This document shows positions 1 through 64,000 of a stretch of 64,000 nucleotides of DNA, piece after piece. The notes beneath the pieces are model-generated. The model was not told the origin of the DNA and did no database searches. It saw nothing but the letters and a program-made list of their open reading frames with translations. The translations under genes and the position numbers were made by a program. The stretch covers positions 62,001-126,000 of the forward strand of contig NZ_JARUKW010000003.1 in NCBI RefSeq assembly GCF_029688845.1, in the 5' to 3' direction. Position 1 is the first letter of the stretch, and each line of letters opens with the position of its first letter. This DNA comes from Natronococcus sp. A-GB1 (GTDB lineage: Archaea > Halobacteriota > Halobacteria > Halobacteriales > Natrialbaceae).

Positions 1-187
1 GGATCCCGAAGGAGGCCATCATGGAGGGGAACGTTCCCGCGGTGGACTTGTTGCTCTGGCGCGGGAACTCGTCTTCCGCCTCCGTTTCGAGGACGACGAC
101 GTCGTAGCCTCGGATCGCGAGGTCGCGAGCACACTGGGCACCGGCCGGTCCGGCCCCGGCGACGACTACATCGTAACGCTCGTTCAT
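1..187 (-). CDS. FAD-dependent reductase, geranylgeranyl reductase-like (N-terminal part)
   Basis: Only the first 62 residues are in the window; the gene runs off the left edge. The start ATG is at 187. The N-terminus reads MNERYDVVVAGAGPAGAQCA, a Rossmann FAD-binding motif (GxGxxG type), followed about 20 residues later by an acidic residue closing the second beta strand (VVVLE). This is the dinucleotide-binding start of the FAD-dependent oxidoreductase superfamily. The GPAGAQCARDLA pattern resembles geranylgeranyl reductases, which saturate archaeal isoprenoid lipid chains, but halogenases and other flavoproteins share it. The family is seen; the specific substrate is inferred. Confidence 0.7.
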   Translation of the reverse strand, partial: MNERYDVVVAGAGPAGAQCARDLAIRGYDVVVLETEAEDEFPRQSNKSTAGTFPSMMASFGI

Positions 188-331
188 AGTGCTGAAACTG
201 TCTCGCCCCCTAATGAGTTTGTCCAAGCAGTTGCGTCCCCGGCCAGCCAACGGAACCGCGATGCGGCGGTGAGTTCGACGTAGTTCGGGATGCTCGGCGC
301 CGCTCGAGCGACTCGTCGGCCCCGAAATTCC

Positions 332-481
332 TCACTCGCTGTATCCTTCCTGCATGAACGTCCCCTCGGTCTCGTAGATCGAGACCAGCTCCTCGACGAA
401 CTCCTCGAGGGACTGGCCCTCGTCGCAGTGGCTGTCGAGTCGGTCCTTGAGGTCGTCGCTGATCTCGAGGGTGTGAGTCAT
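332..481 (-). CDS. small antitoxin-like haloarchaeal protein (49 aa)
   Basis: Starts at the ATG at 481, where the product MTHTLEISDDLKDRLDSHCD begins; a longer upstream reading has arginine-rich, non-haloarchaeal composition and is rejected. The 49-residue acidic protein has a short beta strand (THTLEIS) followed by two helices (DDLKDRLDSH, SLEEFVEELVSIYE), the general shape of ribbon-helix-helix or VapB-type antitoxins. Such proteins are common in haloarchaea, often without a neighbouring toxin, and no toxin gene adjoins it here. A DNA-binding role is inference. Confidence 0.7.
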   Translation of the reverse strand: MTHTLEISDDLKDRLDSHCDEGQSLEEFVEELVSIYETEGTFMQEGYSE

Positions 482-627
482 GGGTGATCGTCGGTCGTAC
501 TCCCACCCCCGCAGGCAAATAACTCGGGGACGCGTGTGCAGCCGGCGGTGGAAGGCGACGGAGCGAGAGGACCCCAGCCGGCACGAGACGGCACCGCGAT
601 TATCCTCCCTCAGGAGAAAGGTGACGT

Positions 628-870
628 ATGGTAGCGACACTGACCGATGACGACGTTGGGAAGAAAGTGATCGACGCGGAAGGGAAAGAACTCGGCATCG
701 TCGCGAAGGTCGAGAACGAGCAAGCCTCGGTCGATCCGAACCCGAGCGTCGCGGAGCACCTGCTCGCGAAGATCGGCGTCGAGGGCGAGGACGACGAGGA
801 CTACCTCGTCACCGAGGGTATGGTCGACCGAATTGACGACGACACCGTCGTCCTCCAGGGCGACATCTAG
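628..870 (+). CDS. PRC-barrel-like small protein (80 aa)
   Basis: An 80-residue acidic protein beginning MVATLTDDDVGKKVIDAEGK. The pattern of DDVGKKVID-x-EGKELGIV followed by DxDDTVVLQGDI at the end is that of a PRC-barrel-type beta barrel, a fold used in RNA processing factors and photosynthetic reaction centres. It is divergently transcribed from the antitoxin-like gene, sharing an intergenic region of about 145 bp. Its function is not known. The domain call rests on strand pattern only. Confidence 0.75.
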   Translation: MVATLTDDDVGKKVIDAEGKELGIVAKVENEQASVDPNPSVAEHLLAKIGVEGEDDEDYLVTEGMVDRIDDDTVVLQGDI

Positions 871-955
871 CGCTCCTCCCTGCCTCAGTCGGGATCGCCG
901 GTTTTCGGTCCGCGATAACGTCCCGAGCGTAAGCGTCGGCGTCGACTCGAGGGCG

Positions 956-1147
956 TCAGGACGGATGCTGGTGGCTGAGTCGTTCGGCCACCACGTTCGG
1001 TATCGGCATGTTACAGTCCTTGCACTTCCAGCTCCGGCGCACTCCGCTTCGATCCTCGATCATGTCCTGTCTGAACTGCAGCGTCGCGCCACAGGTGCAC
1101 CTGTGGGTCGTCGGGGACATACTCGAGGGTTCGCGTGCTCGACTCAA
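956..1147 (-). CDS. small zinc-ribbon-like protein
   Basis: Up to 63 residues; a second ATG at 1120 gives 54 residues (MSPTTHRCTCGATLQFR) and may be the true start. The protein carries CTCG near its N-terminus and WKCKDCNMPIP in the second half, two Cys pairs able to form one zinc ribbon, so a nucleic-acid or protein-binding role is plausible. It lies 15 bp downstream of the coiled-coil gene on the same strand, so the two are probably cotranscribed. I do not recognise a named family. Confidence 0.55.
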   Translation of the reverse strand: MSRAREPSSMSPTTHRCTCGATLQFRQDMIEDRSGVRRSWKCKDCNMPIPNVVAERLSHQHPS

Positions 1148-1162
1148 AGATCCACTGGTCGG

Positions 1163-1657
1163 TTACTCGTCCTCGCTGGCCTCGAGCGCGATCTCACAGA
1201 GCGTCTCGCGCTCGTCGAAGTACGCCGGCGCGTCGGCCTCGGCCTCGAACTCGACGATGCGGTTCAGCGCCTCCTGGCCCTCGTCGACCTCCGTCTGGAG
1301 GTCGGCTGCCAGCTCCGTGTAGCCGGCCGACAGTTCCTGGAACGCCTGGATGCGGGCCTGCTTGGCGTCGACGAGCGCCTGCTTCTCCTCGAGGTCCCGT
1401 CCCGCGGCCTCGAGGTCGTCGACATCGGTCCCGTCGACGGGTCCGGTCGCCGACGGCGGTCGCTCGGTTCGCGGGGTGTCGGTCGATCGCTCCTCGAGTT
1501 CCGAGCGCAGCTCGGCCAGCCGCTCGTCGATCTCGTCCAGCAGTTCGTTTGCTTCGTTGGTCATCGTCTCAACCCGACCGGACAGCAGGCCCGCCTGAGT
1601 GTGACAGTACTCGACGAACTCCGAGACCGACGGGGGCGCTTCGGTGTCGTCGCTCAT
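1163..1657 (-). CDS. coiled-coil protein of unknown function
   Basis: A 164-residue strongly acidic protein starting [20 protein letters not shown]. Residues about 30-55 ([20 protein letters not shown]) and 85-145 ([20 protein letters not shown]) show heptad-like spacing of Leu, Ala and Ile, so two coiled-coil helices joined by a Pro/Thr-rich linker are expected. No catalytic motif or membrane segment is visible. It precedes the small zinc-ribbon gene in a likely two-gene transcript and is divergent from uvrA. It is probably a lineage-specific haloarchaeal protein; function unknown. Confidence 0.7.
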
Positions 1658-1833
1658 ACTCGACCCGTTCGTGCTTCCAACCGAAGTCAGTTCGGCTCGC
1701 TGAGTAGCCGAATGTTACCACACCACTCTGTGTTGGGCTTTCAGACGGGTTAAGTTCCTTCGACCCCTGGCTCGGGTATAATGATTCGTCCGTCAGCGCA
1801 ATCACCGTTTCACGCCCGTCTCCGGAGGGTTCT

Positions 1834-4797
1834 ATGAGTCGGGACACGATCGAGGTTCGCGGCGCTGAGGAACACAACCTCAAGGACATCGACGTTACGA
1901 TCCCGCGGGAGGCGTTTACCGTCGTCACCGGACTCTCGGGGTCGGGGAAGTCCTCGCTCGCGTTCGAGACGGTGTACGCCGAGGGACAGCGACGCTACAT
2001 CGAGAGCCTGTCGGCGTACGCTCGGAACTTTCTGGGCCAGATGGACAAACCGCAGGTCGAAACCGTCGAGGGGCTCTCCCCGGCGATCTCGATCGACCAG
2101 AAGAACGCGGCGAACAATCCCCGCTCGACGGTCGGCACCGTCACGGAACTCCACGACTACCTCCGTCTGCTCTACGCCCGCGTCGGCACCCCCCACTGTC
2201 CCGAGTGTGGTCGGGAGGTCGGCGAGCAGTCGGCCCAGAACATGGTCGAGCGCATCCTCGAGCTCCCCGAAGGGACGAAAGCCAAGCTCGCGGCCCCTGT
2301 CGTCCGCGACCAGAAGGGCGCCTTCGAGGACCTGTTCGACGAGCTCGTCTCAGAGGGCTATTCTCGAGTAGAGGTCGACGGCGAGGAACACGACCTCACG
2401 CTCGAGAAACCAGATCTCGACGAGAACTTCGACCACACGATCGACGTCGTCGTCGACCGCGTGAAGGTCTCGACGGAGGCCCGACCGCGGATCATCGACA
2501 GCGTCGAGACGGCGCTCGAGGAGGCCGAGGGCGTCCTGAAGGTGATCCTGCCCGACGCCCCGGAGGAGGTTGCCGCCGAACTCGGCGAGGAGTCCCGCCA
2601 GACGGGCGCGCTCGGCGACGAGGACGAGGCCGACGACCGCTTCGTCGTCGAGTTCTCGAAGGATCTGGCCTGTACGCACTGCGGGATCGACGTCCCCGAG
2701 ATCGAGACCCGGTCCTTTTCGTTCAACTCGCCCCACGGCGCCTGCCCCGAGTGTGAGGGCCTGGGCGAGACCAAGGAGGTCGACGAGAACCTCGTCGTCC
2801 AGGACACCTCGAAACCCCTGAAACACGTCTTCGAGGCCTGGAGCTACAATCGCTCGTACTACAAGACCCGACTGGACGCCGTCGCCGACCACTTCGACGT
2901 CTCGCTGTCGACCCCCTTCGAGGATCTCGACGACGACGTTCAGGAGGCGTTCCTCTACGGCACCAGCCGACAGGTACTGTTCAAACGACAGACGAAAAAC
3001 GGCACCCGCCGGAAGAAAAAGCGCTTCGAGGGCGTCATCCCGAACCTCGAACGGCGCTACCTCGAGACCGACTCCGACTCGACGCGGGAACACATCGAGG
3101 ACTACATGTCGGTCACGGAGTGCCCCGCGTGTGACGGCACCCGCCTGAAGCCCGCCTCGCGGGCGGTGCTCGTCGATGGCACCGCGATCACCGAGATCAA
3201 CGCACAGAGCATCGGCGACGCCCGCGACTACTTCGAGGCGATGGAGGCCGACCTCACCGAGCGCGAGCGCGTGATCGCCGAGGAGATCCTCAAAGAGATC
3301 CGCGCCCGACTGGGCTTCATGTGCGAGGTCGGCCTCGAGTACCTGACTCTCGACCGCGAGGCCGCCACCCTCTCGGGCGGGGAGAGCCAGCGCATCCGGC
3401 TCGCCACGCAGATCGGCTCGGGTCTCGTCGGCGTACTGTACGTCCTCGACGAGCCCTCGATCGGGCTCCACCAGCGGGACAACGACCGCCTGCTCGACAC
3501 GCTCGAGGAGCTTCGGGATCTGGGCAACACCCTCCTCGTCGTCGAGCACGACGAGGAGACGATGCGCCGCGCGGACAACGTCATCGACATGGGTCCCGGC
3601 CCCGGCAAGCGAGGTGGCGAGGTCGTCGTCAACGGCTCCGTCGACGAGGTGAAGGCCTGTGAGGAGTCAATCACCGGCGACTACCTCTCCGGCCGCGAGC
3701 AGATCCCGGTGCCCGACGAACGGCGCGACGCCGACGGAGCGCTCACCATTCGAGGCGCCCGCCAGCACAACCTCGCCGATCTGGACGTCGACCTTCCGCT
3801 GGGGAACTTCACCGCGATCACGGGCGTCTCCGGCTCCGGAAAATCGACGCTGATGCACGACGTGCTGTACAAGGGCCTCGCGCGGCAGATGAACGACAAC
3901 ACGAGCGTCATTCCGGGCGACCACGACGGCCTCGAGGGCCTCGACGCGATCGAGACCGTCCGCCTGATCGACCAGTCGCCGATCGGCCGGACGCCACGGT
4001 CGAACCCGGCGACGTACACCAACGTCTTCGACTACGTCCGCGAGCTGTTCGCCCAGACCAAGCTCTCGAAGCAGCGCGGCTACGAGAAGGGGCGGTTCTC
4101 CTTCAACGTCAAGGGCGGCCGCTGTGAGGAGTGTGGCGGCCAGGGGACGGTCAAGATCGAGATGAACTTCCTCTCGGACGTGTACGTCCCCTGTGAGGAG
4201 TGTGACGGCGCCCGCTACAACGACGCCACGCTGGACGTCACCTACAAGGGCAAGACGATCGCCGACGTGCTCGACATGGAGGTCGAGGAGGCCTACGAGT
4301 TCTTTGAGTCCTCGAGCCAGATCCGCCGTCGCCTCGAGCTGCTGAAGGACGTCGGGCTGGGCTACATGACGCTCGGCCAGCCTTCGACGACGCTTTCCGG
4401 CGGGGAGGCCCAGCGGATCAAGCTCGCCGAGGAGCTCGGCAAGAAGGATTCGGGCGAGACGCTGTACCTACTCGACGAGCCCACTACGGGCCTGCACCAC
4501 GAGGACGAGCGCAAGCTGATCGACGTCCTCCACCGCCTGACCGACAACGGCAACACCGTCGTCGTCATCGAGCACGAACTCGACCTCGTCAAGAACGCCG
4601 ACCACGTCATCGACCTCGGCCCCGAGGGCGGCGAGCACGGCGGCGAGATCGTCGCCACCGGCACTCCCGAAGAGGTCGCCCACCTCGAGGGCTCCCACAC
4701 GGGACAGTACCTGCGGGACCTGCTGCCGAAAGTCGACCTCGAGGGGCCCCGCGGCGAGCGCGTCGAGCCCGTGACCGCGCCGATGGACGACGACTGA
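1834..4797 (+). CDS. uvrA: excinuclease ABC subunit A
   Basis: A 987-residue damage-recognition ATPase of nucleotide excision repair, which loads UvrB on lesions. Two ABC modules are visible: Walker [11 protein letters not shown] near residue 33 and [10 protein letters not shown] near 663, each paired with an ABC signature ([12 protein letters not shown] near 513, [12 protein letters not shown] near 855). Zinc-binding Cys pairs occur ([18 protein letters not shown]). Length and order match bacterial-type UvrA, which haloarchaea carry. A purine-rich GGAGGG stands 6 nt before the ATG, one of the few clear Shine-Dalgarno-like sites here. The gene ends at a palindrome starting with its stop codon. 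Confidence 0.98.
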
Positions 4798-4821
4798 TAC
4801 GGTTCGCTGAGCAAACCGTAC
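4797..4821. repeat. palindrome at the 3' end of uvrA
   Basis: Immediately after the uvrA stop, TACGGTTCGCT and AGCAAACCGTA form a near-perfect hairpin with a minimal loop. It may act as a 3' end or terminator. The outer arms resemble those of the larger palindrome at 13668-13749, which also begins at a stop codon preceded by GACGACGAC. Confidence 0.6.
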
Positions 4822-4881
4822 GAGACGGGCGGCGCGCGATCGGAACCGTTACCAGCCCGATCTTCCTACTCTCGCGGACGA

Positions 4882-5277
4882 ATGAGCGACCGAAAGGACA
4901 GCCTTCGACGGGGCTTTCTCGGCGTCGGCGTCGTCACGATCGTCCTCGCGGTAGGGATCGTCGCCCTCGCGGGAACGACGCCCGTGACGGCGGCGCTGTT
5001 CGGCTGGCTCGCGATCGGCGGCTGTCTGCTGGTCGTCGCCGCCGTCCGCGAGCGACTCGCGAGCGTCGGCTGGCCCCGGATCGGCGCCGTCGGCCTGGCG
5101 GTGCTCGCGCTGGGCGCGACGACGCTCGGATTCGTGCAGCTGCTCGCCGGCGCCGGCGGCTGGACCCTGCTCAACGGCCTCGTCATGCTGGCCGCCGGAC
5201 TCGTGCTCGTGTTGCTCACCCTCGAGTGCTGGCTCGGCGGCGTCGGGATGGCGCCGGAGACGTTCGCCGTCGACTGA
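4882..5277 (+). CDS. four-helix membrane protein of unknown function
   Basis: 131 residues, starting MSDRKDSLRRGFLGVGVVTI. The remainder is four hydrophobic segments (about residues 12-30, 36-55, 68-90 and 96-118) separated by short charged loops such as VRERLASVGWPRIG, giving a small integral membrane protein with a cytosolic basic N-terminus. No catalytic or transport motif is visible. It sits between uvrA and another small membrane protein on the same strand. Conserved haloarchaeal-type protein, function unknown. Confidence 0.75.
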   Translation: MSDRKDSLRRGFLGVGVVTIVLAVGIVALAGTTPVTAALFGWLAIGGCLLVVAAVRERLASVGWPRIGAVGLAVLALGATTLGFVQLLAGAGGWTLLNGLVMLAAGLVLVLLTLECWLGGVGMAPETFAVD

Positions 5278-5320
5278 CCGCGAACGGAACGGATTTGATC
5301 CGGGCGACTCGAGCCATCGT

Positions 5321-5518
5321 ATGGGCTCGGACGACCGGTGTCAGATGGGGGGCTGTACGCGCGCGGCCGACCGCACGATGACGTTCAAGAGCCACGAGGA
5401 TATCGACGTCTGTGCGACCCACTACCGGCGCAACGTCGCGATCAAGTACGGCGTGCTGGTCGCCATTTCAGTCGTTCTCGCCGGGCTCGGACTGGGAGCC
5501 TACTGGCTGCTTCTCTGA
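5321..5518 (+). CDS. small Cys-containing membrane protein (65 aa)
   Basis: The product starts MGSDDRCQMGGCTRAADRTM. It has a Cys-rich head (C-x4-C, then DVCATHY, i.e. a possible Cys3His zinc site) and a single C-terminal transmembrane helix (IKYGVLVAISVVLAGLGLGA) ending in YWLLL. This is a common haloarchaeal small-protein architecture: a metal-binding head anchored to the membrane. It is 44 bp after the preceding membrane gene and may be cotranscribed. Function unknown. Confidence 0.75.
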   Translation: MGSDDRCQMGGCTRAADRTMTFKSHEDIDVCATHYRRNVAIKYGVLVAISVVLAGLGLGAYWLLL

Positions 5519-5576
5519 GCGACGGGCCGACAGTTCCGGGGGAACCTTTCTGCGTGCCCAGTGCCTTCCTGCGAGC

Positions 5577-6623
5577 ATGACGACCGTCTACGCCGCGTTG
5601 CGCGATCGGCTGCTCGTCTGGGAGGACGGACCCGAGGAGTTGACGACGACCAGTCGGCTCGAGGGACGGGCTCTCGAGTGTCTCGCCATCTCACCCGACG
5701 TGCCCGAACGGGTGTTCGTCGGCACCTTCGAGAGCGGCCTCCACCGCTCGACGGACGGCGGCGACTCGTTCGAATCGCTCGAGACCGAGTTCGTCCCCGA
5801 GCGCGAGTCGGGGTACGGCGGCGCCAAGAACCTCGAGAGCGCCGCCGTCACGGCGGTGACGATCAGCCCGCACGATCCCGACGTCGTCTACGCCGGAACC
5901 GAACCGAGCCGGGTCTACCGCTCGAGCGACGGCGGCGACAGTTGGGAGCACCTCGAGGGACTGACCGACCTCCCCTCGGCCGACAGCTGGTTCTTCCCGC
6001 CCAGACCCCACACCCACCACGTCCGCTGGCTCGAGGTCGATCCGTTCGATCCCGAGCGGCTCTACGTTGGGGTCGAAGCGGGGGCGTTCGTGCTGAGTCC
6101 CGACGGCGGGGAGAGCTGGCAAGAGCGCCCTCCAGGATCGCGTCGGGACAACCACAGCATGGCGACCCACCCCGACCGGGAGGGGCTCGTCTACTCGGCC
6201 GCGGGCGACGGCTTCGCCCGGTCGACCGACGGCGGCGAGTCCTGGGACCACCCCCAGGAGGGGCTCGAGCACCGCTACTGCTGGAGCGTCGCACCCGATC
6301 CGGGCGACCCGGAGTCGGTGCTGGTCTCGAGCGCCAGCGGTGCCGGCTCGGCCCACACGGCGAGTTCGGCGGAATCCTACGTGTACCGAAAGTCGGGTGT
6401 GGAGCCCTGGGAACGCCTTGAGGGCCGCGGGCTGCCGACCGGTGAGGGAGTGGTCCGCGCCGAGCTCGCCACCGGGACCGAGCCCGGGGTCGTCTACGCC
6501 GTGAACAACCGCGGTCCGTTCCGGACCACGAACTTCGGCGACTCGTGGGAGCGACTCGAGGTGACGTGGCCGGAGGGGCTCGAGGCGCAGGCACCCCGGG
6601 GGCTGGCAGTGCTCGAGGGCTGA
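5577..6623 (+). CDS. BNR/Vps10-like beta-propeller protein
   Basis: 348 residues from the ATG at 5577 (MTTVYAALRDRLLVWEDGPE); the longer upstream frame overlaps the previous gene and is rejected. The protein contains repeated Asp-box/BNR-type motifs: STDGGDSFES, SSDGGDSWEHL, SPDGGESWQE, STDGGESWDH and TTNFGDSWERL, each preceded by a strand such as VVYAGTEPSRVYRS. These predict a beta-propeller like sialidase or sortilin (Vps10) domains. No signal peptide is visible, so it appears cytosolic. Sialidase activity is not supported because catalytic residues cannot be assigned. Substrate unknown. Confidence 0.85.
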   Translation: MTTVYAALRDRLLVWEDGPEELTTTSRLEGRALECLAISPDVPERVFVGTFESGLHRSTDGGDSFESLETEFVPERESGYGGAKNLESAAVTAVTISPHDPDVVYAGTEPSRVYRSSDGGDSWEHLEGLTDLPSADSWFFPPRPHTHHVRWLEVDPFDPERLYVGVEAGAFVLSPDGGESWQERPPGSRRDNHSMATHPDREGLVYSAAGDGFARSTDGGESWDHPQEGLEHRYCWSVAPDPGDPESVLVSSASGAGSAHTASSAESYVYRKSGVEPWERLEGRGLPTGEGVVRAELATGTEPGVVYAVNNRGPFRTTNFGDSWERLEVTWPEGLEAQAPRGLAVLEG

Positions 6624-6872
6624 TCGACACTCGTACCGAGTCGGTGGCCCGTACTCGAGACGAGAACATTGGGGCAGAGAGCTATGGACGGATAGGAGCA
6701 GTCGTTGGTGACGGTCCGAACGGTCGGCGTTGAGATCGTATCGTGGAACTATGTTATGAGGTTGTTTTCACCCTATTTCAGCGAACCATCCGCTATGTAG
6801 CGAGTGCGAATGGACCGTCCGGCCTCGAGTCTGCAGCCCCGGCTAATCACCGTCGGGTGGGACTGAAAGGGG

Positions 6873-6961
6873 CTGGCCCACTGGAGGTGCGAGGCGAAGT
6901 AAGCACCGACCGAGCGGAGCGAGGGAGGCGCACAGCGAGCCGTAGCCCTCCAGTGGGCCAG
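6873..6961. repeat. long inverted repeat element in gene-poor region
   Basis: A perfect 15-bp inverted repeat (CTGGCCCACTGGAGG at 6873-6887 and its complement at 6947-6961) encloses a 59-nt spacer rich in GAGCG/GCGAG steps. Outside the arms are GGGACTGAAAGGGG on the left and GGGGCTTTCGGGGT on the right, themselves partly complementary (GAAAG/CTTTC). The region 6624-7219 holds no convincing gene. The structure could be a mobile-element remnant or a structured RNA. Confidence 0.6.
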
Positions 6962-7020
6962 GGGCTTTCGGGGTAATACTGACAGGTAGCAGGTCTTGCT
7001 CGCACGAACACAGGGGATCA

Positions 7021-7136
7021 CCACACCCTCCCCAGCCGATTCGCTCAGTCACTTCGTTCCCCTCGCTCATCCCTCGCACAGCGTCGTCGACCATCCTCAC
7101 TAACGTTCGGCCGGTCGACAGCGCGCGCCACCGCAG
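7021..7136 (+). repeat. dispersed repeat, copy A
   Basis: About 116 bp that reappear in the same orientation at 61319-61436. Shared blocks include CAGCCGATTCGCTCA, CGCTCATCCCTCGCAC, TCGACAGCG and GCGCCACCGCA, in the same order and spacing. It lies in the non-coding stretch between the propeller gene and a small membrane gene. No open frame is shared by both copies, so a non-coding dispersed element is the best reading. Confidence 0.75.
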
Positions 7137-7219
7137 GTGGATGGTCGGACCGAGCTGATACGTAGTTCACCTGCATCCATCACTTCGACGAGTACGAAAA
7201 GCGCTCTCTGACGCGCCGA

Positions 7220-7396
7220 TCAGTTCAATCTGACATACGCTCCAGCCGTGAATACGACCCCCAATGCGAAGGGAAACCACTCGCTTGTCGTCTCTGTCCC
7301 CATTATCGATGCGCCAATGATAAGTCCTAGTCCAAGGCCGAATAGTATATACAGACTGTCGCTTTTGCCTTCCGACGACTCGGTTGAGTCGCTCAT
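7220..7396 (-). CDS. small low-GC membrane protein (58 aa)
   Basis: Reads from ATG at 7396 to TGA at 7220, starting MSDSTESSEGKSDSLYILFG. A hydrophilic Ser/Glu head of about 13 residues is followed by a transmembrane helix (YILFGLGLGLIIGASIMG), a short loop (TETTSEW) and a second hydrophobic stretch (FPFALGVVFTAGAYVRL). Codon use is less GC-rich than neighbours (ATA, CTA, AGT, TTG), suggesting recent acquisition. It stands alone in a gene-poor, repeat-containing region. Function unknown; the ORF is coherent but short. Confidence 0.6.
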   Translation of the reverse strand: MSDSTESSEGKSDSLYILFGLGLGLIIGASIMGTETTSEWFPFALGVVFTAGAYVRLN

Positions 7397-7759
7397 GCCC
7401 TTCGTTTCTCACCCCTGCGTCATATAGCTCGGTTGCGACAACCCTCTCACGAGGTCCTGAGAAAACCAGATTGAGTTCCCTCACTCGAAGATCCCGATGT
7501 GAGCGAGCACACTTGGATAATCAATGCAAGCAAGCGCTACTCTTGGTAGATGGCGATCTCGGTGATCTCCGCTACCGATCGAATGGCGGCGTCTTACAGT
7601 TACGCCTCAAATAGACAGTCTTGTTCGGCTACGCAAGACGAAACGCTGGCTTTTCTTTCGGCGTCGTCGTCTGCCTCTGTACTGAGCACACAGTTTGCGG
7701 GTTGTTGAACGTCAGTTGTGAAAGCGGTGTTTCCGGCTACCGTTACGGCTCCGATACCG
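7397..7759. other. intergenic stretch without a recognisable gene
   Basis: About 360 bp of comparatively low GC between the 58-codon membrane gene and the 3' end of the membrane-protein gene at 7760. I see no ORF with haloarchaeal codon use, no tRNA and no strong hairpin. Its right end receives the convergent or terminal transcripts of the PQQ-propeller operon; the left end should hold the promoter of the small gene. Confidence 0.5.
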
Positions 7760-8578
7760 TTACACCTCCAGCGACCTCGAGAATCCCCCGCTTTCGCGGC
7801 GGTGTTCGAACAGCGACGCGACCGCGACGGCGTGGACCGGGGCGACGAGCGCGCCGGTCAGGACGGGGCCGCCGACGGGGACGCTGGCGAGGAGCCAGGC
7901 GACGATGCCGAGGACGAAGAGCAGCCCGAGTACCGACCAGCCGTCGCCACCGGTCCAGCGCCCGCTCTCTCGAAGCGCCGTCCAGGGTGACGCGCCCGCG
8001 GCAGCGAGCCCGGGGGCGGCGAAGAGCCTGACGAGCACCCAGAGCAACACCGCCAGCGGAACGAGTCCGAACAGTCCCATCTCCTGGAGGAACCCGATCG
8101 AGCCGACCAGTCGGTGAGCGAGATCGAAGAGAACGACGAGCCCGAGATACGACGACAGCGACTCGAGGTGTGCCTCCCCGTCTAGCAGCGCGGTCAGGGT
8201 GAGCACGCCCGCGACACTGACTGCGAGCAGTGAGATAACGTACAGTCCGAGCCCCCAGGCGAGATACGGGAGTTCGAGTCCAACCAGCGCCTCGAGAGGC
8301 AGCGCCGTCCCGCTCGTCGCCGTCGGATAGCCGACGAACTCGAGGTGGATCGTCGCCTCGTCAAGGCCTGCGTGCTCGAGGGCCGGGATCGGATCGCGAC
8401 GACGAAGTGCATCGATACCGGCGAGGACGACCCCCGCGAGCGCGAACGGAACGAGCAGCGTGGGGTTCCGGCGGAGCCGTGACGCGGCACTCGAGAGCAC
8501 GCCCGCGACGTTCCACTCCTGGCGGTCGTACGTGTCTCCGGTTCGGCGCTCGTGCGCGTCGTCGGAATCGGAGGACAC
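7760..8578 (-). CDS. multi-pass membrane protein, partner of PQQ-propeller protein
   Basis: 272 residues from a GTG at 8578 (VSSDSDDAHERR...), chosen because it lies 2 bp after the stop of the upstream PQQ-propeller gene; reading further upstream overlaps that gene with arginine-rich shadow sequence. After a charged N-terminus there are about five to six hydrophobic segments, e.g. TLLVPFALAGVVLAGI, VISLLAVSVAGVLTLTALL, LGLVVLFDLAHRLVGSI, VPLAVLLWVLVRLFAAPGLA and VLGLLFVLGIVAWLLA. The layout resembles haloarchaeal DUF7847-like membrane proteins. Tight coupling to the exported propeller suggests a joint envelope function, which is inference. Confidence 0.75.
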   Translation of the reverse strand: MSSDSDDAHERRTGDTYDRQEWNVAGVLSSAASRLRRNPTLLVPFALAGVVLAGIDALRRRDPIPALEHAGLDEATIHLEFVGYPTATSGTALPLEALVGLELPYLAWGLGLYVISLLAVSVAGVLTLTALLDGEAHLESLSSYLGLVVLFDLAHRLVGSIGFLQEMGLFGLVPLAVLLWVLVRLFAAPGLAAAGASPWTALRESGRWTGGDGWSVLGLLFVLGIVAWLLASVPVGGPVLTGALVAPVHAVAVASLFEHRRESGGFSRSLEV

Positions 8579-8580
8579 GG

Positions 8581-9813
8581 TTAGCCCGCCTCCTCGAGCG
8601 CCAGCAGTCCCTCGTCGGTGAGGACGTACACCACGCCGTCGCCGACGATCGGCTGTGCGAAGTAGACCGAGTCGTCGTAGGCGAAGCGTCGCTCGCCGGT
8701 GTTGGCGTCGATCGCGACCAGTTCGGCGTACTGGTAGCCGAGGTAGACGACGCCGTCGGCGACGACCGGCTCCACGTCGGGACTGTAGTCGGCCGTCCAC
8801 TCCCGCTCGCCGCGCTCGAGGTCGATCGCGTGCAGCGACTCCTCGCCGTCGGTGACGAACGCCGTCCCGTCGGCGACGGCCGCGCTGCCGTCGGTGGCGT
8901 TGCCGTCGAGGTCGTACTCCCACAGAGCGCTTCCGTCGGTCGGGTCGAACAGCGCGACACCCTCCCTGTCTGGGACGACGAGTCCCGCCTCCGTCGCCGT
9001 CGGCGGACGAAAGTTGCGGTAGTTGAGCGCGCTATCGGGGTTCGGGTCGGGCTGCTCGCTCCACCGCACCTCGCCAGTGTCGGCATCGAGGGCGACTAGA
9101 TCGCCGGGACGGCTCGAGACGTAGACCGTCCCCTCGCTGACGGCGGGACGGTTCGTTCCGCTCGAGCGTGGGTCGCCGATCGTGCGTTCCCACTCGAGGC
9201 GGCCGCTGCTCGCGTCGATCGCAACGACGCGGTCGGTCTCGGGAACGACCGCGTATACGGTCCCGTCCGCGGCGACGGGCGAGGGCTCCCGTGGCGCTGA
9301 CCCGGACCAGCGCCGGGTCTCCTCGCCGGGAGCGTGCCAGCGCTCGGTGCCGATCGATCGACCGAACAGTTCGTAGCCGCCGTCGGCGTTCAGTCCGTGA
9401 ACCCCCTCTCGACTGCTGACGGCGAGTGTGTCGCTCCGGTAGGCTTTCGCCGAGGCTCGAGCGGGCGTCGACCAGTACTGGCCCTCCCGCGTGAACCGGA
9501 TCTCGCCGCTCTCGCGATCGAACGCGACGAGGGACTGTCGGCCGACGCCGTACAGCGTTTCCCCAAGGAGTATCGGCGCCGTCAGCCCGTGCATCGGCGA
9601 CTCGGTATCCTGCTGCCAGGCGACCTCGACGCCGTCTTTCGGCCCCGTGGCGTCGGAGTTGTGTCCCGTACCAGCGGGATCGTATCGCGCCATCGGCCAG
9701 TCGTACCGACCGTCGTCGCCGTCGCTCGCGAGGGCCGCAGAGCCCACCGCGGCAGTTGCGGCCGTCGCACCCGTCACCCCGAGCCCCACCAGAAGCTGTC
9801 GCCTGGATAGCAC
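8581..9813 (-). CDS. Tat-exported PQQ-like beta-propeller protein
   Basis: 410 residues. The N-terminus MLSRRQLLVGLGVTGATAAT is a twin-arginine signal, so the protein is exported folded. The body has repeated propeller units such as VVAIDASSGRLEWERTIGDP, LVALDADTGEVRWSEQPDPN, LHAIDLERGEREWTADYSPD and LVAIDANTGERRFAYDDSVY: a strand, then D-x-x-x-G-x-x-x-W, as in PQQ/BamB-like repeats. Real PQQ cofactor binding cannot be inferred. Gene order suggests an operon with the membrane protein downstream. It is a paralogue of the lipoprotein at 18309-19511. Confidence 0.88.
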   Translation of the reverse strand: MLSRRQLLVGLGVTGATAATAAVGSAALASDGDDGRYDWPMARYDPAGTGHNSDATGPKDGVEVAWQQDTESPMHGLTAPILLGETLYGVGRQSLVAFDRESGEIRFTREGQYWSTPARASAKAYRSDTLAVSSREGVHGLNADGGYELFGRSIGTERWHAPGEETRRWSGSAPREPSPVAADGTVYAVVPETDRVVAIDASSGRLEWERTIGDPRSSGTNRPAVSEGTVYVSSRPGDLVALDADTGEVRWSEQPDPNPDSALNYRNFRPPTATEAGLVVPDREGVALFDPTDGSALWEYDLDGNATDGSAAVADGTAFVTDGEESLHAIDLERGEREWTADYSPDVEPVVADGVVYLGYQYAELVAIDANTGERRFAYDDSVYFAQPIVGDGVVYVLTDEGLLALEEAG

Positions 9814-9977
9814 GTTGGTCGCAGCGTTTACTCAATCGAGTAATATGTCTTCTGCTCGAGAGCAGCGTGATTGGATCGAACTGGGGCTCGAGCACGAACA
9901 CACGACAGTCGAGTATGAGAACCCGCGATGTGCCTCGGCGATACCGGAGTCCGTCGGTGAGCATCGGTCGCTTCGAA

Positions 9978-9989
9978 ATCCTTTTAGGC
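9978..9989 (+). promoter_or_regulatory. TATA-like promoter of the S24e-S27ae operon
   Basis: AATCCTTTTAGG, preceded by CGAA (BRE-like), lies about 40 nt upstream of the S24e start, leaving room for a short leader. Confidence 0.4.
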
Positions 9990-10024
9990 GCTACACGGGG
10001 ATACTAGCATAACTGAGCGATATC

Positions 10025-10342
10025 ATGGACGTCGACATCATTTCCGAAGAGGAAAACCCCATGTTGCACCGCACGGACGTAACCTTCGAACTGTCCCACG
10101 ACGACGCCACCCCGGAGCGACTCCAGGTTCGGGACAGCCTCGCGGCGAAGATGAACAAGAACGCCGACGAGGTCGTCGTTCGCAAGCTCGACACCAAGTT
10201 CGGGATGCGAAAGACCGTCGGCCAGGCGAAGGTCTACGAGTCGGCCGACCGCGCCCGTGACGTCGAGCAGGACCACATGCTCGAGCGCAACAAGATCGTC
10301 GGCGACGCCGACGACGCAGAGGCCGACGCGGAGGAGGCATAA
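10025..10342 (+). CDS. rps24e: 30S ribosomal protein S24e
   Basis: 105 residues beginning MDVDIISEEENPMLHRTDVT. The motif LxRxxVTFELSHDDATP...VRDSLAAKMNK followed by EVVVRKLDTKFGMRKTVGQA matches S24e, an archaeal/eukaryotic small-subunit protein absent from bacteria. The tail (ADDAEADAEEA) is acidic, as usual in halophiles. The stop codon directly abuts the ATG of S27ae, so the two are translated from one transcript; the downstream Kae1-Bud32 gene completes the classical archaeal cluster. Confidence 0.97.
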   Translation: MDVDIISEEENPMLHRTDVTFELSHDDATPERLQVRDSLAAKMNKNADEVVVRKLDTKFGMRKTVGQAKVYESADRARDVEQDHMLERNKIVGDADDAEADAEEA

Positions 10343-10477
10343 ATGGCTCGCTACGACCTCTACGATGACGACGGAAGCAAGAACCGCGAGGAATGTCCCC
10401 GCTGTGGCGACACCTTCCTCGCCGACCACGGCGACCGGCTGCACTGCGGGAAGTGCAGTTACACCGAGTGGGAGTAG
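10343..10477 (+). CDS. rps27ae: 30S ribosomal protein S27ae
   Basis: A 44-residue zinc-ribbon ribosomal protein starting [20 protein letters not shown]. It has CPRCG and [10 protein letters not shown], the four Cys of the S27ae zinc finger. Start ATG follows the S24e TAA with no spacer (TAAATG). The length is standard for archaeal S27ae, which lacks the ubiquitin fusion found in eukaryotes. Confidence 0.97.
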
Positions 10478-10688
10478 CGAGGCATCGAGCGTGACGGGAT
10501 GCCTCGGCACATGCGAACGGGGAACGAAGTGACCCGTGAGCGAGCTGCGATGCGCCGAGCGAAGCGAGGGGCATCGGAAGACGCGAACGGCCAACGGCCG
10601 TGAGCGCGGCGACGTGTTGCCGGACGCGTAACGCGTCCCGACCGGTCGTTCTGTCGCGCCCTTACAGCGCACCACGATTCCACAAGCC

Positions 10689-12344
10689 GTGAGTTCTCAC
10701 ACCCGCGTTCTCGGCATCGAGGGCACCGCCTGGGCGGCCAGCGCAGCCTGCTACGATGCCACAACTGACGACGTCTTCATCGAGAGCGACGCCTACCAAC
10801 CCGAGAGCGGCGGTATCCACCCCCGCGAGGCCGCCGAGCACATGCACGACGCGATCCCTCGAGTCGTGGAGACGGCCCTCGAGCAGGCCCGGGAAACCCA
10901 CGACGGACCCGAGGACGAGCCGCCCGTCGACTGCATCGCCTTCTCTCGCGGACCGGGCCTCGGGCCCTGTCTGCGGATCGTCGGCACGGCCGCGCGGGCA
11001 CTGAGTCAGTCCCTCGACGTACCGCTCGTGGGCGTGAACCACATGGTCGCCCATCTCGAGATTGGCCGCCACACCTCCGGGTTCGACTCGCCGGTCTGTC
11101 TGAACGCAAGCGGCGCAAACGCCCACCTCCTGGCCTATCGCAACGGTCGCTACCAGGTGCTGGGCGAGACGATGGACACCGGCGTCGGCAACGCGATCGA
11201 CAAGTTCACCCGCCACGTCGGTTGGTCCCACCCCGGCGGGCCGAAAGTCGAGGCGGCGGCCGAGGACGGCGACTACGTCAGCCTTCCCTACGTCGTCAAG
11301 GGAATGGACTTCTCCTTTTCGGGGATCATGAGTGCCGCCAAACAGCGGTACGACGATGGTATCCCCGTCGAGGACGTTTGTTTCTCCCTGCAGGAGAACA
11401 TTTTCGGGATGTTGACCGAGGTCTCCGAGCGGGCCCTCTCGCTGACCGGCAGCGACCAACTCGTCCTCGGCGGCGGGGTCGGCCAGAACGCCCGACTCCA
11501 GGAGATGCTCGAGGAGATGTGCGCCCAGCGTGGCGCGAGCTTTCACGCGCCCGAACCGCGATTCCTGCGGGACAACGCGGGGATGATCGCCGTGCTCGGC
11601 GCGAAGATGTACGACGCCGGCGACACGCTCGCACTCGAGGAGTCGCGGGTGAATCCGAACTTCCGGCCGGATCAGGTGCCGGTATCCTGGAGAGCCGACG
11701 AGTCCGACCTGACCCTCGGCCGCGAGGAGGGCAGCGTCCAGGGTGCGGAAGCGCTCGTCGACCTCGAGCCCGAGGCGGGCCGGGTGACGAAGCGCCGCGA
11801 ACCCAAAACGTACCGTCACCCCGAACTCGACGAACGGCTCCGGCGCGAGCGAACCCGTATCGAGGCGCGACTGACGAGCCTCGCCAGACGAGAGGGCGTG
11901 CCGACGCCCGTGCTCTCGGACGTCGACGGACGCGACTCGCGGCTCGAACTCGAGTACGTCGGCCGGGAGGACCTTCGAACGGCGCTCTCGCCGGAACGGG
12001 TCCGGGAGGTCGCCGGGCACCTCGCGCGGCTCCACCGGGCTGGGTTCGTCCACGGCGACGTGACGACGCGAAACGTCAGAGTCGGCCGTGCGGACGGGGA
12101 CCGCGAGCACGACGGCACGAATCGAACGTCCCTCATCGACTTCGGGCTCGGCTACCACACCGACCACGTCGAGGACTACGCGATGGATCTGCACGTCTTC
12201 GACCAGAGCCTCGTCGGCACCGCCGACGATCCCGAACCGCTCCGGACGGCGCTCCGAGAGGGGTATCTCGAGGTCGGCGAGGAGCGTGTGCTCAAGCGCC
12301 TCTCGGACGTCGAGGGACGGGGCCGGTACGTCGACGACCAGTAG
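10689..12344 (+). CDS. kae1-bud32: bifunctional tRNA N6-threonylcarbamoyladenosine synthase / Bud32 kinase
   Basis: 551 residues with a GTG start at 10689. The N-terminal Kae1/TsaD half (1-330) has the metal-binding motif VGVNHMVAHLEIGRH and the nucleotide-binding NASGANAHLL; it transfers threonylcarbamoyl to A37 of ANN-decoding tRNAs. After a linker, the C-terminal Bud32 atypical kinase has FVHGDVTTRNVRV (catalytic Asp) and DFGLGYHTDHVEDYAMDLHV (DFG). The Kae1-Bud32 fusion occurs in several euryarchaea and forms the KEOPS core with Cgi121 and Pcc1, which are not in this window. About 210 bp separate it from S27ae. Confidence 0.97.
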   Translation: MSSHTRVLGIEGTAWAASAACYDATTDDVFIESDAYQPESGGIHPREAAEHMHDAIPRVVETALEQARETHDGPEDEPPVDCIAFSRGPGLGPCLRIVGTAARALSQSLDVPLVGVNHMVAHLEIGRHTSGFDSPVCLNASGANAHLLAYRNGRYQVLGETMDTGVGNAIDKFTRHVGWSHPGGPKVEAAAEDGDYVSLPYVVKGMDFSFSGIMSAAKQRYDDGIPVEDVCFSLQENIFGMLTEVSERALSLTGSDQLVLGGGVGQNARLQEMLEEMCAQRGASFHAPEPRFLRDNAGMIAVLGAKMYDAGDTLALEESRVNPNFRPDQVPVSWRADESDLTLGREEGSVQGAEALVDLEPEAGRVTKRREPKTYRHPELDERLRRERTRIEARLTSLARREGVPTPVLSDVDGRDSRLELEYVGREDLRTALSPERVREVAGHLARLHRAGFVHGDVTTRNVRVGRADGDREHDGTNRTSLIDFGLGYHTDHVEDYAMDLHVFDQSLVGTADDPEPLRTALREGYLEVGEERVLKRLSDVEGRGRYVDDQ

Positions 12345-12349
12345 CCCTC

Positions 12350-12571
12350 CTACTCGTTCCCCTCGGAGTCGGTCGTCGTGTCGATTCCGAGCAGGTAGTT
12401 GCCCCCGCAGAAACACGTCGTCGCGTTCTGGAGGAGACCGAGTCCGGCGATCCCCGCGATCGCCGCGCGACTGCGTTTCCCGTTCCGGTAGGCTGCTGCG
12501 GCGACCGCGACCAACCAGATCCCGAGCACGCCTCGAGCGATACGATCGAGTCCGCCGACGTTCCGTTCCAT
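12350..12571 (-). CDS. YgaP-like inner membrane protein (DUF2892 type)
   Basis: 73 residues starting MERNVGGLDRIARGVLGIWL. The N-x-G-x-x-D-R-x-x-R motif followed by two transmembrane helices (GVLGIWLVAVAAAAYR and AAIAGIAGLGLLQNATTCF) is typical of DUF2892/YgaP-like membrane domains, which in bacteria often accompany rhodanese or sulfur functions. Here the domain stands alone. A Cys pair near the end (TTCFCGGNYLLGID) is conserved in the family. It is convergent with the Kae1-Bud32 gene, with stops 6 bp apart. Confidence 0.85.
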   Translation of the reverse strand: MERNVGGLDRIARGVLGIWLVAVAAAAYRNGKRSRAAIAGIAGLGLLQNATTCFCGGNYLLGIDTTTDSEGNE

Positions 12572-12651
12572 ACGGGTCGGTCGGCACGGTCGCGGTTAGC
12601 TGTGTCGCCAAACCGGGAGTCTCTTGGGGTGACCGCTCGAGCGAACGACCG

Positions 12652-13299
12652 ATGAGCGACGTCCTCCTCACTGGCTACGAACCGTTCGGCGAGTTCGAGA
12701 CGAATCCCGCCCGCCAGCTCGCGACTCGACTCGGCGGGGCCGAGATCGGCGGGGCGAGCGTCGCGGGGGTCGACCTCCCCGTCGTCTTCGACCGCGCGTC
12801 CTCCCGGCTCGAGGAGGCCGTCGGCGAACACGACCCTGAAATCGTCTGCGCGCTCGGACTGGCCGGAGGGCGGCCGACGCTCTCGCTCGAGCGCGTCGGG
12901 ATCAACCTGCGGGACACCCGCGGGGTGGCGGATAACGAGGATCGCGAGGTCGTCGACGAACGGGTCGCCGAAGAGGGTCCCGACGCCTACTTCGCGACGC
13001 TCCCGTGCCGGAAGATGAAGGAGACGATGTGCGAGGCTGGCGTCCCGGCGCGGCTCTCGACCGACGCCGGCACCCATTGCTGTAACGACCTGCTGTACGC
13101 CGCGCGCCACCTCGTCGAGACGACCGACCGCGAGTTCGGGGCCGGGTTCGTCCACGTCCCGTTCTCCCACGAACAGGCGGCAGTCCGCGACGAGGGCGAA
13201 CCAAGTATGAGCCTCGAGGCGATGGAACGGGGGCTTCGCGTCGGGCTCGAGGTCGCGGTCGCCGACCGTCCGGTGGGAGGCTCGGAGCCGCCGGCGTAG
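12652..13299 (+). CDS. pcp: pyroglutamyl-peptidase I
   Basis: 215 residues starting at ATG 12652 (MSDVLLTGYEPFGEFETNPA). It removes N-terminal pyroglutamate from peptides. The C15 family signature is present: TGYEPFGEFETNPA at the N-terminus, LSLERVGIN with the catalytic Glu, DAGTHCCNDLLY with the nucleophile Cys (second Cys), and AGFVHVPF with the catalytic His. Length matches bacterial and archaeal Pcp (about 210). The longer upstream frame is arginine- and serine-rich shadow of other genes and is rejected. Confidence 0.95.
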   Translation: MSDVLLTGYEPFGEFETNPARQLATRLGGAEIGGASVAGVDLPVVFDRASSRLEEAVGEHDPEIVCALGLAGGRPTLSLERVGINLRDTRGVADNEDREVVDERVAEEGPDAYFATLPCRKMKETMCEAGVPARLSTDAGTHCCNDLLYAARHLVETTDREFGAGFVHVPFSHEQAAVRDEGEPSMSLEAMERGLRVGLEVAVADRPVGGSEPPA

Positions 13300-13389
13300 A
13301 GGTCGACCGCTCGAGAGCCGCGCCGGCGCCCGGTTTCGTCGCAGGCTGCGCACACAATACTCTTAATCGTGGGCGACGTTCGGTCGCGC

Positions 13390-13668
13390 ATGGCAGACAA
13401 GCCAACCTCCGGAGAGGTTTTCGGCGTACCGTACAACTTCGATCGGCCGAGCATGGGTCGGATGCTCTCCTCGTACTGGCAGCCCGGCGAGGGAATGCTC
13501 GTCGAGAAGCCGTTCGGCGTCGGTTACACGCTGAACCTCGCGAACTGGCGCTCGTGGATCGTCGTCGCGATCGCCGGCGCGCTCCTCTGGCAGGAACAGC
13601 AGGGCGTCACCGAGGGAACGGAGGGCACCGACGACGAACCCGTCGAAGTCATCGTCGACGACGACTGA
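13390..13668 (+). CDS. DUF5808-like protein
   Basis: 92 residues from ATG 13390 (MADKPTSGEVFGVPYNFDRP). The pattern FGVPYNFDRPS...SSYWQPGEGMLVEKPFGVGYTLN resembles DUF5808, which has a W-x-P-x-D/E-x-R-hydrophobic-P-K-x-x-G-x-G-x-T-hydrophobic-N motif, followed by one membrane-like segment (SWIVVAIAGALLW) and an acidic tail. Function unknown. A large palindromic repeat begins exactly at the stop codon. Confidence 0.8.
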   Translation: MADKPTSGEVFGVPYNFDRPSMGRMLSSYWQPGEGMLVEKPFGVGYTLNLANWRSWIVVAIAGALLWQEQQGVTEGTEGTDDEPVEVIVDDD

Positions 13669-13749
13669 TACGGATTGCTGTAACGATGTCCCGGCGCAAC
13701 CGCCGGTTCGGGTCGGGTTGCGCCGGAAATGACTTACAGTAAACCGTAT
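13668..13749. repeat. 82-bp imperfect palindrome (MITE/REP-like)
   Basis: Two 33-nt arms (13668-13700 and the complement of 13717-13749) match at most positions: both start ATACGG, share CTGTAA and end CCGGCGCAAC. The centre is a 16-nt GC-rich loop. The arms resemble those of the shorter palindrome behind uvrA. It may work as a bidirectional terminator or be a non-autonomous mobile element. Confidence 0.7.
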
Positions 13750-13856
13750 GAGCCTCGCCGCGTGCGGACGGCTGGTCCGCCCGCAGTCGATTTCGTCCGA
13801 GCCGACCACGTAGTAGCAACGCGAACCCTTTTTCGACGGATCTCCGATATACGGGT

Positions 13857-14063
13857 ATGGCATCGGAGAGGAGAACCGTCTGGGAGTACGAGACGGTTCG
13901 TCCGCCGCGCGCGGCGACGATGGAAGAGGCGAGCGATCCGAAAGAGCTGCTGAACGAACTCGGACAGGATGGCTGGGAGCTCGTCAGTACGGTCGAGTAC
14001 ACCGGCGGCGGAACCAAGTATCTCGTGTTTAAGCGGCCTGCGAGTGGTGACGGCGATGAGTGA
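13857..14063 (+). CDS. DUF4177-like protein (68 aa)
   Basis: A 68-residue protein starting MASERRTVWEYETVRPPRAA. The WEYETVR...LLNELGQDGWELVSTVEY...YLVFKRP pattern is that of DUF4177, a small alpha/beta domain of unknown function. The last 8 bp overlap the start of the next gene (ATG at 14056), so translation of the two is probably coupled. Confidence 0.85.
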   Translation: MASERRTVWEYETVRPPRAATMEEASDPKELLNELGQDGWELVSTVEYTGGGTKYLVFKRPASGDGDE

Positions 14064-15078
14064 GGAGTCCGACGAGAAGCAGGTCAGCACCGGCGACACG
14101 ATGCGCGAGCGGGCCGACGAAAGCAAGCTCAAGCTCTGGCTGATCGTCGGTGCGAACCGACAGTTCGTCACCGCCGTACTCGCGGTCGGGTTTTTCGTGC
14201 TGTTCATGCTCGGGAGTCTCCTCGACCCGACGCTCTCGGACCTGCTTCAGGAACGAGCCGTCATCGAATCGCTGTACACGCAGATGATCGGCGCGCTAAT
14301 CACCGGCGTCACCCTCGTCGTCACCATCAGCCAACTGATCATCTCCCAGGAGAACGGTCCGCTCGGCGAGCAGCGGACGCGGATGAGCGAGACGCTGGAC
14401 TTCCGCGGGTACATCAGGGAGCTCACCGGCAAACCGGCGCCGGCCGATCCGTCGGCGTTTCTCCGCGAGATCGTCGACGCGACCCAGCAACGCGCCGAAC
14501 GGCTCGACGAGGTCATGGAGTCGACCGACAACGAAGACCTCAGAAACGAAATCGACGAGTTCGTCGACAGTATCACGGGCAACGCCGAAACCGTCCGCGA
14601 GGAACTCGACGGCGCCAAGTTCGGCACGTTCGACGTCGTCTACGCATCGATGGACTACAACTACTCCTGGAAGATCTTCCAGATCGAGCGCCTGATCGCC
14701 GACTACGAGGACGACATCGATGAGGAGCAACGCGACGCCCTCGAGGACCTCCGAACCTCCTTCGCGATGTTCGGGCCCGCCCGAGAGCACGTCAAGACGC
14801 TGTACTTCCAGTGGGAACTGATCAACCTCTCGCGGTTCATCCTCTATGCAGCGATTCCGGCGCTGCTGGTCTCGGGGATGATGCTGGCGTTCGTCGACAC
14901 GGCGACGGTAACCGGGCGGATCCTCGGCATCGAAACGCTGCTCTGGCTCGTCGGCATAACGTTTACCATCACGCTCGTGCCGTTCTTCCTGCTGACCTCG
15001 TACATCATGCGGGTTGCGACGGCCGCGAAACGGACGCTGGCGATCGGCCCGCTGATCCTGCGGGACTCCCAGCGCTGA
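14056..15078 (+). CDS. membrane protein with large cytosolic helical domain
   Basis: 340 residues from ATG 14056 (MSEESDEKQVSTGDTMRERA), overlapping the DUF4177 gene. Two transmembrane helices near residues 40-60 (FVTAVLAVGFFVLFMLGSLL) and 80-100 (MIGALITGVTLVVTISQLII) are followed by a long acidic, mostly helical region (about 110-250), then two more helices (FILYAAIPALLVSGMMLAFV and LLWLVGITFTITLVPFFLLT). No channel or enzyme motif is clear. I do not recognise the family. Convergent with the oxidoreductase gene, whose stop is 21 bp away. Confidence 0.8.
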   Translation: MSEESDEKQVSTGDTMRERADESKLKLWLIVGANRQFVTAVLAVGFFVLFMLGSLLDPTLSDLLQERAVIESLYTQMIGALITGVTLVVTISQLIISQENGPLGEQRTRMSETLDFRGYIRELTGKPAPADPSAFLREIVDATQQRAERLDEVMESTDNEDLRNEIDEFVDSITGNAETVREELDGAKFGTFDVVYASMDYNYSWKIFQIERLIADYEDDIDEEQRDALEDLRTSFAMFGPAREHVKTLYFQWELINLSRFILYAAIPALLVSGMMLAFVDTATVTGRILGIETLLWLVGITFTITLVPFFLLTSYIMRVATAAKRTLAIGPLILRDSQR

Positions 15079-15099
15079 TCGCAGCCGACGCGAACAGCG

Positions 15100-16176
15100 C
15101 TATTCGACCGACACCGACGTCCCTTCTTCGCCGGAACGGTAGATCGCGTCGATCACGCGCTGGACCGTCAGGGCGTGCTCGGCCGTGTTCAGCGCCGGCG
15201 GTTCGCCCGTTTGTACGGCCTCGAGGAACCGCTCGTCGCTGCCCTCCCATCCGGTTCGGTCGAGCGAGCCGCCCGTCAGCGTCGAGTCGAAGAGGTGGTC
15301 GGTGCCCTGCGTGCCCGCCTGATACAGCGTCAGCTCCTCGCCCCCGAGCTCGAGCGCCGCGCCCGCCTCGGTTCCCCGAACGACGAAGTCGTTGGTTTCC
15401 TCCTGGTTCGCCGCCCAGGTGACCTCGAGCGAGATCGTCCGGTCGTCCGCACAGCGGATCATCGCCGTCGCCGAGTCCTCGACGTCGAACACCGCCTCGT
15501 CGGTCTCGTCGTACCAGTCGCCCGGATCGACGTAGTCGTCGCGGTGGCCGAACTCCGTGCGGGTGACCGCGAAGACCTCCTCGACGTCTGGGTAGTCCAT
15601 CAGGTACAGCGCGTAGTCGATCGCGTGGACGCCGATGTCGACGACGGCGCCCCCGCCCGACAGCTCGCGGTTGGTGAACCACGAGCCGACGCCGGGGATT
15701 CCCCTCCGGCGGACGTAGTTCGCGTCGACGTGGGTAACGTCGCCGAAGAAGCCCTCCGCCTGGTGGTCCTTGAACACCTCCGTCGCCGTCGAGACGCGGT
15801 TGTGGAAGTTGACCATACAGAATCCCTCCGACTCCGCGGCCGCGTCGGCGATCCGTTCGGCGCTCTCGAGGTCGCTCGCCAGCGGCTTCTCACAGAGAAC
15901 GTCGTACCCCCGCTCGAGGGCGGCAACGACCGCCTCCTCGTGGAAGGCGTTTGGCGTCGAGACCGCGACCGCGTCGAGGTCCTCGGCGTCGTACATGGCC
16001 TCGAACCCCTCGTAGCTCGTCGCGCCGTGGGTCTCCGCGAACTCCTCGCGGGCCGGCTCGATCAGGTCGGCACCCGCGACGACCTCGTGGCCGAGCGTCT
16101 CGGCGTTGGTCGCGTGGGTCTGTCCCATAAATCCGAGCCCGACTACCCCGAGCCGGACAGTGTCAGTATTACTCAC
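15100..16176 (-). CDS. Gfo/Idh/MocA family NAD(P)-dependent oxidoreductase
   Basis: 358 residues from a GTG start at 16176. The N-terminal Rossmann fold has LGVVGLGFMGQTHATNAETL, and the family signature LCEKPLASDLESAERI provides the conserved EKP lysine. The GVHAIDYALYLM segment supplies the His/Asp pair typical of inositol- or sugar-dehydrogenase type members. The enzyme should oxidise a polyol, sugar or related substrate, or act on a sugar nucleotide; the substrate cannot be read from sequence. It is monocistronic and divergent from the ITPase gene. Confidence 0.93.
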   Translation of the reverse strand: MSNTDTVRLGVVGLGFMGQTHATNAETLGHEVVAGADLIEPAREEFAETHGATSYEGFEAMYDAEDLDAVAVSTPNAFHEEAVVAALERGYDVLCEKPLASDLESAERIADAAAESEGFCMVNFHNRVSTATEVFKDHQAEGFFGDVTHVDANYVRRRGIPGVGSWFTNRELSGGGAVVDIGVHAIDYALYLMDYPDVEEVFAVTRTEFGHRDDYVDPGDWYDETDEAVFDVEDSATAMIRCADDRTISLEVTWAANQEETNDFVVRGTEAGAALELGGEELTLYQAGTQGTDHLFDSTLTGGSLDRTGWEGSDERFLEAVQTGEPPALNTAEHALTVQRVIDAIYRSGEEGTSVSVE

Positions 16177-16294
16177 ACGCCGAGTAAATCAGTACACCGA
16201 CGAAAGTGTTGCGAGTAGCGATCGGCAGCGACGGGGTCGTCGCTCACGTTGCGGGACCGACGAGGCTTTGGCGCGCCTGAACGGTGGTTCGTAC

Positions 16295-16840
16295 ATGACC
16301 GTCCGATTCGTCACGGGCAACGAGGGAAAGGTCGCAGAGGCCCGCGACTACCTCGAGGGAATCGACACCGTCGAGCAGGTCGAGTACGACTACACCGAGC
16401 TTCAGAGCGACTCGCTCGAGGAGATCGTCACCCGAGGGGCCGAGGAGGCCTACGCGGAACTGGGCCGCGAGGAACCGGTGCTGGTCGACGACACGGGACT
16501 GTTCGTCGAGGCGCTCGGCGGCTTTCCGGGCCCGTACTCGGCCTACGTCGAGGACACCCTCGGGATCGAGCGGGTCTGGCGACTCGCGAGCGAGGAGGAG
16601 AGCAGACGGGCCCGGTTCCGGACGGTACTGGCCTACGCCGACGAGGAGCGCACGGAGACGTTCGAGGGTGCGGTCGCGGGTACCCTGGTCGCACCCCGTG
16701 GCGAGGGCGGATTCGGTTACGATCCGATCTTCGAGTACAACGGAAGGACGTTCGCCGAGATGGACACCGAGGAGAAAAACGCCATCTCCCACCGCGGGCG
16801 GGCACTCGAGGCGTTCGCCGAATGGTACGGCGGACGGTAG
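16295..16840 (+). CDS. non-canonical purine NTP pyrophosphatase (ITPase, RdgB/HAM1)
   Basis: 181 residues from ATG 16295 (MTVRFVTGNEGKVAEARDYL). It hydrolyses ITP, dITP and XTP to the monophosphates, keeping deaminated purines out of nucleic acids. Family motifs in order: TGNEGKVAEAR, SLEEIVTRGAEEAY, VDDTGLFVEALGGFPGPYSA, FGYDPIFEYNGRTFAEM and EKNAISHRGRALEAF. Length is standard. The long upstream extension of the frame lies in the divergent promoter region and is rejected. Confidence 0.96.
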   Translation: MTVRFVTGNEGKVAEARDYLEGIDTVEQVEYDYTELQSDSLEEIVTRGAEEAYAELGREEPVLVDDTGLFVEALGGFPGPYSAYVEDTLGIERVWRLASEEESRRARFRTVLAYADEERTETFEGAVAGTLVAPRGEGGFGYDPIFEYNGRTFAEMDTEEKNAISHRGRALEAFAEWYGGR

Positions 16841-16991
16841 CTGACGAGTTCGCATTCTGCGGCCGGGCAGTCGAGCGTTCGTCCGCGACGGGACGAACGA
16901 CCGAGTCCTCGAGACTCCGTTACCCCCTCGGCGCCGACACTCCGTCGTGTCGACCACTACCGATTAGTACAACGGAGCGATAGCCACACCT

Positions 16992-18296
16992 ATGAGAACG
17001 CCAGCATCCGATTCCCGTCCGGTGGCGCTGACGATCGCGGGCAGCGACTCCGGCGGCGGCGCAGGGATCCAGGCCGATCTCGCGACGATGACCGCCCACG
17101 GCGTCTTCGGCACGTCGGCGATCACCGCAGTCACCGCCCAGCACACCCGCGGCGTCGAGTCGTCGTTCGTGCTCCCCCCCGAGGAAGTCGAAGCCCAGCT
17201 CGAGGCCGTCACCGGCGATTTCGCGGTCGGTGCGGCGAAGACGGGGATGCTCGCGACCACCGAGATCGTTCGACTGGTCGCCGACCGCGCTCCCGAGTTC
17301 GAGTTCCCGCTGGTCGTCGACCCGGTCATGGTCGCGACCTCGGGCGATCGCCTGCTCGAGCCCGAGGCCGAGGCGGCCTACAGGAACCTCCTGAGCGAAG
17401 CGACGCTCGCGACCCCGAACGCCGACGAGGCCGAGGTGCTGTCGGGAGTCGAGGTGACCGACAGTGAGAGCGCCCGCGAGGCCGGCGAGGCGATCCTCGA
17501 GACGGGCGTCGACGCCGTCCTCGTGAAGGGCGGGCACGTCCCCGGCGAGACGGTCCGGGACCGACTCGTCACCGCAGGGGAGGTCAGGACGTTTGAACAC
17601 CCGCGGGTCGGCACCGAGGCGACCCACGGCTCCGGCTGCACGCTGGCCGCGGCGATCGCCGCACGGCTGTCGACGGGTGAGTCCCTCGAGTCGGCCGTCG
17701 AGAGTGCGACCGACTTCCTCGCGCGGGCGGTCCGCTACTACTATGACGTCGGCGAGGGCCACGGCGCGGTCAACCACGCCGTCGACCTGCGGAACGCAGC
17801 GGCCCGCGAGCCGACTGCCGAGGCGGTTCAGGCGGTCGTCGACCGACTCGTCGATCGCGACGTCTCACGGCTCGTCCCCGAGGTCGGCATGAACGTCGTC
17901 GGCGCGACTCCCTACGCCGAATCGCCCGCCGAGACGGCGGCTGTCGAGGGGCGGATCACGCGCACGCTCGAGGGCGTTCACCCGAACCGCGGGATTCGCT
18001 TCGGCGCCTCGAGCCACCTCGCCGCCTTCCTGCTCGCTGCCCGCGAATCGGCGCCGGAACTCCGCTTCGCGGTGAACTGCCGGTTCGACGACGAGATCGA
18101 GGACGCGCTTGAGGAGCTGGACTGGGTCGTCGCCGAGAACGGTTCGGACGAGGACGTCTTCGCCGACCGGGAGACGGCGCCCGTCGCGGTGATCGACCCC
18201 GCCGACGTCGGACGGGAGGCGACGGTGAAGCTCGTCGCCGAGGACGCCGAGACGCTGGCCGATCGGACACTCGAGCTGTGCGACCGCCTCGAGTGA
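16992..18296 (+). CDS. thiDN: bifunctional HMP kinase/HMP-P kinase with ThiN thiamine-phosphate synthase domain
   Basis: 434 residues. The N-terminal ThiD part (to about 265) has [51 protein letters not shown] and [20 protein letters not shown], typical of the ribokinase-fold HMP/HMP-P kinase. The C-terminal ThiN part (about 280-434; [36 protein letters not shown]) is the archaeal replacement of ThiE that joins HMP-PP and thiazole phosphate. ThiDN fusions are common in archaea. I looked for a TPP riboswitch upstream and see none. Confidence 0.96.
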
Positions 18297-18308
18297 GCCG
18301 GAACAGAA

Positions 18309-19511
18309 TTACGCCTCGTCGGCAGTCTCGAGCGCGTACAGATCCCCGCTTCCGAACGGACCACCGAACGCGACCGCGTAGAGCGTGTCGCCGACGGCAG
18401 CCATATTCCCGTCGACGCGGAGCTCCTCGTCGTGCCACCGGACCGCACCATCGGATTCGACCGCGAACAACCCCTCGTTGGGCGTGCCGACGTAGACGCC
18501 GTCGGCGACGGCGACGGGCTGGCCGCGGGTGAGCCCCGTCGAGAGGTCCCACAGCTCCTCGCCCGACCCGAGGTCGAGACAGACCGTACGCGGGCCATTT
18601 CCGCTCGGAAGGTAGACCTGCCCGTGGGCGACGGTTGGCGTAACGCCTCCGCTGCCGCGACGATCGTAGCTCCAGCCCGTCGATCCGTCCTCGCGGTCGA
18701 GCGCCTCGAGCCGACCGTCGCCGTCGCAGACGAGCACGACGTCGTCCGCGACGACGGGCGGCGCCCGGTGGTCGTCGAGATCGTCGCGCGTCCAGACCGT
18801 CTCGCCGTCGGCAAGCGCGGCCGTGCCCCCGGAACTCGAGGAACTCGCCGTGTACGCCGTGCCGTCGGCGACCGCCAGCGCGTGCGGGTGCGGGGCGTCC
18901 GCGCTCCAGTTGCGGGCGCCCGTTTCGACGTCGAGCGCGAGGACGCCGCCCCCGCCGATCGCGTACAGATGGTCCGTCGTCAGTACGGACGAGCCGTAGC
19001 GGACGAACGCGTCGTCGTTCGTCCAGAGCTCCTCGCCGTCGTCGGCGCCGAGGGCGTACGTTCCGTTGTCGGAGCTGACGTAGACCACGTCCCGTGAGAG
19101 CGACGGGATCGACCGAACGCCCGCGGCCGGGTCCGCCTCGTACTTCCAGCGGTACTCGCCGGGAGAACTCCGGCAGACGACGTCGCCGGAGCCGGTGCCG
19201 AAGTAACAGCGGTCGTCGACGACCGCGACGCCCCCGCCGCCGAACGCGGTGTCGATGCCGGCACCGTCCCGGGTGAGTCGAGTCGCCGCGAGTTCCGCCT
19301 CGAGCAGTTCGGCGTCGGGGTTGTATCCGGTGTTCGCGGCGTCGAACCCCTCGCTCGGCCAGGCGTTCGTCCCGTCGGTCAGCGGGGCGGGATCGCGGTC
19401 GTCGATCGAGCCCGGATCGGAGAGGCGGTTCTCGAGCGACGAGGTACAGCCCGCGAGCGCCGACGCGATCGAGGCGCCGGCAATCGAGCGGAGGAGGGGG
19501 CGACGATTCAT
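18309..19511 (-). CDS. Tat lipoprotein with PQQ-like beta-propeller
   Basis: 400 residues. The N-terminus MNRRPLLRSIAGASIASALA followed by GC gives a twin-arginine signal with a lipobox (LAGC), so the mature protein is probably lipid-anchored outside the cell. Propeller repeats include LGADDGEELWTNDDAFVRYG, LALDVETGARNWSADAPHPH, LEALDREDGSTGWSYDRRGS, VCLDLGSGEELWDLSTGLTR and LFAVESDGAVRWHDEELRVD. It is a paralogue of the protein at 8581-9813. Convergent with thiDN, whose stop is 12 bp away. Role unknown; BamB-like scaffolding is one possibility. Confidence 0.87.
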   Translation of the reverse strand: MNRRPLLRSIAGASIASALAGCTSSLENRLSDPGSIDDRDPAPLTDGTNAWPSEGFDAANTGYNPDAELLEAELAATRLTRDGAGIDTAFGGGGVAVVDDRCYFGTGSGDVVCRSSPGEYRWKYEADPAAGVRSIPSLSRDVVYVSSDNGTYALGADDGEELWTNDDAFVRYGSSVLTTDHLYAIGGGGVLALDVETGARNWSADAPHPHALAVADGTAYTASSSSSGGTAALADGETVWTRDDLDDHRAPPVVADDVVLVCDGDGRLEALDREDGSTGWSYDRRGSGGVTPTVAHGQVYLPSGNGPRTVCLDLGSGEELWDLSTGLTRGQPVAVADGVYVGTPNEGLFAVESDGAVRWHDEELRVDGNMAAVGDTLYAVAFGGPFGSGDLYALETADEA

Positions 19512-19625
19512 GTCAGAGTATTAGCTACTGCTGTATTGAAACTTCGTCCGGGAGGCGGGCTCAACCGACGACGTAGAATCTGCTGTCTGGCGTAGAATTA
19601 TAGGAGCGGCGGGCCCTCTCGAGGT

Positions 19626-19961
19626 ATGGTCGAGAACCCCTTCGACGTCGAGATCCGCGTCGGCGACGTACTCGAGGCCGAGTCGTTTCCGGAGGCGAAC
19701 AAGCCGAAGATGACCAAGCTGTGGATCGACCTCGGCGACGAGGGGGGCGAGATCCAGTCCGCAGCGCAGCTGGATCACCACTACGACCCCGACGAGCTCG
19801 AGGAGCGACGGGTGCTGTGTGCGACGAATCTCGGCTCGGTCCGGATCGCAGGGTTCAAATCGGAAGCGCTGACGGTCGGCGTCCCCGACGAGGAGGGGTA
19901 TCCGATTCTCGTCGAGCCCGATCGGGAGAAGGAGGTCCCGATCGGCGGGCTGCTGTTCTGA
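19626..19961 (+). CDS. tRNA-binding (CsaA/EMAPII-type OB-fold) protein
   Basis: 111 residues starting [20 protein letters not shown]. The order [59 protein letters not shown] and [20 protein letters not shown] matches the stand-alone tRNA-binding domain related to CsaA and the C-terminus of methionyl-tRNA synthetase. Archaeal examples bind tRNA or act as export chaperone-like proteins; which applies here is not known. Divergent from the lipoprotein gene. Confidence 0.9.
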
Positions 19962-20034
19962 ACCGACGTGTCGGTCTCCGGCCGAGCGATCGTTCACAGT
20001 AGAAATATACGCCGCCGCTAGAATCTCGCAACAC

Positions 20035-21453
20035 ATGGACGACCCGCCGCCGCCCGAGGGTACGAACATCGATGGTGAGTCGCCACGGACCGAACCGATG
20101 ATCGAGACCGACGAGGCGACGATCACCGACGACGCCGAACTCGAGCGGACGCTCGGTCTCTCCGGCGGGCTGGCGATCGGTATCGGGACGATGATCGGCG
20201 CCGGAATCTTCGTCTTTCCCGGGCTGGCAGCCGGCCGTGCGGGCCCCGCCGCGGCAGCCTCGTTCGCCATCGGGGCGGTCGTCGCCCTGCTGGTCGCGCT
20301 GCCGGCATCCGAACTCGCGACGGCGATGCCGAAAAGCGGCGGGGGGTACTACTTTATCTCCCGCGGGCTCGGCACCCTCGCCGGAGCCGTCGTCGGCCTC
20401 TCGCTGTGGTTCGGACTGGTGTTCGCGACGGCGTTCTATCTCGTCGGCTTCGGCTACTACGCGGTCGACACGCTCGCCGAACTCGGCGTCGCAATCGGCG
20501 AAGGATTGGTCATCCCGCTGGCGTTGCTGTTCGGCGCGGGGTTCATCGTCCTCAACGTGACGGGAACCGAGAACGCAGCGAAGCTCCAGAACGGGATCGT
20601 CGCGCTCCTGCTCTCGATTCTGTTCGTCTTTCTCGCGTACGGTGGACTCGACGCGGTCGGACTGGTCGGCGAGCCGACCGCACCCGAACAGTTCGCCCCG
20701 TTCGGCACGATGCCGATACTGACGACGGCCGCCCTCGTGTTCACCTCGTACCTCGGCTTCGCGCAGGTAGCGACCGTCGCCGGGGAGATGAAAGACCCCG
20801 GCCGAAACCTGCCGCTGGCGATGGTCGGGTCGGTGCTGATCGTCGGCGTGCTCTACGTCGCGACGATCTTCGTCGCGACGAGCGCGTTCGGCAGCGAGCA
20901 GCTCGCGGGGTTCGGCGAGACCGCGATGGTCGAGGTCGGGCGCCACTACCTCGGCGCCGCCGGTGCGTTCGCGATCGTCTTCGGCGGCCTGCTCGCGACG
21001 ATGTCGAGCGCCAACGCGTCGGTACTGAGCACATCGCGGGCCATCTACGCCGTCTCGAAGGACGCCCTGTTACCGCAGGGGGCGAGCCGCATCAATCTCC
21101 GCTATGGGACGCCCCACGTCGCACTCGGGATGGCCGGCGGGCCGATTCTCGTCCTGACGGCGACGGGTCGCGTCGAGCTGCTGGCCGAAGTCGCCTCGTT
21201 CCTCCATCTTCTGATGTACGGGCTGCTCTGTGTCGCGTTGATCGCGCTGCGCCGAGACGAGCCGGAGTGGTACGACCCGGACTTCCGGGTCCCGGGATAC
21301 CCCGTCGTCCCGGTACTGGGCGCGCTCGCGAGCTTCGCGCTGATCGGGTTCATGCAACCGACCTCGCAGCTCGTCGGTATCGGCATCATGATCGTGACCG
21401 CGGGCTGGTACGTCTACTACGCCCGCGACGTCGAACTCAAAGGTTCACTATGA
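20035..21453 (+). CDS. APC-superfamily amino acid permease
   Basis: 472 residues. After a polar N-terminus (about 45 residues) come about 12 transmembrane segments. The first holds the APC signature [20 protein letters not shown], in which the GxG-x-IGAG-I-F unwound helix contacts the substrate amino acid. Other segments include [20 protein letters not shown] and [20 protein letters not shown]. Substrate is not predictable. The stop overlaps the ATG of the next gene (ATGA), a universal-stress-type protein, a pairing common in haloarchaea and suggestive of regulation of transport. Confidence 0.94.
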
Positions 21454-22160
21454 CACGCATACTCGTTCCGCTGGCGGTACTGAAGGGCGAATCGGTCTCG
21501 GCCGGGCTGACGGCGCTGCTCGAGCCGATGAACGTCACCGTACTCGGTTATCACGTTCTGCCCGAGCAGACGACGCCCGATCAGGCGCGACTCCAGTACG
21601 AGGCGCGCGCCACCGACGCGCTCGAGGATCTAGCGGCGGAATTCGGGGCGAACGAGGGAACCGCCGACTACCGCCTCGTGTTTACACACGACCGGAAGCA
21701 GACGTTCGATCGGATCGCGGCGGAGACGAGATCCAAGGTGTACGCCATTCCGGGTGCAACTGGCCCGGTCGATCGGCTACTCGTGGCCCTGACGGGCGAC
21801 GTCGCCGTCGAGCAGATCGTCTCGTTCGTCGCGGAACTGATCGGCGATCGGGAGATCGACGTCACGCTCTTTCTGGCGACCGACGACGAACCCGCGGGTC
21901 GCGGACTGCTCGAGACGGCCGCAGCTCCCCTCGCCGATCGCGGCATCGACGTTCGAACCGAACTCGCGGTCGACGAACCGCCGCTCGAGGCGCTCCTCGA
22001 GGCGACGGTCGGCCACGACGCCGTCGTGATGGGCGAGCGAGCCCCATCGCTGCTGACGCTCGCCTTCGGCGAGGACGCCGAACGCGTCGCGGCCGAGTCG
22101 GTCGGGCCGGTGCTCGTCGTTCGAAACGTCGAGGAGGACGGATCGGAAAACGAGGGGTAA
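21450..22160 (+). CDS. universal stress protein-like partner of the APC permease
   Basis: 236 residues from ATG 21450, overlapping the permease stop by 4 bp. It starts [20 protein letters not shown] and contains two UspA-like alpha/beta halves; the C-terminus ends with [20 protein letters not shown]...[13 protein letters not shown], the usual G-x-S/A...PVLVV ending of Usp domains. The ATP-binding G-2x-G-9x-G(S/T) motif is not intact. Translational coupling suggests it senses or tunes the transporter. It is paralogous to the convergent gene at 22189-22995 (shared FTHDRxxTFxRxAxET). Confidence 0.88.
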
Positions 22161-22188
22161 TCGGATTTGGACGCGGACTCGAGCCGGA

Positions 22189-22995
22189 TCAGTGGAGCTC
22201 GCCGGACGCGTCGACGTCGTCCGTCGAAGCGGACTCGTCGTCATCCGAGCCTCCGTTCGCCGCTTCCTCCGTTCCCTCGAGGTACTCGCCACGAACCACG
22301 AGCACCGGGTCGACGGTTTCCCTGGCCAGTCTCTTCGCTCGATCCTTGAAGACGTACCGACGAACCGACGGCCGGCTCTCGCCGACGACGAGCAGGTCGT
22401 GATCGGCCGCGGCCCCGAGGATCGCCCGCGTCGGCGACCCGTCCACGACGAGGGAGGTGTCGATCCGCTCGCGGGCGACGCCGGTGGCGGCGAGTTCGTC
22501 GACGGCGACCTCGAGGAGCTCGGTCCGACGCGTTCGCTCGTCTTCGTCGGCGACGTGGAGGAACGTCACCTCGAGGTCGGTGTTCGCAAGCACGGCACCC
22601 AGAAACCGGGCGATGTACTCGAGGTTGACGTCGCCCCGGACCGCGACGAGCACCCGCTCGAGAACTGGGGCGGGGTTGACCAGCAGGATCGCGTCGCAGT
22701 CGGTTTCGACGGCGACGCGCTCGAAGGTCTTCAGCCGATCGTGGGTAAAGACGCTCCTCGACGAGACGTCGAGGCAGCCGGCGTCCTCGAAGACGGCGTG
22801 AAGCTCGTCGAGTTCGGCGCGGACGCGCGAGCCGTACCGGTCGCGGGCCTGGTCGGTCCCGGTCTGTTCCGGGAGTTCGTGGTAGCCCAGCAGGACGACC
22901 GGAACCGACGCGAGCGCGTCGATCACCGTCTGTGGGACGCTTTCACCGCCGAGGACGTCGACCGGCACCAGTACGCGGTGGTCGGGAACAGCCAT
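22189..22995 (-). CDS. universal stress protein-like protein
   Basis: 268 residues starting MAVPDHRVLVPVDVLGGESV. The core LVPVDVLGGESV, VVLLGYHELPEQTGTDQARD, VFTHDRLKTFERVAVET and DHDLLVVGESRPSVRRYVFK, then TVDPVLVVRGEYL, is shared with the permease-linked Usp-like protein at 21450-22160, which sits convergently 28 bp away. The C-terminal 30 residues are an acidic Ser/Asp tail. The head-to-head tails of two paralogues suggest an inverted duplication. Ligand binding is unverified. Confidence 0.87.
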   Translation of the reverse strand: MAVPDHRVLVPVDVLGGESVPQTVIDALASVPVVLLGYHELPEQTGTDQARDRYGSRVRAELDELHAVFEDAGCLDVSSRSVFTHDRLKTFERVAVETDCDAILLVNPAPVLERVLVAVRGDVNLEYIARFLGAVLANTDLEVTFLHVADEDERTRRTELLEVAVDELAATGVARERIDTSLVVDGSPTRAILGAAADHDLLVVGESRPSVRRYVFKDRAKRLARETVDPVLVVRGEYLEGTEEAANGGSDDDESASTDDVDASGELH

Positions 22996-23137
22996 TGATG
23001 AAGCGTGATAGCGTACGTCAGGGGGCCTAATAGACCTCCGTAGCGGCGGCCGTGACAGTCATCGCCTCACTACAGTCGGCGATCACTTCCGCCGTGGATC
23101 CCGCAGGGTTTTTGCGGTGGAGAGCCAGGCTCCGCGT

Positions 23138-25798
23138 ATGACCGAGGCGACGGGGATCGTAGGGGAGTTTCTCTCGCTCAAGGAAGAGACCGAGGCCGAC
23201 CTGCTGGCGATGCAGTGTGGCGACTTCTACGAGTTCTTCGCAGCGGACGCCGAGACCGTCGCCGACGAACTGGATCTCAAGGTGTCCCAGAAGTCCTCAC
23301 ACGGCTCGTCGTACCCGATGGCGGGGGTCCCGCTCGACGATCTGACGCCCTACCTCAAGGCGCTGGTCGAGCGCGGCTACCGGGTCGCCGTCGCCGACCA
23401 GTACGAGACCGACTCCGGCCACGCCCGCGAGATCGTCCGCGTCGTCACGCCCGGCACCCTACTCGAGACCAGCGACGCCGACGCCCAGTACATGGTTGCG
23501 ATCGTCGCGGACTCGGGCGCTCGCGGCGACGACCCCGCGTACGGTCTCGCGTTCGCCGACGTGACGACCGGACGCTTTCTCGTCGCCGAAACCGAGGACG
23601 CCGACGAGGCGCTGACGGAACTGTACCGGTTCGACCCCGTCGAGGTGCTGCCGGGCCCCGAGATCCGGACCGACGACGACCTGCTCGGACTGGTTCGCGA
23701 GCGCCTCGAGGCGACGCTGACCCTTCACGAGACCGAGGCCTTCGCGCCCAAGCGGGCGAGCCACGCGGTCCGCGAGCAGTTCGGCGACGGCACCGTCGAC
23801 CGCCTCGGCGTCGGCGAGTCCGCTGTCACGGCCGCGGGCGCCATCCTCGAGTACGTCGAGGAGACGGGCGCGGGCGTGCTGGCCTCGATGACGCGAATTC
23901 AGGCCCACCGGGGCGACGATCACGTTACCCTCGACGCGACCACCCAGCGCAACCTCGAACTGACCGAGACGATGCAGGGCGAGCGCGAGGGGTCGCTGTT
24001 CGCGACGATCGACCACACCGCGACCAGCGCGGGCGGCCGCCTGCTCAAGGAGTGGCTCCAGCGGCCGCGGCGGTCGCTCGAGGTCCTCGAGCGCCGCCAG
24101 GAGGGCGTCGGCGCGCTGTCGACGGCCGCGCTGGCTCGCGACGAGATCGGGGACGTTCTCGGCGAGGCGTACGATCTGGCGCGGCTGGCCTCGAAGGCGA
24201 GCCACGGGAGCGCCGATGCGCGGGATCTGGTCGCGGTTCGTGAGACGCTGGCCGCGCTGCCGGCGGTCGCCGACGTCGTCGCCGCGAACCCGGACCTCGC
24301 CGACTCGCCGCTCGTCGAAATTATCGAGCGTCCTGATCGAGACGCTGCCCGCGAACTGCGCGAGACCATCGAGGAGGCCATTGCCGACGAACCCCCGTCG
24401 ACGGTAACCCAGGGCGAGCTGTTCCGGTACGGGTACGACGAGGAACTCGACGAGGTGATCGAACGCCACGAGGAGGTCCGGGAGTGGCTCGAGGGGCTCG
24501 CCGACCGGGAGAAACGCCGCCACGGCCTGTCCCACGTCACCGTCGACCGGAACAAGACCGACGGCTACTACATCCAGGTCGGCAAGTCCGCGGCCGACGG
24601 CGTTCCGGACCACTACGAGCAGATCAAGACGCTGAAAAATTCCAAGCGGTTTACGACCGACGAGCTCGAGGAGAAAGAACGCGAGATGCTGCGTCTGGAG
24701 GAGCGCCGCGGCGACCTCGAGTACGAGCTGTTCGAGGAACTCCGCGAGGACGTCGCCGCGCGCGCCGAGCTCCTGCAGGACGTCGGCCGGGCACTCGCGA
24801 CCGTCGACGCGCTGGCGAGTTTGGCGACCCACGCCGCGGAGAACCGATGGGTGAACCCCGCGCTGAACGAGGGGGATCGCCTCGAGATCGAGCAGGGTCG
24901 TCATCCCGTCGTCGAGCAGACGACCGAGTTCGTCCCCAACGACGTCCGCCTCGACGACGACCGGGGCTTTCTCGTCGTCACCGGACCCAACATGTCCGGC
25001 AAATCGACGTACATGCGCCAGGTCGCCGCCATCGTCCTGCTGGCCCAGATCGGGAGCTTCGTTCCCGCGAAGAGCGCCGAAATCGGGCTGGTCGACGGGA
25101 TCTTCACCCGCGTCGGAGCCCTCGACGAGCTCGCGCAGGGACGCTCGACGTTCATGGTCGAGATGAGCGAGCTCTCGAACATCCTCCACACGGCTACCGA
25201 GGAGTCGCTGGTCGTCCTCGACGAGGTCGGCCGCGGGACCGCCACCTACGACGGCATCTCGATCGCCTGGGCCGCCACGGAGTACCTCCACAACGAGGTG
25301 CGGGCGAAGACGCTGTTCGCCACCCACTACCACGAACTGACGGGGCTGGCCGACCGACTCCCTCGAGTCGCCAACGTCCACATCGCGGCCGACGAGCGCG
25401 ACGGCGACGTCACCTTCCTGCGGACCGTCCGCGACGGCCCCACGGATCGGAGCTATGGGATCCACGTCGCCGACCTCGCGGGCGTGCCAGAGCCCGTCGT
25501 CGACCGCTCAAGGGACGTCCTCGAGCGCCTGCGCGAGGAAAAGGCGATCGAGGCGAAAGGCGGCGCTTCGAACGAGCCCGTCCAGACGGTGTTCGACGTC
25601 TCGAGCGGCCAGTTCAGGGGTGCGGCCAACACCGATGGCGGATCGCCCGAATCACGTGCCGAAGACGACGGCGCGGGAGCGATCGATGCCGAAACCGAAC
25701 GGGTACTCGAGGATCTCGCCGACGTCGACGTGAACGAGACCTCGCCCGTGGAACTGCTCTCGAAGGTACAGGAGTGGCAACGAACTCTCGAAGAGTAG
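23138..25798 (+). CDS. mutS: DNA mismatch repair protein MutS
   Basis: 886 residues from ATG 23138 (MTEATGIVGEFLSLKEETEA); a GTG 21 bp upstream is an alternative. Domain I carries the mismatch-reading Phe-x-Glu in GDFYEFFAADAE near residue 30. The core and clamp domains follow, and the C-terminal ABC ATPase has GPNMSGKSTYMRQ near 616, VLDEVGRGTATYDGISIAWA (Walker B and D-loop) and FATHYHELTGLADRLP. This is the MutS1 type acting in post-replicative repair. The C-terminal tail is acidic and ends EWQRTLEE. MutL follows 1.6 kb downstream. Confidence 0.98.
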   Translation: MTEATGIVGEFLSLKEETEADLLAMQCGDFYEFFAADAETVADELDLKVSQKSSHGSSYPMAGVPLDDLTPYLKALVERGYRVAVADQYETDSGHAREIVRVVTPGTLLETSDADAQYMVAIVADSGARGDDPAYGLAFADVTTGRFLVAETEDADEALTELYRFDPVEVLPGPEIRTDDDLLGLVRERLEATLTLHETEAFAPKRASHAVREQFGDGTVDRLGVGESAVTAAGAILEYVEETGAGVLASMTRIQAHRGDDHVTLDATTQRNLELTETMQGEREGSLFATIDHTATSAGGRLLKEWLQRPRRSLEVLERRQEGVGALSTAALARDEIGDVLGEAYDLARLASKASHGSADARDLVAVRETLAALPAVADVVAANPDLADSPLVEIIERPDRDAARELRETIEEAIADEPPSTVTQGELFRYGYDEELDEVIERHEEVREWLEGLADREKRRHGLSHVTVDRNKTDGYYIQVGKSAADGVPDHYEQIKTLKNSKRFTTDELEEKEREMLRLEERRGDLEYELFEELREDVAARAELLQDVGRALATVDALASLATHAAENRWVNPALNEGDRLEIEQGRHPVVEQTTEFVPNDVRLDDDRGFLVVTGPNMSGKSTYMRQVAAIVLLAQIGSFVPAKSAEIGLVDGIFTRVGALDELAQGRSTFMVEMSELSNILHTATEESLVVLDEVGRGTATYDGISIAWAATEYLHNEVRAKTLFATHYHELTGLADRLPRVANVHIAADERDGDVTFLRTVRDGPTDRSYGIHVADLAGVPEPVVDRSRDVLERLREEKAIEAKGGASNEPVQTVFDVSSGQFRGAANTDGGSPESRAEDDGAGAIDAETERVLEDLADVDVNETSPVELLSKVQEWQRTLEE

Positions 25799-25897
25799 AC
25801 GGCAATCGCGTCCACTCTCGGTTCTCGATTCCCTTACTGTTGGTTGTATTTATTCTCTATCTAACTAGTAGCAACGCTCTACAATCAGAGATATTGA

Positions 25898-25910
25898 AAT
25901 ACATTTATTA
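25898..25910 (+). promoter_or_regulatory. TATA-like promoter of the response regulator
   Basis: AATACATTTATTA in an AT-rich tract (25799-25925), about 20-30 nt upstream of the possible GTG starts. This AT-rich gap separates it clearly from mutS, so the regulator is probably transcribed on its own. Confidence 0.45.
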
Positions 25911-25925
25911 GCTACTGGATATTCA

Positions 25926-26357
25926 GTGAGTGTAAGAGAGGTGGAATGGGTGTTACAAAATCTACTGATAGTCGACGACAATCCAGCTGACGTCAGATAC
26001 ACGGAAGAGATGCTGAAGGAAGCGGGGGTGGAGAGCGATCGACACGTCGTGAAAGACGGTGTCGAAGCACTGCGGTTTCTCCGCCAGCGCGGCGAGTACG
26101 CCGACGCGCCGCGCCCGGATCTGGTCCTGCTCGACTGGCATCTCCCGCGGAAAAACGGTCGGAAAGTGTTAACCGAATTGCGAGCCGACGGGCGTCTCGC
26201 CGACGTTTCGGTGGTCGTAATGACGGGGTCGCGACTCGAGGTGGAGTCACTCCGGACCGAGTCCGAGGGAGCGGACACGTACGCCGTCAAGCCCCTCGAG
26301 GCCGACGAGCTACGGCAGTACGCCGAACGATTGGGCGGCGCTCGGCGGCTCGCATAG
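25926..26357 (+). CDS. stand-alone response regulator receiver (CheY/Rcp1-like)
   Basis: 143 residues if the GTG at 25926 is used. In-frame GTGs at 25941 and 25950 are alternatives, and the TATA-like box at 25904-25910 would favour a start near 25941. The receiver domain has NLLIVDDNPADVRYTEEMLK (acidic pocket), PDLVLLDWHLPRKNGRKVLT (phospho-acceptor Asp in LLDWHLP), VVVMTGSR (Thr switch) and YAVKPLEADEL (Lys). No output domain, so it acts by protein contact, as in Rcp1-type regulators paired with haloarchaeal PAS-kinases. No kinase is adjacent. Confidence 0.9.
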   Translation: MSVREVEWVLQNLLIVDDNPADVRYTEEMLKEAGVESDRHVVKDGVEALRFLRQRGEYADAPRPDLVLLDWHLPRKNGRKVLTELRADGRLADVSVVVMTGSRLEVESLRTESEGADTYAVKPLEADELRQYAERLGGARRLA

Positions 26358-26412
26358 CACGAATCCTGATTCTGGCGGATCGAGCGGAGCGACGTGGCCC
26401 GAAACGTGAACG

Positions 26413-27253
26413 TTACAGGAGCAGCAGGATCGAGCCGTAGCCGACCGACCGCGCCGCGAACGCCCAGAATCGACTCTCCTGGGTTCGAGGGAGCTCGTCT
26501 TTGATCGCGTTGAAGACGATGTCGCCGGTCAGCAGACCGAGCAAAACGGTAAACGCGGCGTCACCGATCGTGTAAACCGCGCCGAGACCGGCCCCGAGCA
26601 ACACCGCAGCCGCGAGCACCCACCGACCGATCCACCGGTAGGCCTTCCGGTGGTGCTGTTCCATCGCCGCATCGTTGCCGAACAGGTGCAGCGCCATCGC
26701 GACCGCGAATAGCACGTCGCTCTCGGTTCCGGTCTCCCCCTGAACGAGCACGTACCCGATAAACGCGTTGTAGATGACGAATCCGCCGACGTGGATCCAG
26801 AAGACGGGCTCGTCGGTGAACGGACCTATAGTAACAACTGAAACTGTTTACACACCGATCGCACAGCCGTCGTGCGATCGGATGCGCACTGACTTTCAGT
26901 GGCTACTATAGTTCGTGTTCGAACTCCCGGGAGCGCGAAATCGCGGCCAGTCGCTCGAGCCCGTAGAACAGCGCCAGCCCGACGAACGCGAGCCCGTAGA
27001 TGTGGTGGCCGGCGAGCGAACCGACGAGGCGGTCGACGCCCTCGAGGGAGTCCCGACGGCCGTCGAGTTCGGGAAACAGGTGGAGGAAGGCGTAGACGAT
27101 CGAGACGCCGCCGGCAGCCGAGAGCAGGCCGTGGCGCGATCGGCCGCTCGAGACGGGTAACCGGTTGGGAAGGAGGTGGACGAGCGCAACTGCGACGACG
27201 AGCACCGCAACGAGGAGCGAGTTGCCGTCGACGAGCGCGAGGCCGGTGAGCAT
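26413..27253 (-). pseudogene. ZIP-like membrane transporter gene interrupted by a MITE-like insertion
   Basis: Two pieces of one multi-pass membrane protein lie in order on the minus strand. The first (27253 to 26906, 115 codons) starts MLTGLALVDGNSLLVAVLVV and contains VYAFLHLFPELDG and HHIYGLAFVGLALFYGLERL. The second (about 26825 to 26413) continues with TDEPVFWIHVGGFVIYNAFI, LHLFGNDAAMEQHH and TGDIVFNAIKDELPRTQESR. Helix pattern and His/Glu/Asp placement recall ZIP-family metal permeases. Between them is an 80-bp inverted-repeat element carrying stop codons in the reading frame; the two halves are in different frames. The second half could be independently expressed from an internal start, but inactivation is more likely. 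Confidence 0.75.
26826..26911. mobile_element. 80-bp MITE-like element
   Basis: CTATAG occurs at 26826-26831 and again at 26906-26911, 80 bp apart. Between them the two ends form a long imperfect inverted repeat: both arms read CTATAGTA...ACTGAAA...CCGATCGCAC inward, meeting near a 7-nt centre. It encodes nothing. Because CTATAG is palindromic, the exact target duplication cannot be fixed. No transposase gene is present in the window, so it would be mobilised in trans. Confidence 0.75.
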
Positions 27254-27439
27254 CGATCACAGGTTGGACACACAGCGTGCTCGTTCTTTCGCTGCGAGCG
27301 CCGCCTGCGCCGCGGACGCGGCGAGTGTAACTACATCCGCTCCGGACGCGTAAGACCTAACCAGCCGCTGTGAGTACGAGTTACTGATGATCCGCGGACG
27401 CGGCCGAAGCCTCGAGCGCGCCGATTTCGGACCACCACA

Positions 27440-29635
27440 ATGAGCGACGACACCACTACCCCGGAGGGGACCGACATCCGCCAGCTCGACGAGGACACCG
27501 TCGCCAGGATCGCCGCCGGCGAGGTCGTCGAACGGCCCGCCAGCGCGGTCAAGGAGCTCCTCGAGAACAGTCTCGACGCCGACGCCGACAGCGTCGACGT
27601 CACCGTCGAGGCGGGGGGGACCGAGCTGATTCGGGTCGCCGACGACGGCCACGGGATGAGCGAGGCCGACCTCCGGGCCGCGGTCCGCCAGCACACCACG
27701 AGCAAGATCGCCGGCCTCGAGGACCTCGAGTCCGGCGTCGCCACGCTGGGTTTCCGGGGCGAGGCCCTGCACACCATCGGCTCCGTGTCGAAGCTGGCGA
27801 TCAGGAGTCGGCCGCGCGAGGCCGACGGCGCCGGCACCAAACTCGTCTACGAGGGCGGCGACGTCGTCTCGGTCGAACCGACGGGCTGTCCCGCCGGAAC
27901 CGTCGTCGAGGTCGCGGAGCTGTTCTACAACACCCCCGCGCGCCGGAAGTTCCTCAAGACGACGGCGACCGAGTTCGCCCACGTCAACCGGGTCGTGACT
28001 CGCTATGCGCTGGCCAACCCCGACGTCGCGGTCTCGCTAACCCACGACGGCCGCGAGGTATTCGCGACGACGGGCCAGGGCGACCTGCAGGCGGCCGTCC
28101 TCTCGGTGTACGGCCGCGAGGTAGCCTCGGCAATGATCCCGATCGAGGCCGACGGCAACGAGCTTCCCGTCGGACCGCTCGAGTCCGTCTCAGGACTCGT
28201 CTCCCACCCCGAGACGAACCGCTCGAGCCGCGAGTACCTCGCAACGTACGTCAACGGCCGCGCCGTCTCGGCCGACGCCGTCCGCGAGGGGATCATGGGC
28301 GCCTACGGCACCCAGCTCGCGGGCGATCGCTACCCCTTTGTCGTGCTCTTTCTCAACGTTCCGGGGGAGGCCGTCGACGTCAACGTCCACCCCCGAAAGC
28401 GGGAGGTGCGCTTCGACGACGACGACGCCGTGCGTCGACAGGTCGATTCGGCCGTCGAGTCGGCGCTGCTCGAGCACGGTCTGCTTCGCTCGGGTGCGCC
28501 CCGCGGCCGATCGGCGCCGGACGAGGCCCGGCTCGAGCCCGGCGGCTCGGGTTCGGGTTCAGGGGGACGGCCGGCCGCCGCGGGCCCGCGACGGCGGGAC
28601 TCGGGTCCCTCGGGGAATCGATCGACGTCTCGAGGGGCCGACGCCGAGGTATCGGACTCGTCGTCGGACGACACGGACGCGGTCGACTCGCAAGCGGCCG
28701 ACCCCGAACCGGCTTCAGCGTCGTCAGACTCGAACGAGGGGGCACGAACGGACGACGCTCGAGCAACCGACTCGACCGCCGACGGAAGCCCGACGACCGA
28801 CGACGCCGAAAACGTCGTCGCGAACGCGCCTCGCGACTCGTCCGCGGCGGGCGCCGAAACGGCAGTCGAGCAGAACAGCCAGGTAGCCGAGCCGGCGGTC
28901 GATCCCGACTCGAGTTCGGACGGCCCCGCACGTCGAGACGACGTTGACTCGAGCCGTCGCTTTTCCGGACCGACCGAGCAGCGAACGCTCGGCGGCGAGG
29001 CCGCCAACGGCGAGGTGTCCGAATTCGACTCGCTGCCCTCGCTGCAGGTGCTGGGCCAGTACCGGGATACGTACCTCGTCTGTGAGTCCCCCGACGGGCT
29101 CGCCCTCATCGACCAGCACGCCGCCGACGAACGGGTCAACTACGAACGACTGCGCGAGGCCTTCGCCGAGGACCCCGCTGCCCAGTCGCTGGCCTCGCCC
29201 GTCGAACTCGAGCTCACCGCCGCGGAGGTCGAGGCCTTCGAGAGCTACCGGGAGGCCCTCACCCGGTTGGGTTTCCACGCGAACCGAACCGACGACCGCA
29301 CCGTCGCCGTGACGACCGTTCCCGCGGTGCTCGAGGAGACCCTCGAGCCCGAGCGACTACGGGACGTCCTCACCTCGTTCGTCGAGGGCGACCGGGAGGC
29401 CGGCGCGGAGACGATCGACGCGCTGGCCGACGAGTTCCTCGGCGACCTCGCGTGTTACCCCTCGATCACGGGCAACACCTCGCTGACGGAGGGGTCGGTC
29501 GTCGACCTGCTCGCGGCGCTCGACGACTGCGAGAACCCCTACTCGTGTCCGCACGGCCGACCAGTGATCGTCCGCCTCGAACAGAGCGAGATCGAGGAGC
29601 GCTTCGAGCGGGATTACCCCGGCCACCACGGCTGA
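27440..29635 (+). CDS. mutL: DNA mismatch repair protein MutL
   Basis: 731 residues starting MSDDTTTPEGTDIRQLDEDT. The GHKL ATPase domain has IAAGEVVERPASAVKELLEN, DDGHGMSEADL and GFRGEALHTIGSVSKLAI, followed by the transducer domain. Residues about 350-520 form a long acidic Ser/Asp-rich linker. The C-terminal domain holds DQHAADERVNYE, matching the DQHA(x)2E(x)4E endonuclease motif, and CPHGRPVIVRL. MutH is unknown in archaea, so nicking by MutL itself is expected. The linker is longer than in many bacterial MutL proteins but usual for haloarchaea. Confidence 0.98.
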   Translation: MSDDTTTPEGTDIRQLDEDTVARIAAGEVVERPASAVKELLENSLDADADSVDVTVEAGGTELIRVADDGHGMSEADLRAAVRQHTTSKIAGLEDLESGVATLGFRGEALHTIGSVSKLAIRSRPREADGAGTKLVYEGGDVVSVEPTGCPAGTVVEVAELFYNTPARRKFLKTTATEFAHVNRVVTRYALANPDVAVSLTHDGREVFATTGQGDLQAAVLSVYGREVASAMIPIEADGNELPVGPLESVSGLVSHPETNRSSREYLATYVNGRAVSADAVREGIMGAYGTQLAGDRYPFVVLFLNVPGEAVDVNVHPRKREVRFDDDDAVRRQVDSAVESALLEHGLLRSGAPRGRSAPDEARLEPGGSGSGSGGRPAAAGPRRRDSGPSGNRSTSRGADAEVSDSSSDDTDAVDSQAADPEPASASSDSNEGARTDDARATDSTADGSPTTDDAENVVANAPRDSSAAGAETAVEQNSQVAEPAVDPDSSSDGPARRDDVDSSRRFSGPTEQRTLGGEAANGEVSEFDSLPSLQVLGQYRDTYLVCESPDGLALIDQHAADERVNYERLREAFAEDPAAQSLASPVELELTAAEVEAFESYREALTRLGFHANRTDDRTVAVTTVPAVLEETLEPERLRDVLTSFVEGDREAGAETIDALADEFLGDLACYPSITGNTSLTEGSVVDLLAALDDCENPYSCPHGRPVIVRLEQSEIEERFERDYPGHHG

Positions 29636-29705
29636 CCCTCCGCCGAGATCGGTCGTCGCCAGGCACTCGAGGACTCGCCCGGCGTCACCCCCTCGAGCAG
29701 AAAGT

Positions 29706-29717
29706 ACTTATATTTAT
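29706..29717 (+). promoter_or_regulatory. TATA box of the 44-aa membrane protein gene
   Basis: ACTTATATTTAT is centred about 31 nt before the ATG at 29743, the spacing expected for an archaeal promoter driving a nearly leaderless transcript. The surrounding 35 bp are strikingly AT-rich. Confidence 0.6.
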
Positions 29718-29742
29718 GCCTGAATGAATATAGCGTTGAAAA

Positions 29743-29877
29743 ATGAGTATGGTACTCATAGCCATCGGGTGGCTGGTGGTGCTCTGCCTGTACCTCGGCT
29801 TTTTCATCGGGATGAGCGTCCCCGAGAACGATCGTCGGGAACCCGACTACGCACAGCGTCGTCGCGGTTCCCGGTAG
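29743..29877 (+). CDS. small single-helix membrane protein (44 aa)
   Basis: ATG 29743 to TAG 29877, product starting MSMVLIAIGWLVVLCLYLGF. One transmembrane helix fills residues 3-24, followed by a polar, Arg-rich tail (SVPENDRREPDYAQRRRGSR). The clear TATA box at the right distance and a coherent hydrophobic helix support a real gene although it is short. It lies between mutL and a Tat-exported protease. Function unknown. Confidence 0.65.
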   Translation: MSMVLIAIGWLVVLCLYLGFFIGMSVPENDRREPDYAQRRRGSR

Positions 29878-30053
29878 CGTCGCCAGCAGACCGTCCACGT
29901 CGTCGGCGCCCGCGCCTCGAGCGTAGCCGGTGACGACGCGATCCCCTGCCAGATTTTTCCAAAATTCGGCCGCTACCGTAGATAGTTTATCCCCTCTTGA
30001 TCACCGGTTCCACAACTATTACATCATTAACCATGATCGGCTTTTGTGTCGCT

Positions 30054-31352
30054 ATGACACGACGTACAAAAACACGGCGGCGGGTACTGCAGGGAATTAC
30101 GGCGGCGGGACTGTCGGTCGGGATGATCGGCGCAGGAAGCGCCGGTTCGTCGACGACCTACGTCGTCACCGGCGGCTCGAGGGGACGGCTCGAGGACGCC
30201 GGCTTCTCGATCACGCGCGAACTCGCGGGCGGATCGGTCTCGATCGTCTCCGGGCCGGCGGCCGCCGAGGACGACCTGGACTCGGTATCGGGCGTCAGCG
30301 GGGTAACCGAGAACTTCGAGGTCGAGTTCGCCGACCCGGTCGAGAGCGCCGAACCGCAGACGACCGACGACGCCGACTACACCGAAAAGCAGTGGGACAA
30401 GGAGATCACCAACACGTTCGAGGCCCACGACTACGCCACCGGCGAGGGAACTCGAATCGTCATCGCCGACACGGGCGTCGACGGCACGCATCCGGATCTC
30501 GAGGACAACTTCAACGAGAAGCTGAGCGTCTCGATCGTCGACGGCGGCGAGATAACCGAACACGAGGGAGATACCGGGAGTCACGGCACTCACGTCGCAG
30601 GAATCGCGGCAGCGAGCGGCGCGGAGGGCGTCACGGGCACCGCTCCGGACGCAGAGATCGTCTCTGTACGAGTTCTCGGCGAGGATAGCAGTTCGTTCGC
30701 CGATATCCTCGTTGGCGCGGAGTACGCCGCCAGTATCGGCGCCGACGTCGCGAACTACAGTCTCGGCGCCGCGCCCCAGCCTGCCCAGGCGAACAGTGAG
30801 GGACTCCGTGTCGCGGTCCAGCAGGTGATGCAGGACGTCGCCCGGCGCGGGACGCTCTCGACGGCATCCGCCGGAAACGACGCGGTTGACCTCCAGCAGG
30901 GACAGTCCCGTTGGGAGATTACCGACGATGACGGCGAGGTGGTCGACGTGATCTACGACAACTGGCACTACCTTCCGGGAACGGTACAGGGTGCGGTGAC
31001 CGTCTCCGCGAGCGGGCCCAACGACGGGCTCTCCTTTTATTCGAACTACGGGACGAGCGCGATCGAGGTCGGTGCACCCGGCGGCGGCCGCGAGACCGCG
31101 GACGAAACCGACGAAGAGGACCAGGTTTACTCGACGGTCCCGGGCGAGGAGTACGCGTGGTTTGCCGGCACCTCGATGGCGGCCCCGCAGGTCGCGGGCC
31201 TCGTCGCCCTCGTGCGCGAACTCGAGCCCGAGATGAACGCAAACCAAGTCGAGAACAACCTCGCCCACGGCGCGGAGTTGGGCAACGGGCGAAGCAGCCC
31301 CGAGTTCGGCGCCGGGCGCATCAACGCGCTGAACACGGTCCAGCGGATCTGA
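30054..31352 (+). CDS. Tat-exported subtilisin-like serine protease (S8)
   Basis: 432 residues from ATG 30054, chosen because MTRRTKTRRRVLQGITAAGL is a twin-arginine signal; ATGs further upstream (30033, 29997) only add uncharged residues. A propeptide-like region (about 35-100) precedes the catalytic domain with Asp in VIADTGVDGTHPDLED (D139), His in GSHGTHVAGIAAAS (H177) and Ser in WFAGTSMAAPQVAGLVALVR. AN-containing oxyanion segment TASAGNDAVDL is present. The family includes halolysins. There is no long C-terminal extension. Extracellular protein degradation is the expected role. Confidence 0.93.
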   Translation: MTRRTKTRRRVLQGITAAGLSVGMIGAGSAGSSTTYVVTGGSRGRLEDAGFSITRELAGGSVSIVSGPAAAEDDLDSVSGVSGVTENFEVEFADPVESAEPQTTDDADYTEKQWDKEITNTFEAHDYATGEGTRIVIADTGVDGTHPDLEDNFNEKLSVSIVDGGEITEHEGDTGSHGTHVAGIAAASGAEGVTGTAPDAEIVSVRVLGEDSSSFADILVGAEYAASIGADVANYSLGAAPQPAQANSEGLRVAVQQVMQDVARRGTLSTASAGNDAVDLQQGQSRWEITDDDGEVVDVIYDNWHYLPGTVQGAVTVSASGPNDGLSFYSNYGTSAIEVGAPGGGRETADETDEEDQVYSTVPGEEYAWFAGTSMAAPQVAGLVALVRELEPEMNANQVENNLAHGAELGNGRSSPEFGAGRINALNTVQRI

Positions 31353-31427
31353 ACGGCAGTTCGAACGGCTCCAGGCCCGCTCTTTTCGTTCGGCAACGGT
31401 AGGTGACTCGAGCCCGTACCCCGAGCC

Positions 31428-32507
31428 ATGCGCGAACTCGACGGCTCGGACGCCGGCGGGCAGTTCCTCCGGACCGCACTCACGCTGTCCGTGCTCGAGA
31501 ACGAGCCCGTTCGGCTGGAGAACGTCCGCGGCGACCGGCCGAATCCAGGACTGGCGAACCAGCATCTGGCCGTCCTCGAGACGCTCGCCGCGGTTGCCGA
31601 CGCCGAGGTTTCGGGGGCCGAACTGGGCGCGGAGACGGTCGAGTTCGAGCCCGGTAACTCGAGCACGGGTGGACTCGAGGGCGGTTCCTACGCCGTCGAT
31701 ATCGGCACGGCCGGGAGCGTGACCCTACTGTTCGACGCCATTTTGCCGCTGGCGACGATTCTCGAGGCGCCGCTGTCGGTGACCGCGACGGGCGGAACGG
31801 ACGTCGAGTGGGCGCCGCCGCTGGACTACCTCCGACAGGTTAAGTTCCCCCTGCTCGGTGCACACGGGCTCGTAGCGTCCTGCGAGGGCGATCGACGCGG
31901 ATTCTACCCCAACGGCGGAGGACGAGCGACGCTGCGGATCGCCCCCTCGAGTCTCGAGCCGCTCGAACTCTCCGAGCGAGGAGCGCTCGAGGGCGTCCGA
32001 CTCTACTCGACCGAATCGGCGTCGCTCGCGGATCAGGACGTCGCCCACCGCCAGCTCGAGGGGGCCCTCGAGCGACTCGACCTCGCGGGCGCCGACCGAA
32101 ACGTCGACGAGGGGAGCAACGAGGACGATCAGCTCGAGGTTCTCGAGCGTCAAGAGCGAACCGCCGAGAGCCCCTCGCCGGGCTCCGCGCTGGTGATCAG
32201 GGTCAATCATGGTACGGGAATCGCCGGGTTCGACGCGCTGGGCGAGCGGGGCAAACCAGCCGAGCGCGTCGGCGAGGACGCCGCCGACGCGGCGAACCGG
32301 TTTCTCGAGGGGGACGCGGTCGTCGACCGCCACATGGGCGATCAGCTCCTGGTCTTTCTCGCGCTCGCAGGGGGACGGGTGCGGATCCCGCGGGTGAGCG
32401 ACCACGTCGAAACCAGTCGGGCGCTGCTCGAGGCGTTCGGCCGGGAGATCGACCTCGAGCGTCGCGAGGAGGGGGCCGTCGTCTCGCGGTCCCCCGATCC
32501 GCCGTAG
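31428..32507 (+). CDS. rtcA: RNA 3'-terminal phosphate cyclase
   Basis: 359 residues starting [20 protein letters not shown]. It converts RNA 3'-phosphate to a 2',3'-cyclic phosphate with ATP. Motifs: [30 protein letters not shown] (family form RxxPGL..QH), [30 protein letters not shown], and the catalytic His in [17 protein letters not shown]. The segment around residues 220-245 ([20 protein letters not shown]) is an acidic, poorly conserved insertion. Start and length fit the family. The next gene begins 91 bp downstream. Confidence 0.95.
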
Positions 32508-32598
32508 CGTCGAACGACACACCTTAACCGCAGCCGGTCGATCACCCGCACATGACCGTTGCAGCGAGTACCGACGGGAGCGATCGGAGGGCAGCAGC

Positions 32599-33555
32599 GT
32601 GAGCGAGATCGTCACCTTCGGCGAGACGATGTTGCGGCTCTCGCCGCCCGACCAGCGACGCCTCGAGGAGACGGCCGAGCTCGAGGTTCGTGCTGCAGGC
32701 GCGGAGAGCAACGTCGCCATCGCGGCTCAGCGGCTCGGCTCGGCGTCGGCAGCCTGGACCTCGAAGCTACCGGACTCGCCGCTGGGTCGGCGCGTCGTCA
32801 GCGAGCTCGAGGGGTACGGCATCGACACCGAGATCGTCTGGAGCGAGGAGGGGCGACAGGGAACCTACTACCTCGAGCACGGGGGCAAACCCCGCGGAAC
32901 GAACGTGATCTACGACCGGAGCGACGCCGCGGTTACGACCGCCGAAACCGGAGAGATCGACGCGGCGCTGATCGAGGACGCCGAGCTCTTCTTTACGACC
33001 GGAATCACACCTGCGCTGTCGGAGACGCTTCGCGAGACGACGGCCGAGCTGCTCGAGACGGCCGCAGAGAACGGGACGAAGACCGCCTTCGATCTCAACT
33101 ACCGGGCGAAGCTCTGGTCGGCCGAGGAGGCTGACGACCGTCTGCGCGAGCTGTTCCCGTCGATCGACGTGCTCGTCGTCGCGGCCCGGGACGCCCGGAA
33201 CGTGCTCGGTCTCGAAGGCGAGGCCCGCGAACTGGCCGACGAGCTGGCCGGAACGTTCGGGTTCGAGACCGTCATCGTCACCCGCGGCGCCGAGGGTGCC
33301 CTCGCCTGGAACGACGGCGAGGTCGTCGAACAGCCCAGCTACGAGACCGAGACGCTCGACCCGATCGGCACCGGCGACGCCTTCTCGGGGGCTTTCTTCG
33401 CCCGCCGGCTCGAGGGCGACAACATGGAGACCGCCCTCGAGTACGCCGCGGCGACGGCCGCGCTGAAGCGGACGATCCCCGGCGACGTCGCCCTGGTGAC
33501 TCAGGAGGAAGTCGAGGCGGTCGTCGCGGAGGACGAGGGCGGGATTTCCCGATAG
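32599..33555 (+). CDS. kdgK: 2-keto-3-deoxygluconate kinase (PfkB family)
   Basis: 318 residues from a GTG at 32599 (product [20 protein letters not shown]). PfkB-family marks: the N-terminal [42 protein letters not shown], and the C-terminal [20 protein letters not shown], which contains the catalytic Asp in [16 protein letters not shown] and DLNYRAKLW are typical of KDG kinases. Haloarchaea use KDG kinase in the semi-phosphorylative Entner-Doudoroff pathway. Other sugar acid kinases cannot be excluded. No other pathway gene is adjacent. Confidence 0.9.
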
Positions 33556-33601
33556 CTCCGGCCTGCAGAATCTCTTTTTGTCCAGTTGTCGTAGCTCCCG
33601 T

Positions 33602-35059
33602 ATGGTTCACGTCGCGATCGTCGGAGCGTACGGAAGCGCGGGCGTCGCCGCCGCCGACGGGTTGCTCGAGCGAGCCGAGGCGTTATCGGGGCTCGAACTG
33701 ACGCTGATCGACGACGGCGATCCCGGGGGCGGGCTCTGTATCTTGCAGGGCTGTATGCCATCGAAGGAGGTCCTCTCGGCAGCCGACCACCGGTTCCGGG
33801 CGCGCCACGACGACCGTCTGGAAGGCGTCCCCGAGGTCGATCCCGAGGCCGTCGTCGCCCGCAAGGACGACCACATCTCGGGGTTCGCCGAACACCGTCG
33901 GGAGCACGTCCACGACCTCGCCGAGCGCGAGAACGTCGAGCTCCTCCGCGAGCCCGCGCGGTTCGTCGACGACCGCGTCCTCGAGGTCGACGGCCGGCGA
34001 CTCGAGCCCGACTACGTCGTCATCGCGACGGGATCGACGCTCAACGTCCCCGACCTACCGGGGATCGACGACGTCGACTTTATGGGAAGCGCGGACGTCC
34101 TCGACGCGACCTCGTTTCCCGACTCGGGGACCGTCATGGGCTTTGGCTACATCGGGCTCGAGCTCGCGCCCTACCTCAGCGAGGCCGGCGGCGTCGACCT
34201 CACGGTGATCGAACACGACGATCACCCGCTCGACGAGTTCGAACCCGAGTACGGCGAGACGATCCTCGAACTCTACCGCGAGCAGTTCGGGATCGAGGTG
34301 TTGACCAACACGGACGAGCGGCGACTCGAGCGAACCGACGACGGCGGCGTGCGGCTGTACGCCGACCGGGAGGGCGAGGAACGGGTCGTCGAGGCCGACC
34401 AGCTCTACTGCTTTACCGGCCGCCGGCCGAACCTCGACGGACTGGGCCTCGAGGAGACCCGGCTCGAACCCGACGAGGGGTGGGTCGAGCCGACGATGCA
34501 GGCGGCCGACGACGATCGCATCTTCGTCGTCGGCGACGCGAACGGCCGCGAGCCGATCCTCCACGTCGCCAAGGAACAGGGCTTTGCGGCGGCACAGAAC
34601 ATCGTCAGTCACGCTCGCGACGAGGAGTGCGAGCCGTACGCGAACGTCCCTCACCACGTGATCTTCTCCGGACTGGGAGCGTACCCGTTCGCCCGCATCG
34701 GCCACACGCCCGAGACGGCGGCCGGGACGGAGATGGAGACGATCGTCGTCACCCGCGAGGCGAGCGACGACGGCGTCTTCAAGACGAAGGGCCATCCCGA
34801 GGGACGGGCGACGATTATCGTCGACGCCGAGGGTGGGACGGTGCTCGGGTTTCAGGGGCTCCACCTTCACGCCGACGTGATGGCCAAGACGATGCAGGTG
34901 CTCGTCGAGATGAAAGTCGACGTCCGCGAGGTGCCCAAGCGAGCCTACCACCCCACAACGCCCGAAATTCTGGACGGGCTGCTCCGGGAGGCCTGCGAGG
35001 AACTCGGCGACGAACAGGACTGCGTCGACGACACCGACGCCCGCGATCTGGCGCTGTAG
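33602..35059 (+). CDS. class I pyridine nucleotide-disulfide oxidoreductase
   Basis: 485 residues from ATG 33602 (MVHVAIVGAYGSAGVAAADG). It has an FAD-binding Rossmann start, the redox-active pair in GGGLCILQGCMPSKEVL (C-x4-C), an NAD(P)-binding region (GTVMGFGYIGLELAPYLSEA), the second FAD motif IFVVGDANGREPILHVAKEQ, and a C-terminal dimerisation domain ending with KRAYHPTTPEILDGL, where the His-Pro-Thr motif supplies the active-site base. This resembles dihydrolipoamide dehydrogenase or mercuric-reductase-like enzymes. No 2-oxoacid dehydrogenase genes adjoin, so the electron acceptor is unknown. Confidence 0.88.
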   Translation: MVHVAIVGAYGSAGVAAADGLLERAEALSGLELTLIDDGDPGGGLCILQGCMPSKEVLSAADHRFRARHDDRLEGVPEVDPEAVVARKDDHISGFAEHRREHVHDLAERENVELLREPARFVDDRVLEVDGRRLEPDYVVIATGSTLNVPDLPGIDDVDFMGSADVLDATSFPDSGTVMGFGYIGLELAPYLSEAGGVDLTVIEHDDHPLDEFEPEYGETILELYREQFGIEVLTNTDERRLERTDDGGVRLYADREGEERVVEADQLYCFTGRRPNLDGLGLEETRLEPDEGWVEPTMQAADDDRIFVVGDANGREPILHVAKEQGFAAAQNIVSHARDEECEPYANVPHHVIFSGLGAYPFARIGHTPETAAGTEMETIVVTREASDDGVFKTKGHPEGRATIIVDAEGGTVLGFQGLHLHADVMAKTMQVLVEMKVDVREVPKRAYHPTTPEILDGLLREACEELGDEQDCVDDTDARDLAL

Positions 35060-35080
35060 CGGCGTGCTATCCCGGTTCTC

Positions 35081-35096
35081 GAAATCTTTATTATTA
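35081..35096 (+). promoter_or_regulatory. promoter of the Hsp20 gene
   Basis: GAAATCTTTATTATTA: a BRE-like GAAA followed by TTTATTATT, centred about 33 nt before the ATG at 35124. A second AT-rich block, CTATATAT (35105-35112), lies too close to the ATG to be the main TATA box. Heat-shock-type genes in haloarchaea often have such strong boxes. Confidence 0.55.
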
Positions 35097-35123
35097 ACTG
35101 TGTCCTATATATCTCGATCAGTT

Positions 35124-35594
35124 ATGAGATCCTTTGATGAAATGAACCGCATGTTCCGCGAGATGGACCGCATGTTCGACCAGTTCCGCTCGAGTTGGGA
35201 CGCGGAGTTCCCGGCCGACGACCGAGGATTCGGCCGACCGGCGCTCGAAGGGGTCGACGCCGCCGAGCCGACCGCGATGGATCGCGGGGTAGCAAACCTG
35301 GAAGAGATGGACGGCGAGTACGTCTTCGTGATGGACCTGCCCGGCTTCGAGAAGGCGGACATCGACCTCTCCTTCCGGGACGGCGTGCTGTCGATTCAGG
35401 CTCACGCCGACGCCGAGGAGGGATCGGAGAGCTACCGGTCGCGTCGTTCCCGACGGGTTGCCAGACAGGTTCCGATCGCGAAGGCCGTCGACGACGGGGA
35501 GATCTCAGCGACGTACCACAACGGCGTCCTCGAGGTTCGACTCCCGATCGTCGACGACGGGCGCGAGGACGACCACCGGATCGAGATCGAGTGA
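35124..35594 (+). CDS. hsp20: Hsp20/alpha-crystallin small heat shock protein
   Basis: 156 residues from ATG 35124. The N-terminal arm is Met-rich (MRSFDEMNRMFREMDRMFDQ), the alpha-crystallin domain covers about 60-145 (EYVFVMDLPGFEKADIDLSF, GVLSIQAHADAEEGSE) and ends with the hallmark YHNGVLEVRLPIV (family A-x-x-x-n-GVL). It should bind unfolding proteins as an oligomeric holdase. The C-terminal IXI-type anchor is not obvious; RIEIE at the end may substitute. It is monocistronic with its own promoter. Confidence 0.94.
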   Translation: MRSFDEMNRMFREMDRMFDQFRSSWDAEFPADDRGFGRPALEGVDAAEPTAMDRGVANLEEMDGEYVFVMDLPGFEKADIDLSFRDGVLSIQAHADAEEGSESYRSRRSRRVARQVPIAKAVDDGEISATYHNGVLEVRLPIVDDGREDDHRIEIE

Positions 35595-35818
35595 GACCAG
35601 AGTCGACACTCCGTCCACCGGGGAGCGAGGCGACGTATCGGTGAACCGCAACGGGAAAACGGAGTCGTGGAGCGTGTGACAGGGATCCAGACTCCAACCG
35701 TACTTGTATAGTATCTAATAAAATAACTTGTCAGTTTCTCATTGGTTGAAACTCACCGATAGTCGCATCTCGAACTGTTCACGGCAGCTGGAGGGCCGTT
35801 CGCGATGACGGGTGGAAG

Positions 35819-37102
35819 TTACTCGGCGTCGTCGACCACTTCGATGCCGCGATTGTTGACAGCGGCGGGGTCGAGGCCGACCTCCTGGAGGAACTGCTTG
35901 TACTCGCGCTCGCACTGTTCCGCGTCCTTCTGTTTGTCGCTGGCCCGATCGCAGAGTTCGATCAGGTTCTCCGGGACGTCGTTCTGGTAGACGATCCAGT
36001 GGTTGATTAGGTCCGAGAGCCGACGAATGGGGCTGGTGAAGTGGCCGTAGATCTCGAAGTTCAGCGCGTGATGGCCGCCGAAGGGGTCGTTCATGTACTT
36101 CGCGCGCGGCATCACCTTCATCACCGCCCACTGGATCTTGTCGAGCTGGCGGCCGGGTGCCTCCTCGAGGGTGGCGTTGACCGCCATCCGGGGGTCGTCC
36201 CACTTGTCGCCGGGGATCGAGACGCCCTCGAGGTCCTGGATCTCCCGTAGGGCTTCCGACCACTCGTCGGGGCTGGGCTGGGGGTGAACCCGGTACATCG
36301 CCTCGACGCCGCGTGACCACATGAGTTCGTGCGTGACGGCCTTGTTGGCCTTCAGCATGCACTCCTCGATGATGGTGTGGGCGCGGTCGCGAGCGGGATT
36401 CAGGACGAGCGAGCCGTCCTCTTTGCGCTGTTCGTGCATCCGGTCGGCGACCTCGTGGACGAGGACGTTCTCCTCGTGTAACGGCGCGTCGGAATCCTCG
36501 AGACGGTTTTCGGCCTGCGTGTAGGTGAGCCGTTCGTCGGACTGGATCACCGACTTGTAGATCTCGATGTTCTCGTAGCCGAGGTGCTCCTTGTCGAGGT
36601 GCATCTCGACGGTGTGGGCGAGCCGATCCTCGTTGGGGACGAGCGAACAGACCGTCTCCGCGAGGACGGGTGGGAGCATGTGGATGGTGTACCCCGGCAG
36701 GTAGACCGTGTTGGCGCGCTCGACGGCCTCGTCCCACATCTCGGAGTCGGGGTGAACGTAGTGGGTGACGTCGGCGATGTGGACCCAGAGGACGTACTCG
36801 TCCTCGCGCTCCTCGATCGAGAGCGCGTCGTCGAAGTCCTGGGCGTCGACCGGGTCGGTCGTCCAGGTCGTCAGGTCTCGCAGATCCTCTCGCTCGTCGA
36901 CTTCGTCCTCGATCTCAGCCTGGACACCCTCCGTTCGCTCGCGGGCCTCCTCGAGCACCGCCTCGGGGAACTCGTCGCGGATCTCGAACTTCTCGAACAG
37001 CTCCTCGCGCTTGTTCTCGAGGTGGCGCGCGACCTCCTCGGAGATCTCGACCGGGCCCTGACCCTCGGCCGTACCGGCCTGGGCCTGTGCGTCGTCGCTC
37101 AT
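35819..37102 (-). CDS. rnr: RNB-domain exoribonuclease (archaeal RNase R-type)
   Basis: 427 residues from ATG 37102 (MSDDAQAQAGTAEGQGPVEI). The catalytic RNB domain begins with TTDPVDAQDFDDALSIEERE (residues about 82-100), whose Asp cluster binds the two catalytic metals, and continues with YLPGYTIHMLPPVLAETVCS, HTIIEECMLKANKAV and HFTSPIRRLSDLINHW. Bacterial RNase R carries cold-shock and S1 domains; these are absent, as in the short haloarchaeal form described as RNase R. It degrades RNA 3' to 5'. The frame continues upstream, but that part is arginine- and serine-rich shadow sequence. Confidence 0.93.
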   Translation of the reverse strand: MSDDAQAQAGTAEGQGPVEISEEVARHLENKREELFEKFEIRDEFPEAVLEEARERTEGVQAEIEDEVDEREDLRDLTTWTTDPVDAQDFDDALSIEEREDEYVLWVHIADVTHYVHPDSEMWDEAVERANTVYLPGYTIHMLPPVLAETVCSLVPNEDRLAHTVEMHLDKEHLGYENIEIYKSVIQSDERLTYTQAENRLEDSDAPLHEENVLVHEVADRMHEQRKEDGSLVLNPARDRAHTIIEECMLKANKAVTHELMWSRGVEAMYRVHPQPSPDEWSEALREIQDLEGVSIPGDKWDDPRMAVNATLEEAPGRQLDKIQWAVMKVMPRAKYMNDPFGGHHALNFEIYGHFTSPIRRLSDLINHWIVYQNDVPENLIELCDRASDKQKDAEQCEREYKQFLQEVGLDPAAVNNRGIEVVDDAE

Positions 37103-37151
37103 GGGCTGGCCTACGAACGTCGGGGTGAAAGTCGTGTCGGGACCGGAACGT

Positions 37152-37445
37152 TCAGGACTCCTCCTCGAGTCGCCCGTCCTGGTTCTCGACGGCGGCGACG
37201 TACTGCGCAAGAAACGTCTCCCAGGGGCGTTGTTCGTCCTCCAGCTCGACGAGCAGGGCCTCGAGTCCCTCGCGCAGGTGGTGACAGAGCTCGGCGTAAC
37301 AGGGCTTACAGAGGTACTCGAAGCGCTTGTTCTCGCGCTCCCACCGGTCGCCGTACTTGTCGTACTCGCGGGCGCTCGAGCGGGGGATCTCGGATCCGCA
37401 CGCGGGACAGACGGCGGACGGATCGCGGTTCCGAGAGAACCACAT
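37152..37445 (-). CDS. zinc-finger protein of unknown function (97 aa)
   Basis: 97 residues starting MWFSRNRDPSAVCPACGSEI. CPACGSEIPRSSAREYDKYG and FEYLCKPCYAELCHHLREGL give two Cys pairs for one zinc site, followed by an amphipathic helical half (LEALLVELEDEQRPWETFLA). Such proteins are widespread in haloarchaea; I believe databases hold them as a DUF (possibly DUF7562). It lies 49 bp upstream of the RNB nuclease gene on the same strand, so cotranscription is likely. Confidence 0.8.
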   Translation of the reverse strand: MWFSRNRDPSAVCPACGSEIPRSSAREYDKYGDRWERENKRFEYLCKPCYAELCHHLREGLEALLVELEDEQRPWETFLAQYVAAVENQDGRLEEES

Positions 37446-37568
37446 ACTATCGACCAGCGCGTGAACCTACTTAGCGATTGGCACACCTGGCGCCCGACCG
37501 GAGTCTCCGTCGAGGCGGGCGGTCGCGGGAACGGGCGTTTTATACTCCGACCGGTCCTCCCCCCGGAT

Positions 37569-38048
37569 ATGCAGGTCAAGTCTCGCCACCACCTCCGCAG
37601 CGATGCTATCTCCGAGATCGAGGAGATGCTGTCGGCGCAGCTCGGCGTCTCCCCGGAGGGAGACACCTACGAACGTGTGGAGTTCGAGGACAACGACTGG
37701 GAGGTCGTCCTGATCGACGGCGAACCGCAGGTCGCCTTCTTCGACGAGGAACCGTTCCTGACGGTCCGGGGCGCGAACGCGTACGATCCCGAAAAGCACG
37801 TGGTCACCGTCGACAGCGGCGCGATCTCGTTTGTGAGCGACGGCGCCGACGTGATGCGTCCCGGCATCACCGAGGCGACCGACGACATCTCGCCCGACGA
37901 CCTCGTGTTGATCGCCGAGGAGTCCCACGGGAAGGTGCTGGCGGTCGGTCGTGCCCGCGTCGAGGGGTCGGAGATGGTCGGCGACGAGGGGAAGGTCGTC
38001 GACTCGCTGCACCACGTCGGCGACGAGCTGTACGAGTTCGCCGGCTAG
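37569..38048 (+). CDS. PUA-domain RNA-binding protein
   Basis: 159 residues from ATG 37569 (MQVKSRHHLRSDAISEIEEM). The C-terminal half is a PUA domain: KHVVTVDSGAISFVSDGADV, MRPGITEATDDISPDDLVLI and HGKVLAVGRARVEG. The N-terminal part resembles the pre-PUA domain of the MCT-1/DENR or archaeal PUA protein family. Function in translation or tRNA/rRNA modification is likely. Its stop codon shares the CTAG tetramer with the stop of the convergent flavin-like gene, so the two coding ends overlap by 4 bp. Confidence 0.92.
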   Translation: MQVKSRHHLRSDAISEIEEMLSAQLGVSPEGDTYERVEFEDNDWEVVLIDGEPQVAFFDEEPFLTVRGANAYDPEKHVVTVDSGAISFVSDGADVMRPGITEATDDISPDDLVLIAEESHGKVLAVGRARVEGSEMVGDEGKVVDSLHHVGDELYEFAG

Positions 38049-38509
38049 CTCCCGTCCTCCGGAGTCGGCGGTGCCGGGTACGACTGGTCCCGCGCGACGA
38101 CCGTCTCGGGCGTAATCTCGAGAAGCCGGTACGCATCGGGGTCGAGGTCGACGAATGCCGCTGGCCAGTCCGCGCGGTGCGTCCCCAGGTACGTCTCGAG
38201 CAGCTGGCCAGCAACCTCCTCGTCGTACGACTCGAGCGACGCTGTGCCCCGCATCCCGACGTGTTCGACCCGACCCGTAGCGGGATCGAAGTCGACGACC
38301 GCGAGCGCGGTCGCTGGATCCTGCTGGACCCGATCCGGGTACGAGCGCCCCTCGAGCTGGGCGATGATCCAGACGATTCCGTCCGCCCACAGGAACCACA
38401 GCGGGGAGACCCGGGGCCCGCTATTGGCCCGCTGGGCCAGAAAACAGAACAGCGGTCGGGCCAGAAACGCGTCGAGTTCGACCTCGAGCGTGTCCTCGAT
38501 CAGCTCCAC
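38045..38509 (-). CDS. pyridoxamine 5'-phosphate oxidase-like (FMN-binding split barrel) protein
   Basis: 154 residues from a GTG at 38509, 3 bp after the stop of the upstream DUF1028 gene. The split-barrel pattern is ARPLFCFLAQRANSGPRVSP, LWFLWADGIVWIIAQLEGRS and TALAVVDFDPATGRVEHVGM. Haloarchaeal members bind FMN or F420-related cofactors; the substrate is unknown. Convergent with the PUA gene; the two coding ends share CTAG. Confidence 0.85.
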   Translation of the reverse strand: MELIEDTLEVELDAFLARPLFCFLAQRANSGPRVSPLWFLWADGIVWIIAQLEGRSYPDRVQQDPATALAVVDFDPATGRVEHVGMRGTASLESYDEEVAGQLLETYLGTHRADWPAAFVDLDPDAYRLLEITPETVVARDQSYPAPPTPEDGS

Positions 38510-38512
38510 GGG

Positions 38513-39262
38513 CTACTCCGCGGCTTCCTCGAGGGAGTCTTCCTCGAAGGCGTCCGCGTACCGATCCAGGGTGTCCTCGTAGCCCTCGAGTGCTAGCTCG
38601 TACGTCTCTCGCAGATCCTCGATCGGCGACTCCGTCGCGTCGACCCGTAGATCGTTGTACGGCGGCGCGAACTCGTAGTCCTCGGTCGTCTCGACGACGA
38701 CTGCCGCGCTCTGGATCGGCAGCTCCTCGCGTTTGTCACCGCCCTCGCTGTGTCCCGCCTCGAGGGCGTCGATCAGGCGCTTCGCGAGCGGGTCGGCGCC
38801 GACTCCCGCACCCGCGGTCTCGTCGGTCGTCTCGTGGACCGCGCTCTCGGCGTAGGCGTCGGCGGTCGCCTCGAGTACCGACTCGCCGACGAGCAGGTTC
38901 CCGGCGACGGTGTAGTGGTCGCCCTCGAGGTGGCCGAACCAGCCCTCGCAGTCCTCACCCGAAAAGACGAACGTCGAGTCGGCGTCGACGCCGTGAAGCT
39001 GGCGCTGGGACGCGCCGTCGTCGGCCTCGAGCAGCGCCTCGAGGGCGGCGTCGACGGCCAGTCCGTCGTCGAGGTACCTGATCCCGTCTCGGCCAAGGTC
39101 AATGTTAACTAGGCTCTGGGTCGCGACGGCGCCGTTCTCGCTGGCGAACGGACAGAGCGTGCCGACTCCCGGCAGGCGGGTCGTGACCGCGACGCCGAAC
39201 CGGTCGTGGGTCTCCCCGTCGGGTGTCTCGTAGGTTTCGCGAACGCAGATGCTGAACGTCAT
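38513..39262 (-). CDS. DUF1028 Ntn-hydrolase-like protein
   Basis: 249 residues from ATG 39262 (MTFSICVRETYETPDGETHD), four codons inside a longer frame. FGVAVTTRLPGVGTLCPFAS, GAVATQSLVNIDLGRDGIRY, QRQLHGVDADSTFVFSGEDC and HYTVAGNLLVGESVLEATAD are the core motifs of DUF1028, a family with Ntn-hydrolase fold often encoded beside peptide transport genes. The usual start FSI/FSIVA is present as FSICVRE. Likely operon with the downstream FMN-like protein. Enzymatic activity unproven. Confidence 0.9.
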   Translation of the reverse strand: MTFSICVRETYETPDGETHDRFGVAVTTRLPGVGTLCPFASENGAVATQSLVNIDLGRDGIRYLDDGLAVDAALEALLEADDGASQRQLHGVDADSTFVFSGEDCEGWFGHLEGDHYTVAGNLLVGESVLEATADAYAESAVHETTDETAGAGVGADPLAKRLIDALEAGHSEGGDKREELPIQSAAVVVETTEDYEFAPPYNDLRVDATESPIEDLRETYELALEGYEDTLDRYADAFEEDSLEEAAE

Positions 39263-39314
39263 GCTCGAGCGCACGATTCGACCCGCGAAAAAACGGTGGT
39301 TTCCGGCAGGCTCG

Positions 39315-40835
39315 TCAGTAGTCGGCCGTCTCCGTTACTTCGGATCCCGACTCGTCGACGACGGTCAGGCGGACGGTATCGGGGTCGTCGCGCGAGCGCA
39401 GTTCGTGCTCGCCCGAGGCACTCGAGCCGTCGACTGACGACGACTCGCTGTCGAGATCCGCCGAACCGTCGAGCAGCTCCGTCGTGACCGACTCGAGGGC
39501 GCCGTCCTCGTCGGAGACTTCCCAGTTGACGTCGGCGTTCGACCACGGTCCGGAGCTGGATCGCTCGACCGAGAACACGTCGACGACCGGTTCGGAGTCG
39601 ACCGGTTCCTCGTCATCATCATCCTCGTCGTCATCATCCTCGTCGTCTTCGATCTCGAGGGCGTCGGCGACGTTCAGCCTACCGGTACCCTGCTCGTTGT
39701 CGTCGAGTCCGATATCGTCCGCGGCCGCGGTCAGTTCGTCGCGGACGTCTGTGGGGTCGGTGCCGGCCGCGATGAGCGTCGCAGCCGCGCCGGCGACGTG
39801 GGGACAGGCCATCGAGGTGCCCGAGAACTCCGCGTAATCGTCCCGCGGGACCGTCGAGAGGACGTCGACGCCCGGCGCCGCGATGTCGACCTCGGGACCG
39901 GTCGAGGAGAAGTCGGCGAGATCGTCGTTCTCGTCGGTCGCCGAGACGGCGATAACCTCGTCGTAGGCGGCCGGGTAGCCGACGCAGTCGCTACAGGGAC
40001 CGTCGTTGCCAGCGGCTGCAACCATCACGACGCCCCGTTCGTCGGCGTACTGGACTGCGTCCCTGATCACGTCCGAGTCGGTGTCGGAGCCGAGACTCAT
40101 GTTCTGGACGTCGTGACCCTGATCGGCCGACCACTGGATGCCGGCGGCAATGTCGTCGAGAGTCCCGCCCCCGTCGCACTGCAGCGCCTTGACCGCGTGG
40201 AGCGTCACGTCGGGTGCGACGCCGAGGACGCCGGTGCCGTCGTCGGCCGCGCCCGCGGTCCCCGCGCAGTGGGTTCCGTGGTCGTTGTCGTCGTCCCACT
40301 CCTCGAGACAGTCGTCGATATCGTTCCCGCCGCCGAAGGGGCCGCTGCCACAGCTCGTCGTACAGGCGGCATCGGCCGTCGCGTACCCCTCGCCGAGGTT
40401 CTCCGCGAGCGTCTCGTGGGCGGCGTCGATCCCTGTGTCGATGATCGCGACGCTGACGCCCGCCCCGGTCTCGCCGTCATCGATCGCGAGGTCCGCATCG
40501 ACCTGCTCGATGCCGTAGGGCGTCTCCTGGCCGAGCGCCCACATTAGTCCGTTCGGCTCGACGTAGCGAACGTTCGGGTTGTTCTCGAGGCCCTCGATGG
40601 CGTTCTCGGAGAACCGGCCGGCGACCGCACGACCGATCGACCCGAAATCGAGTTCTCGACGAACCGCGTCGGCGGCCTTACGCGCCTGCTCGAGCCCGCG
40701 GTCCGGATAGACGCCGACGACGTACTCGTCGTTGGGACCGTCGCTAGCTGCCGCCTGTCCGGCGAGTGTCGCACCGGCGACGCCAGCGCCCACGCCACGA
40801 AGAATTGACCGTCGTGTGATGTGTTCTCTCGACAT
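39315..40835 (-). CDS. Tat-exported subtilisin-like protease (halolysin type)
   Basis: 506 residues. MSREHITRRSILRGVGAGVA is a twin-arginine signal. An inhibitor-I9-like propeptide (about 35-95, EYVVGVYPDRGLEQARKAAD) precedes the S8 domain: Asp in VAIIDTGIDAAHE, His in DNDHGTHCAGTAGAA, oxyanion AAAGNDGPCSD and Ser in GTSMACPHVAGAAATLIAAG. Two Cys clusters (CTTSCGSG, CSDCVG) may form disulfides. The C-terminal about 120 residues, after an Asp-rich linker (EDDEDDDDEDDDDEE), form a beta-rich extension resembling bacterial pre-peptidase or halolysin C-terminal domains. A second exported S8 protease is at 30054-31352. Confidence 0.94.
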   Translation of the reverse strand: MSREHITRRSILRGVGAGVAGATLAGQAAASDGPNDEYVVGVYPDRGLEQARKAADAVRRELDFGSIGRAVAGRFSENAIEGLENNPNVRYVEPNGLMWALGQETPYGIEQVDADLAIDDGETGAGVSVAIIDTGIDAAHETLAENLGEGYATADAACTTSCGSGPFGGGNDIDDCLEEWDDDNDHGTHCAGTAGAADDGTGVLGVAPDVTLHAVKALQCDGGGTLDDIAAGIQWSADQGHDVQNMSLGSDTDSDVIRDAVQYADERGVVMVAAAGNDGPCSDCVGYPAAYDEVIAVSATDENDDLADFSSTGPEVDIAAPGVDVLSTVPRDDYAEFSGTSMACPHVAGAAATLIAAGTDPTDVRDELTAAADDIGLDDNEQGTGRLNVADALEIEDDEDDDDEDDDDEEPVDSEPVVDVFSVERSSSGPWSNADVNWEVSDEDGALESVTTELLDGSADLDSESSSVDGSSASGEHELRSRDDPDTVRLTVVDESGSEVTETADY

Positions 40836-40872
40836 GTGTGTTCAATCAGCATAACAATCGTTCATCCCATAA

Positions 40873-40882
40873 CATAAATAAT
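40873..40882 (-). promoter_or_regulatory. TATA box of the halolysin-type protease gene
   Basis: On the minus strand ATTATTTATG, about 40 nt upstream of the ATG at 40835, inside an AT-rich tract (40860-40890). It is the most AT-rich spot of the 170-bp gap between this gene and sepF. Confidence 0.5.
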
Positions 40883-41006
40883 TAATTGTAGAAGGTGTTC
40901 GACGAGAGATGTGGCAGGGAAGAGCCGACTCGCGAGCGATAGCCGTCTCACCCGTGAGCGTCGTCTGACGTAAGAACTATACTGGCGGCCACGCAGGATA
41001 CCGTCA

Positions 41007-41375
41007 ATGGGATTTATGGATAAGATCGTCGGCACCGGTGGCCAGCCTACGACCACCACCGACGATTACGTCGAACTGGACCTCGGCGACATCTCGACCG
41101 AGTCGGCCGAGGCGCGGATGCAGGTTCGGATCGCCGAGATCAGCGGTCAGGCCGACGCGGTCGCCATCAAAGATGCCGTCTACGACGGTGACATCGTGTT
41201 CGCGGATATCACTCGGCTGCGGACCAACGACAGCACCGTCGAACACATCGTCGACGAGCTGCGACAGGTCGCCCACGAGGTCGACGGCGACATCGTCCGC
41301 AAGGGCGACGATCAGATCATCGTCACCCCTGCGGGCGTACGGATCAACCGAACGAAGCTGGGACAGGACTCCTGA
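41007..41375 (+). CDS. sepF: cell division protein SepF
   Basis: 122 residues starting MGFMDKIVGTGGQPTTTTDD. The N-terminal MGFMDKI amphipathic helix is the membrane anchor, and the C-terminal domain (YVELDLGDISTESAEARMQV to ITPAGVRINRTKL) is the archaeal SepF fold. SepF binds FtsZ and tethers it to the membrane at the division site; in archaea with FtsZ but no FtsA it is the expected membrane anchor. A TATA-like sequence (AACTATACT) ends about 25 nt before the start. Monocistronic. Confidence 0.93.
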   Translation: MGFMDKIVGTGGQPTTTTDDYVELDLGDISTESAEARMQVRIAEISGQADAVAIKDAVYDGDIVFADITRLRTNDSTVEHIVDELRQVAHEVDGDIVRKGDDQIIVTPAGVRINRTKLGQDS

Positions 41376-41404
41376 TCCCGGACCTCCACCAACCCCCGAT
41401 CCAG

Positions 41405-41420
41405 CGTCTGTCGACAGACG
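41405..41420. repeat. 16-bp perfect palindrome downstream of sepF
   Basis: CGTCTGTCGACAGACG reads the same on both strands, 30 bp after the sepF stop and about 100 bp before citrate synthase. It could be an operator for a dimeric regulator of the citrate synthase gene or a 3' structure of sepF mRNA. Confidence 0.5.
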
Positions 41421-41485
41421 TCGATTCCCTGCTCGACGAGTGTAATCTCTGACACGGCCGAGGGCCCCGTTCCCGGGGACTGCAA

Positions 41486-41499
41486 ACGATAATACTTTT
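41486..41499 (+). promoter_or_regulatory. TATA box of the citrate synthase gene
   Basis: ACGATAATACTTTT, centred about 30 nt upstream of the ATG at 41524, preceded by TGCAA. The spacing predicts a nearly leaderless mRNA. Confidence 0.5.
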
Positions 41500-41523
41500 C
41501 CATTACTATACGAAAGCCCGAGT

Positions 41524-42672
41524 ATGGTTGACGATCTCGAGAAAGGGCTGGAGGGAGTTCTGGTCGCAGAGTCCGGGCTCAGCTCGGTCGACGGTGATGC
41601 CGGACGCTTGATCTATCGTGGCTATTCGATCGAGGACCTCGCTCGCGGCGCGAGCTACGAGGAGGTCGTCTACCTCCTCTGGCACGGCGAACTCCCGACC
41701 GAAGACGAGCTGGAGTCGTTTACCGCGTCGCTGACCGAGGAGCGATCGGTCGACGACGACGTTCTCGAGACGGTCGAGCAGCTCGCCGACGCGGACGAGC
41801 GACCGATGGCGGCGCTGCGGACGGCGGTGTCGATGCTCTCGGCGTACGAGCCGGAAGCCGACGCCGAGCCCGACGATCTCGAGGCGACGCGGCGACAGGG
41901 ACGACGGATCACCGCCAAGATCCCGACAGTCCTCGCAGCGTTCGAACGCTACCGCCTCGGCGAGGAACCGGTCGATCCGGACCCCGATCTCGGACTCGCG
42001 GCCAACTTCCTCTACATGCTGACGGGCGAGGAACCCGACGAACTGGCCGCCGAGACGTTCGACCAGGCGCTGACGCTGCACGCCGACCACGGACTGAACG
42101 CCTCGACGTTCACCTCGATGGTCATCGGCTCGACGATGGCCGACATCTACAGTGCGGTCACCGGCGGCATCGGCGCCCTCTCCGGACCGCTCCACGGCGG
42201 TGCCAATCAGGACGTCATGGAGGTCCTCATGGAGATCGACGAGAGTGACCTCGACCACCGCGAATGGGTCAAGCAGGCAAACGAGGAGGGACGACGTATT
42301 CCCGGCTTCGGCCACCGCGTCTACAACGTCAAGGACCCCCGCGCGAAGATCCTCGAGGAACGGAGTGAGGAACTCGCCGAGGAAGGCGAGGACAAGTGGT
42401 ACAACTACACCACGACGATCGAACAGTACCTCTCAGAGGAGCAGGGCCTCGCCGAGAAGGGGATCGCCCCGAACGTCGATTTCTACTCCGGATCGGTCTA
42501 CTACCAGCTGGGCATTCCGATCGATCTGTACACCCCAATCTTCGCGATGAGCCGCGTCAGCGGCTGGATCGCCCACGTCGTCGAATACCAGGAGGACAAT
42601 CGCCTCATCCGCCCACGTGCCAGGTACACGGGCCCCGAGGATCAGGAGTTCGTCCCCCTCGAGGATCGGTAG
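41524..42672 (+). CDS. citZ: citrate synthase
   Basis: 382 residues of the short archaeal/Gram-positive type, condensing acetyl-CoA and oxaloacetate. Motifs: LTLHADHGLNASTFTSMVIG with a catalytic His, GPLHGGANQDVMEVLMEID, GFGHRVYNVKDPRAKILEER with the second His, VDFYSGSVYYQLGIPIDLYT with the catalytic Asp, and AMSRVSGWIAHVVEYQEDNR. Start MVDDLEKGLEGVLVAESGLS fits the family. It has its own promoter and no neighbouring cycle genes. 2-methylcitrate synthase is a related alternative, but the motifs do not separate the two. Confidence 0.95.
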   Translation: MVDDLEKGLEGVLVAESGLSSVDGDAGRLIYRGYSIEDLARGASYEEVVYLLWHGELPTEDELESFTASLTEERSVDDDVLETVEQLADADERPMAALRTAVSMLSAYEPEADAEPDDLEATRRQGRRITAKIPTVLAAFERYRLGEEPVDPDPDLGLAANFLYMLTGEEPDELAAETFDQALTLHADHGLNASTFTSMVIGSTMADIYSAVTGGIGALSGPLHGGANQDVMEVLMEIDESDLDHREWVKQANEEGRRIPGFGHRVYNVKDPRAKILEERSEELAEEGEDKWYNYTTTIEQYLSEEQGLAEKGIAPNVDFYSGSVYYQLGIPIDLYTPIFAMSRVSGWIAHVVEYQEDNRLIRPRARYTGPEDQEFVPLEDR

Positions 42673-42750
42673 GCCGATCGACCGGCCGAACGATCTACCG
42701 GTCGGGGAAAACCGGCGCTACTTTTTGTAACGCACGAGAGAGACGTTCTC

Positions 42751-43188
42751 ATGCCGGCTACGCACTCGAACGAAACGGTATTCGTCTACGGAACGTTGAC
42801 CGATTCCGATCGGGTCGAGGCCGTTCTCCGGAGCGTCCCGAACGCGGAGTACGACCTCGGTTCGACGGCCGTCCTCGAGGGCCTCCATCGGGTCGAGGGC
42901 GAGTACCCGACGCTGGCGCCCGGCGACCGCACCGAGGGCCAGCTCCTCTCGATCGACGAGCGCGGGCTCGAGGCCCTCGATCGATACGAGGGAGTCGATC
43001 AGGGACTGTACGAACGGATCGCGGTTCCGCGCGAGGACTCGGACGCCGATGAGGTCTGGGTCTACGTCGGTGACCCGGACCGACTCGGGGTCGCCGAACG
43101 GGTCGACTGGCCCGACGGCTCCTCGCTCGAGGACCGGGTTCGAACGTACGTTTCGAACCGGGATATCGTGATACGAACGAGCGAATGA
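42751..43188 (+). CDS. gamma-glutamylcyclotransferase-like (AIG2/GGCT fold) protein
   Basis: 145 residues starting MPATHSNETVFVYGTLTDSD. The strand VFVYGTLTD is the substrate-binding YGTL motif of the GGCT/AIG2 family; LHRVEGEYPTLAPGDRTEG and the Glu-containing LDRYEGVDQGLYERIAVPRE, with the catalytic Glu in the DRYEG motif, follow. These enzymes act on gamma-glutamyl amines or, in haloarchaea, possibly gamma-glutamylcysteine, which replaces glutathione. Substrate inferred only from the family. Confidence 0.88.
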   Translation: MPATHSNETVFVYGTLTDSDRVEAVLRSVPNAEYDLGSTAVLEGLHRVEGEYPTLAPGDRTEGQLLSIDERGLEALDRYEGVDQGLYERIAVPREDSDADEVWVYVGDPDRLGVAERVDWPDGSSLEDRVRTYVSNRDIVIRTSE

Positions 43189-43333
43189 CGGACGTCGGTC
43201 CAGCGTCTGACGGCCGATAGACCGCGGCGCCCTCTTGCGGTTTCACTTCCGCTCCGGGTGCATGGGTTTTATGGTGTTTCCACCCGCGACTACAGTCGCA
43301 GGTCACACGCCGTGCAATCCTGTATTCCCTGTC

Positions 43334-43400
43334 GTGTTGCCCCACCGGCAACACAGACTATCGGGTCGAGGGGGTAGCCGATACACCTATTCCCGATAGT
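43334..43400 (+). repeat. two perfect hairpins upstream of ilvA
   Basis: GTGTTGCC/GGCAACAC (43334-43341 with 43347-43354, 5-nt loop) is followed directly by ACTATCGGG/CCCGATAGT (43357-43365 with 43392-43400, 26-nt loop). The second stem ends 34 nt before the ilvA ATG. A smaller stem GCGAC/GTCGC lies near 43290-43303. It could be an attenuator-like leader, a mobile-element end, or the 3' structure of the preceding gene. Confidence 0.6.
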
Positions 43401-43434
43401 AAATCCTTACAGTACGTGCCCACTACTCGAGCGT

Positions 43435-44646
43435 ATGCTTCAGTTATCGGATATTCTCGAGGCGGAAGATCGGGTTCGCGAGACCTCCAGACGGACGCCG
43501 TTGCAGTACTCGTACACCTACTCGTCGATGACCGACGCCGAGGTCCACCTGAAACTCGAGAACAGCCAGCGGACGGGCGCGTTCAAGATCCGCGGCGCGA
43601 CCAACCGGATCGCGACGCTGTCGCCCTCGGAGAAGGAAGCAGGTGTCGTCACCGCCAGCGCGGGCAACCACGCCCAGGGAGTCGCGCTCGCCGCGACCCG
43701 GGCCGGTGTCGACGCGACAATCGTCATGCCCCAGCACGCCCCGATCTCGAAGGTCAAGGCGACCAGAAACTACGGCGCCGAGGTCGTCCTCGAAGGGACC
43801 GACTACAGCGAGGCCGCCGACCGAGCCCACGAGATCGAACGCGAGGAGGGTCGCACCTACCTCCACGCCTTCGACGACGAGGACGTGATGGCCGGCCAGG
43901 GGACGATCGGCCTCGAGATTCTCGAGGACTGTCCCGACGTCGACACCGTCGTCGTCCCGATCGGCGGAGGCGGACTCATCAGCGGGATCGCGACGGCGAT
44001 CAAGGGAAAGAAATCCGACGCGCGCGTTATCGGCGTCCAGGCCGAGGGCGCCTCCAGCGCCGCCCCCTCCCTCGAGAAGGGCGAGCGGGTTTCGCTGGAC
44101 GGCGTGGACACGATCGCGGACGGGATCGCCACCCGCAGCGTCGGCGAACGGACGTTCCCCTACATTCAGGAGCGGGTCGACGAGGTCGTCACGGTCTCCG
44201 ATCCCGAGATCGCGATGGCGATCGTCCACCTGCTCGAGCGATCGAAGACGGTGGTCGAAGGAGCGGGTGCGGTGCCGCTTGCGGCCGTCCTCTTCGAGAA
44301 GTTCGACTACGACGAGGGCGAGACGATCGTCCCCGCGCTGTGTGGCGGCAACATCGACCTCAACACCCTCAGTAACGTCATCGTCCGCGGGCTGGTCGAG
44401 ACGGGTCGGTATCTCAAGATTCGGACGGTACTGAAGGATTGCCCCGGCTCGCTCGAGGAGCTACTGGCGATCCTGACCGCCCACCAGGCGAACATCTACG
44501 CGATCCACCACGATCGGACCTCGAGGGACGTCGAGATGAGCGACACCGAAGTCGAGATCGAACTCGAGATGCGGGGCACCGACCACGTCGAGCGGTTCCT
44601 CGCGGATCTGCGCGACGAGGGCTACGAGGTCGACGTCCTCGCGTAG
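43435..44646 (+). CDS. ilvA: threonine ammonia-lyase (threonine deaminase)
   Basis: 403 residues starting MLQLSDILEAEDRVRETSRR. The PLP enzyme converts threonine to 2-oxobutyrate, the first step toward isoleucine. PLP Lys sits in NSQRTGAFKIRGATNRIA; other marks are ASAGNHAQGVALAATRAGVD, the glycine loop VVVPIGGGGLISGIATAIKG, and LCGGNIDLNTLSNV. The C-terminal ACT domain begins ETGRYLKIRTVLKDCPGSLE and is expected to bind an amino acid effector. Catabolic versus biosynthetic role is unclear; a single ACT domain fits the short, CTN-type enzyme. Structured DNA lies immediately upstream. Confidence 0.95.
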   Translation: MLQLSDILEAEDRVRETSRRTPLQYSYTYSSMTDAEVHLKLENSQRTGAFKIRGATNRIATLSPSEKEAGVVTASAGNHAQGVALAATRAGVDATIVMPQHAPISKVKATRNYGAEVVLEGTDYSEAADRAHEIEREEGRTYLHAFDDEDVMAGQGTIGLEILEDCPDVDTVVVPIGGGGLISGIATAIKGKKSDARVIGVQAEGASSAAPSLEKGERVSLDGVDTIADGIATRSVGERTFPYIQERVDEVVTVSDPEIAMAIVHLLERSKTVVEGAGAVPLAAVLFEKFDYDEGETIVPALCGGNIDLNTLSNVIVRGLVETGRYLKIRTVLKDCPGSLEELLAILTAHQANIYAIHHDRTSRDVEMSDTEVEIELEMRGTDHVERFLADLRDEGYEVDVLA

Positions 44647-44693
44647 GATCGAACAAGGTAAGGGCGACGCGACAGACGCTCGAGTGAGGACTG

Positions 44694-44939
44694 ATGACGG
44701 GCTCCTCGACCGACGGCTTCTTCGGCCTCTCACGGCGGGCCAAGTCCGCGCTGCTGTGGGGGCTCGTCGGCGCGCTCGCCTTTCTGGTGCTCGTCCAGGG
44801 GTATGCGCTGTTCGTCGAACCGCTCGTGACGATGGGGCAGGGTGCGTTCGTGGCCGTTCTCGTCGGTATCGGTGCGGGGATCGGGAGCTATTTGCTCGAG
44901 TATCGTATCGCCGCCTGGACGACTCGCCGCGTGGAGTGA
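44694..44939 (+). CDS. small two-helix membrane protein (81 aa)
   Basis: 81 residues starting MTGSSTDGFFGLSRRAKSAL. Two transmembrane helices (ALLWGLVGALAFLVLVQGYA, VAVLVGIGAGIGSYLLEYRI) are joined by LFVEPLVTMGQGA, and the C-terminus is AAWTTRRVE. Basic flanks suggest both termini in the cytosol. This is a conserved haloarchaeal-type small membrane protein. Function unknown. Confidence 0.72.
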   Translation: MTGSSTDGFFGLSRRAKSALLWGLVGALAFLVLVQGYALFVEPLVTMGQGAFVAVLVGIGAGIGSYLLEYRIAAWTTRRVE

Positions 44940-44986
44940 CCGCGTCTCGTAACAGTTAAACGACGGACGCGGTTAGGATAACTCGA

Positions 44987-45067
44987 GCCAGGATGGCCGA
45001 ACGGTAAGGCGCACGCCTGGAAAGCGTGTTCCCTTTGGGATTCTGGGTTCAAATCCCAGTCCTGGCG
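44987..45067 (+). tRNA. tRNA-Ser (anticodon GGA)
   Basis: Acceptor stem GCCAGGA pairs with TCCTGGC at 45060-45066, discriminator G at 45067, as required for seryl-tRNA synthetase. The anticodon arm CACGC-CTGGAAA-GCGTG carries anticodon GGA, reading UCC and UCU. A long variable arm (GTTCCCTTTGGGATT region) marks a class II tRNA, and the T arm is CTGGG-TTCAAAT-CCCAG. No intron and no encoded CCA. A TATA-like CAGTTAAAC lies about 30 bp upstream. The 3' end is duplicated downstream. Confidence 0.95.
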
Positions 45068-45192
45068 TATTCTGCCGCGAGCAAACTCGCGAGCGGCGGA
45101 TACCCGACGACTAGATTTGAACACGCAAGTCGCAGCGGCGAGCGAAGCAAGCCGACCGTCTTGCACCTGTCAAATCCCAGTCCTGGCGTATT
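45050..45192 (+). repeat. duplicated tRNA-Ser 3' end (att-like direct repeats)
   Basis: CAAATCCCAGTCCTGGCGTA plus TT occurs at 45050-45071 (end of the tRNA) and again, identical, at 45171-45192. Similarity continues weakly for about 25 bp (CCGCGAGCAA versus CCACGAGCAA). The intervening 99 bp encode nothing. Direct repeats of a tRNA 3' end are the footprint of integrase-mediated insertion, so this resembles a minimal or collapsed integrated element. No integrase is nearby. Confidence 0.7.
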
Positions 45193-45271
45193 TTACCACG
45201 AGCAAGCCCTCGAGCGACAGCAGCCCGACTGCTCTGCTCTCGAGTACCCCCTCTCGAGTCACGATCGAGCG

Positions 45272-45397
45272 CTACTGCTCGATCTCGACCGGGCTGTCGC
45301 AGGCGATCCAGCGGTCCGGATCCGAACACTCGCGGACCTCGAAGAACCCGTCCTCGCTGAACCGTGCTTCGTACTCCGAATTCTCGTTCGATTGCAT
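45272..45397 (-). CDS. small haloarchaeal protein (41 aa, DUF7331-like)
   Basis: From ATG 45397, product starting MQSNENSEYEARFSEDGFFE and ending PDRWIACDSPVEIEQ. The pattern of a short beta hairpin followed by W-I-x-x-D/S-x-P-V-E-hydrophobic matches a family of very small haloarchaeal proteins; I believe it is DUF7331. The longer upstream frame overlaps the neighbouring divergent gene's promoter and lacks halophile composition. Function unknown. Confidence 0.6.
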   Translation of the reverse strand: MQSNENSEYEARFSEDGFFEVRECSDPDRWIACDSPVEIEQ

Positions 45398-45553
45398 ACC
45401 CGTCTCGAGCACGGGGGCCGTGATGAGTACGAGGGACGTACCGAGTTCGATCGGCAGGAAACCGGGGCTTGGGCGACCGTTTCGCCCGGCGGAACGATCG
45501 CCGACCGAGTCTCGAGCGGGGCGTATTTGCCCGTTCGACACGTAATCGCTCGT

Positions 45554-46309
45554 ATGTGCGGCCGCTACACGCTGTTCGTCGACCGAGAGGAGCTCGAGGA
45601 GCGCTTCGACGCTCGCTTCCCCAACTCGGAGTCTCCGTTCGAGCCGCGGTACAACGCGGCGCCGGGCCAGGAGCTACCGGTGATCACGAACGAGGCACCC
45701 GAAGAGTTCCGCCGGCTCGAGTGGGGACTGATCCCGTCGTGGGCCGACGACGACAGCGGCGGGCTCATCAACGCACGCGCGGAAACGGTCGACGAGAAGC
45801 CGAGCTTTCGGGCGGCCTACGAGTCCCGGCGGTGTCTCGTCCCGGCCGACGGGTTCTACGAGTGGGTCGAGACAAAGGAGGATGAGCGAATCGGAGATTC
45901 GCGATCCTCGTCGGATCTCCGATCTGACGGTGGGAAACAGCCCTACCGGGTCGCCTTCGAGGACGACCGTCCGTTCGCGATGGCGGGACTGTGGGAACGC
46001 TGGGAGCCCGAGACGACCCAGTCCGGGCTGGACGCGTTCGGCGGCGGCCTCGAGGGCGGGGCCGACGAGGGACCCCTCGAGACGTTTACCATCCTGACGA
46101 CCGAGCCGAACGACCTGGTCGCACAGCTACACCACCGAATGGCGGTGATTCTCGAGCCCGGCCGGGAGCGGGAGTGGCTGACCGCCGACGAGCCACGGTC
46201 GTGTCTGCAGCCGTATTCGGGCGACGGCCTGCGAGCCTACCCGGTGTCGACGGCGGTCAACGACCCAAGCACGGACGAGCCGTCGCTGGTCGAACCGGTC
46301 GACCCGTGA
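45554..46309 (+). CDS. SOS response-associated peptidase (SRAP/HMCES family)
   Basis: 251 residues from ATG 45554, starting MCGRYTLFVDREELEERFDA so that Cys2 becomes the N-terminal catalytic residue. RYNAAPGQELPVI, LEWGLIPSWADD, INARAETVDEKPSFRAAY, the Glu in PADGFYEWVE and LHHRMAVIL are the family core. Members crosslink to abasic sites in single-stranded DNA to protect them. Residues about 109-128 (the ERIGDSRSSSDLRSD segment) are an insertion coded by a palindromic DNA element, between YEWVETKED and GGKQPYRV. Upstream extension is rejected because Cys2 must follow the start. Confidence 0.93.
   Translation: MCGRYTLFVDREELEERFDARFPNSESPFEPRYNAAPGQELPVITNEAPEEFRRLEWGLIPSWADDDSGGLINARAETVDEKPSFRAAYESRRCLVPADGFYEWVETKEDERIGDSRSSSDLRSDGGKQPYRVAFEDDRPFAMAGLWERWEPETTQSGLDAFGGGLEGGADEGPLETFTILTTEPNDLVAQLHHRMAVILEPGREREWLTADEPRSCLQPYSGDGLRAYPVSTAVNDPSTDEPSLVEPVDP
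45890..45923. repeat. palindromic element inside the SRAP coding region
   Basis: ATCGGAGAT (45890-45898) is complementary to ATCTCCGAT (45915-45923) with a 16-nt loop; GAATC/GATTC adds a nested stem. The palindrome codes an insertion of Arg/Ser/Asp-rich residues between conserved strands and keeps the frame open. Confidence 0.65.
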
Positions 46310-46471
46310 GAACTGACGCGTAGGCACTTAAATATAGCCAAGGTATCGGACCGTTCCGGCGTCGGTAGTTGTGATATTCTGTCGCACGACCCGGCGCCAT
46401 CCATCCGCAGCACCGTGTTTTTGGCCGTCATGCCGGAAACGGCTCGAGTGTGTCGCCGGGATCGATAACGG

Positions 46472-46482
46472 TGCATTTATGT
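46472..46482 (+). promoter_or_regulatory. TATA box of the thermosome gene
   Basis: TGCATTTATGT, centred about 33 nt before the ATG at 46511. With usual archaeal spacing transcription would start near 46504, between the two candidate ATGs (46496 and 46511), which favours the downstream ATG as start. Confidence 0.5.
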
Positions 46483-46510
46483 AGAAGGACAATCAATGAA
46501 TCGGCTGACT

Positions 46511-48178
46511 ATGAGCCAGCGAATGCAGCAGGGACAGCCGATGATCGTGATGAGCGAGGACTCCCAGCGCGTCAAGGACCAGGACGCGCAGGACTACAAT
46601 ATTCGTGCCGCTCGAGCGGTCGCCGAGGCCGTTCGCTCGACCCTCGGCCCGAAGGGGATGGACAAGATGCTCGTCGACTCGATGGGATCGGTAACGATCA
46701 CCAACGACGGCGTCACCATCCTCCGAGAGATGGACATCGACAACCCGACGGCCGAGATGATCATCGAGGTCGCCGAGACACAGGAAGACGAGGCCGGCGA
46801 CGGCACGACCACTGCGGTCGCGATCGCGGGTGAGCTCCTCAAGAACGCCGAGGATCTCCTCGAGCAGGATATCCACCCGACGGCGATCATCAAGGGCTTC
46901 CACCTCGCGAGCGAGCAGGCCCGCGAGGAGATCGACGACATCGCCACCGACGTCGACACCAGCGACGAGGAGCTCCTGCGCTCGGTCGCCGAGACCTCGA
47001 TGACCGGCAAGGGTACCGAGGTCAACAAGGAGCACCTCGCCGAGCTCATCATCGACGCGATCAGCCAGGTCACCGTCGAGAACGACGAGGGCGACAACGT
47101 CGTCGACCTCGAGTTCCTCAACATCGAGACCCAGACCGGCCGCAGCGCCGGCGAGTCCGACCTGCTGGAGGGCGGCATCGTGGACAAAGACCCCGTCCAC
47201 GACAACATGCCGACCGAGGCGGAAGACGCCGACATCCTCCTGCTGAACACGCCGATCGAGGTCGACGAGGCCGACGTCGACACCGAGGTCTCCGTCACCG
47301 ATCCCGACCAGCTCCAGAAGTTCCTCGACCGCGAGGAGAAACAGCTCAAGGAGAAGGTCGACCAGATCGCCGACCTCGGCGCCGACGTCGTCTTCTGTCA
47401 GAAGGGCATCGACGACCTCGCCCAGCACTACCTCGCGAAGGAGGGCATCCTCGCCGTCCGCCGCGCGAAGAAGTCCGACCTCGAGTTCCTCAAGGAGGTC
47501 GTCGGCGCGAACATCGTCTCCGATCTGGCGAACGCAACTAGCGACGACCTCGGCCACGGCGACGTCACTCGCGACGACGAGGACGAGCTGTTCTACGTCG
47601 AGGGCGAGGACGCCCACGGCGTCACGCTGCTGCTCCGGGGCTCGACCGACCACGTCGTCGACGAGCTCGAGCGCGGCGTCAACGACGCGCTCGACGTCGT
47701 CGCACAGACCGTCTCCGACGGCCGCGTGCTGGCCGGCGGCGGCGCCATCGAGGTCGAACTCGCCTCGCGGCTCCGTGACTACGCCGACAGCGTCTCCGGA
47801 CGCGAGCAGCTGGCTGTCGAGGCCTTCGCCGACTCGCTCGAGCTCGTTCCCCGAGTCCTCGCCGAGAACGCGGGTCTCGATTCGATCGACACGCTCGTCG
47901 ACCTGCGTGCAGCCCACGACGACGGCGACATCACGGCCGGTCTGAACGTTCTCTCGGGCGACGTCGAGGACACCTTCGACGCCGGCGTCGTCGAACCGGC
48001 TCACGCCAAGGACCAGGCCGTCACCTCCGCTGCCGAGGCCGCGAACCTCGTGCTCAAAATCGACGACATCATCTCCGCCGGCGACCTCTCGACCGACAAG
48101 GGCGGCGACGAAGAGGGCGCCCCCGGCGGCGGCATGGGCGGCATGGGCGGTATGGGTGGCATGGGCGGCGCGATGTGA
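46511..48178 (+). CDS. thsA: thermosome subunit (group II chaperonin)
   Basis: 555 residues from ATG 46511 ([20 protein letters not shown]); an ATG 15 bp upstream is less likely given the TATA spacing. ATP-binding motifs [40 protein letters not shown] and [20 protein letters not shown] are intact, and the lid domain carries [20 protein letters not shown]. The C-terminus is a Gly-Met repeat ([14 protein letters not shown]), typical of haloarchaeal thermosomes and thought to lie in the folding chamber. It assembles into an eight-fold double ring, probably with other subunits encoded elsewhere. Confidence 0.97.
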
Positions 48179-48308
48179 AGTAGGCCGTCAGCGCCCCCTC
48201 ACTCGTCCGAACCACGTACCGCTCGTCACCGATCGAACTCCGGCTTTTTTGAGCGAATTACCAACGGAACGTCCATATCGCTTTAGGCTGGCGCGTCGAG
48301 GCGTCGCT

Positions 48309-48797
48309 ATGGCATCGCCACGCGTTCTCCTGAAGACCGCCGCGTTCTCGGTCGGCGTTCCGGGTACCGTCGCGGGCCTCATTCCGAAGCTGTTGGCCCG
48401 ACGCGATCAACTCGTGTTTCCCGTTCCGGCGGGCATCGCTCGAGCCGCGGGCCTCGGGTCGCTCCTCGTCGGAGTCACGCTGTACACCCACACCGCGTGG
48501 CGGTTCTCGGACGAAGGAGGCGGAACGCCGTCCCCCTCCGACGAACCCCCGGAGCTGGTTACAACCGGCGTCTACAGCTACGTCCGGAATCCGATGTACG
48601 TCGCCGTCCTCCTGTGTCTCGGCGGACAGGCCCTGCTGTACCGATCGGTGCTCGTCGCCTGATGGGCCGCGGGCTGCTGGCTGGGCTTTCACAACCGCGT
48701 GCTCGAGTACGAGGAGCCCCACCTGGCGGCGAAACACGGCGAGGTCTACGAGCGGTACCGGGAACGGGTGCCGCGGTGGGTTCCGCGGCGACCGTGA
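48309..48797 (+). pseudogene. isoprenylcysteine methyltransferase-like gene with an in-frame TGA
   Basis: From ATG 48309 (MASPRVLLKTAAFSVGVPGT) a membrane methyltransferase of the ICMT/PEMT type can be read: GVYSYVRNPMYVAVLLCLGG contains the conserved RNPMYV motif. At 48660-48662 a TGA interrupts the frame after LLYRSVLVA; the same frame continues for 44 codons with WAAGCWLGFHNRVLEYEEPH, YERYRERVPRWVPR, which is the family's conserved C-terminus (YEEPxLxxxxGExYxxYxxxVPRW). A single G-to-A change of TGG (Trp) explains the stop. Recoding as selenocysteine is not known in haloarchaea. Sequencing error is possible. Confidence 0.8.
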
Positions 48798-48845
48798 GGG
48801 GGCGGCAGGCCGGTGAACTATTGGGCTCGACAGAGTACAACGAGT

Positions 48846-48986
48846 ATGGCATATCAGACGACGATCGGCTGGTCGCTGTTCTCCTCGGGTATCGTCACGC
48901 TCATCCTCAAGGTCATGCCCGGTGACTCGCTCTGGTGGGGGCTGTTGTTGCTCGCGCTTGGGGCCGTTATCCTCTATATCCGCTGA
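48846..48986 (+). CDS. small membrane protein (46 aa)
   Basis: ATG 48846 to TGA 48986, starting MAYQTTIGWSLFSSGIVTLI. Two short hydrophobic helices (IGWSLFSSGIVTLILKVM and WWGLLLLALGAVILYI) flank PGDSL. The gene starts 48 bp after the disrupted methyltransferase and has typical halophile codon use. Function unknown. Confidence 0.6.
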   Translation: MAYQTTIGWSLFSSGIVTLILKVMPGDSLWWGLLLLALGAVILYIR

Positions 48987-49062
48987 CGGTCGGGTGAGCG
49001 TGACACGTCACCACGAGTCGAACCGGTGAACGTTTACGATTCGAAACAGTAGCGGGTCGTCA

Positions 49063-50991
49063 GTGAGTACCCACGACGACGAGACGCCGTTCGACGCCTA
49101 TCGCGAGGCGGTCGACCGACCGCTCTCGCGGCTCTTTCGTGAGTACGCGCCCGGCCGCCTCGGCTGGTTCTCTTCGGGGATGTTCGCAAACTTCGTGGCG
49201 CGGATGGCGAGTCTCGTGCCGCCGTTGATCCTCGGGGTCGCCATCGACGCGGTCTTTCTCGACGAGGGGCCGTTCGAACTGCCGATCGTTCCCGACGCCT
49301 GGCTGCCGACCGAGAGCGCCGAACAGTTCCAGTTCACCGTAGTCGCCATCGCTGGCTCGTTTCTCGTCGTCGCCGTCTTCACCTGGATCTACGGCGTCAC
49401 GGCCAACCTGTTCGCCCACGACGTGATGCACGCCGTCCGGGTCGAAAGCTTCGAGAAGATGCAGCGCCTCGACACGGCGTTCTTCGACGAGAAACAGACC
49501 GGCGAGGTCATGGCCGTGTTGAACAACGACACGCAGAACTTGGAGCGATTTCTGGACGACGCGCTGATGAACTCGGCGCGCCTGCTGGTGATGGTCGGCG
49601 GTATCGCCGGCGTCCTGTTCTACCTGAACTGGCAACTGGCGTTCGTGACGCTGTTTGCGATCCCCGCGATGGTCGCCTTCACGATCTGGTTCATGCGGGC
49701 CGCCGAACCCCGCTACGTCAGCCAGCGCTCGGCCGTCGGCCGGCTGAACACCCGCCTCGAGAACGCGATTTCGGGGATGGGCCTGACGAAGGCGACCTCG
49801 AGCGAGGCCCACGAGGTCGATCGCGTGCGCCGGTCCTCGCGGAACTTCTTCGATCGCACGATGGCCGTGTTGAAGCTGAGCTACGTCTACCGGCCGGGAA
49901 TGGAGCTGCTCGCGGGGATCGCCTTCGCCGGAACCTTCCTCGTCGGCGGGCTCTGGCTCACGACCGGGACCGCGCCCGGCCCGCTAACGGGGACGCTCTC
50001 GGTCGGCGACTTCGTCGTCTTCCTCTTTCTGACCCAGCGGATCGTCGACCCGCTCGCGGAGGTCTCGAACATCGTCGACCAGTACGAGAACGCCAAGGCC
50101 TCGAGCGAGCGAGTGTTCGGGCTGATGGACATCCCGGTCCACGTCGCCGATCCGGAGGATCCGGTCGCCCTCGAGCCCGTCGAAGGTCGGGTCGCGTACG
50201 ACGACGTCTCCTTCAGCTACGCCGACACCGAGCACGCCGACGCGGACGGAGATTCGGACCCCGCGTTCGAGGAACCCGTCCTCGAGGACGTCTCCTTCGA
50301 GGCCGAGCCGGGCGAGACGGTGGCGTTCGTCGGCCCGACCGGGGCCGGGAAGTCGACGCTGCTGAAACTCCTGTTGCGGCTCTACGACGTCCAGGAGGGG
50401 TCGGTGCGGATCGACGGCCACGACGTCCGCGACGTCGCGCTCGCCGATCTGCGGTCGGCCGTCGGCTACGTCAGCCAGGACACATTCCTCTTCGACGGCA
50501 CGATCGCCGAGAACGTTCGGTACGGTCACTTCGAGGCGTCCGACGACGCGGTTCGGGACGCAGCGAGAGCAGCGCAAGCCCACGAGTTCATCGCCGAGCT
50601 TCCCGAGGGGTACGAGACCCGCGTCGGCGAGCGCGGCATCAAGCTCTCGGGCGGCCAGCGTCAGCGGATCGCGCTCGCCCGGGCCGTGCTGGCCGATCCC
50701 GAGGTGCTCATCCTCGACGAGGCGACCAGCGCCGTCGACACGAAGACCGAACTCGAGATCCAGCGGTCGATCGACCGGCTCACCGAGGATCGGACGACGC
50801 TGGCGATCGCACACCGCCTGTCGACGATCAAGGACGCCGACCTGATCCTCGTCCTCGAGGACGGCAGGGTCGTCGAACGGGGAACGCACGAGGAGCTCCT
50901 CGAGCGGGACGGGACGTACGCGCGGCTGTGGGCGGCTCAGGCGGGCGATCGCGAGCGAGCGGCCGAGGCGCTGCTCGAGACCGACGACTGA
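49063..50991 (+). CDS. ABC exporter half-transporter (fused permease and ATPase)
   Basis: 642 residues with a GTG start at 49063 (product MSTHDDETPFDAYREAVDRP). Six transmembrane helices cover about 35-330 (type I exporter fold; QRLDTAFFDEKQTGEVMAVL is the typical coupling-helix region). The C-terminal ATPase has FVGPTGAGKSTLLKLLLRLY near 425, the signature IKLSGGQRQRIALARAVLAD, VLILDEATSAVDTKTELEIQ and TLAIAHRLSTIKDADLILVL. It should dimerise and export lipids, peptides or drugs; substrate unknown. No partner gene adjoins. Confidence 0.95.
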   Translation: MSTHDDETPFDAYREAVDRPLSRLFREYAPGRLGWFSSGMFANFVARMASLVPPLILGVAIDAVFLDEGPFELPIVPDAWLPTESAEQFQFTVVAIAGSFLVVAVFTWIYGVTANLFAHDVMHAVRVESFEKMQRLDTAFFDEKQTGEVMAVLNNDTQNLERFLDDALMNSARLLVMVGGIAGVLFYLNWQLAFVTLFAIPAMVAFTIWFMRAAEPRYVSQRSAVGRLNTRLENAISGMGLTKATSSEAHEVDRVRRSSRNFFDRTMAVLKLSYVYRPGMELLAGIAFAGTFLVGGLWLTTGTAPGPLTGTLSVGDFVVFLFLTQRIVDPLAEVSNIVDQYENAKASSERVFGLMDIPVHVADPEDPVALEPVEGRVAYDDVSFSYADTEHADADGDSDPAFEEPVLEDVSFEAEPGETVAFVGPTGAGKSTLLKLLLRLYDVQEGSVRIDGHDVRDVALADLRSAVGYVSQDTFLFDGTIAENVRYGHFEASDDAVRDAARAAQAHEFIAELPEGYETRVGERGIKLSGGQRQRIALARAVLADPEVLILDEATSAVDTKTELEIQRSIDRLTEDRTTLAIAHRLSTIKDADLILVLEDGRVVERGTHEELLERDGTYARLWAAQAGDRERAAEALLETDD

Positions 50992-51030
50992 GAGCTCGGA
51001 CGAGAAAGCGGACGAGGACAGTAGGCCCCC

Positions 51031-51492
51031 TCAGGCGTCGTCGACGTCGAGTTCGAACTGCTCGTTCTCGGAGACGGCGTTGAGGACGACGCTCGTGTTC
51101 GACGCTTTGATGTCCGGATCGGTCAGGAGCTGCTTGATCTGGTCGTTCATCCCGTCGGTATCTTTGAACTTGCCGATGGCGATGACGTCGTAGTCGCCGG
51201 TGACCTCGTAGACGCTGGTCATCTGTCGGTGGTCCTGAAGCGTGTCCGTGATGTCGGGAAGGGCGTTCCCCTCGACCTGCAGCTGGATGATGGCGGTGAC
51301 GTCGTAGCCGACTGCGTCGTAGTTGACCCGCGGCGTGTACCCCTCGATCACGCCCTCGTCCTCGAGATCCGAGAGGTGGTTCGAGACCGTCGTTACCGAA
51401 ACGTCGAGCTCCTCGGCGAGGCTCCGGAGGCTCGCCCGCCCGTCGCCAAGCAGGGCGTTTACTAGCTTTGCGTCGAGATTTTCGTAGGTCAT
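51031..51492 (-). CDS. Lrp/AsnC family transcriptional regulator
   Basis: 153 residues from ATG 51492 ([20 protein letters not shown]); an ATG five codons upstream is possible, but the TATA-like box at 51517-51527 is about 26-30 nt from 51492. The N-terminal winged HTH reads [40 protein letters not shown]; the C-terminal RAM domain ([40 protein letters not shown]) binds an amino acid effector. Convergent with the ABC exporter gene (stops 40 bp apart). Target genes unknown; possibly autoregulatory. Confidence 0.93.
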
Positions 51493-51516
51493 CACATAAT
51501 TCCTCACATGCCACCC

Positions 51517-51527
51517 TTTAGAAGTTT
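51517..51527 (-). promoter_or_regulatory. TATA-like promoter of the Lrp-type regulator
   Basis: AACTTCTAAAG on the minus strand, centred about 30 nt upstream of the ATG at 51492, predicting a leaderless transcript that excludes the longer start. Confidence 0.45.
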
Positions 51528-51722
51528 ACGAATATCCAATTGGAAGGCGTAGATGAGTGATTTGATCGAGCCAGTGAGAATTAGTAATAGAGATGCCCGG
51601 AGAGCAACGCGAGAAAACCAACGACCTGGAACATCCCGTGTTCTCGACTCCGAACGTACGGTGTGGAATCGTTCGAAGTTCGATCGACCGGGAGACGGCG
51701 CCTCGTCGCACAGAACACGGCG

Positions 51723-52640
51723 TTAGTTCGCCGGCTGCCGGAACGTGGCAACCGGGGACCGCGTCGCAGCGAACGCGGGGAGGCCGACGACGACTGCGCC
51801 GCCGATCAGCCCGACGAGAAACCAGACGAGATGGCTGTCGACGACGAGCAGCGTCAGGGCGATTCCGCCGAGCAGGCTCGACCCGAGCACGGCCGGGAGT
51901 GCCCCTCGAAGCGTCCGATCCCAGGACTCCCGCGGCGGCGGCGCGTACCGCCAGGCGAGTGCGCCACCGACCGACCCACCGAGCAGGGCTGCGGTATCGG
52001 CCCGTCCGTCGGTCACCAGCGCCAGCGACGCCAGAACGACGCTGGTCACGAAGACGGCGGTCGTGGCCGCGTGACGGCCTCGAGTCCGCATCCGACGTCG
52101 GATCGCTAGCATCGCCGCGACGTACCCCAGGCCGACCAGCGTCCCGACGACGACGTCGATTGGGAAGTGGACACCGACGACGACCCGCGAGAGCGAGACC
52201 AGTCCGATCATCGCGGCCGCGGTTGCGATCCGCTGGCGCCGCGTTCCGACGTCGAGTTCGAGCGCGAGCATCGTCCAGATCACGACCGCTGCCATCGCGT
52301 GGCCGCTCGGAAAGCTCGAGGTGCTGATCTCAACGGCGGGGGCGTAGACGAGCGCGACCGGCAGGGGGAGTGACTCGACCGCGACGGCAGGGTCGACGCC
52401 CGGACGTGGCGTCTCGAAGAACCCCTTGAGCCCGATCATGACGGCGTAACACCCTAGCACGATCCCGATCCAGGAGGCGAACCGACGAGGGTCGAGATAC
52501 CAGAACGCGAGGACGACCGCTGGCGCGACGAACCAGACGCTTCCGAGATGAGAGAGAAAGGCGACGAGAAACGCCAGCCACTCAGGGAACGCATCCCTGA
52601 CAGCTTCGACCCGCGCCGACTCGAACCACATCGGGAGCAC
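51723..52640 (-). CDS. PAP2-superfamily membrane phosphatase
   Basis: 305 residues (MLPMWFESARVEAVRDAFPE; ATG three codons further in is an alternative). The three phosphatase motifs are present: KGFFETPRPG (KxxxxxxRP), SSFPSGHAMAA (PSGH) and SRVVVGVHFPIDVVVG (SRxxxxxHxxxD). About eight transmembrane helices follow the PAP2 core, the last four (ATTAVFVTSVVLASLALVTD, ALPAVLGSSLLGGIALTLLV and so on) extending beyond it. It should dephosphorylate a lipid phosphate or polyprenyl diphosphate outside the cytosolic face. Substrate unknown. Confidence 0.93.
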   Translation of the reverse strand: MLPMWFESARVEAVRDAFPEWLAFLVAFLSHLGSVWFVAPAVVLAFWYLDPRRFASWIGIVLGCYAVMIGLKGFFETPRPGVDPAVAVESLPLPVALVYAPAVEISTSSFPSGHAMAAVVIWTMLALELDVGTRRQRIATAAAMIGLVSLSRVVVGVHFPIDVVVGTLVGLGYVAAMLAIRRRMRTRGRHAATTAVFVTSVVLASLALVTDGRADTAALLGGSVGGALAWRYAPPPRESWDRTLRGALPAVLGSSLLGGIALTLLVVDSHLVWFLVGLIGGAVVVGLPAFAATRSPVATFRQPAN

Positions 52641-52690
52641 CTACAGCGGATGGGAGGTTATAATCAACGGTCTGTCCGGTTGGTCGGTTC

Positions 52691-53998
52691 TCAGGACCGT
52701 CGCTCGCCGATCGCGTTTCGGAGCCGGCCTGGAACGCCGAGGACGGTGAGGCCGGCACCGAGCAACACCATCAGGACGTACAGCCCGAGCGTCGAGGTAA
52801 AGACGACCAGTAGCGCCAGGATCGCCCAGCCCCCGCTGAGAAAGTAAAACGCCGCGATCGACATCGCCGTTCCGTACAACAAGACGAGGTAGGGACCCCA
52901 GCCGTGGGCGTGGCCGCGTCGAACTCGGCGACGGACGTACCGCTTCAGTTCGGCCTCGAGCGACTCCTTCTCGACGGTGCGTCGCTCGACCGACGTCTCG
53001 AACTCGTCGACCCGGTCGCGGAGCCGTTCGATCTCCTCGCGGAGCGCGTCGGCGTCGTCGGCCCGATCGCGAGTGCGGGCGCTCGAGTGCGTCCTGGTAC
53101 GATCCGCATCGTCCGGATCCGGACGATCTCTCGTGGTCCCCTCGTCGGCACCCGTGGCGTCATCAGTCATCGCTTCTGTCGAAAGCTGTCGAGGGCGGGG
53201 ACTTTGTAGCTGCCGATCCAGTTCCCGATCCGCGAGCACCACATTGAGGGTCGCCCCGAAAACGAGGATGATCGCCCCGACGTACAGCCAGATGAGAACG
53301 AGAAAGACGGCACCGAGCGCGCCGTAGACGGCGTACTGTCCGGCGAGATCCGCGTACAACGAGAACGTACGACTGAGGACGAACCATCCCATCGCCGCGA
53401 GAAGCGTTCCGGGAAGCGCCTCGCGAACGTCGATATTCGCGTCGGGAAAGATCATGTACAGCGGCAGGAAGGCGGCGATCAGCCCCAGCAGGACGAACAG
53501 CGGTCCGAGGACGAGGTGTCCGGTAAAGGGGACGAATCGGACCGCCAGTTCGATGCCGGCGACGATCGAGAGTCCGATCACGATCGCGGCGGCGGCGATC
53601 GTCGCGTCCCAGAACGTATTGATCAGCGACTTCGAAGCCACAGTGCCGTACACTGCCGAGAAGGCGCGATCGAGGCCACGAAACACGCGGCTCGAGCCCC
53701 AGAGGAGACCGAGTGCCCCGACGACGGTCGCACCCTGTTGGCCCGTCTCGTCGACGATCGTCTCTGTGAGGAGTGCCTGTGCCGACGGTGTCAGTACATC
53801 CTCGGTCGTGTCGGTCACCTGCGCCGCGAGCGCTTCTCCGCCGACCGAGGCCGCAAGCGCCAGCGAGAGCAGTGCTAACGGCGCGAGCGAGAGAAATGCG
53901 TAGAAGGCGACCCCGGCGGCCAGAAGCGTCAGCTGCTCCTGTCTGGCCAGTTGGACGAGCCGTGTTCCAAGCTCGTGTGCGCGGCTGTAATCGAGCAC
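52691..53998 (-). CDS. YihY/BrkB family membrane protein with C-terminal coiled-coil extension
   Basis: 435 residues starting MLDYSRAHELGTRLVQLARQ. The YihY core (about 1-270) has six helices; LLAAGVAFYAFLSLAPLALL, LLWGSSRVFRGLDRAFSAVY and YGALGAVFLVLIWLYVGAII carry the family signatures. A Thr/Asp/Arg-rich segment (about 275-320) leads into a coiled coil (DADALREEIERLRDRVDEFE) and then two more transmembrane helices (GPYLVLLYGTAMSIAAFYFL, LLVVFTSTLGLYVLMVLLGA). The bacterial family is called RNase BN/BrkB by history but lacks proven nuclease activity. Adjacent to the PAP2 gene, 50 bp apart. Confidence 0.9.
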   Translation of the reverse strand: MLDYSRAHELGTRLVQLARQEQLTLLAAGVAFYAFLSLAPLALLSLALAASVGGEALAAQVTDTTEDVLTPSAQALLTETIVDETGQQGATVVGALGLLWGSSRVFRGLDRAFSAVYGTVASKSLINTFWDATIAAAAIVIGLSIVAGIELAVRFVPFTGHLVLGPLFVLLGLIAAFLPLYMIFPDANIDVREALPGTLLAAMGWFVLSRTFSLYADLAGQYAVYGALGAVFLVLIWLYVGAIILVFGATLNVVLADRELDRQLQSPRPRQLSTEAMTDDATGADEGTTRDRPDPDDADRTRTHSSARTRDRADDADALREEIERLRDRVDEFETSVERRTVEKESLEAELKRYVRRRVRRGHAHGWGPYLVLLYGTAMSIAAFYFLSGGWAILALLVVFTSTLGLYVLMVLLGAGLTVLGVPGRLRNAIGERRS

Positions 53999-54104
53999 GA
54001 GAGACCGTTCGGGCCGAACTCAAATATGTGGTCGTGTGGCACTGGCCTGCAGCGCCCGTCGGACGAGTTGATGGATGGCTCGCGGACGAACCGGAACGGG
54101 ACCC

Positions 54105-55220
54105 CTACTCGAGGGACGCCGCGGTCGCCGTCCGAATCTCTCCGACCGAGGCGTCGGTCTTGAACGCCGTTCCCCCGTAGTGGGCTCTCGAGGCGTCGTA
54201 GCCGACTTCCCGCAGATCATCGAGAAAGTCGTCCATCGCGTTGGCGGGCAGTCCCCAGTTGCGACAGAGCTTGTGCTGGTCGTAGTGGGTCGGCTCGTCG
54301 AGTTCGGCCTCGAGCGTCTCGCACAGCTCTCGAGCCTTCCCGGCAGTGCCGAACGACTCGGGAACGCGCTCGCGAACGTCGGCGACGAACGCTCGGTCGC
54401 GGATCGGACCGAGCCACACCGGGCCGGCGACGAGGATCCGGGTGCCGTCACAGTGCGGGCAGCGCTCGAGCGGGTCGGCGATCAGCCCCTGATTCGTCTC
54501 GCGGTACAGACAGTCCTCGCAGTGTGAGAGGTAGCCCAGCTCCTCGAGGGCGGCGTCGGCCGCGGTGGGTTTGTGCTCGAGCTCGAGGTAGGTGCGGACG
54601 TAGTGGCTCGTCGCGTGGGTCAGGATCGGCTCGACGCCGACGTCGAAGCGGGCCCCGCTTCTCGCGAGCGCCGACAGCAGGATCCGGACGCCCATCTCGG
54701 CGTGGTAGTCGGTGTTCTGTGGCACTGCGGAGTAGGAGCGGACGCCGCTGTTGAAGTGGGCGCCACACAGCGGTGCCGTGTCGGTCGCGGTCACACAGAC
54801 CAGATCCCGGCAGTTCGCGAACGCGGCGTCAGCGAACGGCATCGGCGTCCCGTAGGGGTCGAGATCGATCACGTCAAAGACGTCATCGTGCATGAGGGCG
54901 TTGACGTCGCGGTTGACGACAGTTGCCTCACAGTCGTTTCGTTCAAGGTTCCCTCGGGCGAGGGAGACGGCCTCCTCGTCGACGTCACAGCACGTGACGT
55001 CCCAGCCGTCCGCGGCGGCGCGCGTCCCGCGAACCCCGCTCGCGGTCATCGCGTCGAGGTACGACTCGGCGCGCGGCTCGCGCTCGCAGTAGGCCCGCAG
55101 CGTCGCGATCGTCAGATCCCGGTTCAACTCCTGTCTCGGGTTGTAGAATACCGACTCCTCGATCCCCTCGGTCTGTTCGCCGGGGACCTCGAGTTCGACT
55201 CCGCCCTCGGTGACGCGCAT
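54105..55220 (-). CDS. trm1: tRNA (guanine26-N2)-dimethyltransferase
   Basis: 371 residues from ATG 55220 ([20 protein letters not shown]); 29 further upstream codons are rejected because the family starts just before EGxxxLxVP. Motifs: [37 protein letters not shown] (SAM site), [20 protein letters not shown] (the DPYG motif), [13 protein letters not shown] and zinc Cys pairs CEDCLY...CPHCDG. It methylates G26 of tRNA between D and anticodon stems. Archaeal Trm1 length is as expected. Divergent promoter with the lipoprotein gene. Confidence 0.96.
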
Positions 55221-55329
55221 ACCGTCTCTCGTCCGCGGAGGTCGAAAAAGCGCGTGATCTTCCGTCGGGCTCGCGGGCTCTCGTACGGGGATGGTGAAAG
55301 GTATCAATCCCCAATAGGTAGGAAATCTG

Positions 55330-55340
55330 AAAATTTATCA
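55330..55340 (+). promoter_or_regulatory. TATA box of the lipoprotein gene
   Basis: AAAATTTATCA, centred about 27 nt upstream of the ATG at 55363, the textbook spacing for a leaderless archaeal transcript. Confidence 0.6.
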
Positions 55341-55362
55341 CGCGGAACGAACGTGATAGCGT

Positions 55363-55950
55363 ATGGAACGACAACCGCTCACCCGGCGACAGTTCACAAC
55401 GACTGCCGCGGCCCTGACCGCAGTCGGACTCGCCGGCTGTTCGGACGATGACGGCGACAACGGCGACGACGGCGACGACGACATGTTCGAGACGGACGAT
55501 CCCGGCGCACTCACGCTCTTTTTCGAGACCGAGGACGGCGAGCCGGTTTCGACCGGGTTCAGCGTCCTGATCGAACACGAGGAGGAAGACTACAGCTCCA
55601 CCCACGCCGAAGAGATCGAGGACGGCGAACTCTCTGACGTCAACCTCCTCCACGAGGGCGAGTACACGATCACCGTCGAAAGCGAGGATGGCGAGTTCGA
55701 CGACGTCGAGGAGACCGTCACGCTCGAGGAAGAGGAAGACGAAGAGGAGACGATCGTCCTCGAGGGCGCGACGCCCGATTCCGAGGTCGAAGACGAGGAA
55801 GACGGCGAAGACGAAGCGGACGACGAAGAGGAGGAGACCGACGACGACGGCGAGGCGGACGACGAAGGTGGCGACGACGAGAACGGTGAAGCGGACGAAG
55901 ACGGCGACGATGAGGACGAAGCCGGCGACGAGACCGACGACGACGAGTAG
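55363..55950 (+). CDS. Tat lipoprotein, extremely acidic
   Basis: 195 residues. MERQPLTRRQFTTTAAALTA with VGLAGC gives a twin-arginine signal and lipobox, so the mature protein is probably lipid-anchored outside. A middle domain (about 40-130, ALTLFFETEDGEPVSTGFSV, DVNLLHEGEYTITVESEDGE) looks like a beta sandwich with repeated E-D strands. The last 65 residues are almost only Asp, Glu and Gly (DDEEEETDDDGEADDEGGDD), a low-complexity tail. Function unknown; the tail may bind cations or keep the protein hydrated. Confidence 0.8.
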   Translation: MERQPLTRRQFTTTAAALTAVGLAGCSDDDGDNGDDGDDDMFETDDPGALTLFFETEDGEPVSTGFSVLIEHEEEDYSSTHAEEIEDGELSDVNLLHEGEYTITVESEDGEFDDVEETVTLEEEEDEEETIVLEGATPDSEVEDEEDGEDEADDEEEETDDDGEADDEGGDDENGEADEDGDDEDEAGDETDDDE

Positions 55951-56132
55951 CACATCCGTCCCGTGCCGAAGCTCTTTCTATTCTTTCGGACGCTGAGCGA
56001 CGCTTTCGTCGACGGGGTCTGCGTTCTCTCGTCGGTCGAGGGGCCGACACCGATCGATGCCCGAGCCGATCCTCCGGTCGGTCCCGGGCGAACAACCAAA
56101 CCGATTTCACGGTCCGTTCCCGAATTCCGGAC

Positions 56133-56489
56133 GTGCCGGAAGCGAACCCCGTCGAGCGCTGGCAGGCCCGACTCGAGGAGACCGGCGAGCTCACGCCGGA
56201 GATCGTCGATCGGATCTCGACGTTTCACGGCGACCGCGGGGTTCGCGCCATCGAGGCGGTCGGCGAACACCGCGTGAAGTCCTACCGCGACTTTACGATC
56301 GTCGTCGGCTACGACGACGAGTACATCGTCGAGGACGGCGGCTGTACCTGCAAGGACAGCGAGTACAACCTGGACGACGACGACCCCACGGAGCTGTGCT
56401 GGCACGCCCTCGCGGTGGCGATCGCCCGTCGCGTCGGCCACGTCGACTACCACGACATGTGGTACTCCGACGTCCGCGAGCTGCTCTGA
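56133..56489 (+). CDS. SWIM zinc-finger protein
   Basis: 118 residues with a GTG start at 56133 (product MPEANPVERWQARLEETGEL). The C-terminal half carries VGYDDEYIVEDGGCTCKDSE and ELCWHALAVAIARRVGH, i.e. C-x-C...C-x-H, the SWIM zinc-binding pattern. SWIM proteins are found in Shu/Sws1-like recombination mediators and in other nucleic acid-binding proteins. It lies convergently 45 bp from the Orc1/Cdc6 gene, next to the proposed origin. A role in replication or recombination is inference. Confidence 0.85.
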   Translation: MPEANPVERWQARLEETGELTPEIVDRISTFHGDRGVRAIEAVGEHRVKSYRDFTIVVGYDDEYIVEDGGCTCKDSEYNLDDDDPTELCWHALAVAIARRVGHVDYHDMWYSDVRELL

Positions 56490-56533
56490 GAACCGCACGT
56501 GCGGGGTGGAACCGTTAGTCGGAGTCAGAACTG

Positions 56534-57733
56534 TTAGTCGGACTCGTTACAGGCCGCGATGATGACCTCCGGATCGTCGATCAGCCGGTTTTCCATGTAG
56601 TTTCCCTTCCCCTTCCCCGCCCACTTGCGCTCCTGTTCGATGATCGAGAGGAACTCGAGCTCCGAGAGGATATCCCGCACCCGCCGGAGCTTCAGGTGAT
56701 CCGATCGGTCCCGGTCACAAAGTCGCTTGTAGAGGTCGTAGGCCTCGTTGGTCGTCACCGGGGCGTCCTCACCCTCTTTTTGCTGGGTAAGCAGTGCCAT
56801 CGCCTCGAGGACGAGCTTTGCGTGGCTCGGACTCTTCGAGATGAGTTCGGCCAGCCGGCTGGTCTCCTCGCGCTCGTGGGCGTGGTCGACGCAGGCCTCG
56901 GTGACCGCCTCGAGGTCGTCCTCTTCGGCGATCTCGCCGGCAAAGCGGAGGATGTCGATCGCCTTGCGCGCGTCGCCGTGTTCGCGCGCGGCGAGGGCGG
57001 CGACGCGGGGGACGACGCCGTCCTCGAGGACGTCGTCGTGGAAGGCATCGGATCGCGAGCGCAGGATCTCACGGATCTGGGAGGCGTCGTACGGCGAGAA
57101 GACGTACTCGCGTTCACAGAGGCTCGATTTGATCCGCTCGTCCAGCGAGTCCTTGTACCGGACCTTGTTCGAGATGCCGATGACGCCGACGGTGCTGTCG
57201 GTGAGTTTGCCGGATTCGACCGCCCGCGACAGCTGCATCAGGATGTCGTCGTCCTCGATCTTGTCGACTTCGTCCAGGATGATCAGCGCGACGTCGTACT
57301 CGGTGTCGACGATCCGCCACAGCCGCCGGTAGTACTCGGCGGTGCTCAGCCCCGAGTGGGGGATCGAGATCCCCGTCGCGGGCTGGTCGTTGAGCTGGTG
57401 GGCCGTCGACTGGACGGCCTGGGTTTCCGTCGACTCCTGGAGGCAGTCGACGTAGGCGACGCCGATCGAAATGTCGTTACCCTCGGCGCGGTCGATCGCC
57501 TGGTTCGTGATGAACTTCGAACACAGCGACTTGCCGGTCCCGGTCTTCCCGTAGACGAGAACGTTGTTCGGCGTGTTTCCCCGCGTGGCCGGTTTGATCG
57601 CGTTCGCGAGGTTCGTCAGCTCGTCCTCGCGACCGATGATGCGGTCGCCGTCGGGGAGGTGTGACACCTGCAGCAGCTCCTTGTTCCGGAAGATCTCGGT
57701 TTCGCTGCCGAAGTAGTCCATCGAATCCGACAT
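56534..57733 (-). CDS. orc1/cdc6: Orc1/Cdc6-family replication initiator
   Basis: 399 residues starting MSDSMDYFGSETEIFRNKEL. AAA+ motifs: Walker A VLVYGKTGTGKSLCSKFITN near 58-77, Walker B VALIILDEVDKIEDDDILMQ, sensor 1 GVIGISNKVRYKDSLDERIK and sensor 2 AREHGDARKAIDILRFAGEI. The C-terminal third (LVLEAMALLTQQKEGEDAPV, YDLYKRLCDRDRSDHLKLRR) is the winged helix that binds origin repeats. Haloarchaea have many paralogues, each recognising its own origin. The upstream region holds seven copies of a 20-bp repeat, so this paralogue probably serves that origin. The last codons are partly repeated just past the stop. Confidence 0.96.
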   Translation of the reverse strand: MSDSMDYFGSETEIFRNKELLQVSHLPDGDRIIGREDELTNLANAIKPATRGNTPNNVLVYGKTGTGKSLCSKFITNQAIDRAEGNDISIGVAYVDCLQESTETQAVQSTAHQLNDQPATGISIPHSGLSTAEYYRRLWRIVDTEYDVALIILDEVDKIEDDDILMQLSRAVESGKLTDSTVGVIGISNKVRYKDSLDERIKSSLCEREYVFSPYDASQIREILRSRSDAFHDDVLEDGVVPRVAALAAREHGDARKAIDILRFAGEIAEEDDLEAVTEACVDHAHEREETSRLAELISKSPSHAKLVLEAMALLTQQKEGEDAPVTTNEAYDLYKRLCDRDRSDHLKLRRVRDILSELEFLSIIEQERKWAGKGKGNYMENRLIDDPEVIIAACNESD

Positions 57734-57786
57734 TCAGCTACTCCGACTATCGGGAGAGGGTGCTTGTAAACGTTCGGAACCGGATT

Positions 57787-58712
57787 GCCGCTGTAATTCC
57801 CTCGGTTTCGTTGTGTCGCGTTCTGAGAAACGGGAACGACACCCCACGATGCCGCTGTATAGGCCGTCCAAGGAGTCCGGAGTGCCGCTGTATGAGTGTG
57901 TCTCTCGCGGTAAGTTGGTCGAAGGTGTGCTCGAGGAGACACCCCTCGGTGCCGCTGTATCGGCGACCGGATCGGCGAAGTTTGAGTACCACCGACGACT
58001 CTCGGGGAGTCGGTATACACCGGAGTTCTTCTGTATGAGGACAAATTCTTGGATAAACAGTCGGATCCGCCCGGTTCTTACCCCTCGGTGCCGCTGTATA
58101 GATACACACACACCCCGCAGTGCCGCTGTAACGGGACGGAAGTGGGGGAGTCGAAACGGAGGTGCTCGGGAACTGACGTCCGCGGCGACGCGATAGTGGA
58201 TGCCGCCTCCTATACGATATCCTCGAGGATGCTGGGCAGCCTCCGCAACGAATCGCAGATGCCTCGAAACGGCCGTCGGTAGCCGTACAAGCAAAAGAGA
58301 CCGCGACGAACTACCCGTCCGACCGCGACAAACTACCTGCCCGACCGCGAGGGGTTTCACGGCGACTGCCGCCCGGACTCGAGCGACGAGTCGAAGAACG
58401 CGACCGAAACGGAAACCGACTCGAGTCTGAACCCCGGATTCGACTCGAGCCATCCCCCGTTCGATACGATCGAACGAAGCAACGTTCGATACTGCTAATG
58501 GACTTTGACTCAGCAATAGTATTTAGGTATGGTGATATCCGCGGGTGAGAGTCAGGTCGAGCGGATTGATATCTTCAGACGAGAAGCGACAATCCAACTC
58601 GCCCGCCGTGGGTCTCGCAACCGCTCGAGAAGCTGTTTCCCCTCCACGTAACGATCGTTCGGTCTTCCATCCCGTCCCTCCTCACGTGAGCTATACAGCG
58701 GCAACGCGGGGT
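57787..58712. other. candidate replication origin with seven ORB-like repeats
   Basis: A non-coding region of about 1.1 kb upstream of the Orc1/Cdc6 gene contains the 20-mer ACCCCTCGGTGCCGCTGTAT or variants. Copies (plus strand): 57778-57796 (degenerate, core GCCGCTGTA at 57787), 57841-57860, 57874-57893, 57941-57960, 58080-58099 and 58112-58131; an inverted copy is at 58693-58712. Read on the other strand the repeat is a GC core followed by GGGGT, like the G-string of haloarchaeal ORBs. The 560 bp between the last direct copy and the inverted copy include AT-richer DNA (58480-58540), a possible unwinding element. Origin identity is inference from arrangement and neighbour gene. Confidence 0.8.
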
Positions 58713-58829
58713 GTGTCTCTTCCACTTCCACGTCCGCAGTCGGCTTGCCCACCGGAGTCCGCAGTCGGCTCGTTGATCTCCGAACGCCCCGAGCGACGAC
58801 CCCCCGGCAATTTCGCTCACAGCCCCGGT
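58132..58829. other. non-coding part of the origin region
   Basis: About 700 bp with no acceptable gene. ORFs here are short and use rare codons; one 40-codon frame at 58529 begins near a TATA-like TAGTATTTAGG but has no haloarchaeal codon bias. Contents seen: a 22-bp tandem repeat, a 7-bp inverted repeat GTTCGAT/ATCGAAC near 58460, the AT-rich 58490-58540, and the inverted ORB at 58693. Confidence 0.5.
58299..58350 (+). repeat. 22-bp tandem repeat inside the candidate origin
   Basis: GACCGCGACGAACTACCCGT plus CC (58299-58320) is followed immediately by a second copy with three substitutions (58321-58342) and the first 8 bases of a third. It lies between the ORB cluster and the inverted ORB. 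It may be an additional protein-binding site or a slippage product. Confidence 0.6.
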
Positions 58830-59651
58830 TTACGCGGATGCCGCCTTCCCCTCGCGCAGTCGTTCGATCGCCTCCCGAACCGTTTCGGCGTCCTCGGGGT
58901 GCGTTCCGTAAACGATCTCGTCCGCGTGGGGTTCGACCCGCCGCGTGACCCCTGCGAGTCGCTCGGGGTCGATCTCCGCTCCCGACAGCTGGATCGAAAG
59001 CGAGACCTCGAACTCCGCGAGCCGGCGCGCGAACCCGCGGGCCAGCGACTCGGCCCAGTAGCTCGTCCCGTAGCCGGGATCACAGAGCGGGACGAGGAAG
59101 CCGTCGACGTGGGTCGCGAGCGCCTCCGGCTCGATCCCCGTACGCGCTCGAAGGTTCCCTGGATAGGGATCGGGGTACAGCGTCGCGGTCAGATCGCCAC
59201 CGACTCGAGTCGCTACCGCCGCGACGAAGGTCGTGAGAACGTCGGCTCTCCACGCCTCGCGCTCGCCGAATTCGCTCGCCTCGAACTGCCGCTCGCAGCG
59301 CTCGCACCGACAGAACCCCGGTCCGGGAAAGCCGAGCGTCGTCAGCCGAACGTCGCCCTCGATTCCCCCCAGCCGCTCGAGCAGCCCCTGGCGGTAGTCG
59401 GGATCGGTCGGACACACGGTCCCCCAGTGGTGGCCCTCGACGTCGGGCGCGGCCCGCGTTCCGTCGGCGTCGACGGCCGCCCGCTTGGGTTCGTCACGGA
59501 CCGTCGCCGTATCGCCCCAGCAGGCGACGGAGCTGACCGCCCCCTCGAGTGGCTCTTGCCGTCGTCCGTCGACGTACTTCGTGAAGTAGTAGCACCGATC
59601 GCCGATCCCGGCTCGAGCGAGATCACGATCGTCGGTGAGGATGGCATACAT
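58830..59651 (-). CDS. hypothetical protein with glycoside-hydrolase-like features
   Basis: 273 residues starting MYAILTDDRDLARAGIGDRC. Features: VSSVACWGDTATVRDEPKRA, a Cys-rich stretch GPGFCRCERCERQFEASEFG that could bind zinc, the block TATLYPDPYPGNLRARTGIE, and VDGFLVPLCDPGYGTSYWAE. The pattern of strands with terminal acidic or aromatic residues suggests an alpha/beta barrel similar to some glycoside hydrolases. The family is known to me only as haloarchaeal hypothetical proteins. No signal peptide. Catalytic residues cannot be assigned. Confidence 0.75.
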   Translation of the reverse strand: MYAILTDDRDLARAGIGDRCYYFTKYVDGRRQEPLEGAVSSVACWGDTATVRDEPKRAAVDADGTRAAPDVEGHHWGTVCPTDPDYRQGLLERLGGIEGDVRLTTLGFPGPGFCRCERCERQFEASEFGEREAWRADVLTTFVAAVATRVGGDLTATLYPDPYPGNLRARTGIEPEALATHVDGFLVPLCDPGYGTSYWAESLARGFARRLAEFEVSLSIQLSGAEIDPERLAGVTRRVEPHADEIVYGTHPEDAETVREAIERLREGKAASA

Positions 59652-59710
59652 GACTCGAAGTGCCGTGCGAACGATCTTAAAACGTTACTCGCGATCGCGA
59701 CTCCCGAATC

Positions 59711-59748
59711 GCTACTCCTCGCTGCAGATCTCGACGAATCTCCGACAG
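59711..59748 (-). pseudogene. remnant copy of the hisH 3' end
   Basis: On the minus strand this reads CRRFVEICSEE then TAG, versus ILRNFVEICSEE then TAG at the true end of hisH (59840-59877). The DNA matches at about 31 of 38 positions, and differences are mostly silent. It lies 129 bp downstream of the hisH stop in non-coding DNA. It looks like the scar of a duplication or of integration into the hisH 3' end. Confidence 0.65.
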
Positions 59749-59840
59749 CCACCTTTTTGCCGTTCGGATCGACTCCGTCGACCGCTCACGGCAAAAATCT
59801 GGACCAAAAACCGTTATCCTCCCCAGAGTTCGTGGAAGCG

Positions 59841-60560
59841 CTACTCCTCGCTACAGATTTCGACGAAGTTCCGCAGGATTCTCAATCCCGTCTCGCCGCT
59901 CTTCTCGGGGTGGAACTGGGTACCGAAGACGTTGCCGGCTTCGTTCGCGACGATTGCGGGAAAGTCGATTTCGTAGTCGGTCGTCGCCACCGTGGCGTCC
60001 TCGTTGTCGGGAACCGCGTAGTAGGAGTGGACGAAGTAAGCGTACCGGCCGTCGACGGATCCGCCAGCGGCGGATCCATCTTCCCGTTGGGTTTCCGACC
60101 CGACGCCGTCGACTCCTCTCACGAGCGGGTGGTCGCGCTCGACCGACAGCTGGTTCCAGCCCATGTGAGGGACCTTCTGGCCCTCGGCGAAGCGAACGTT
60201 CGTTCCGGGGATCAGGTCGAGTCCCTGGACGGCCGACTCGCCTTCGTTCGCTCCCTCCTCGCTGGTCGTTAGCAGCATCTGCATGCCGAGACAGATCCCG
60301 AACAGCGGCGTGCCGGAGTCGGCGACCTCGAGTAAGTCCTCCCGAAGCGGGTCGGCGTTTTCGACGCCCTCGCGGAACGCGCCCACACCGGGCAGAACGA
60401 CCCCGTCGGCGTCGGCGAACGCCTCGGGATCGTCGGTGATCTCGACGTCGGCGCCCGCGCGCTCGAGCCCGCGGGTGACGCTGCGGAGGTTGCCGAGGCC
60501 GTAGTCGACGACCACGACGTCGGCGAGTGACTGCTGCTGGTCGGCCGTAACGGTGCTCAT
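59841..60560 (-). CDS. hisH: imidazole glycerol phosphate synthase subunit HisH
   Basis: 239 residues from ATG 60560 (MSTVTADQQQSLADVVVVDY). The class I glutamine amidotransferase delivers ammonia to HisF in histidine biosynthesis. Motifs: YGLGNLRSVTRGLERAGADV, PGVGAFREGV, nucleophile Cys in FGICLGMQMLL, HMGWNQLSVERDHPLV, and His/Glu in GTQFHPEKSGETG. Between GVDG and RYAYFVHSYY lies an insertion of 19 residues (about 150-168, GSETQREDGSAAGGS core) coded by a palindromic element. HisF is not adjacent, as usual in haloarchaea. The frame upstream of 60560 is shadow. Confidence 0.95.
   Translation of the reverse strand: MSTVTADQQQSLADVVVVDYGLGNLRSVTRGLERAGADVEITDDPEAFADADGVVLPGVGAFREGVENADPLREDLLEVADSGTPLFGICLGMQMLLTTSEEGANEGESAVQGLDLIPGTNVRFAEGQKVPHMGWNQLSVERDHPLVRGVDGVGSETQREDGSAAGGSVDGRYAYFVHSYYAVPDNEDATVATTDYEIDFPAIVANEAGNVFGTQFHPEKSGETGLRILRNFVEICSEE
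60048..60113. mobile_element. 57-bp palindromic insertion in hisH with 9-bp direct repeats
   Basis: GCCGTCGAC occurs at 60048-60056 and 60105-60113. The unit from one copy to the next is 57 bp (19 codons), so the frame is kept. Inside is a perfect 9-bp inverted repeat GGATCCGCC/GGCGGATCC with a 3-nt loop. The direct repeat fits a target-site duplication. The insert sits in a surface loop position of HisH, just before a conserved strand. Confidence 0.7.
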
Positions 60561-60799
60561 GTACCGACCTCGGTCGGGTGGAAAGAAGTGTGTTGTCATT
60601 CGCGCAGTTCTCGGCGCTCGAATCCGCTCGAGAGGCCGCGCAGAAACGGCGAACCGAACCACTCGAGCCGACCCAGACGACTCGAGCCAACCCATCCGAT
60701 CCGTCCGAACCAAACCACCTGACTCGAGCCGACCCGGCAGTCGTCTCACCACTCGAGCGCGAACCCAGGAGTTACTACCCGCACCTCCGTAGTCCCCGT

Positions 60800-61156
60800 A
60801 TGACCGAAGTCGATCCGGAAACCGTGGTACGGGACTACTACGACGCCGTCGACGACGAACGCTACGACGACCTCGTCGCGCTGTTCGCCGAGGACGTTCG
60901 CTACGAGCGTCCGGGACAGGGCGCGATCGAGGGCCGAGCGGAGCTCCGGGAGTTCTACCTCGAGGGACGGCCGCTCGAGGAGGGCAGCCACGAGGTCGAC
61001 GACCTGATCGTCGACGGCGACACGGTCGCCGTACGAGGGACGTTTGCGGGTCGTCAGAACGGCGAGGACGTCGCCTTCGCTTTCGCGGACTTCCACGAGT
61101 TCGAGGACGGGACGATCGCGCGTCGTTACTCGTTTACGGACCGCGACGAGGTGTAG
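60800..61156 (+). CDS. NTF2-like/SnoaL-type protein
   Basis: 118 residues from ATG 60800 (MTEVDPETVVRDYYDAVDDE). YYDAVDDERYDDLVALFAED, YERPGQGAIEGRAELREFYL and ADFHEFEDGTIARRYSFTDR are the NTF2-like fold pattern: an amphipathic helix then a curved sheet with an internal cavity. Members are isomerases, hydrolases or ligand binders; an Asp/His catalytic pair cannot be assigned. Divergent from hisH. Confidence 0.88.
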   Translation: MTEVDPETVVRDYYDAVDDERYDDLVALFAEDVRYERPGQGAIEGRAELREFYLEGRPLEEGSHEVDDLIVDGDTVAVRGTFAGRQNGEDVAFAFADFHEFEDGTIARRYSFTDRDEV

Positions 61157-61318
61157 GGAGCGGAACCTATCCTCGCCGCCGAGACGGTGCCGAGAACCGA
61201 AGGTGCGATCGCCATGTCGGAGCCGACCGTCGCACAGCGTTGTTTCTTCGGTGTCGCCTCGCTGTCGCACAACGCTGTCTCGAAGTCGAGTCTCTGCTCA
61301 CACCGACGACGGGAGTTT

Positions 61319-61436
61319 CCACACCCCCCAGCCGATTCGCTCACGGGCTATCGGCCCGTTCGCTCATCCCTCGCACGGCGTTGTCGATCGGTTCTCGCTG
61401 TCGCTCGAACCTGATCGACAGCGTGCGCCACCGCAA
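61319..61436 (+). repeat. dispersed repeat, copy B
   Basis: Second copy of the repeat at 7021-7136, same orientation. Identical blocks: CCAGCCGATTCGCTCA, TCGCTCATCCCTCGCAC, ATCGACAGCG (GTCGACAGCG in A) and GCGCCACCGCA. The surrounding gap 61157-61482 holds no gene; just upstream GTCGCACAGCGTTGTTTC and GTCGCACAACGCTGTCTC form a degenerate tandem pair 37 bp apart (61229 and 61266). Confidence 0.75.
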
Positions 61437-61482
61437 GAACCCTCGTGAACCCTCTCTGCAACGCTCGAAACGGAGTGAACCG

Positions 61483-62079
61483 TCAGAACCCGTCGAGGCG
61501 CGTCTGGCCGCCCTCCGACCCGTCGACGTCCGCGAGCTCTGCAGCACGCTGAATCGCGTCCGCGAACGTCTCCTCCTGGCTGCGGTCGTACAGCGTCGCC
61601 GCGGGGTGGACGCAGATCAGCAGTCGACGCGGCGTTCCCTCGATGCGAACCTCCTCGACGGAACCGGCCTCCTTCGTCACCGACACCGATCGGTCCAGCA
61701 GGTGTTCGGTCGGCACCTTTCCGAGCGTGACGATCACGTCCGGCTCAAGCCGATCGATCTCCGTCTCGAGGTAGCCACGGCAGTTCTCGAGTTCCTTTTT
61801 CGTCGGGTCGCGGTTCTCCGGGGGGCGACAGCGAACGCAGTTGGTGATCCGAACCGTCTCCCGATCCAGGCCGACCGTCCGCAGCTGTTCGTCGAGCACG
61901 GAGCCGCTTCGTCCGACGAACGGCTCGCCCTGTTCGTCTTCCTGCGCACCCGGGCCCTCGCCGACGAACAGCACGTCGGCGTCCTCTGGACCGGTGCCGT
62001 TGACGATCCGACTTCGCGACTCGACGAGTTTCGGACACCGGGTACACTCCGTGACACAGAGATCCTCCATCGTTCCCAT
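61483..62079 (-). CDS. uracil-DNA glycosylase, family 4 (4Fe-4S)
   Basis: 198 residues (MGTMEDLCVTECTRCPKLVE). It excises uracil from DNA, a counter to cytosine deamination. Family-4 motifs: Cys residues in LCVTECTRCPKL, motif A FVGEGPGAQEDEQGEPFVGR, iron-sulfur Cys in NCVRCRPPENRDPTKKELEN and the motif CVHPAATL near the C-terminus, where the His is conserved. Four Cys residues ligate a 4Fe-4S cluster. The second ATG three codons in is an alternative. About 90 bp downstream of the DUF99 gene on the same strand, so an operon with it is possible. Confidence 0.93.
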   Translation of the reverse strand: MGTMEDLCVTECTRCPKLVESRSRIVNGTGPEDADVLFVGEGPGAQEDEQGEPFVGRSGSVLDEQLRTVGLDRETVRITNCVRCRPPENRDPTKKELENCRGYLETEIDRLEPDVIVTLGKVPTEHLLDRSVSVTKEAGSVEEVRIEGTPRRLLICVHPAATLYDRSQEETFADAIQRAAELADVDGSEGGQTRLDGF

Positions 62080-62171
62080 AGCCGTCCCTCAGACGGCTTC
62101 CTACTACGCCTTTCGGGTCGCAGCTGCCGGTCGACGAATCGAGGATCGACGGTCGTCGGCTGACGGCGACC

Positions 62172-62765
62172 TCACCCGCCGTGGGCGAGCGAGTCCGCGT
62201 ATGCATCGGCCGCTCGAGCGGCCTGTCGTGCGACCCGAATCGGCTCCGGGCGCCCGCCTTCGGGAGTGAACCCGCGGACGACGTCGACGGCCTCGCCAAA
62301 CTCGAGGCCGACGCTGCGGACGTACACCGTCTCGTCGTTGATCGACACGGGGCGTCGCTCGGGAAGCCGGCGATACCGCTCGAGGCGCTCCTCGAGGGCT
62401 GCGCCGGAGAAAGCGTCCTCGAGGCCGGCCTCGAGTCCCTCGCTCTCCTCGAAGGTGACCGCGAGAACCGGTCGCTGGGCGCGTTCGTGTATCGTCGAAA
62501 GATCGAGAATGTTGAACCAGGCGGGCGCGACGGCACTGATCAGCACGTACCGAACGTCGGGGCGACCGAGGTCGTCGACGAGTCGGCAGATCGCCTCGGT
62601 CGCGTCGGTGTCGCCCACGGTACACTTTCGGTAGCCGACGCCGTCCAGAACGCGATCGGCGCGGACGACGGTACCGGCGATCGTACTTCGACCCTGTTCA
62701 CTCGGAGCGTCCGATTCGACGCGGAACGACTCGGCGACGCCGAGCGCCCGCGTCCCGGCCTTCAT
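62172..62765 (-). CDS. DUF99 family protein (endonuclease V-like fold)
   Basis: 197 residues starting MKAGTRALGVAESFRVESDA. The GVAESF...SIAGTVVRADRVLDGVGYRK, RYVLISAVAPAWFNILDLST and RPVLAVTFEESEGLEAGLED patterns belong to DUF99, whose fold resembles endonuclease V, an enzyme that cleaves near deoxyinosine. Catalytic activity of DUF99 is unproven. Its ATG overlaps the stop of the upstream 58-codon gene (ATGA), and family-4 UDG follows, so the three may be one repair-linked operon. Confidence 0.9.
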   Translation of the reverse strand: MKAGTRALGVAESFRVESDAPSEQGRSTIAGTVVRADRVLDGVGYRKCTVGDTDATEAICRLVDDLGRPDVRYVLISAVAPAWFNILDLSTIHERAQRPVLAVTFEESEGLEAGLEDAFSGAALEERLERYRRLPERRPVSINDETVYVRSVGLEFGEAVDVVRGFTPEGGRPEPIRVARQAARAADAYADSLAHGG

Positions 62766-62938
62766 TCGGGGTCGTCCTTGATCTCCTCGAGGCGATCGAG
62801 CAGCTCGTCGCTCGAGGCGCCGTTCTCGAACTCGATCGAGCCGTGGTGATGGTTCTGTTCCGACTGGACAGCGTCGTCGTCATCAAAATCGGCGTCGACC
62901 TCCTGTTGTTCGGACTCGTCGTAGCTCCCGAATCCCAT
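62762..62938 (-). CDS. small acidic haloarchaeal protein (58 aa, DUF5786-like)
   Basis: From ATG 62938 to TGA at 62762, starting MGFGSYDESEQQEVDADFDD and ending SSDELLDRLEEIKDDPE. The MGFGSYDESEQ start and DELLDRLxEIK end are characteristic of a small conserved haloarchaeal family that I believe is DUF5786. A His cluster (NHHHG) sits in the middle. Its stop overlaps the DUF99 start by 4 bp, so the two are translationally coupled. Function unknown. Confidence 0.85.
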   Translation of the reverse strand: MGFGSYDESEQQEVDADFDDDDAVQSEQNHHHGSIEFENGASSDELLDRLEEIKDDPE

Positions 62939-63131
62939 ACAGTGTTACGTTCGAGAGCGGAACTGAAAAGTCCCGGGGTGACCCACCTTCAATCCCCTTA
63001 AACAGCACATATTCGGGCCAACATCGTTCTCGCGGGGCGTTCCGACGACGCCACAGTTACGCCCGCTCCGAGAGAGGAAATTCACGGATTCCGGCAGTAC
63101 CGTTTTGCCGTCGGCTCACGACCGACTCCGT

Positions 63132-63800
63132 ATGGAGGTCTACCACGTCACCGAGAACGCCGAGACGTTCACCTGCAACGCCTATCTGGTCGTCGGCGAC
63201 CGAACCACGCTGGTCGACGCCGGCTCGTGGGATGGGATCGTCGACGAGATCCGCGAGCACACCGACGAGCTCGACGCCGTCGTGATGACCCACCAGCACG
63301 GGGACCACGTCGAACAGCTCGAGTCCGTCTGCGAGGCCTTCGACCCCGAGGTGTACGCCTACGACCACCACCCGGAACGAGACCACGCGATCGAGGACGG
63401 GGACACGATACAGATCGGTGACGAGGAGTTCGACGTCGTCTACACGCCCGGCCACTCGGACGACCACGTCTCGTTCGTCTCCGAGTCGACGCTGTTTTCG
63501 GGCGACGTTGTGGTCCACGACGACGGCGCCTTCGACTACGGCAGCTTCGGCCGCACCGACATGGCCGGCCAGTCCCGCGAGCGACTCATCGAGAGCATCG
63601 AGGATCTCCTCGAGCGCATGCCAGACGGCGGTCGCGCAAACGATGCGAGCACGGCCTCGGGAGACGAGCGAAGCGAGTCTGCCGGCGTCGAGCACATGTA
63701 CGCGGGCCACGGCGACGTCTTTCACGGTGACGTGCGCGACGTTGTCGAGACGTCGCTCTCGCGAGCGGAGAAACGGGAGCCGAAGTATCCCGACGAATAG
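63132..63800 (+). CDS. metallo-beta-lactamase-fold hydrolase
   Basis: 222 residues from ATG 63132 (MEVYHVTENAETFTCNAYLV). The MBL metal site is complete: THQHGDHVEQL (HxHxDH with Gln as spacer), His in YTPGHSDDHVSFV, Asp in LFSGDVVVHDDGAF and His in YAGHGDVFHGDV. This is the glyoxalase II-like subgroup with a binuclear metal centre. Residues about 164-186 (GGRANDASTASGDERSESAG) look like a low-complexity insertion before EHMYAGHG. Substrate unknown. Confidence 0.93.
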   Translation: MEVYHVTENAETFTCNAYLVVGDRTTLVDAGSWDGIVDEIREHTDELDAVVMTHQHGDHVEQLESVCEAFDPEVYAYDHHPERDHAIEDGDTIQIGDEEFDVVYTPGHSDDHVSFVSESTLFSGDVVVHDDGAFDYGSFGRTDMAGQSRERLIESIEDLLERMPDGGRANDASTASGDERSESAGVEHMYAGHGDVFHGDVRDVVETSLSRAEKREPKYPDE

Positions 63801-63884
63801 CACGCGCGAGCGACCGGGGCAGCGAGCGGCTTCTTGGTCCAGATTTTCCGAACCGAGTGGGGCCGAGGTCCCAGGTGAGCCGGT

Positions 63885-64000
63885 GAAACACCGTCTGATC
63901 CTCTCCTCGAGGAGCGCGTGGCTCTCCAGGAAGGGTCCGGGATCGGGGAGGTGAGCGAGGACGAACTCGTTCCAGCCGTCGAACGCTGCGTTGGCGTCGT
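63885..64000 (-). pseudogene. possible coding fragment at the right edge
   Basis: On the minus strand the last 115 bases read with strong haloarchaeal codon bias, including FDGWNEFVLAHLPDPGPFLE and SHALLEERIRRCFTG, then lose coding character without reaching a stop before the MBL gene. This may be the 3' part of a gene with a frameshift or truncation; most of it would lie beyond the window. I do not recognise the family. Confidence 0.3.

Follow-up and report, generated by a model that had tools for sequence, protein, structure and literature searches.

A predicted ori-cdc6 replication origin with a family-specific ORB and a conserved DUE module in Natronococcus sp. A-GB1

The 64,000-nt stretch of the genome of Natronococcus sp. 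A-GB1 (4.5 Mb) analyzed here, referred to as the window, carries an array of short repeats beside an orc1/cdc6 gene, which raises the question of whether the locus is a replication origin served by an initiator of its own. For haloarchaea, the linkage of initiators to ORB families, the G-strings of these boxes, and the movement of origins between replicons have already been published (PMC3528665), and 102 haloarchaeal origins were predicted by Wu et al. 2012 (PMC3528665). Judged from sequence comparisons, the locus as a whole is best explained as an ori-cdc6 replicator that is served by a dedicated initiator, a reading to which we assign a probability of roughly 0.8.

An array of ORBs beside an orc1/cdc6 gene

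The initial annotation described seven copies of a 20-bp repeat, six direct and one inverted at a distance of about 560 bp, in non-coding and partly AT-rich DNA next to an Orc1/Cdc6 paralogue. A scan of the window agrees with this arrangement. The exact core TGCCGCTGTA occurs seven times between 57786 and 58703, six times in direct and once in inverted orientation, and the inverted core starts 562 bp past the last direct copy (Table 1). The AT-richest 50 bp of the non-coding DNA upstream of orc1 (34% G+C) lie between the array and the inverted box, placing several ORBs, including the inverted copy, around an AT-rich region. The full 20-mer was matched by five of the seven copies (at most three mismatches; no match in 100 dinucleotide shuffles), whereas the copies with cores at 57786 and 57883 retain the core but not the full CCCC/GGGG string. 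The G-string that had been noted on the other strand, where the repeat ends in GGGGT, is accordingly present in five of the seven copies; among 513 boxes of the clade, G accounts for 74–97% in the four string columns. An eighth, decayed core (TTCTTCTGTA) occupies a place where relatives have a further box. Genome-wide, the 10-mer TGCCGCTGTA occurs 21 times, 7 times at the array and 14 times elsewhere, and no second cluster was found across the 4.5 Mb.

The intergenic region adjoins an intact orc1/cdc6 gene of more than 300 codons with AAA+ and winged-helix domains, in keeping with the annotated paralogue. Its product matches TIGR02928 (E = 2e-124), the Pfam families Cdc6_lid and Cdc6_C, and ORC1 of A. 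pernix (2v1u; phmmer, E = 1.3e-62). In the whole genome, about 14 orc1/cdc6-like genes score above the cut-off of the family. Directly downstream of orc1 lies an ORF of 118 aa (56133–56489, plus strand) whose CxC..CxH spacing resembles that of a SWIM zinc finger, with no Pfam match; a similar ORF is present downstream of a broken orthologue (L084). Beside the inverted ORB, an ORF of 273 aa (58830–59651, minus strand) contains cysteine motifs and has no match in Pfam or NCBIfam.

Table 1. Features of the predicted origin (positions in the window; cores of the direct ORBs are read on the plus strand; distances are from the orc1 start codon unless stated otherwise)
Feature	Position	Strand	Details and basis
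orc1/cdc6 initiator, 399 aa	56534–57733	−	Full-length AAA+, lid, and winged helix; TIGR02928, Pfam, phmmer
ORB	57777–57796	−	−62 from ATG; core 57786–57795; without full G-string; orthologues keep position near −61
ORB	57841–57860	−	−126; core 57850–57859; 20-mer match and orthologue layout
ORB	57874–57893	−	−159; core 57883–57892; weak G-string; layout comparison
ORB	57941–57960	−	−226; core 57950–57959; 20-mer match and layout comparison
Decayed ORB core, 3 mismatches	58026–58035	−	63 bp from the 32-bp pair; box kept in many orthologues (L023 and others)
ORB, member of 32-bp pair	58080–58099	−	Core 58089–58098; 20-mer match, pair search, layout
ORB of 32-bp pair nearest DUE	58112–58131	−	Core 58121–58130; 20-mer match, pair search, layout
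DUE region, forward array to inverted ORB	58132–58692		AT-richest 50 bp 58489–58538; cumulative GC-skew maximum at about 58201
Conserved DUE module, about 100 bp	58435–58534	−	nhmmer E = 2.5e-23; 75 of 75 orthologue loci
8-bp repeat, copy 3	58458–58465	−	25 bp from copy 1; repeat analysis of module
8-bp repeat, copy 2, inverted	58469–58476	+	Repeat analysis of module
8-bp repeat, copy 1, ATCGAACG	58483–58490	−	Repeat analysis of module
Core motif AAAGTCCATTAGC, consensus AAAGTCCAYTRAG	58494–58506	−	Module alignment, motif searches
AT box CTAAATAC of module	58519–58526	−	Module alignment
Inverted ORB closing the origin	58693–58712	+	Core 58694–58703; 20-mer match and layout comparison

On the opposite strand, the repeat reads ATACAGCGGCA..GGGGT and represents a variant of the archaeal ORB already known. 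In the form ATACAGCGG(C/A)A(C/A)C..GGGGT, it can be aligned to the canonical CAGTGGAAAC..GGGG core with few changes. The earlier remark that its core differs from the general archaeal ORB core is thereby qualified, and the box also resembles TAACAGCGGAAACAGTGGGGT, which was reported as an ORB in Halorubrum and Haloquadratum (PMC3528665). When the ORBs alone are compared, the repeat also has the ACAGCGG core and the G-string in common with the ORB of origin II beside Hla_3512 and Hwa_HQ2959A (TAACAGCGGAAACAGTGGGGTGGGGGGGT; PMC3528665), but differs from it by a spacer that is one base longer and by other flanking letters. A literature search for the ORB core and GTCCATTGAG gave only unrelated works among the matches listed.

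Because the repeat is an ORB variant and the specificity of ORBs for their initiators has already been published, the origin belongs to the known haloarchaeal ori-cdc6 class, to which it adds, as a predicted member, a well-documented initiator–ORB family. Like the members described in PMC3528665 and the origins oriC1 and oriC2 of Haloarcula hispanica (PMC3936714), it comprises an intergenic region adjacent to orc1/cdc6, ORBs with a G-string, an inverted copy across an AT-rich region, and a family-specific ORB linked to an initiator family. It differs from those origins, as they are described there, in the letters and layout of its ORBs, which are peculiar to this clade, and in the module within its AT-rich element.

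Linkage and layout across haloarchaeal genomes

The linkage of box and initiator was assessed by searching 392 haloarchaeal genomes for paired boxes 29–35 bp apart, with the reversed pattern as control. The pair was present in 47 genomes and the reversed pattern in none. It lies beside an intact orthologue of at least 80% identity in 43 of these genomes, beside a damaged orthologue in 2, and beside a homologue of 60–62% identity in the remaining 2 (G050 and G077); no pair was found away from this orc1/cdc6 clade among the 392 genomes. Intact orthologues occur in 45 of the 392 genomes, all of the same family as Natronococcus sp. A-GB1, unlike the initiator of oriC1, which is present in all haloarchaea. 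Only two of the 45 lack the exact pair (G332/L070 and G267/L085), one box being missing or mismatched. The ORB sequence is therefore specific to the initiator family, and the specific initiator–origin pair proposed in the initial annotation is supported, with the co-occurrence expected of it confirmed; a widespread repeat without a linked orc1/cdc6 was not encountered among the 392 genomes. Among the residues that both box-sharing clades possess and the others lack are K348, at the recognition helix, and two residues of the wing, K376 and N382; these are candidate specificity residues.

The layout of the boxes is likewise conserved among the 75 loci whose orthologue reaches 80% identity or more; about 58 of these loci are distinct. 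Relative to the start codon, boxes lie near −61, −125, and −157. They are followed upstream by a pair spaced by 32 bp, which is often accompanied by a third box at a distance of 63 bp, and a single inverted box is located 280–840 bp beyond the array. The AT-richest 50 bp fall between the inverted box and the array in 67 of the 72 loci scored. Box spacings in the clade are mostly 32 and 63–64 bp, which corresponds to whole helical turns, but because the figures are drawn from related loci, their concentration is no independent statistic. Homologues of 59–70% identity have the core in common and usually space it by 21–23 bp, i.e., two turns, whereas those of 55–58% identity use another box, TTCACCGGAA. 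A de novo search for 11-mers around the other orc1/cdc6 paralogues of the genome yielded clear ORB-like families at L001, L002, L005, and L007 and low-complexity words at others. On a contig of Natrarchaeobius chitinivorans (L039/L114), about 20 tandem ORB-like boxes, mostly 34–36 bp apart and located −871 to −60 from orc1, replace the usual six, which is an iteron-like expansion of the array.

From the established sequence, linkage, layout, and conservation of the locus, and the origin-restricted distribution of its motif, we infer the functions of origin and module. The Orc1/Cdc6 encoded by the adjacent gene would bind the ATACAGCGGCA..GGGGT boxes, with its winged helix contacting the core and its AAA+ domain the G-string. 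Across the AT-rich duplex-unwinding element (DUE), the inverted box faces the forward array, so that MCM would be loaded there, as suggested by work on Sulfolobus and Haloarcula.

The boxes at −62, −126, and −159 occupy the upstream region of orc1 and could also autoregulate the gene or titrate its product. That the array serves mainly as such a titration or autoregulatory site, like the ORB-rich oriC2D of Haloarcula hispanica, with firing elsewhere, is improbable. In favor of this role are the six boxes that point the same way, three of which keep fixed places no more than 160 bp upstream of orc1, the roughly 20 tandem boxes of L039, and the reported titration of an initiator by an ORB-rich region (PMC3936714). 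Against it, nearly all loci have an inverted box on the far side of an AT-rich element that holds a conserved module, and titration requires none of this.

The reading as a replicator has to be weighed also against that of a dormant or dead origin, whose anatomy is intact while other origins drive the chromosome. Dormant origins whose anatomy is correct are known from haloarchaea (PMC4595724, PMC3528665), and the origin in the window may accordingly be silent; the number of orc1/cdc6-like genes in the genome also speaks for this reading. Moreover, decayed cases of the same origin exist. In G368 (L083/L049, Natronoglomus mannanivorans), the orthologue has lost approximately residues 167–231 (about 65 codons) and undergone a frame change, with all boxes intact. 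In G353 (L084, 3485–5547), only residues 153–396 match, the N-terminal part having been lost next to an ORF that resembles the TnpB of IS200/IS605; ORB pair and DUE module are still in place. Dormancy is nevertheless rather unlikely, because the initiator is 80–99% identical across many genera and the box layout is kept in nearly all loci. The orthologues are found on chromosomes and plasmids alike.

Local GC skew, which had been suggested as a check, points weakly in the same direction. The cumulative skew reaches its maximum inside the origin in a 246-kb stretch of the window's contig (C23) and, over 400 kb of G255, between array and inverted box, and the switch has the same sign in G288 and G205, i.e., in four of the five genomes examined, which speaks against dormancy. 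The sign is opposite in G154, and no clear chromosome-wide pattern was found in the congener G205.

A conserved module in the DUE

The AT-rich element contains a module whose profile was recovered from all 75 orthologue loci; elsewhere in 3.57 Mb of haloarchaeal sequence, no convincing match was found. Its order is an AT box, followed by CTGTGT.A..GTCCATTGAGTG and by three 8-bp copies of ATYGAACG, arranged direct, inverted, direct, with the direct copies 25–26 bp apart. Throughout the clade, AT box and motif are a constant 16 nt apart. The module is probably bound by a further factor, which may assist opening of the duplex or release of the helicase.

A promoter is a conceivable but unlikely alternative. 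The AT box would then be a TATA box, with transcription starting in CCAYTRAG about 25 nt downstream; in a similarly doubtful extension of this reading, the origin would be regulated or opened by transcripts running through the element or by an RNA whose 5' end carries the repeats. The constant spacing of 16 nt between AT box and motif would suit the distance from an archaeal TATA box to the start, and the 8-bp repeats can form hairpins and show partial covariation. However, the stretch between the AT box and the presumed start is itself conserved, which is unusual for a promoter, and in some origins the motif is reversed relative to orc1. Within a locus, copies 1 and 3 agree at 92% (74% when shuffled), whereas the complementary agreement of copy 2 with either of them is 71–75% (62–64% when shuffled). 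The better agreement of the direct copies favors protein-binding sites over a hairpin, and a search of the module against Rfam gave no family at the gathering score. An RNA or single-stranded DNA hairpin was therefore rejected as the main reason for the repeats. In homologues of 59–70% identity, the direct–inverted–direct pattern was seen at several loci (P = 0.005–0.06) but not at several others and is suggestive at most. In the DUE region of L077, a 26-bp unit carrying the 8-bp repeat (TTCGAACGCAAGTACGTTCAATCGGT) is tandemly expanded.

A DUE motif shared with other origins

The left half of the module extends beyond this clade. A 35-nt model built from this initiator clade alone had 36 matches in 243 genomes (E ≤ 0.01), 16 of them outside the clade; 15 of these lie close upstream of another orc1/cdc6, and the remaining one is on a short contig (G081:C110). 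The exact 14-mer AAAGTCCAYTRAGT occurs at 18 sites in the same 243 genomes. Only one of them belongs to this clade; 17 have an orc1/cdc6 at most about 1.1 kb downstream, in the majority of cases one of another initiator class, and the last (G092:C3:12) is upstream of orc1/cdc6 if its contig is circular. The reversed 14-mer has 15 sites, so that the case for AAAGTCCAYTRAGT is its location, not its count. The sole exact AAAGTYCAYTRAG in the genome of Natronococcus sp. A-GB1 lies upstream of a paralogue of 56% identity.

Origins with different ORBs have the motif in common, including L001 and L101/L102 (ORB TTCACCGGAA) as well as others beside orc1/cdc6, where its direction relative to orc1 varies. 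The predicted origin on plasmid pHTUR04 of Haloterrigena turkmenica has all 14 motif letters between its ORBs, and 12 letters match upstream of the orc1 gene on pNMAG01 of Natrialba magadii. The proven oriP of pHH400 of Haloarcula hispanica contains no clear copy of the module, which is therefore not universal. The distribution suggests that this second short motif may be a general, so far undescribed part of haloarchaeal origins.

The closest parallel is the ucm of Sulfolobus, an 11-bp DUE motif that is needed for firing and is bound by UBP, which contacts MCM (PMC12141716). Like ucm at oriC1 of Sulfolobus, the haloarchaeal motif is short, conserved, located in the DUE between inverted ORBs, and common to origins with differing ORBs. 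The likeness lies in position and sharing. The module has another arrangement, consisting of an AT box, the 14-mer, and three 8-bp repeats; moreover, all finds of the exact 14-mer were at origins, whereas UBP binds hundreds of sites (PMC12141716). A second cis element between inverted ORBs is also present at oriC1 of Haloarcula hispanica, but that enhancer is a G-rich inverted repeat beside the ORBs (PMC3936714), unlike the AT box and AAAGTCCAYTRAG of the module. The ubp gene was reported only from Desulfurococcales and Sulfolobales (PMC12141716), and we lean towards the view that AAAGTCCAYTRAGT and the AT box form a DUE element shared across ORB codes and bound by a general origin factor, ucm-like in a lineage without UBP; such a factor would act at the module as UBP does at ucm. 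No description of a haloarchaeal counterpart of ucm was found in the open-access literature, a scope that leaves out most subscription papers.

The 2025 study of ucm and UBP closes with the question of whether analogous origin proteins exist in other lineages of archaea (PMC12141716). With the exact AAAGTCCAYTRAGT sites in 243 genomes all apparently upstream of orc1/cdc6, this question becomes directly testable in haloarchaea, and the DUE motif provides a second sequence tag by which origins can be located in this group. In this respect, it matters more than the origin itself.

Primers for the ARS of Natrinema J7 (PMC5350488), compared with all loci, did not match this origin; primer 2f matches the orc1 locus L016 of Natronococcus sp. 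A-GB1, which is intein-like. Two orc1/cdc6 genes encoding about 575–580 aa (G000:C12:79759-81171 and G205:C1:1484-2878) have a family match in two separate parts, as an intein would cause, and probably represent the initiator of oriC1.
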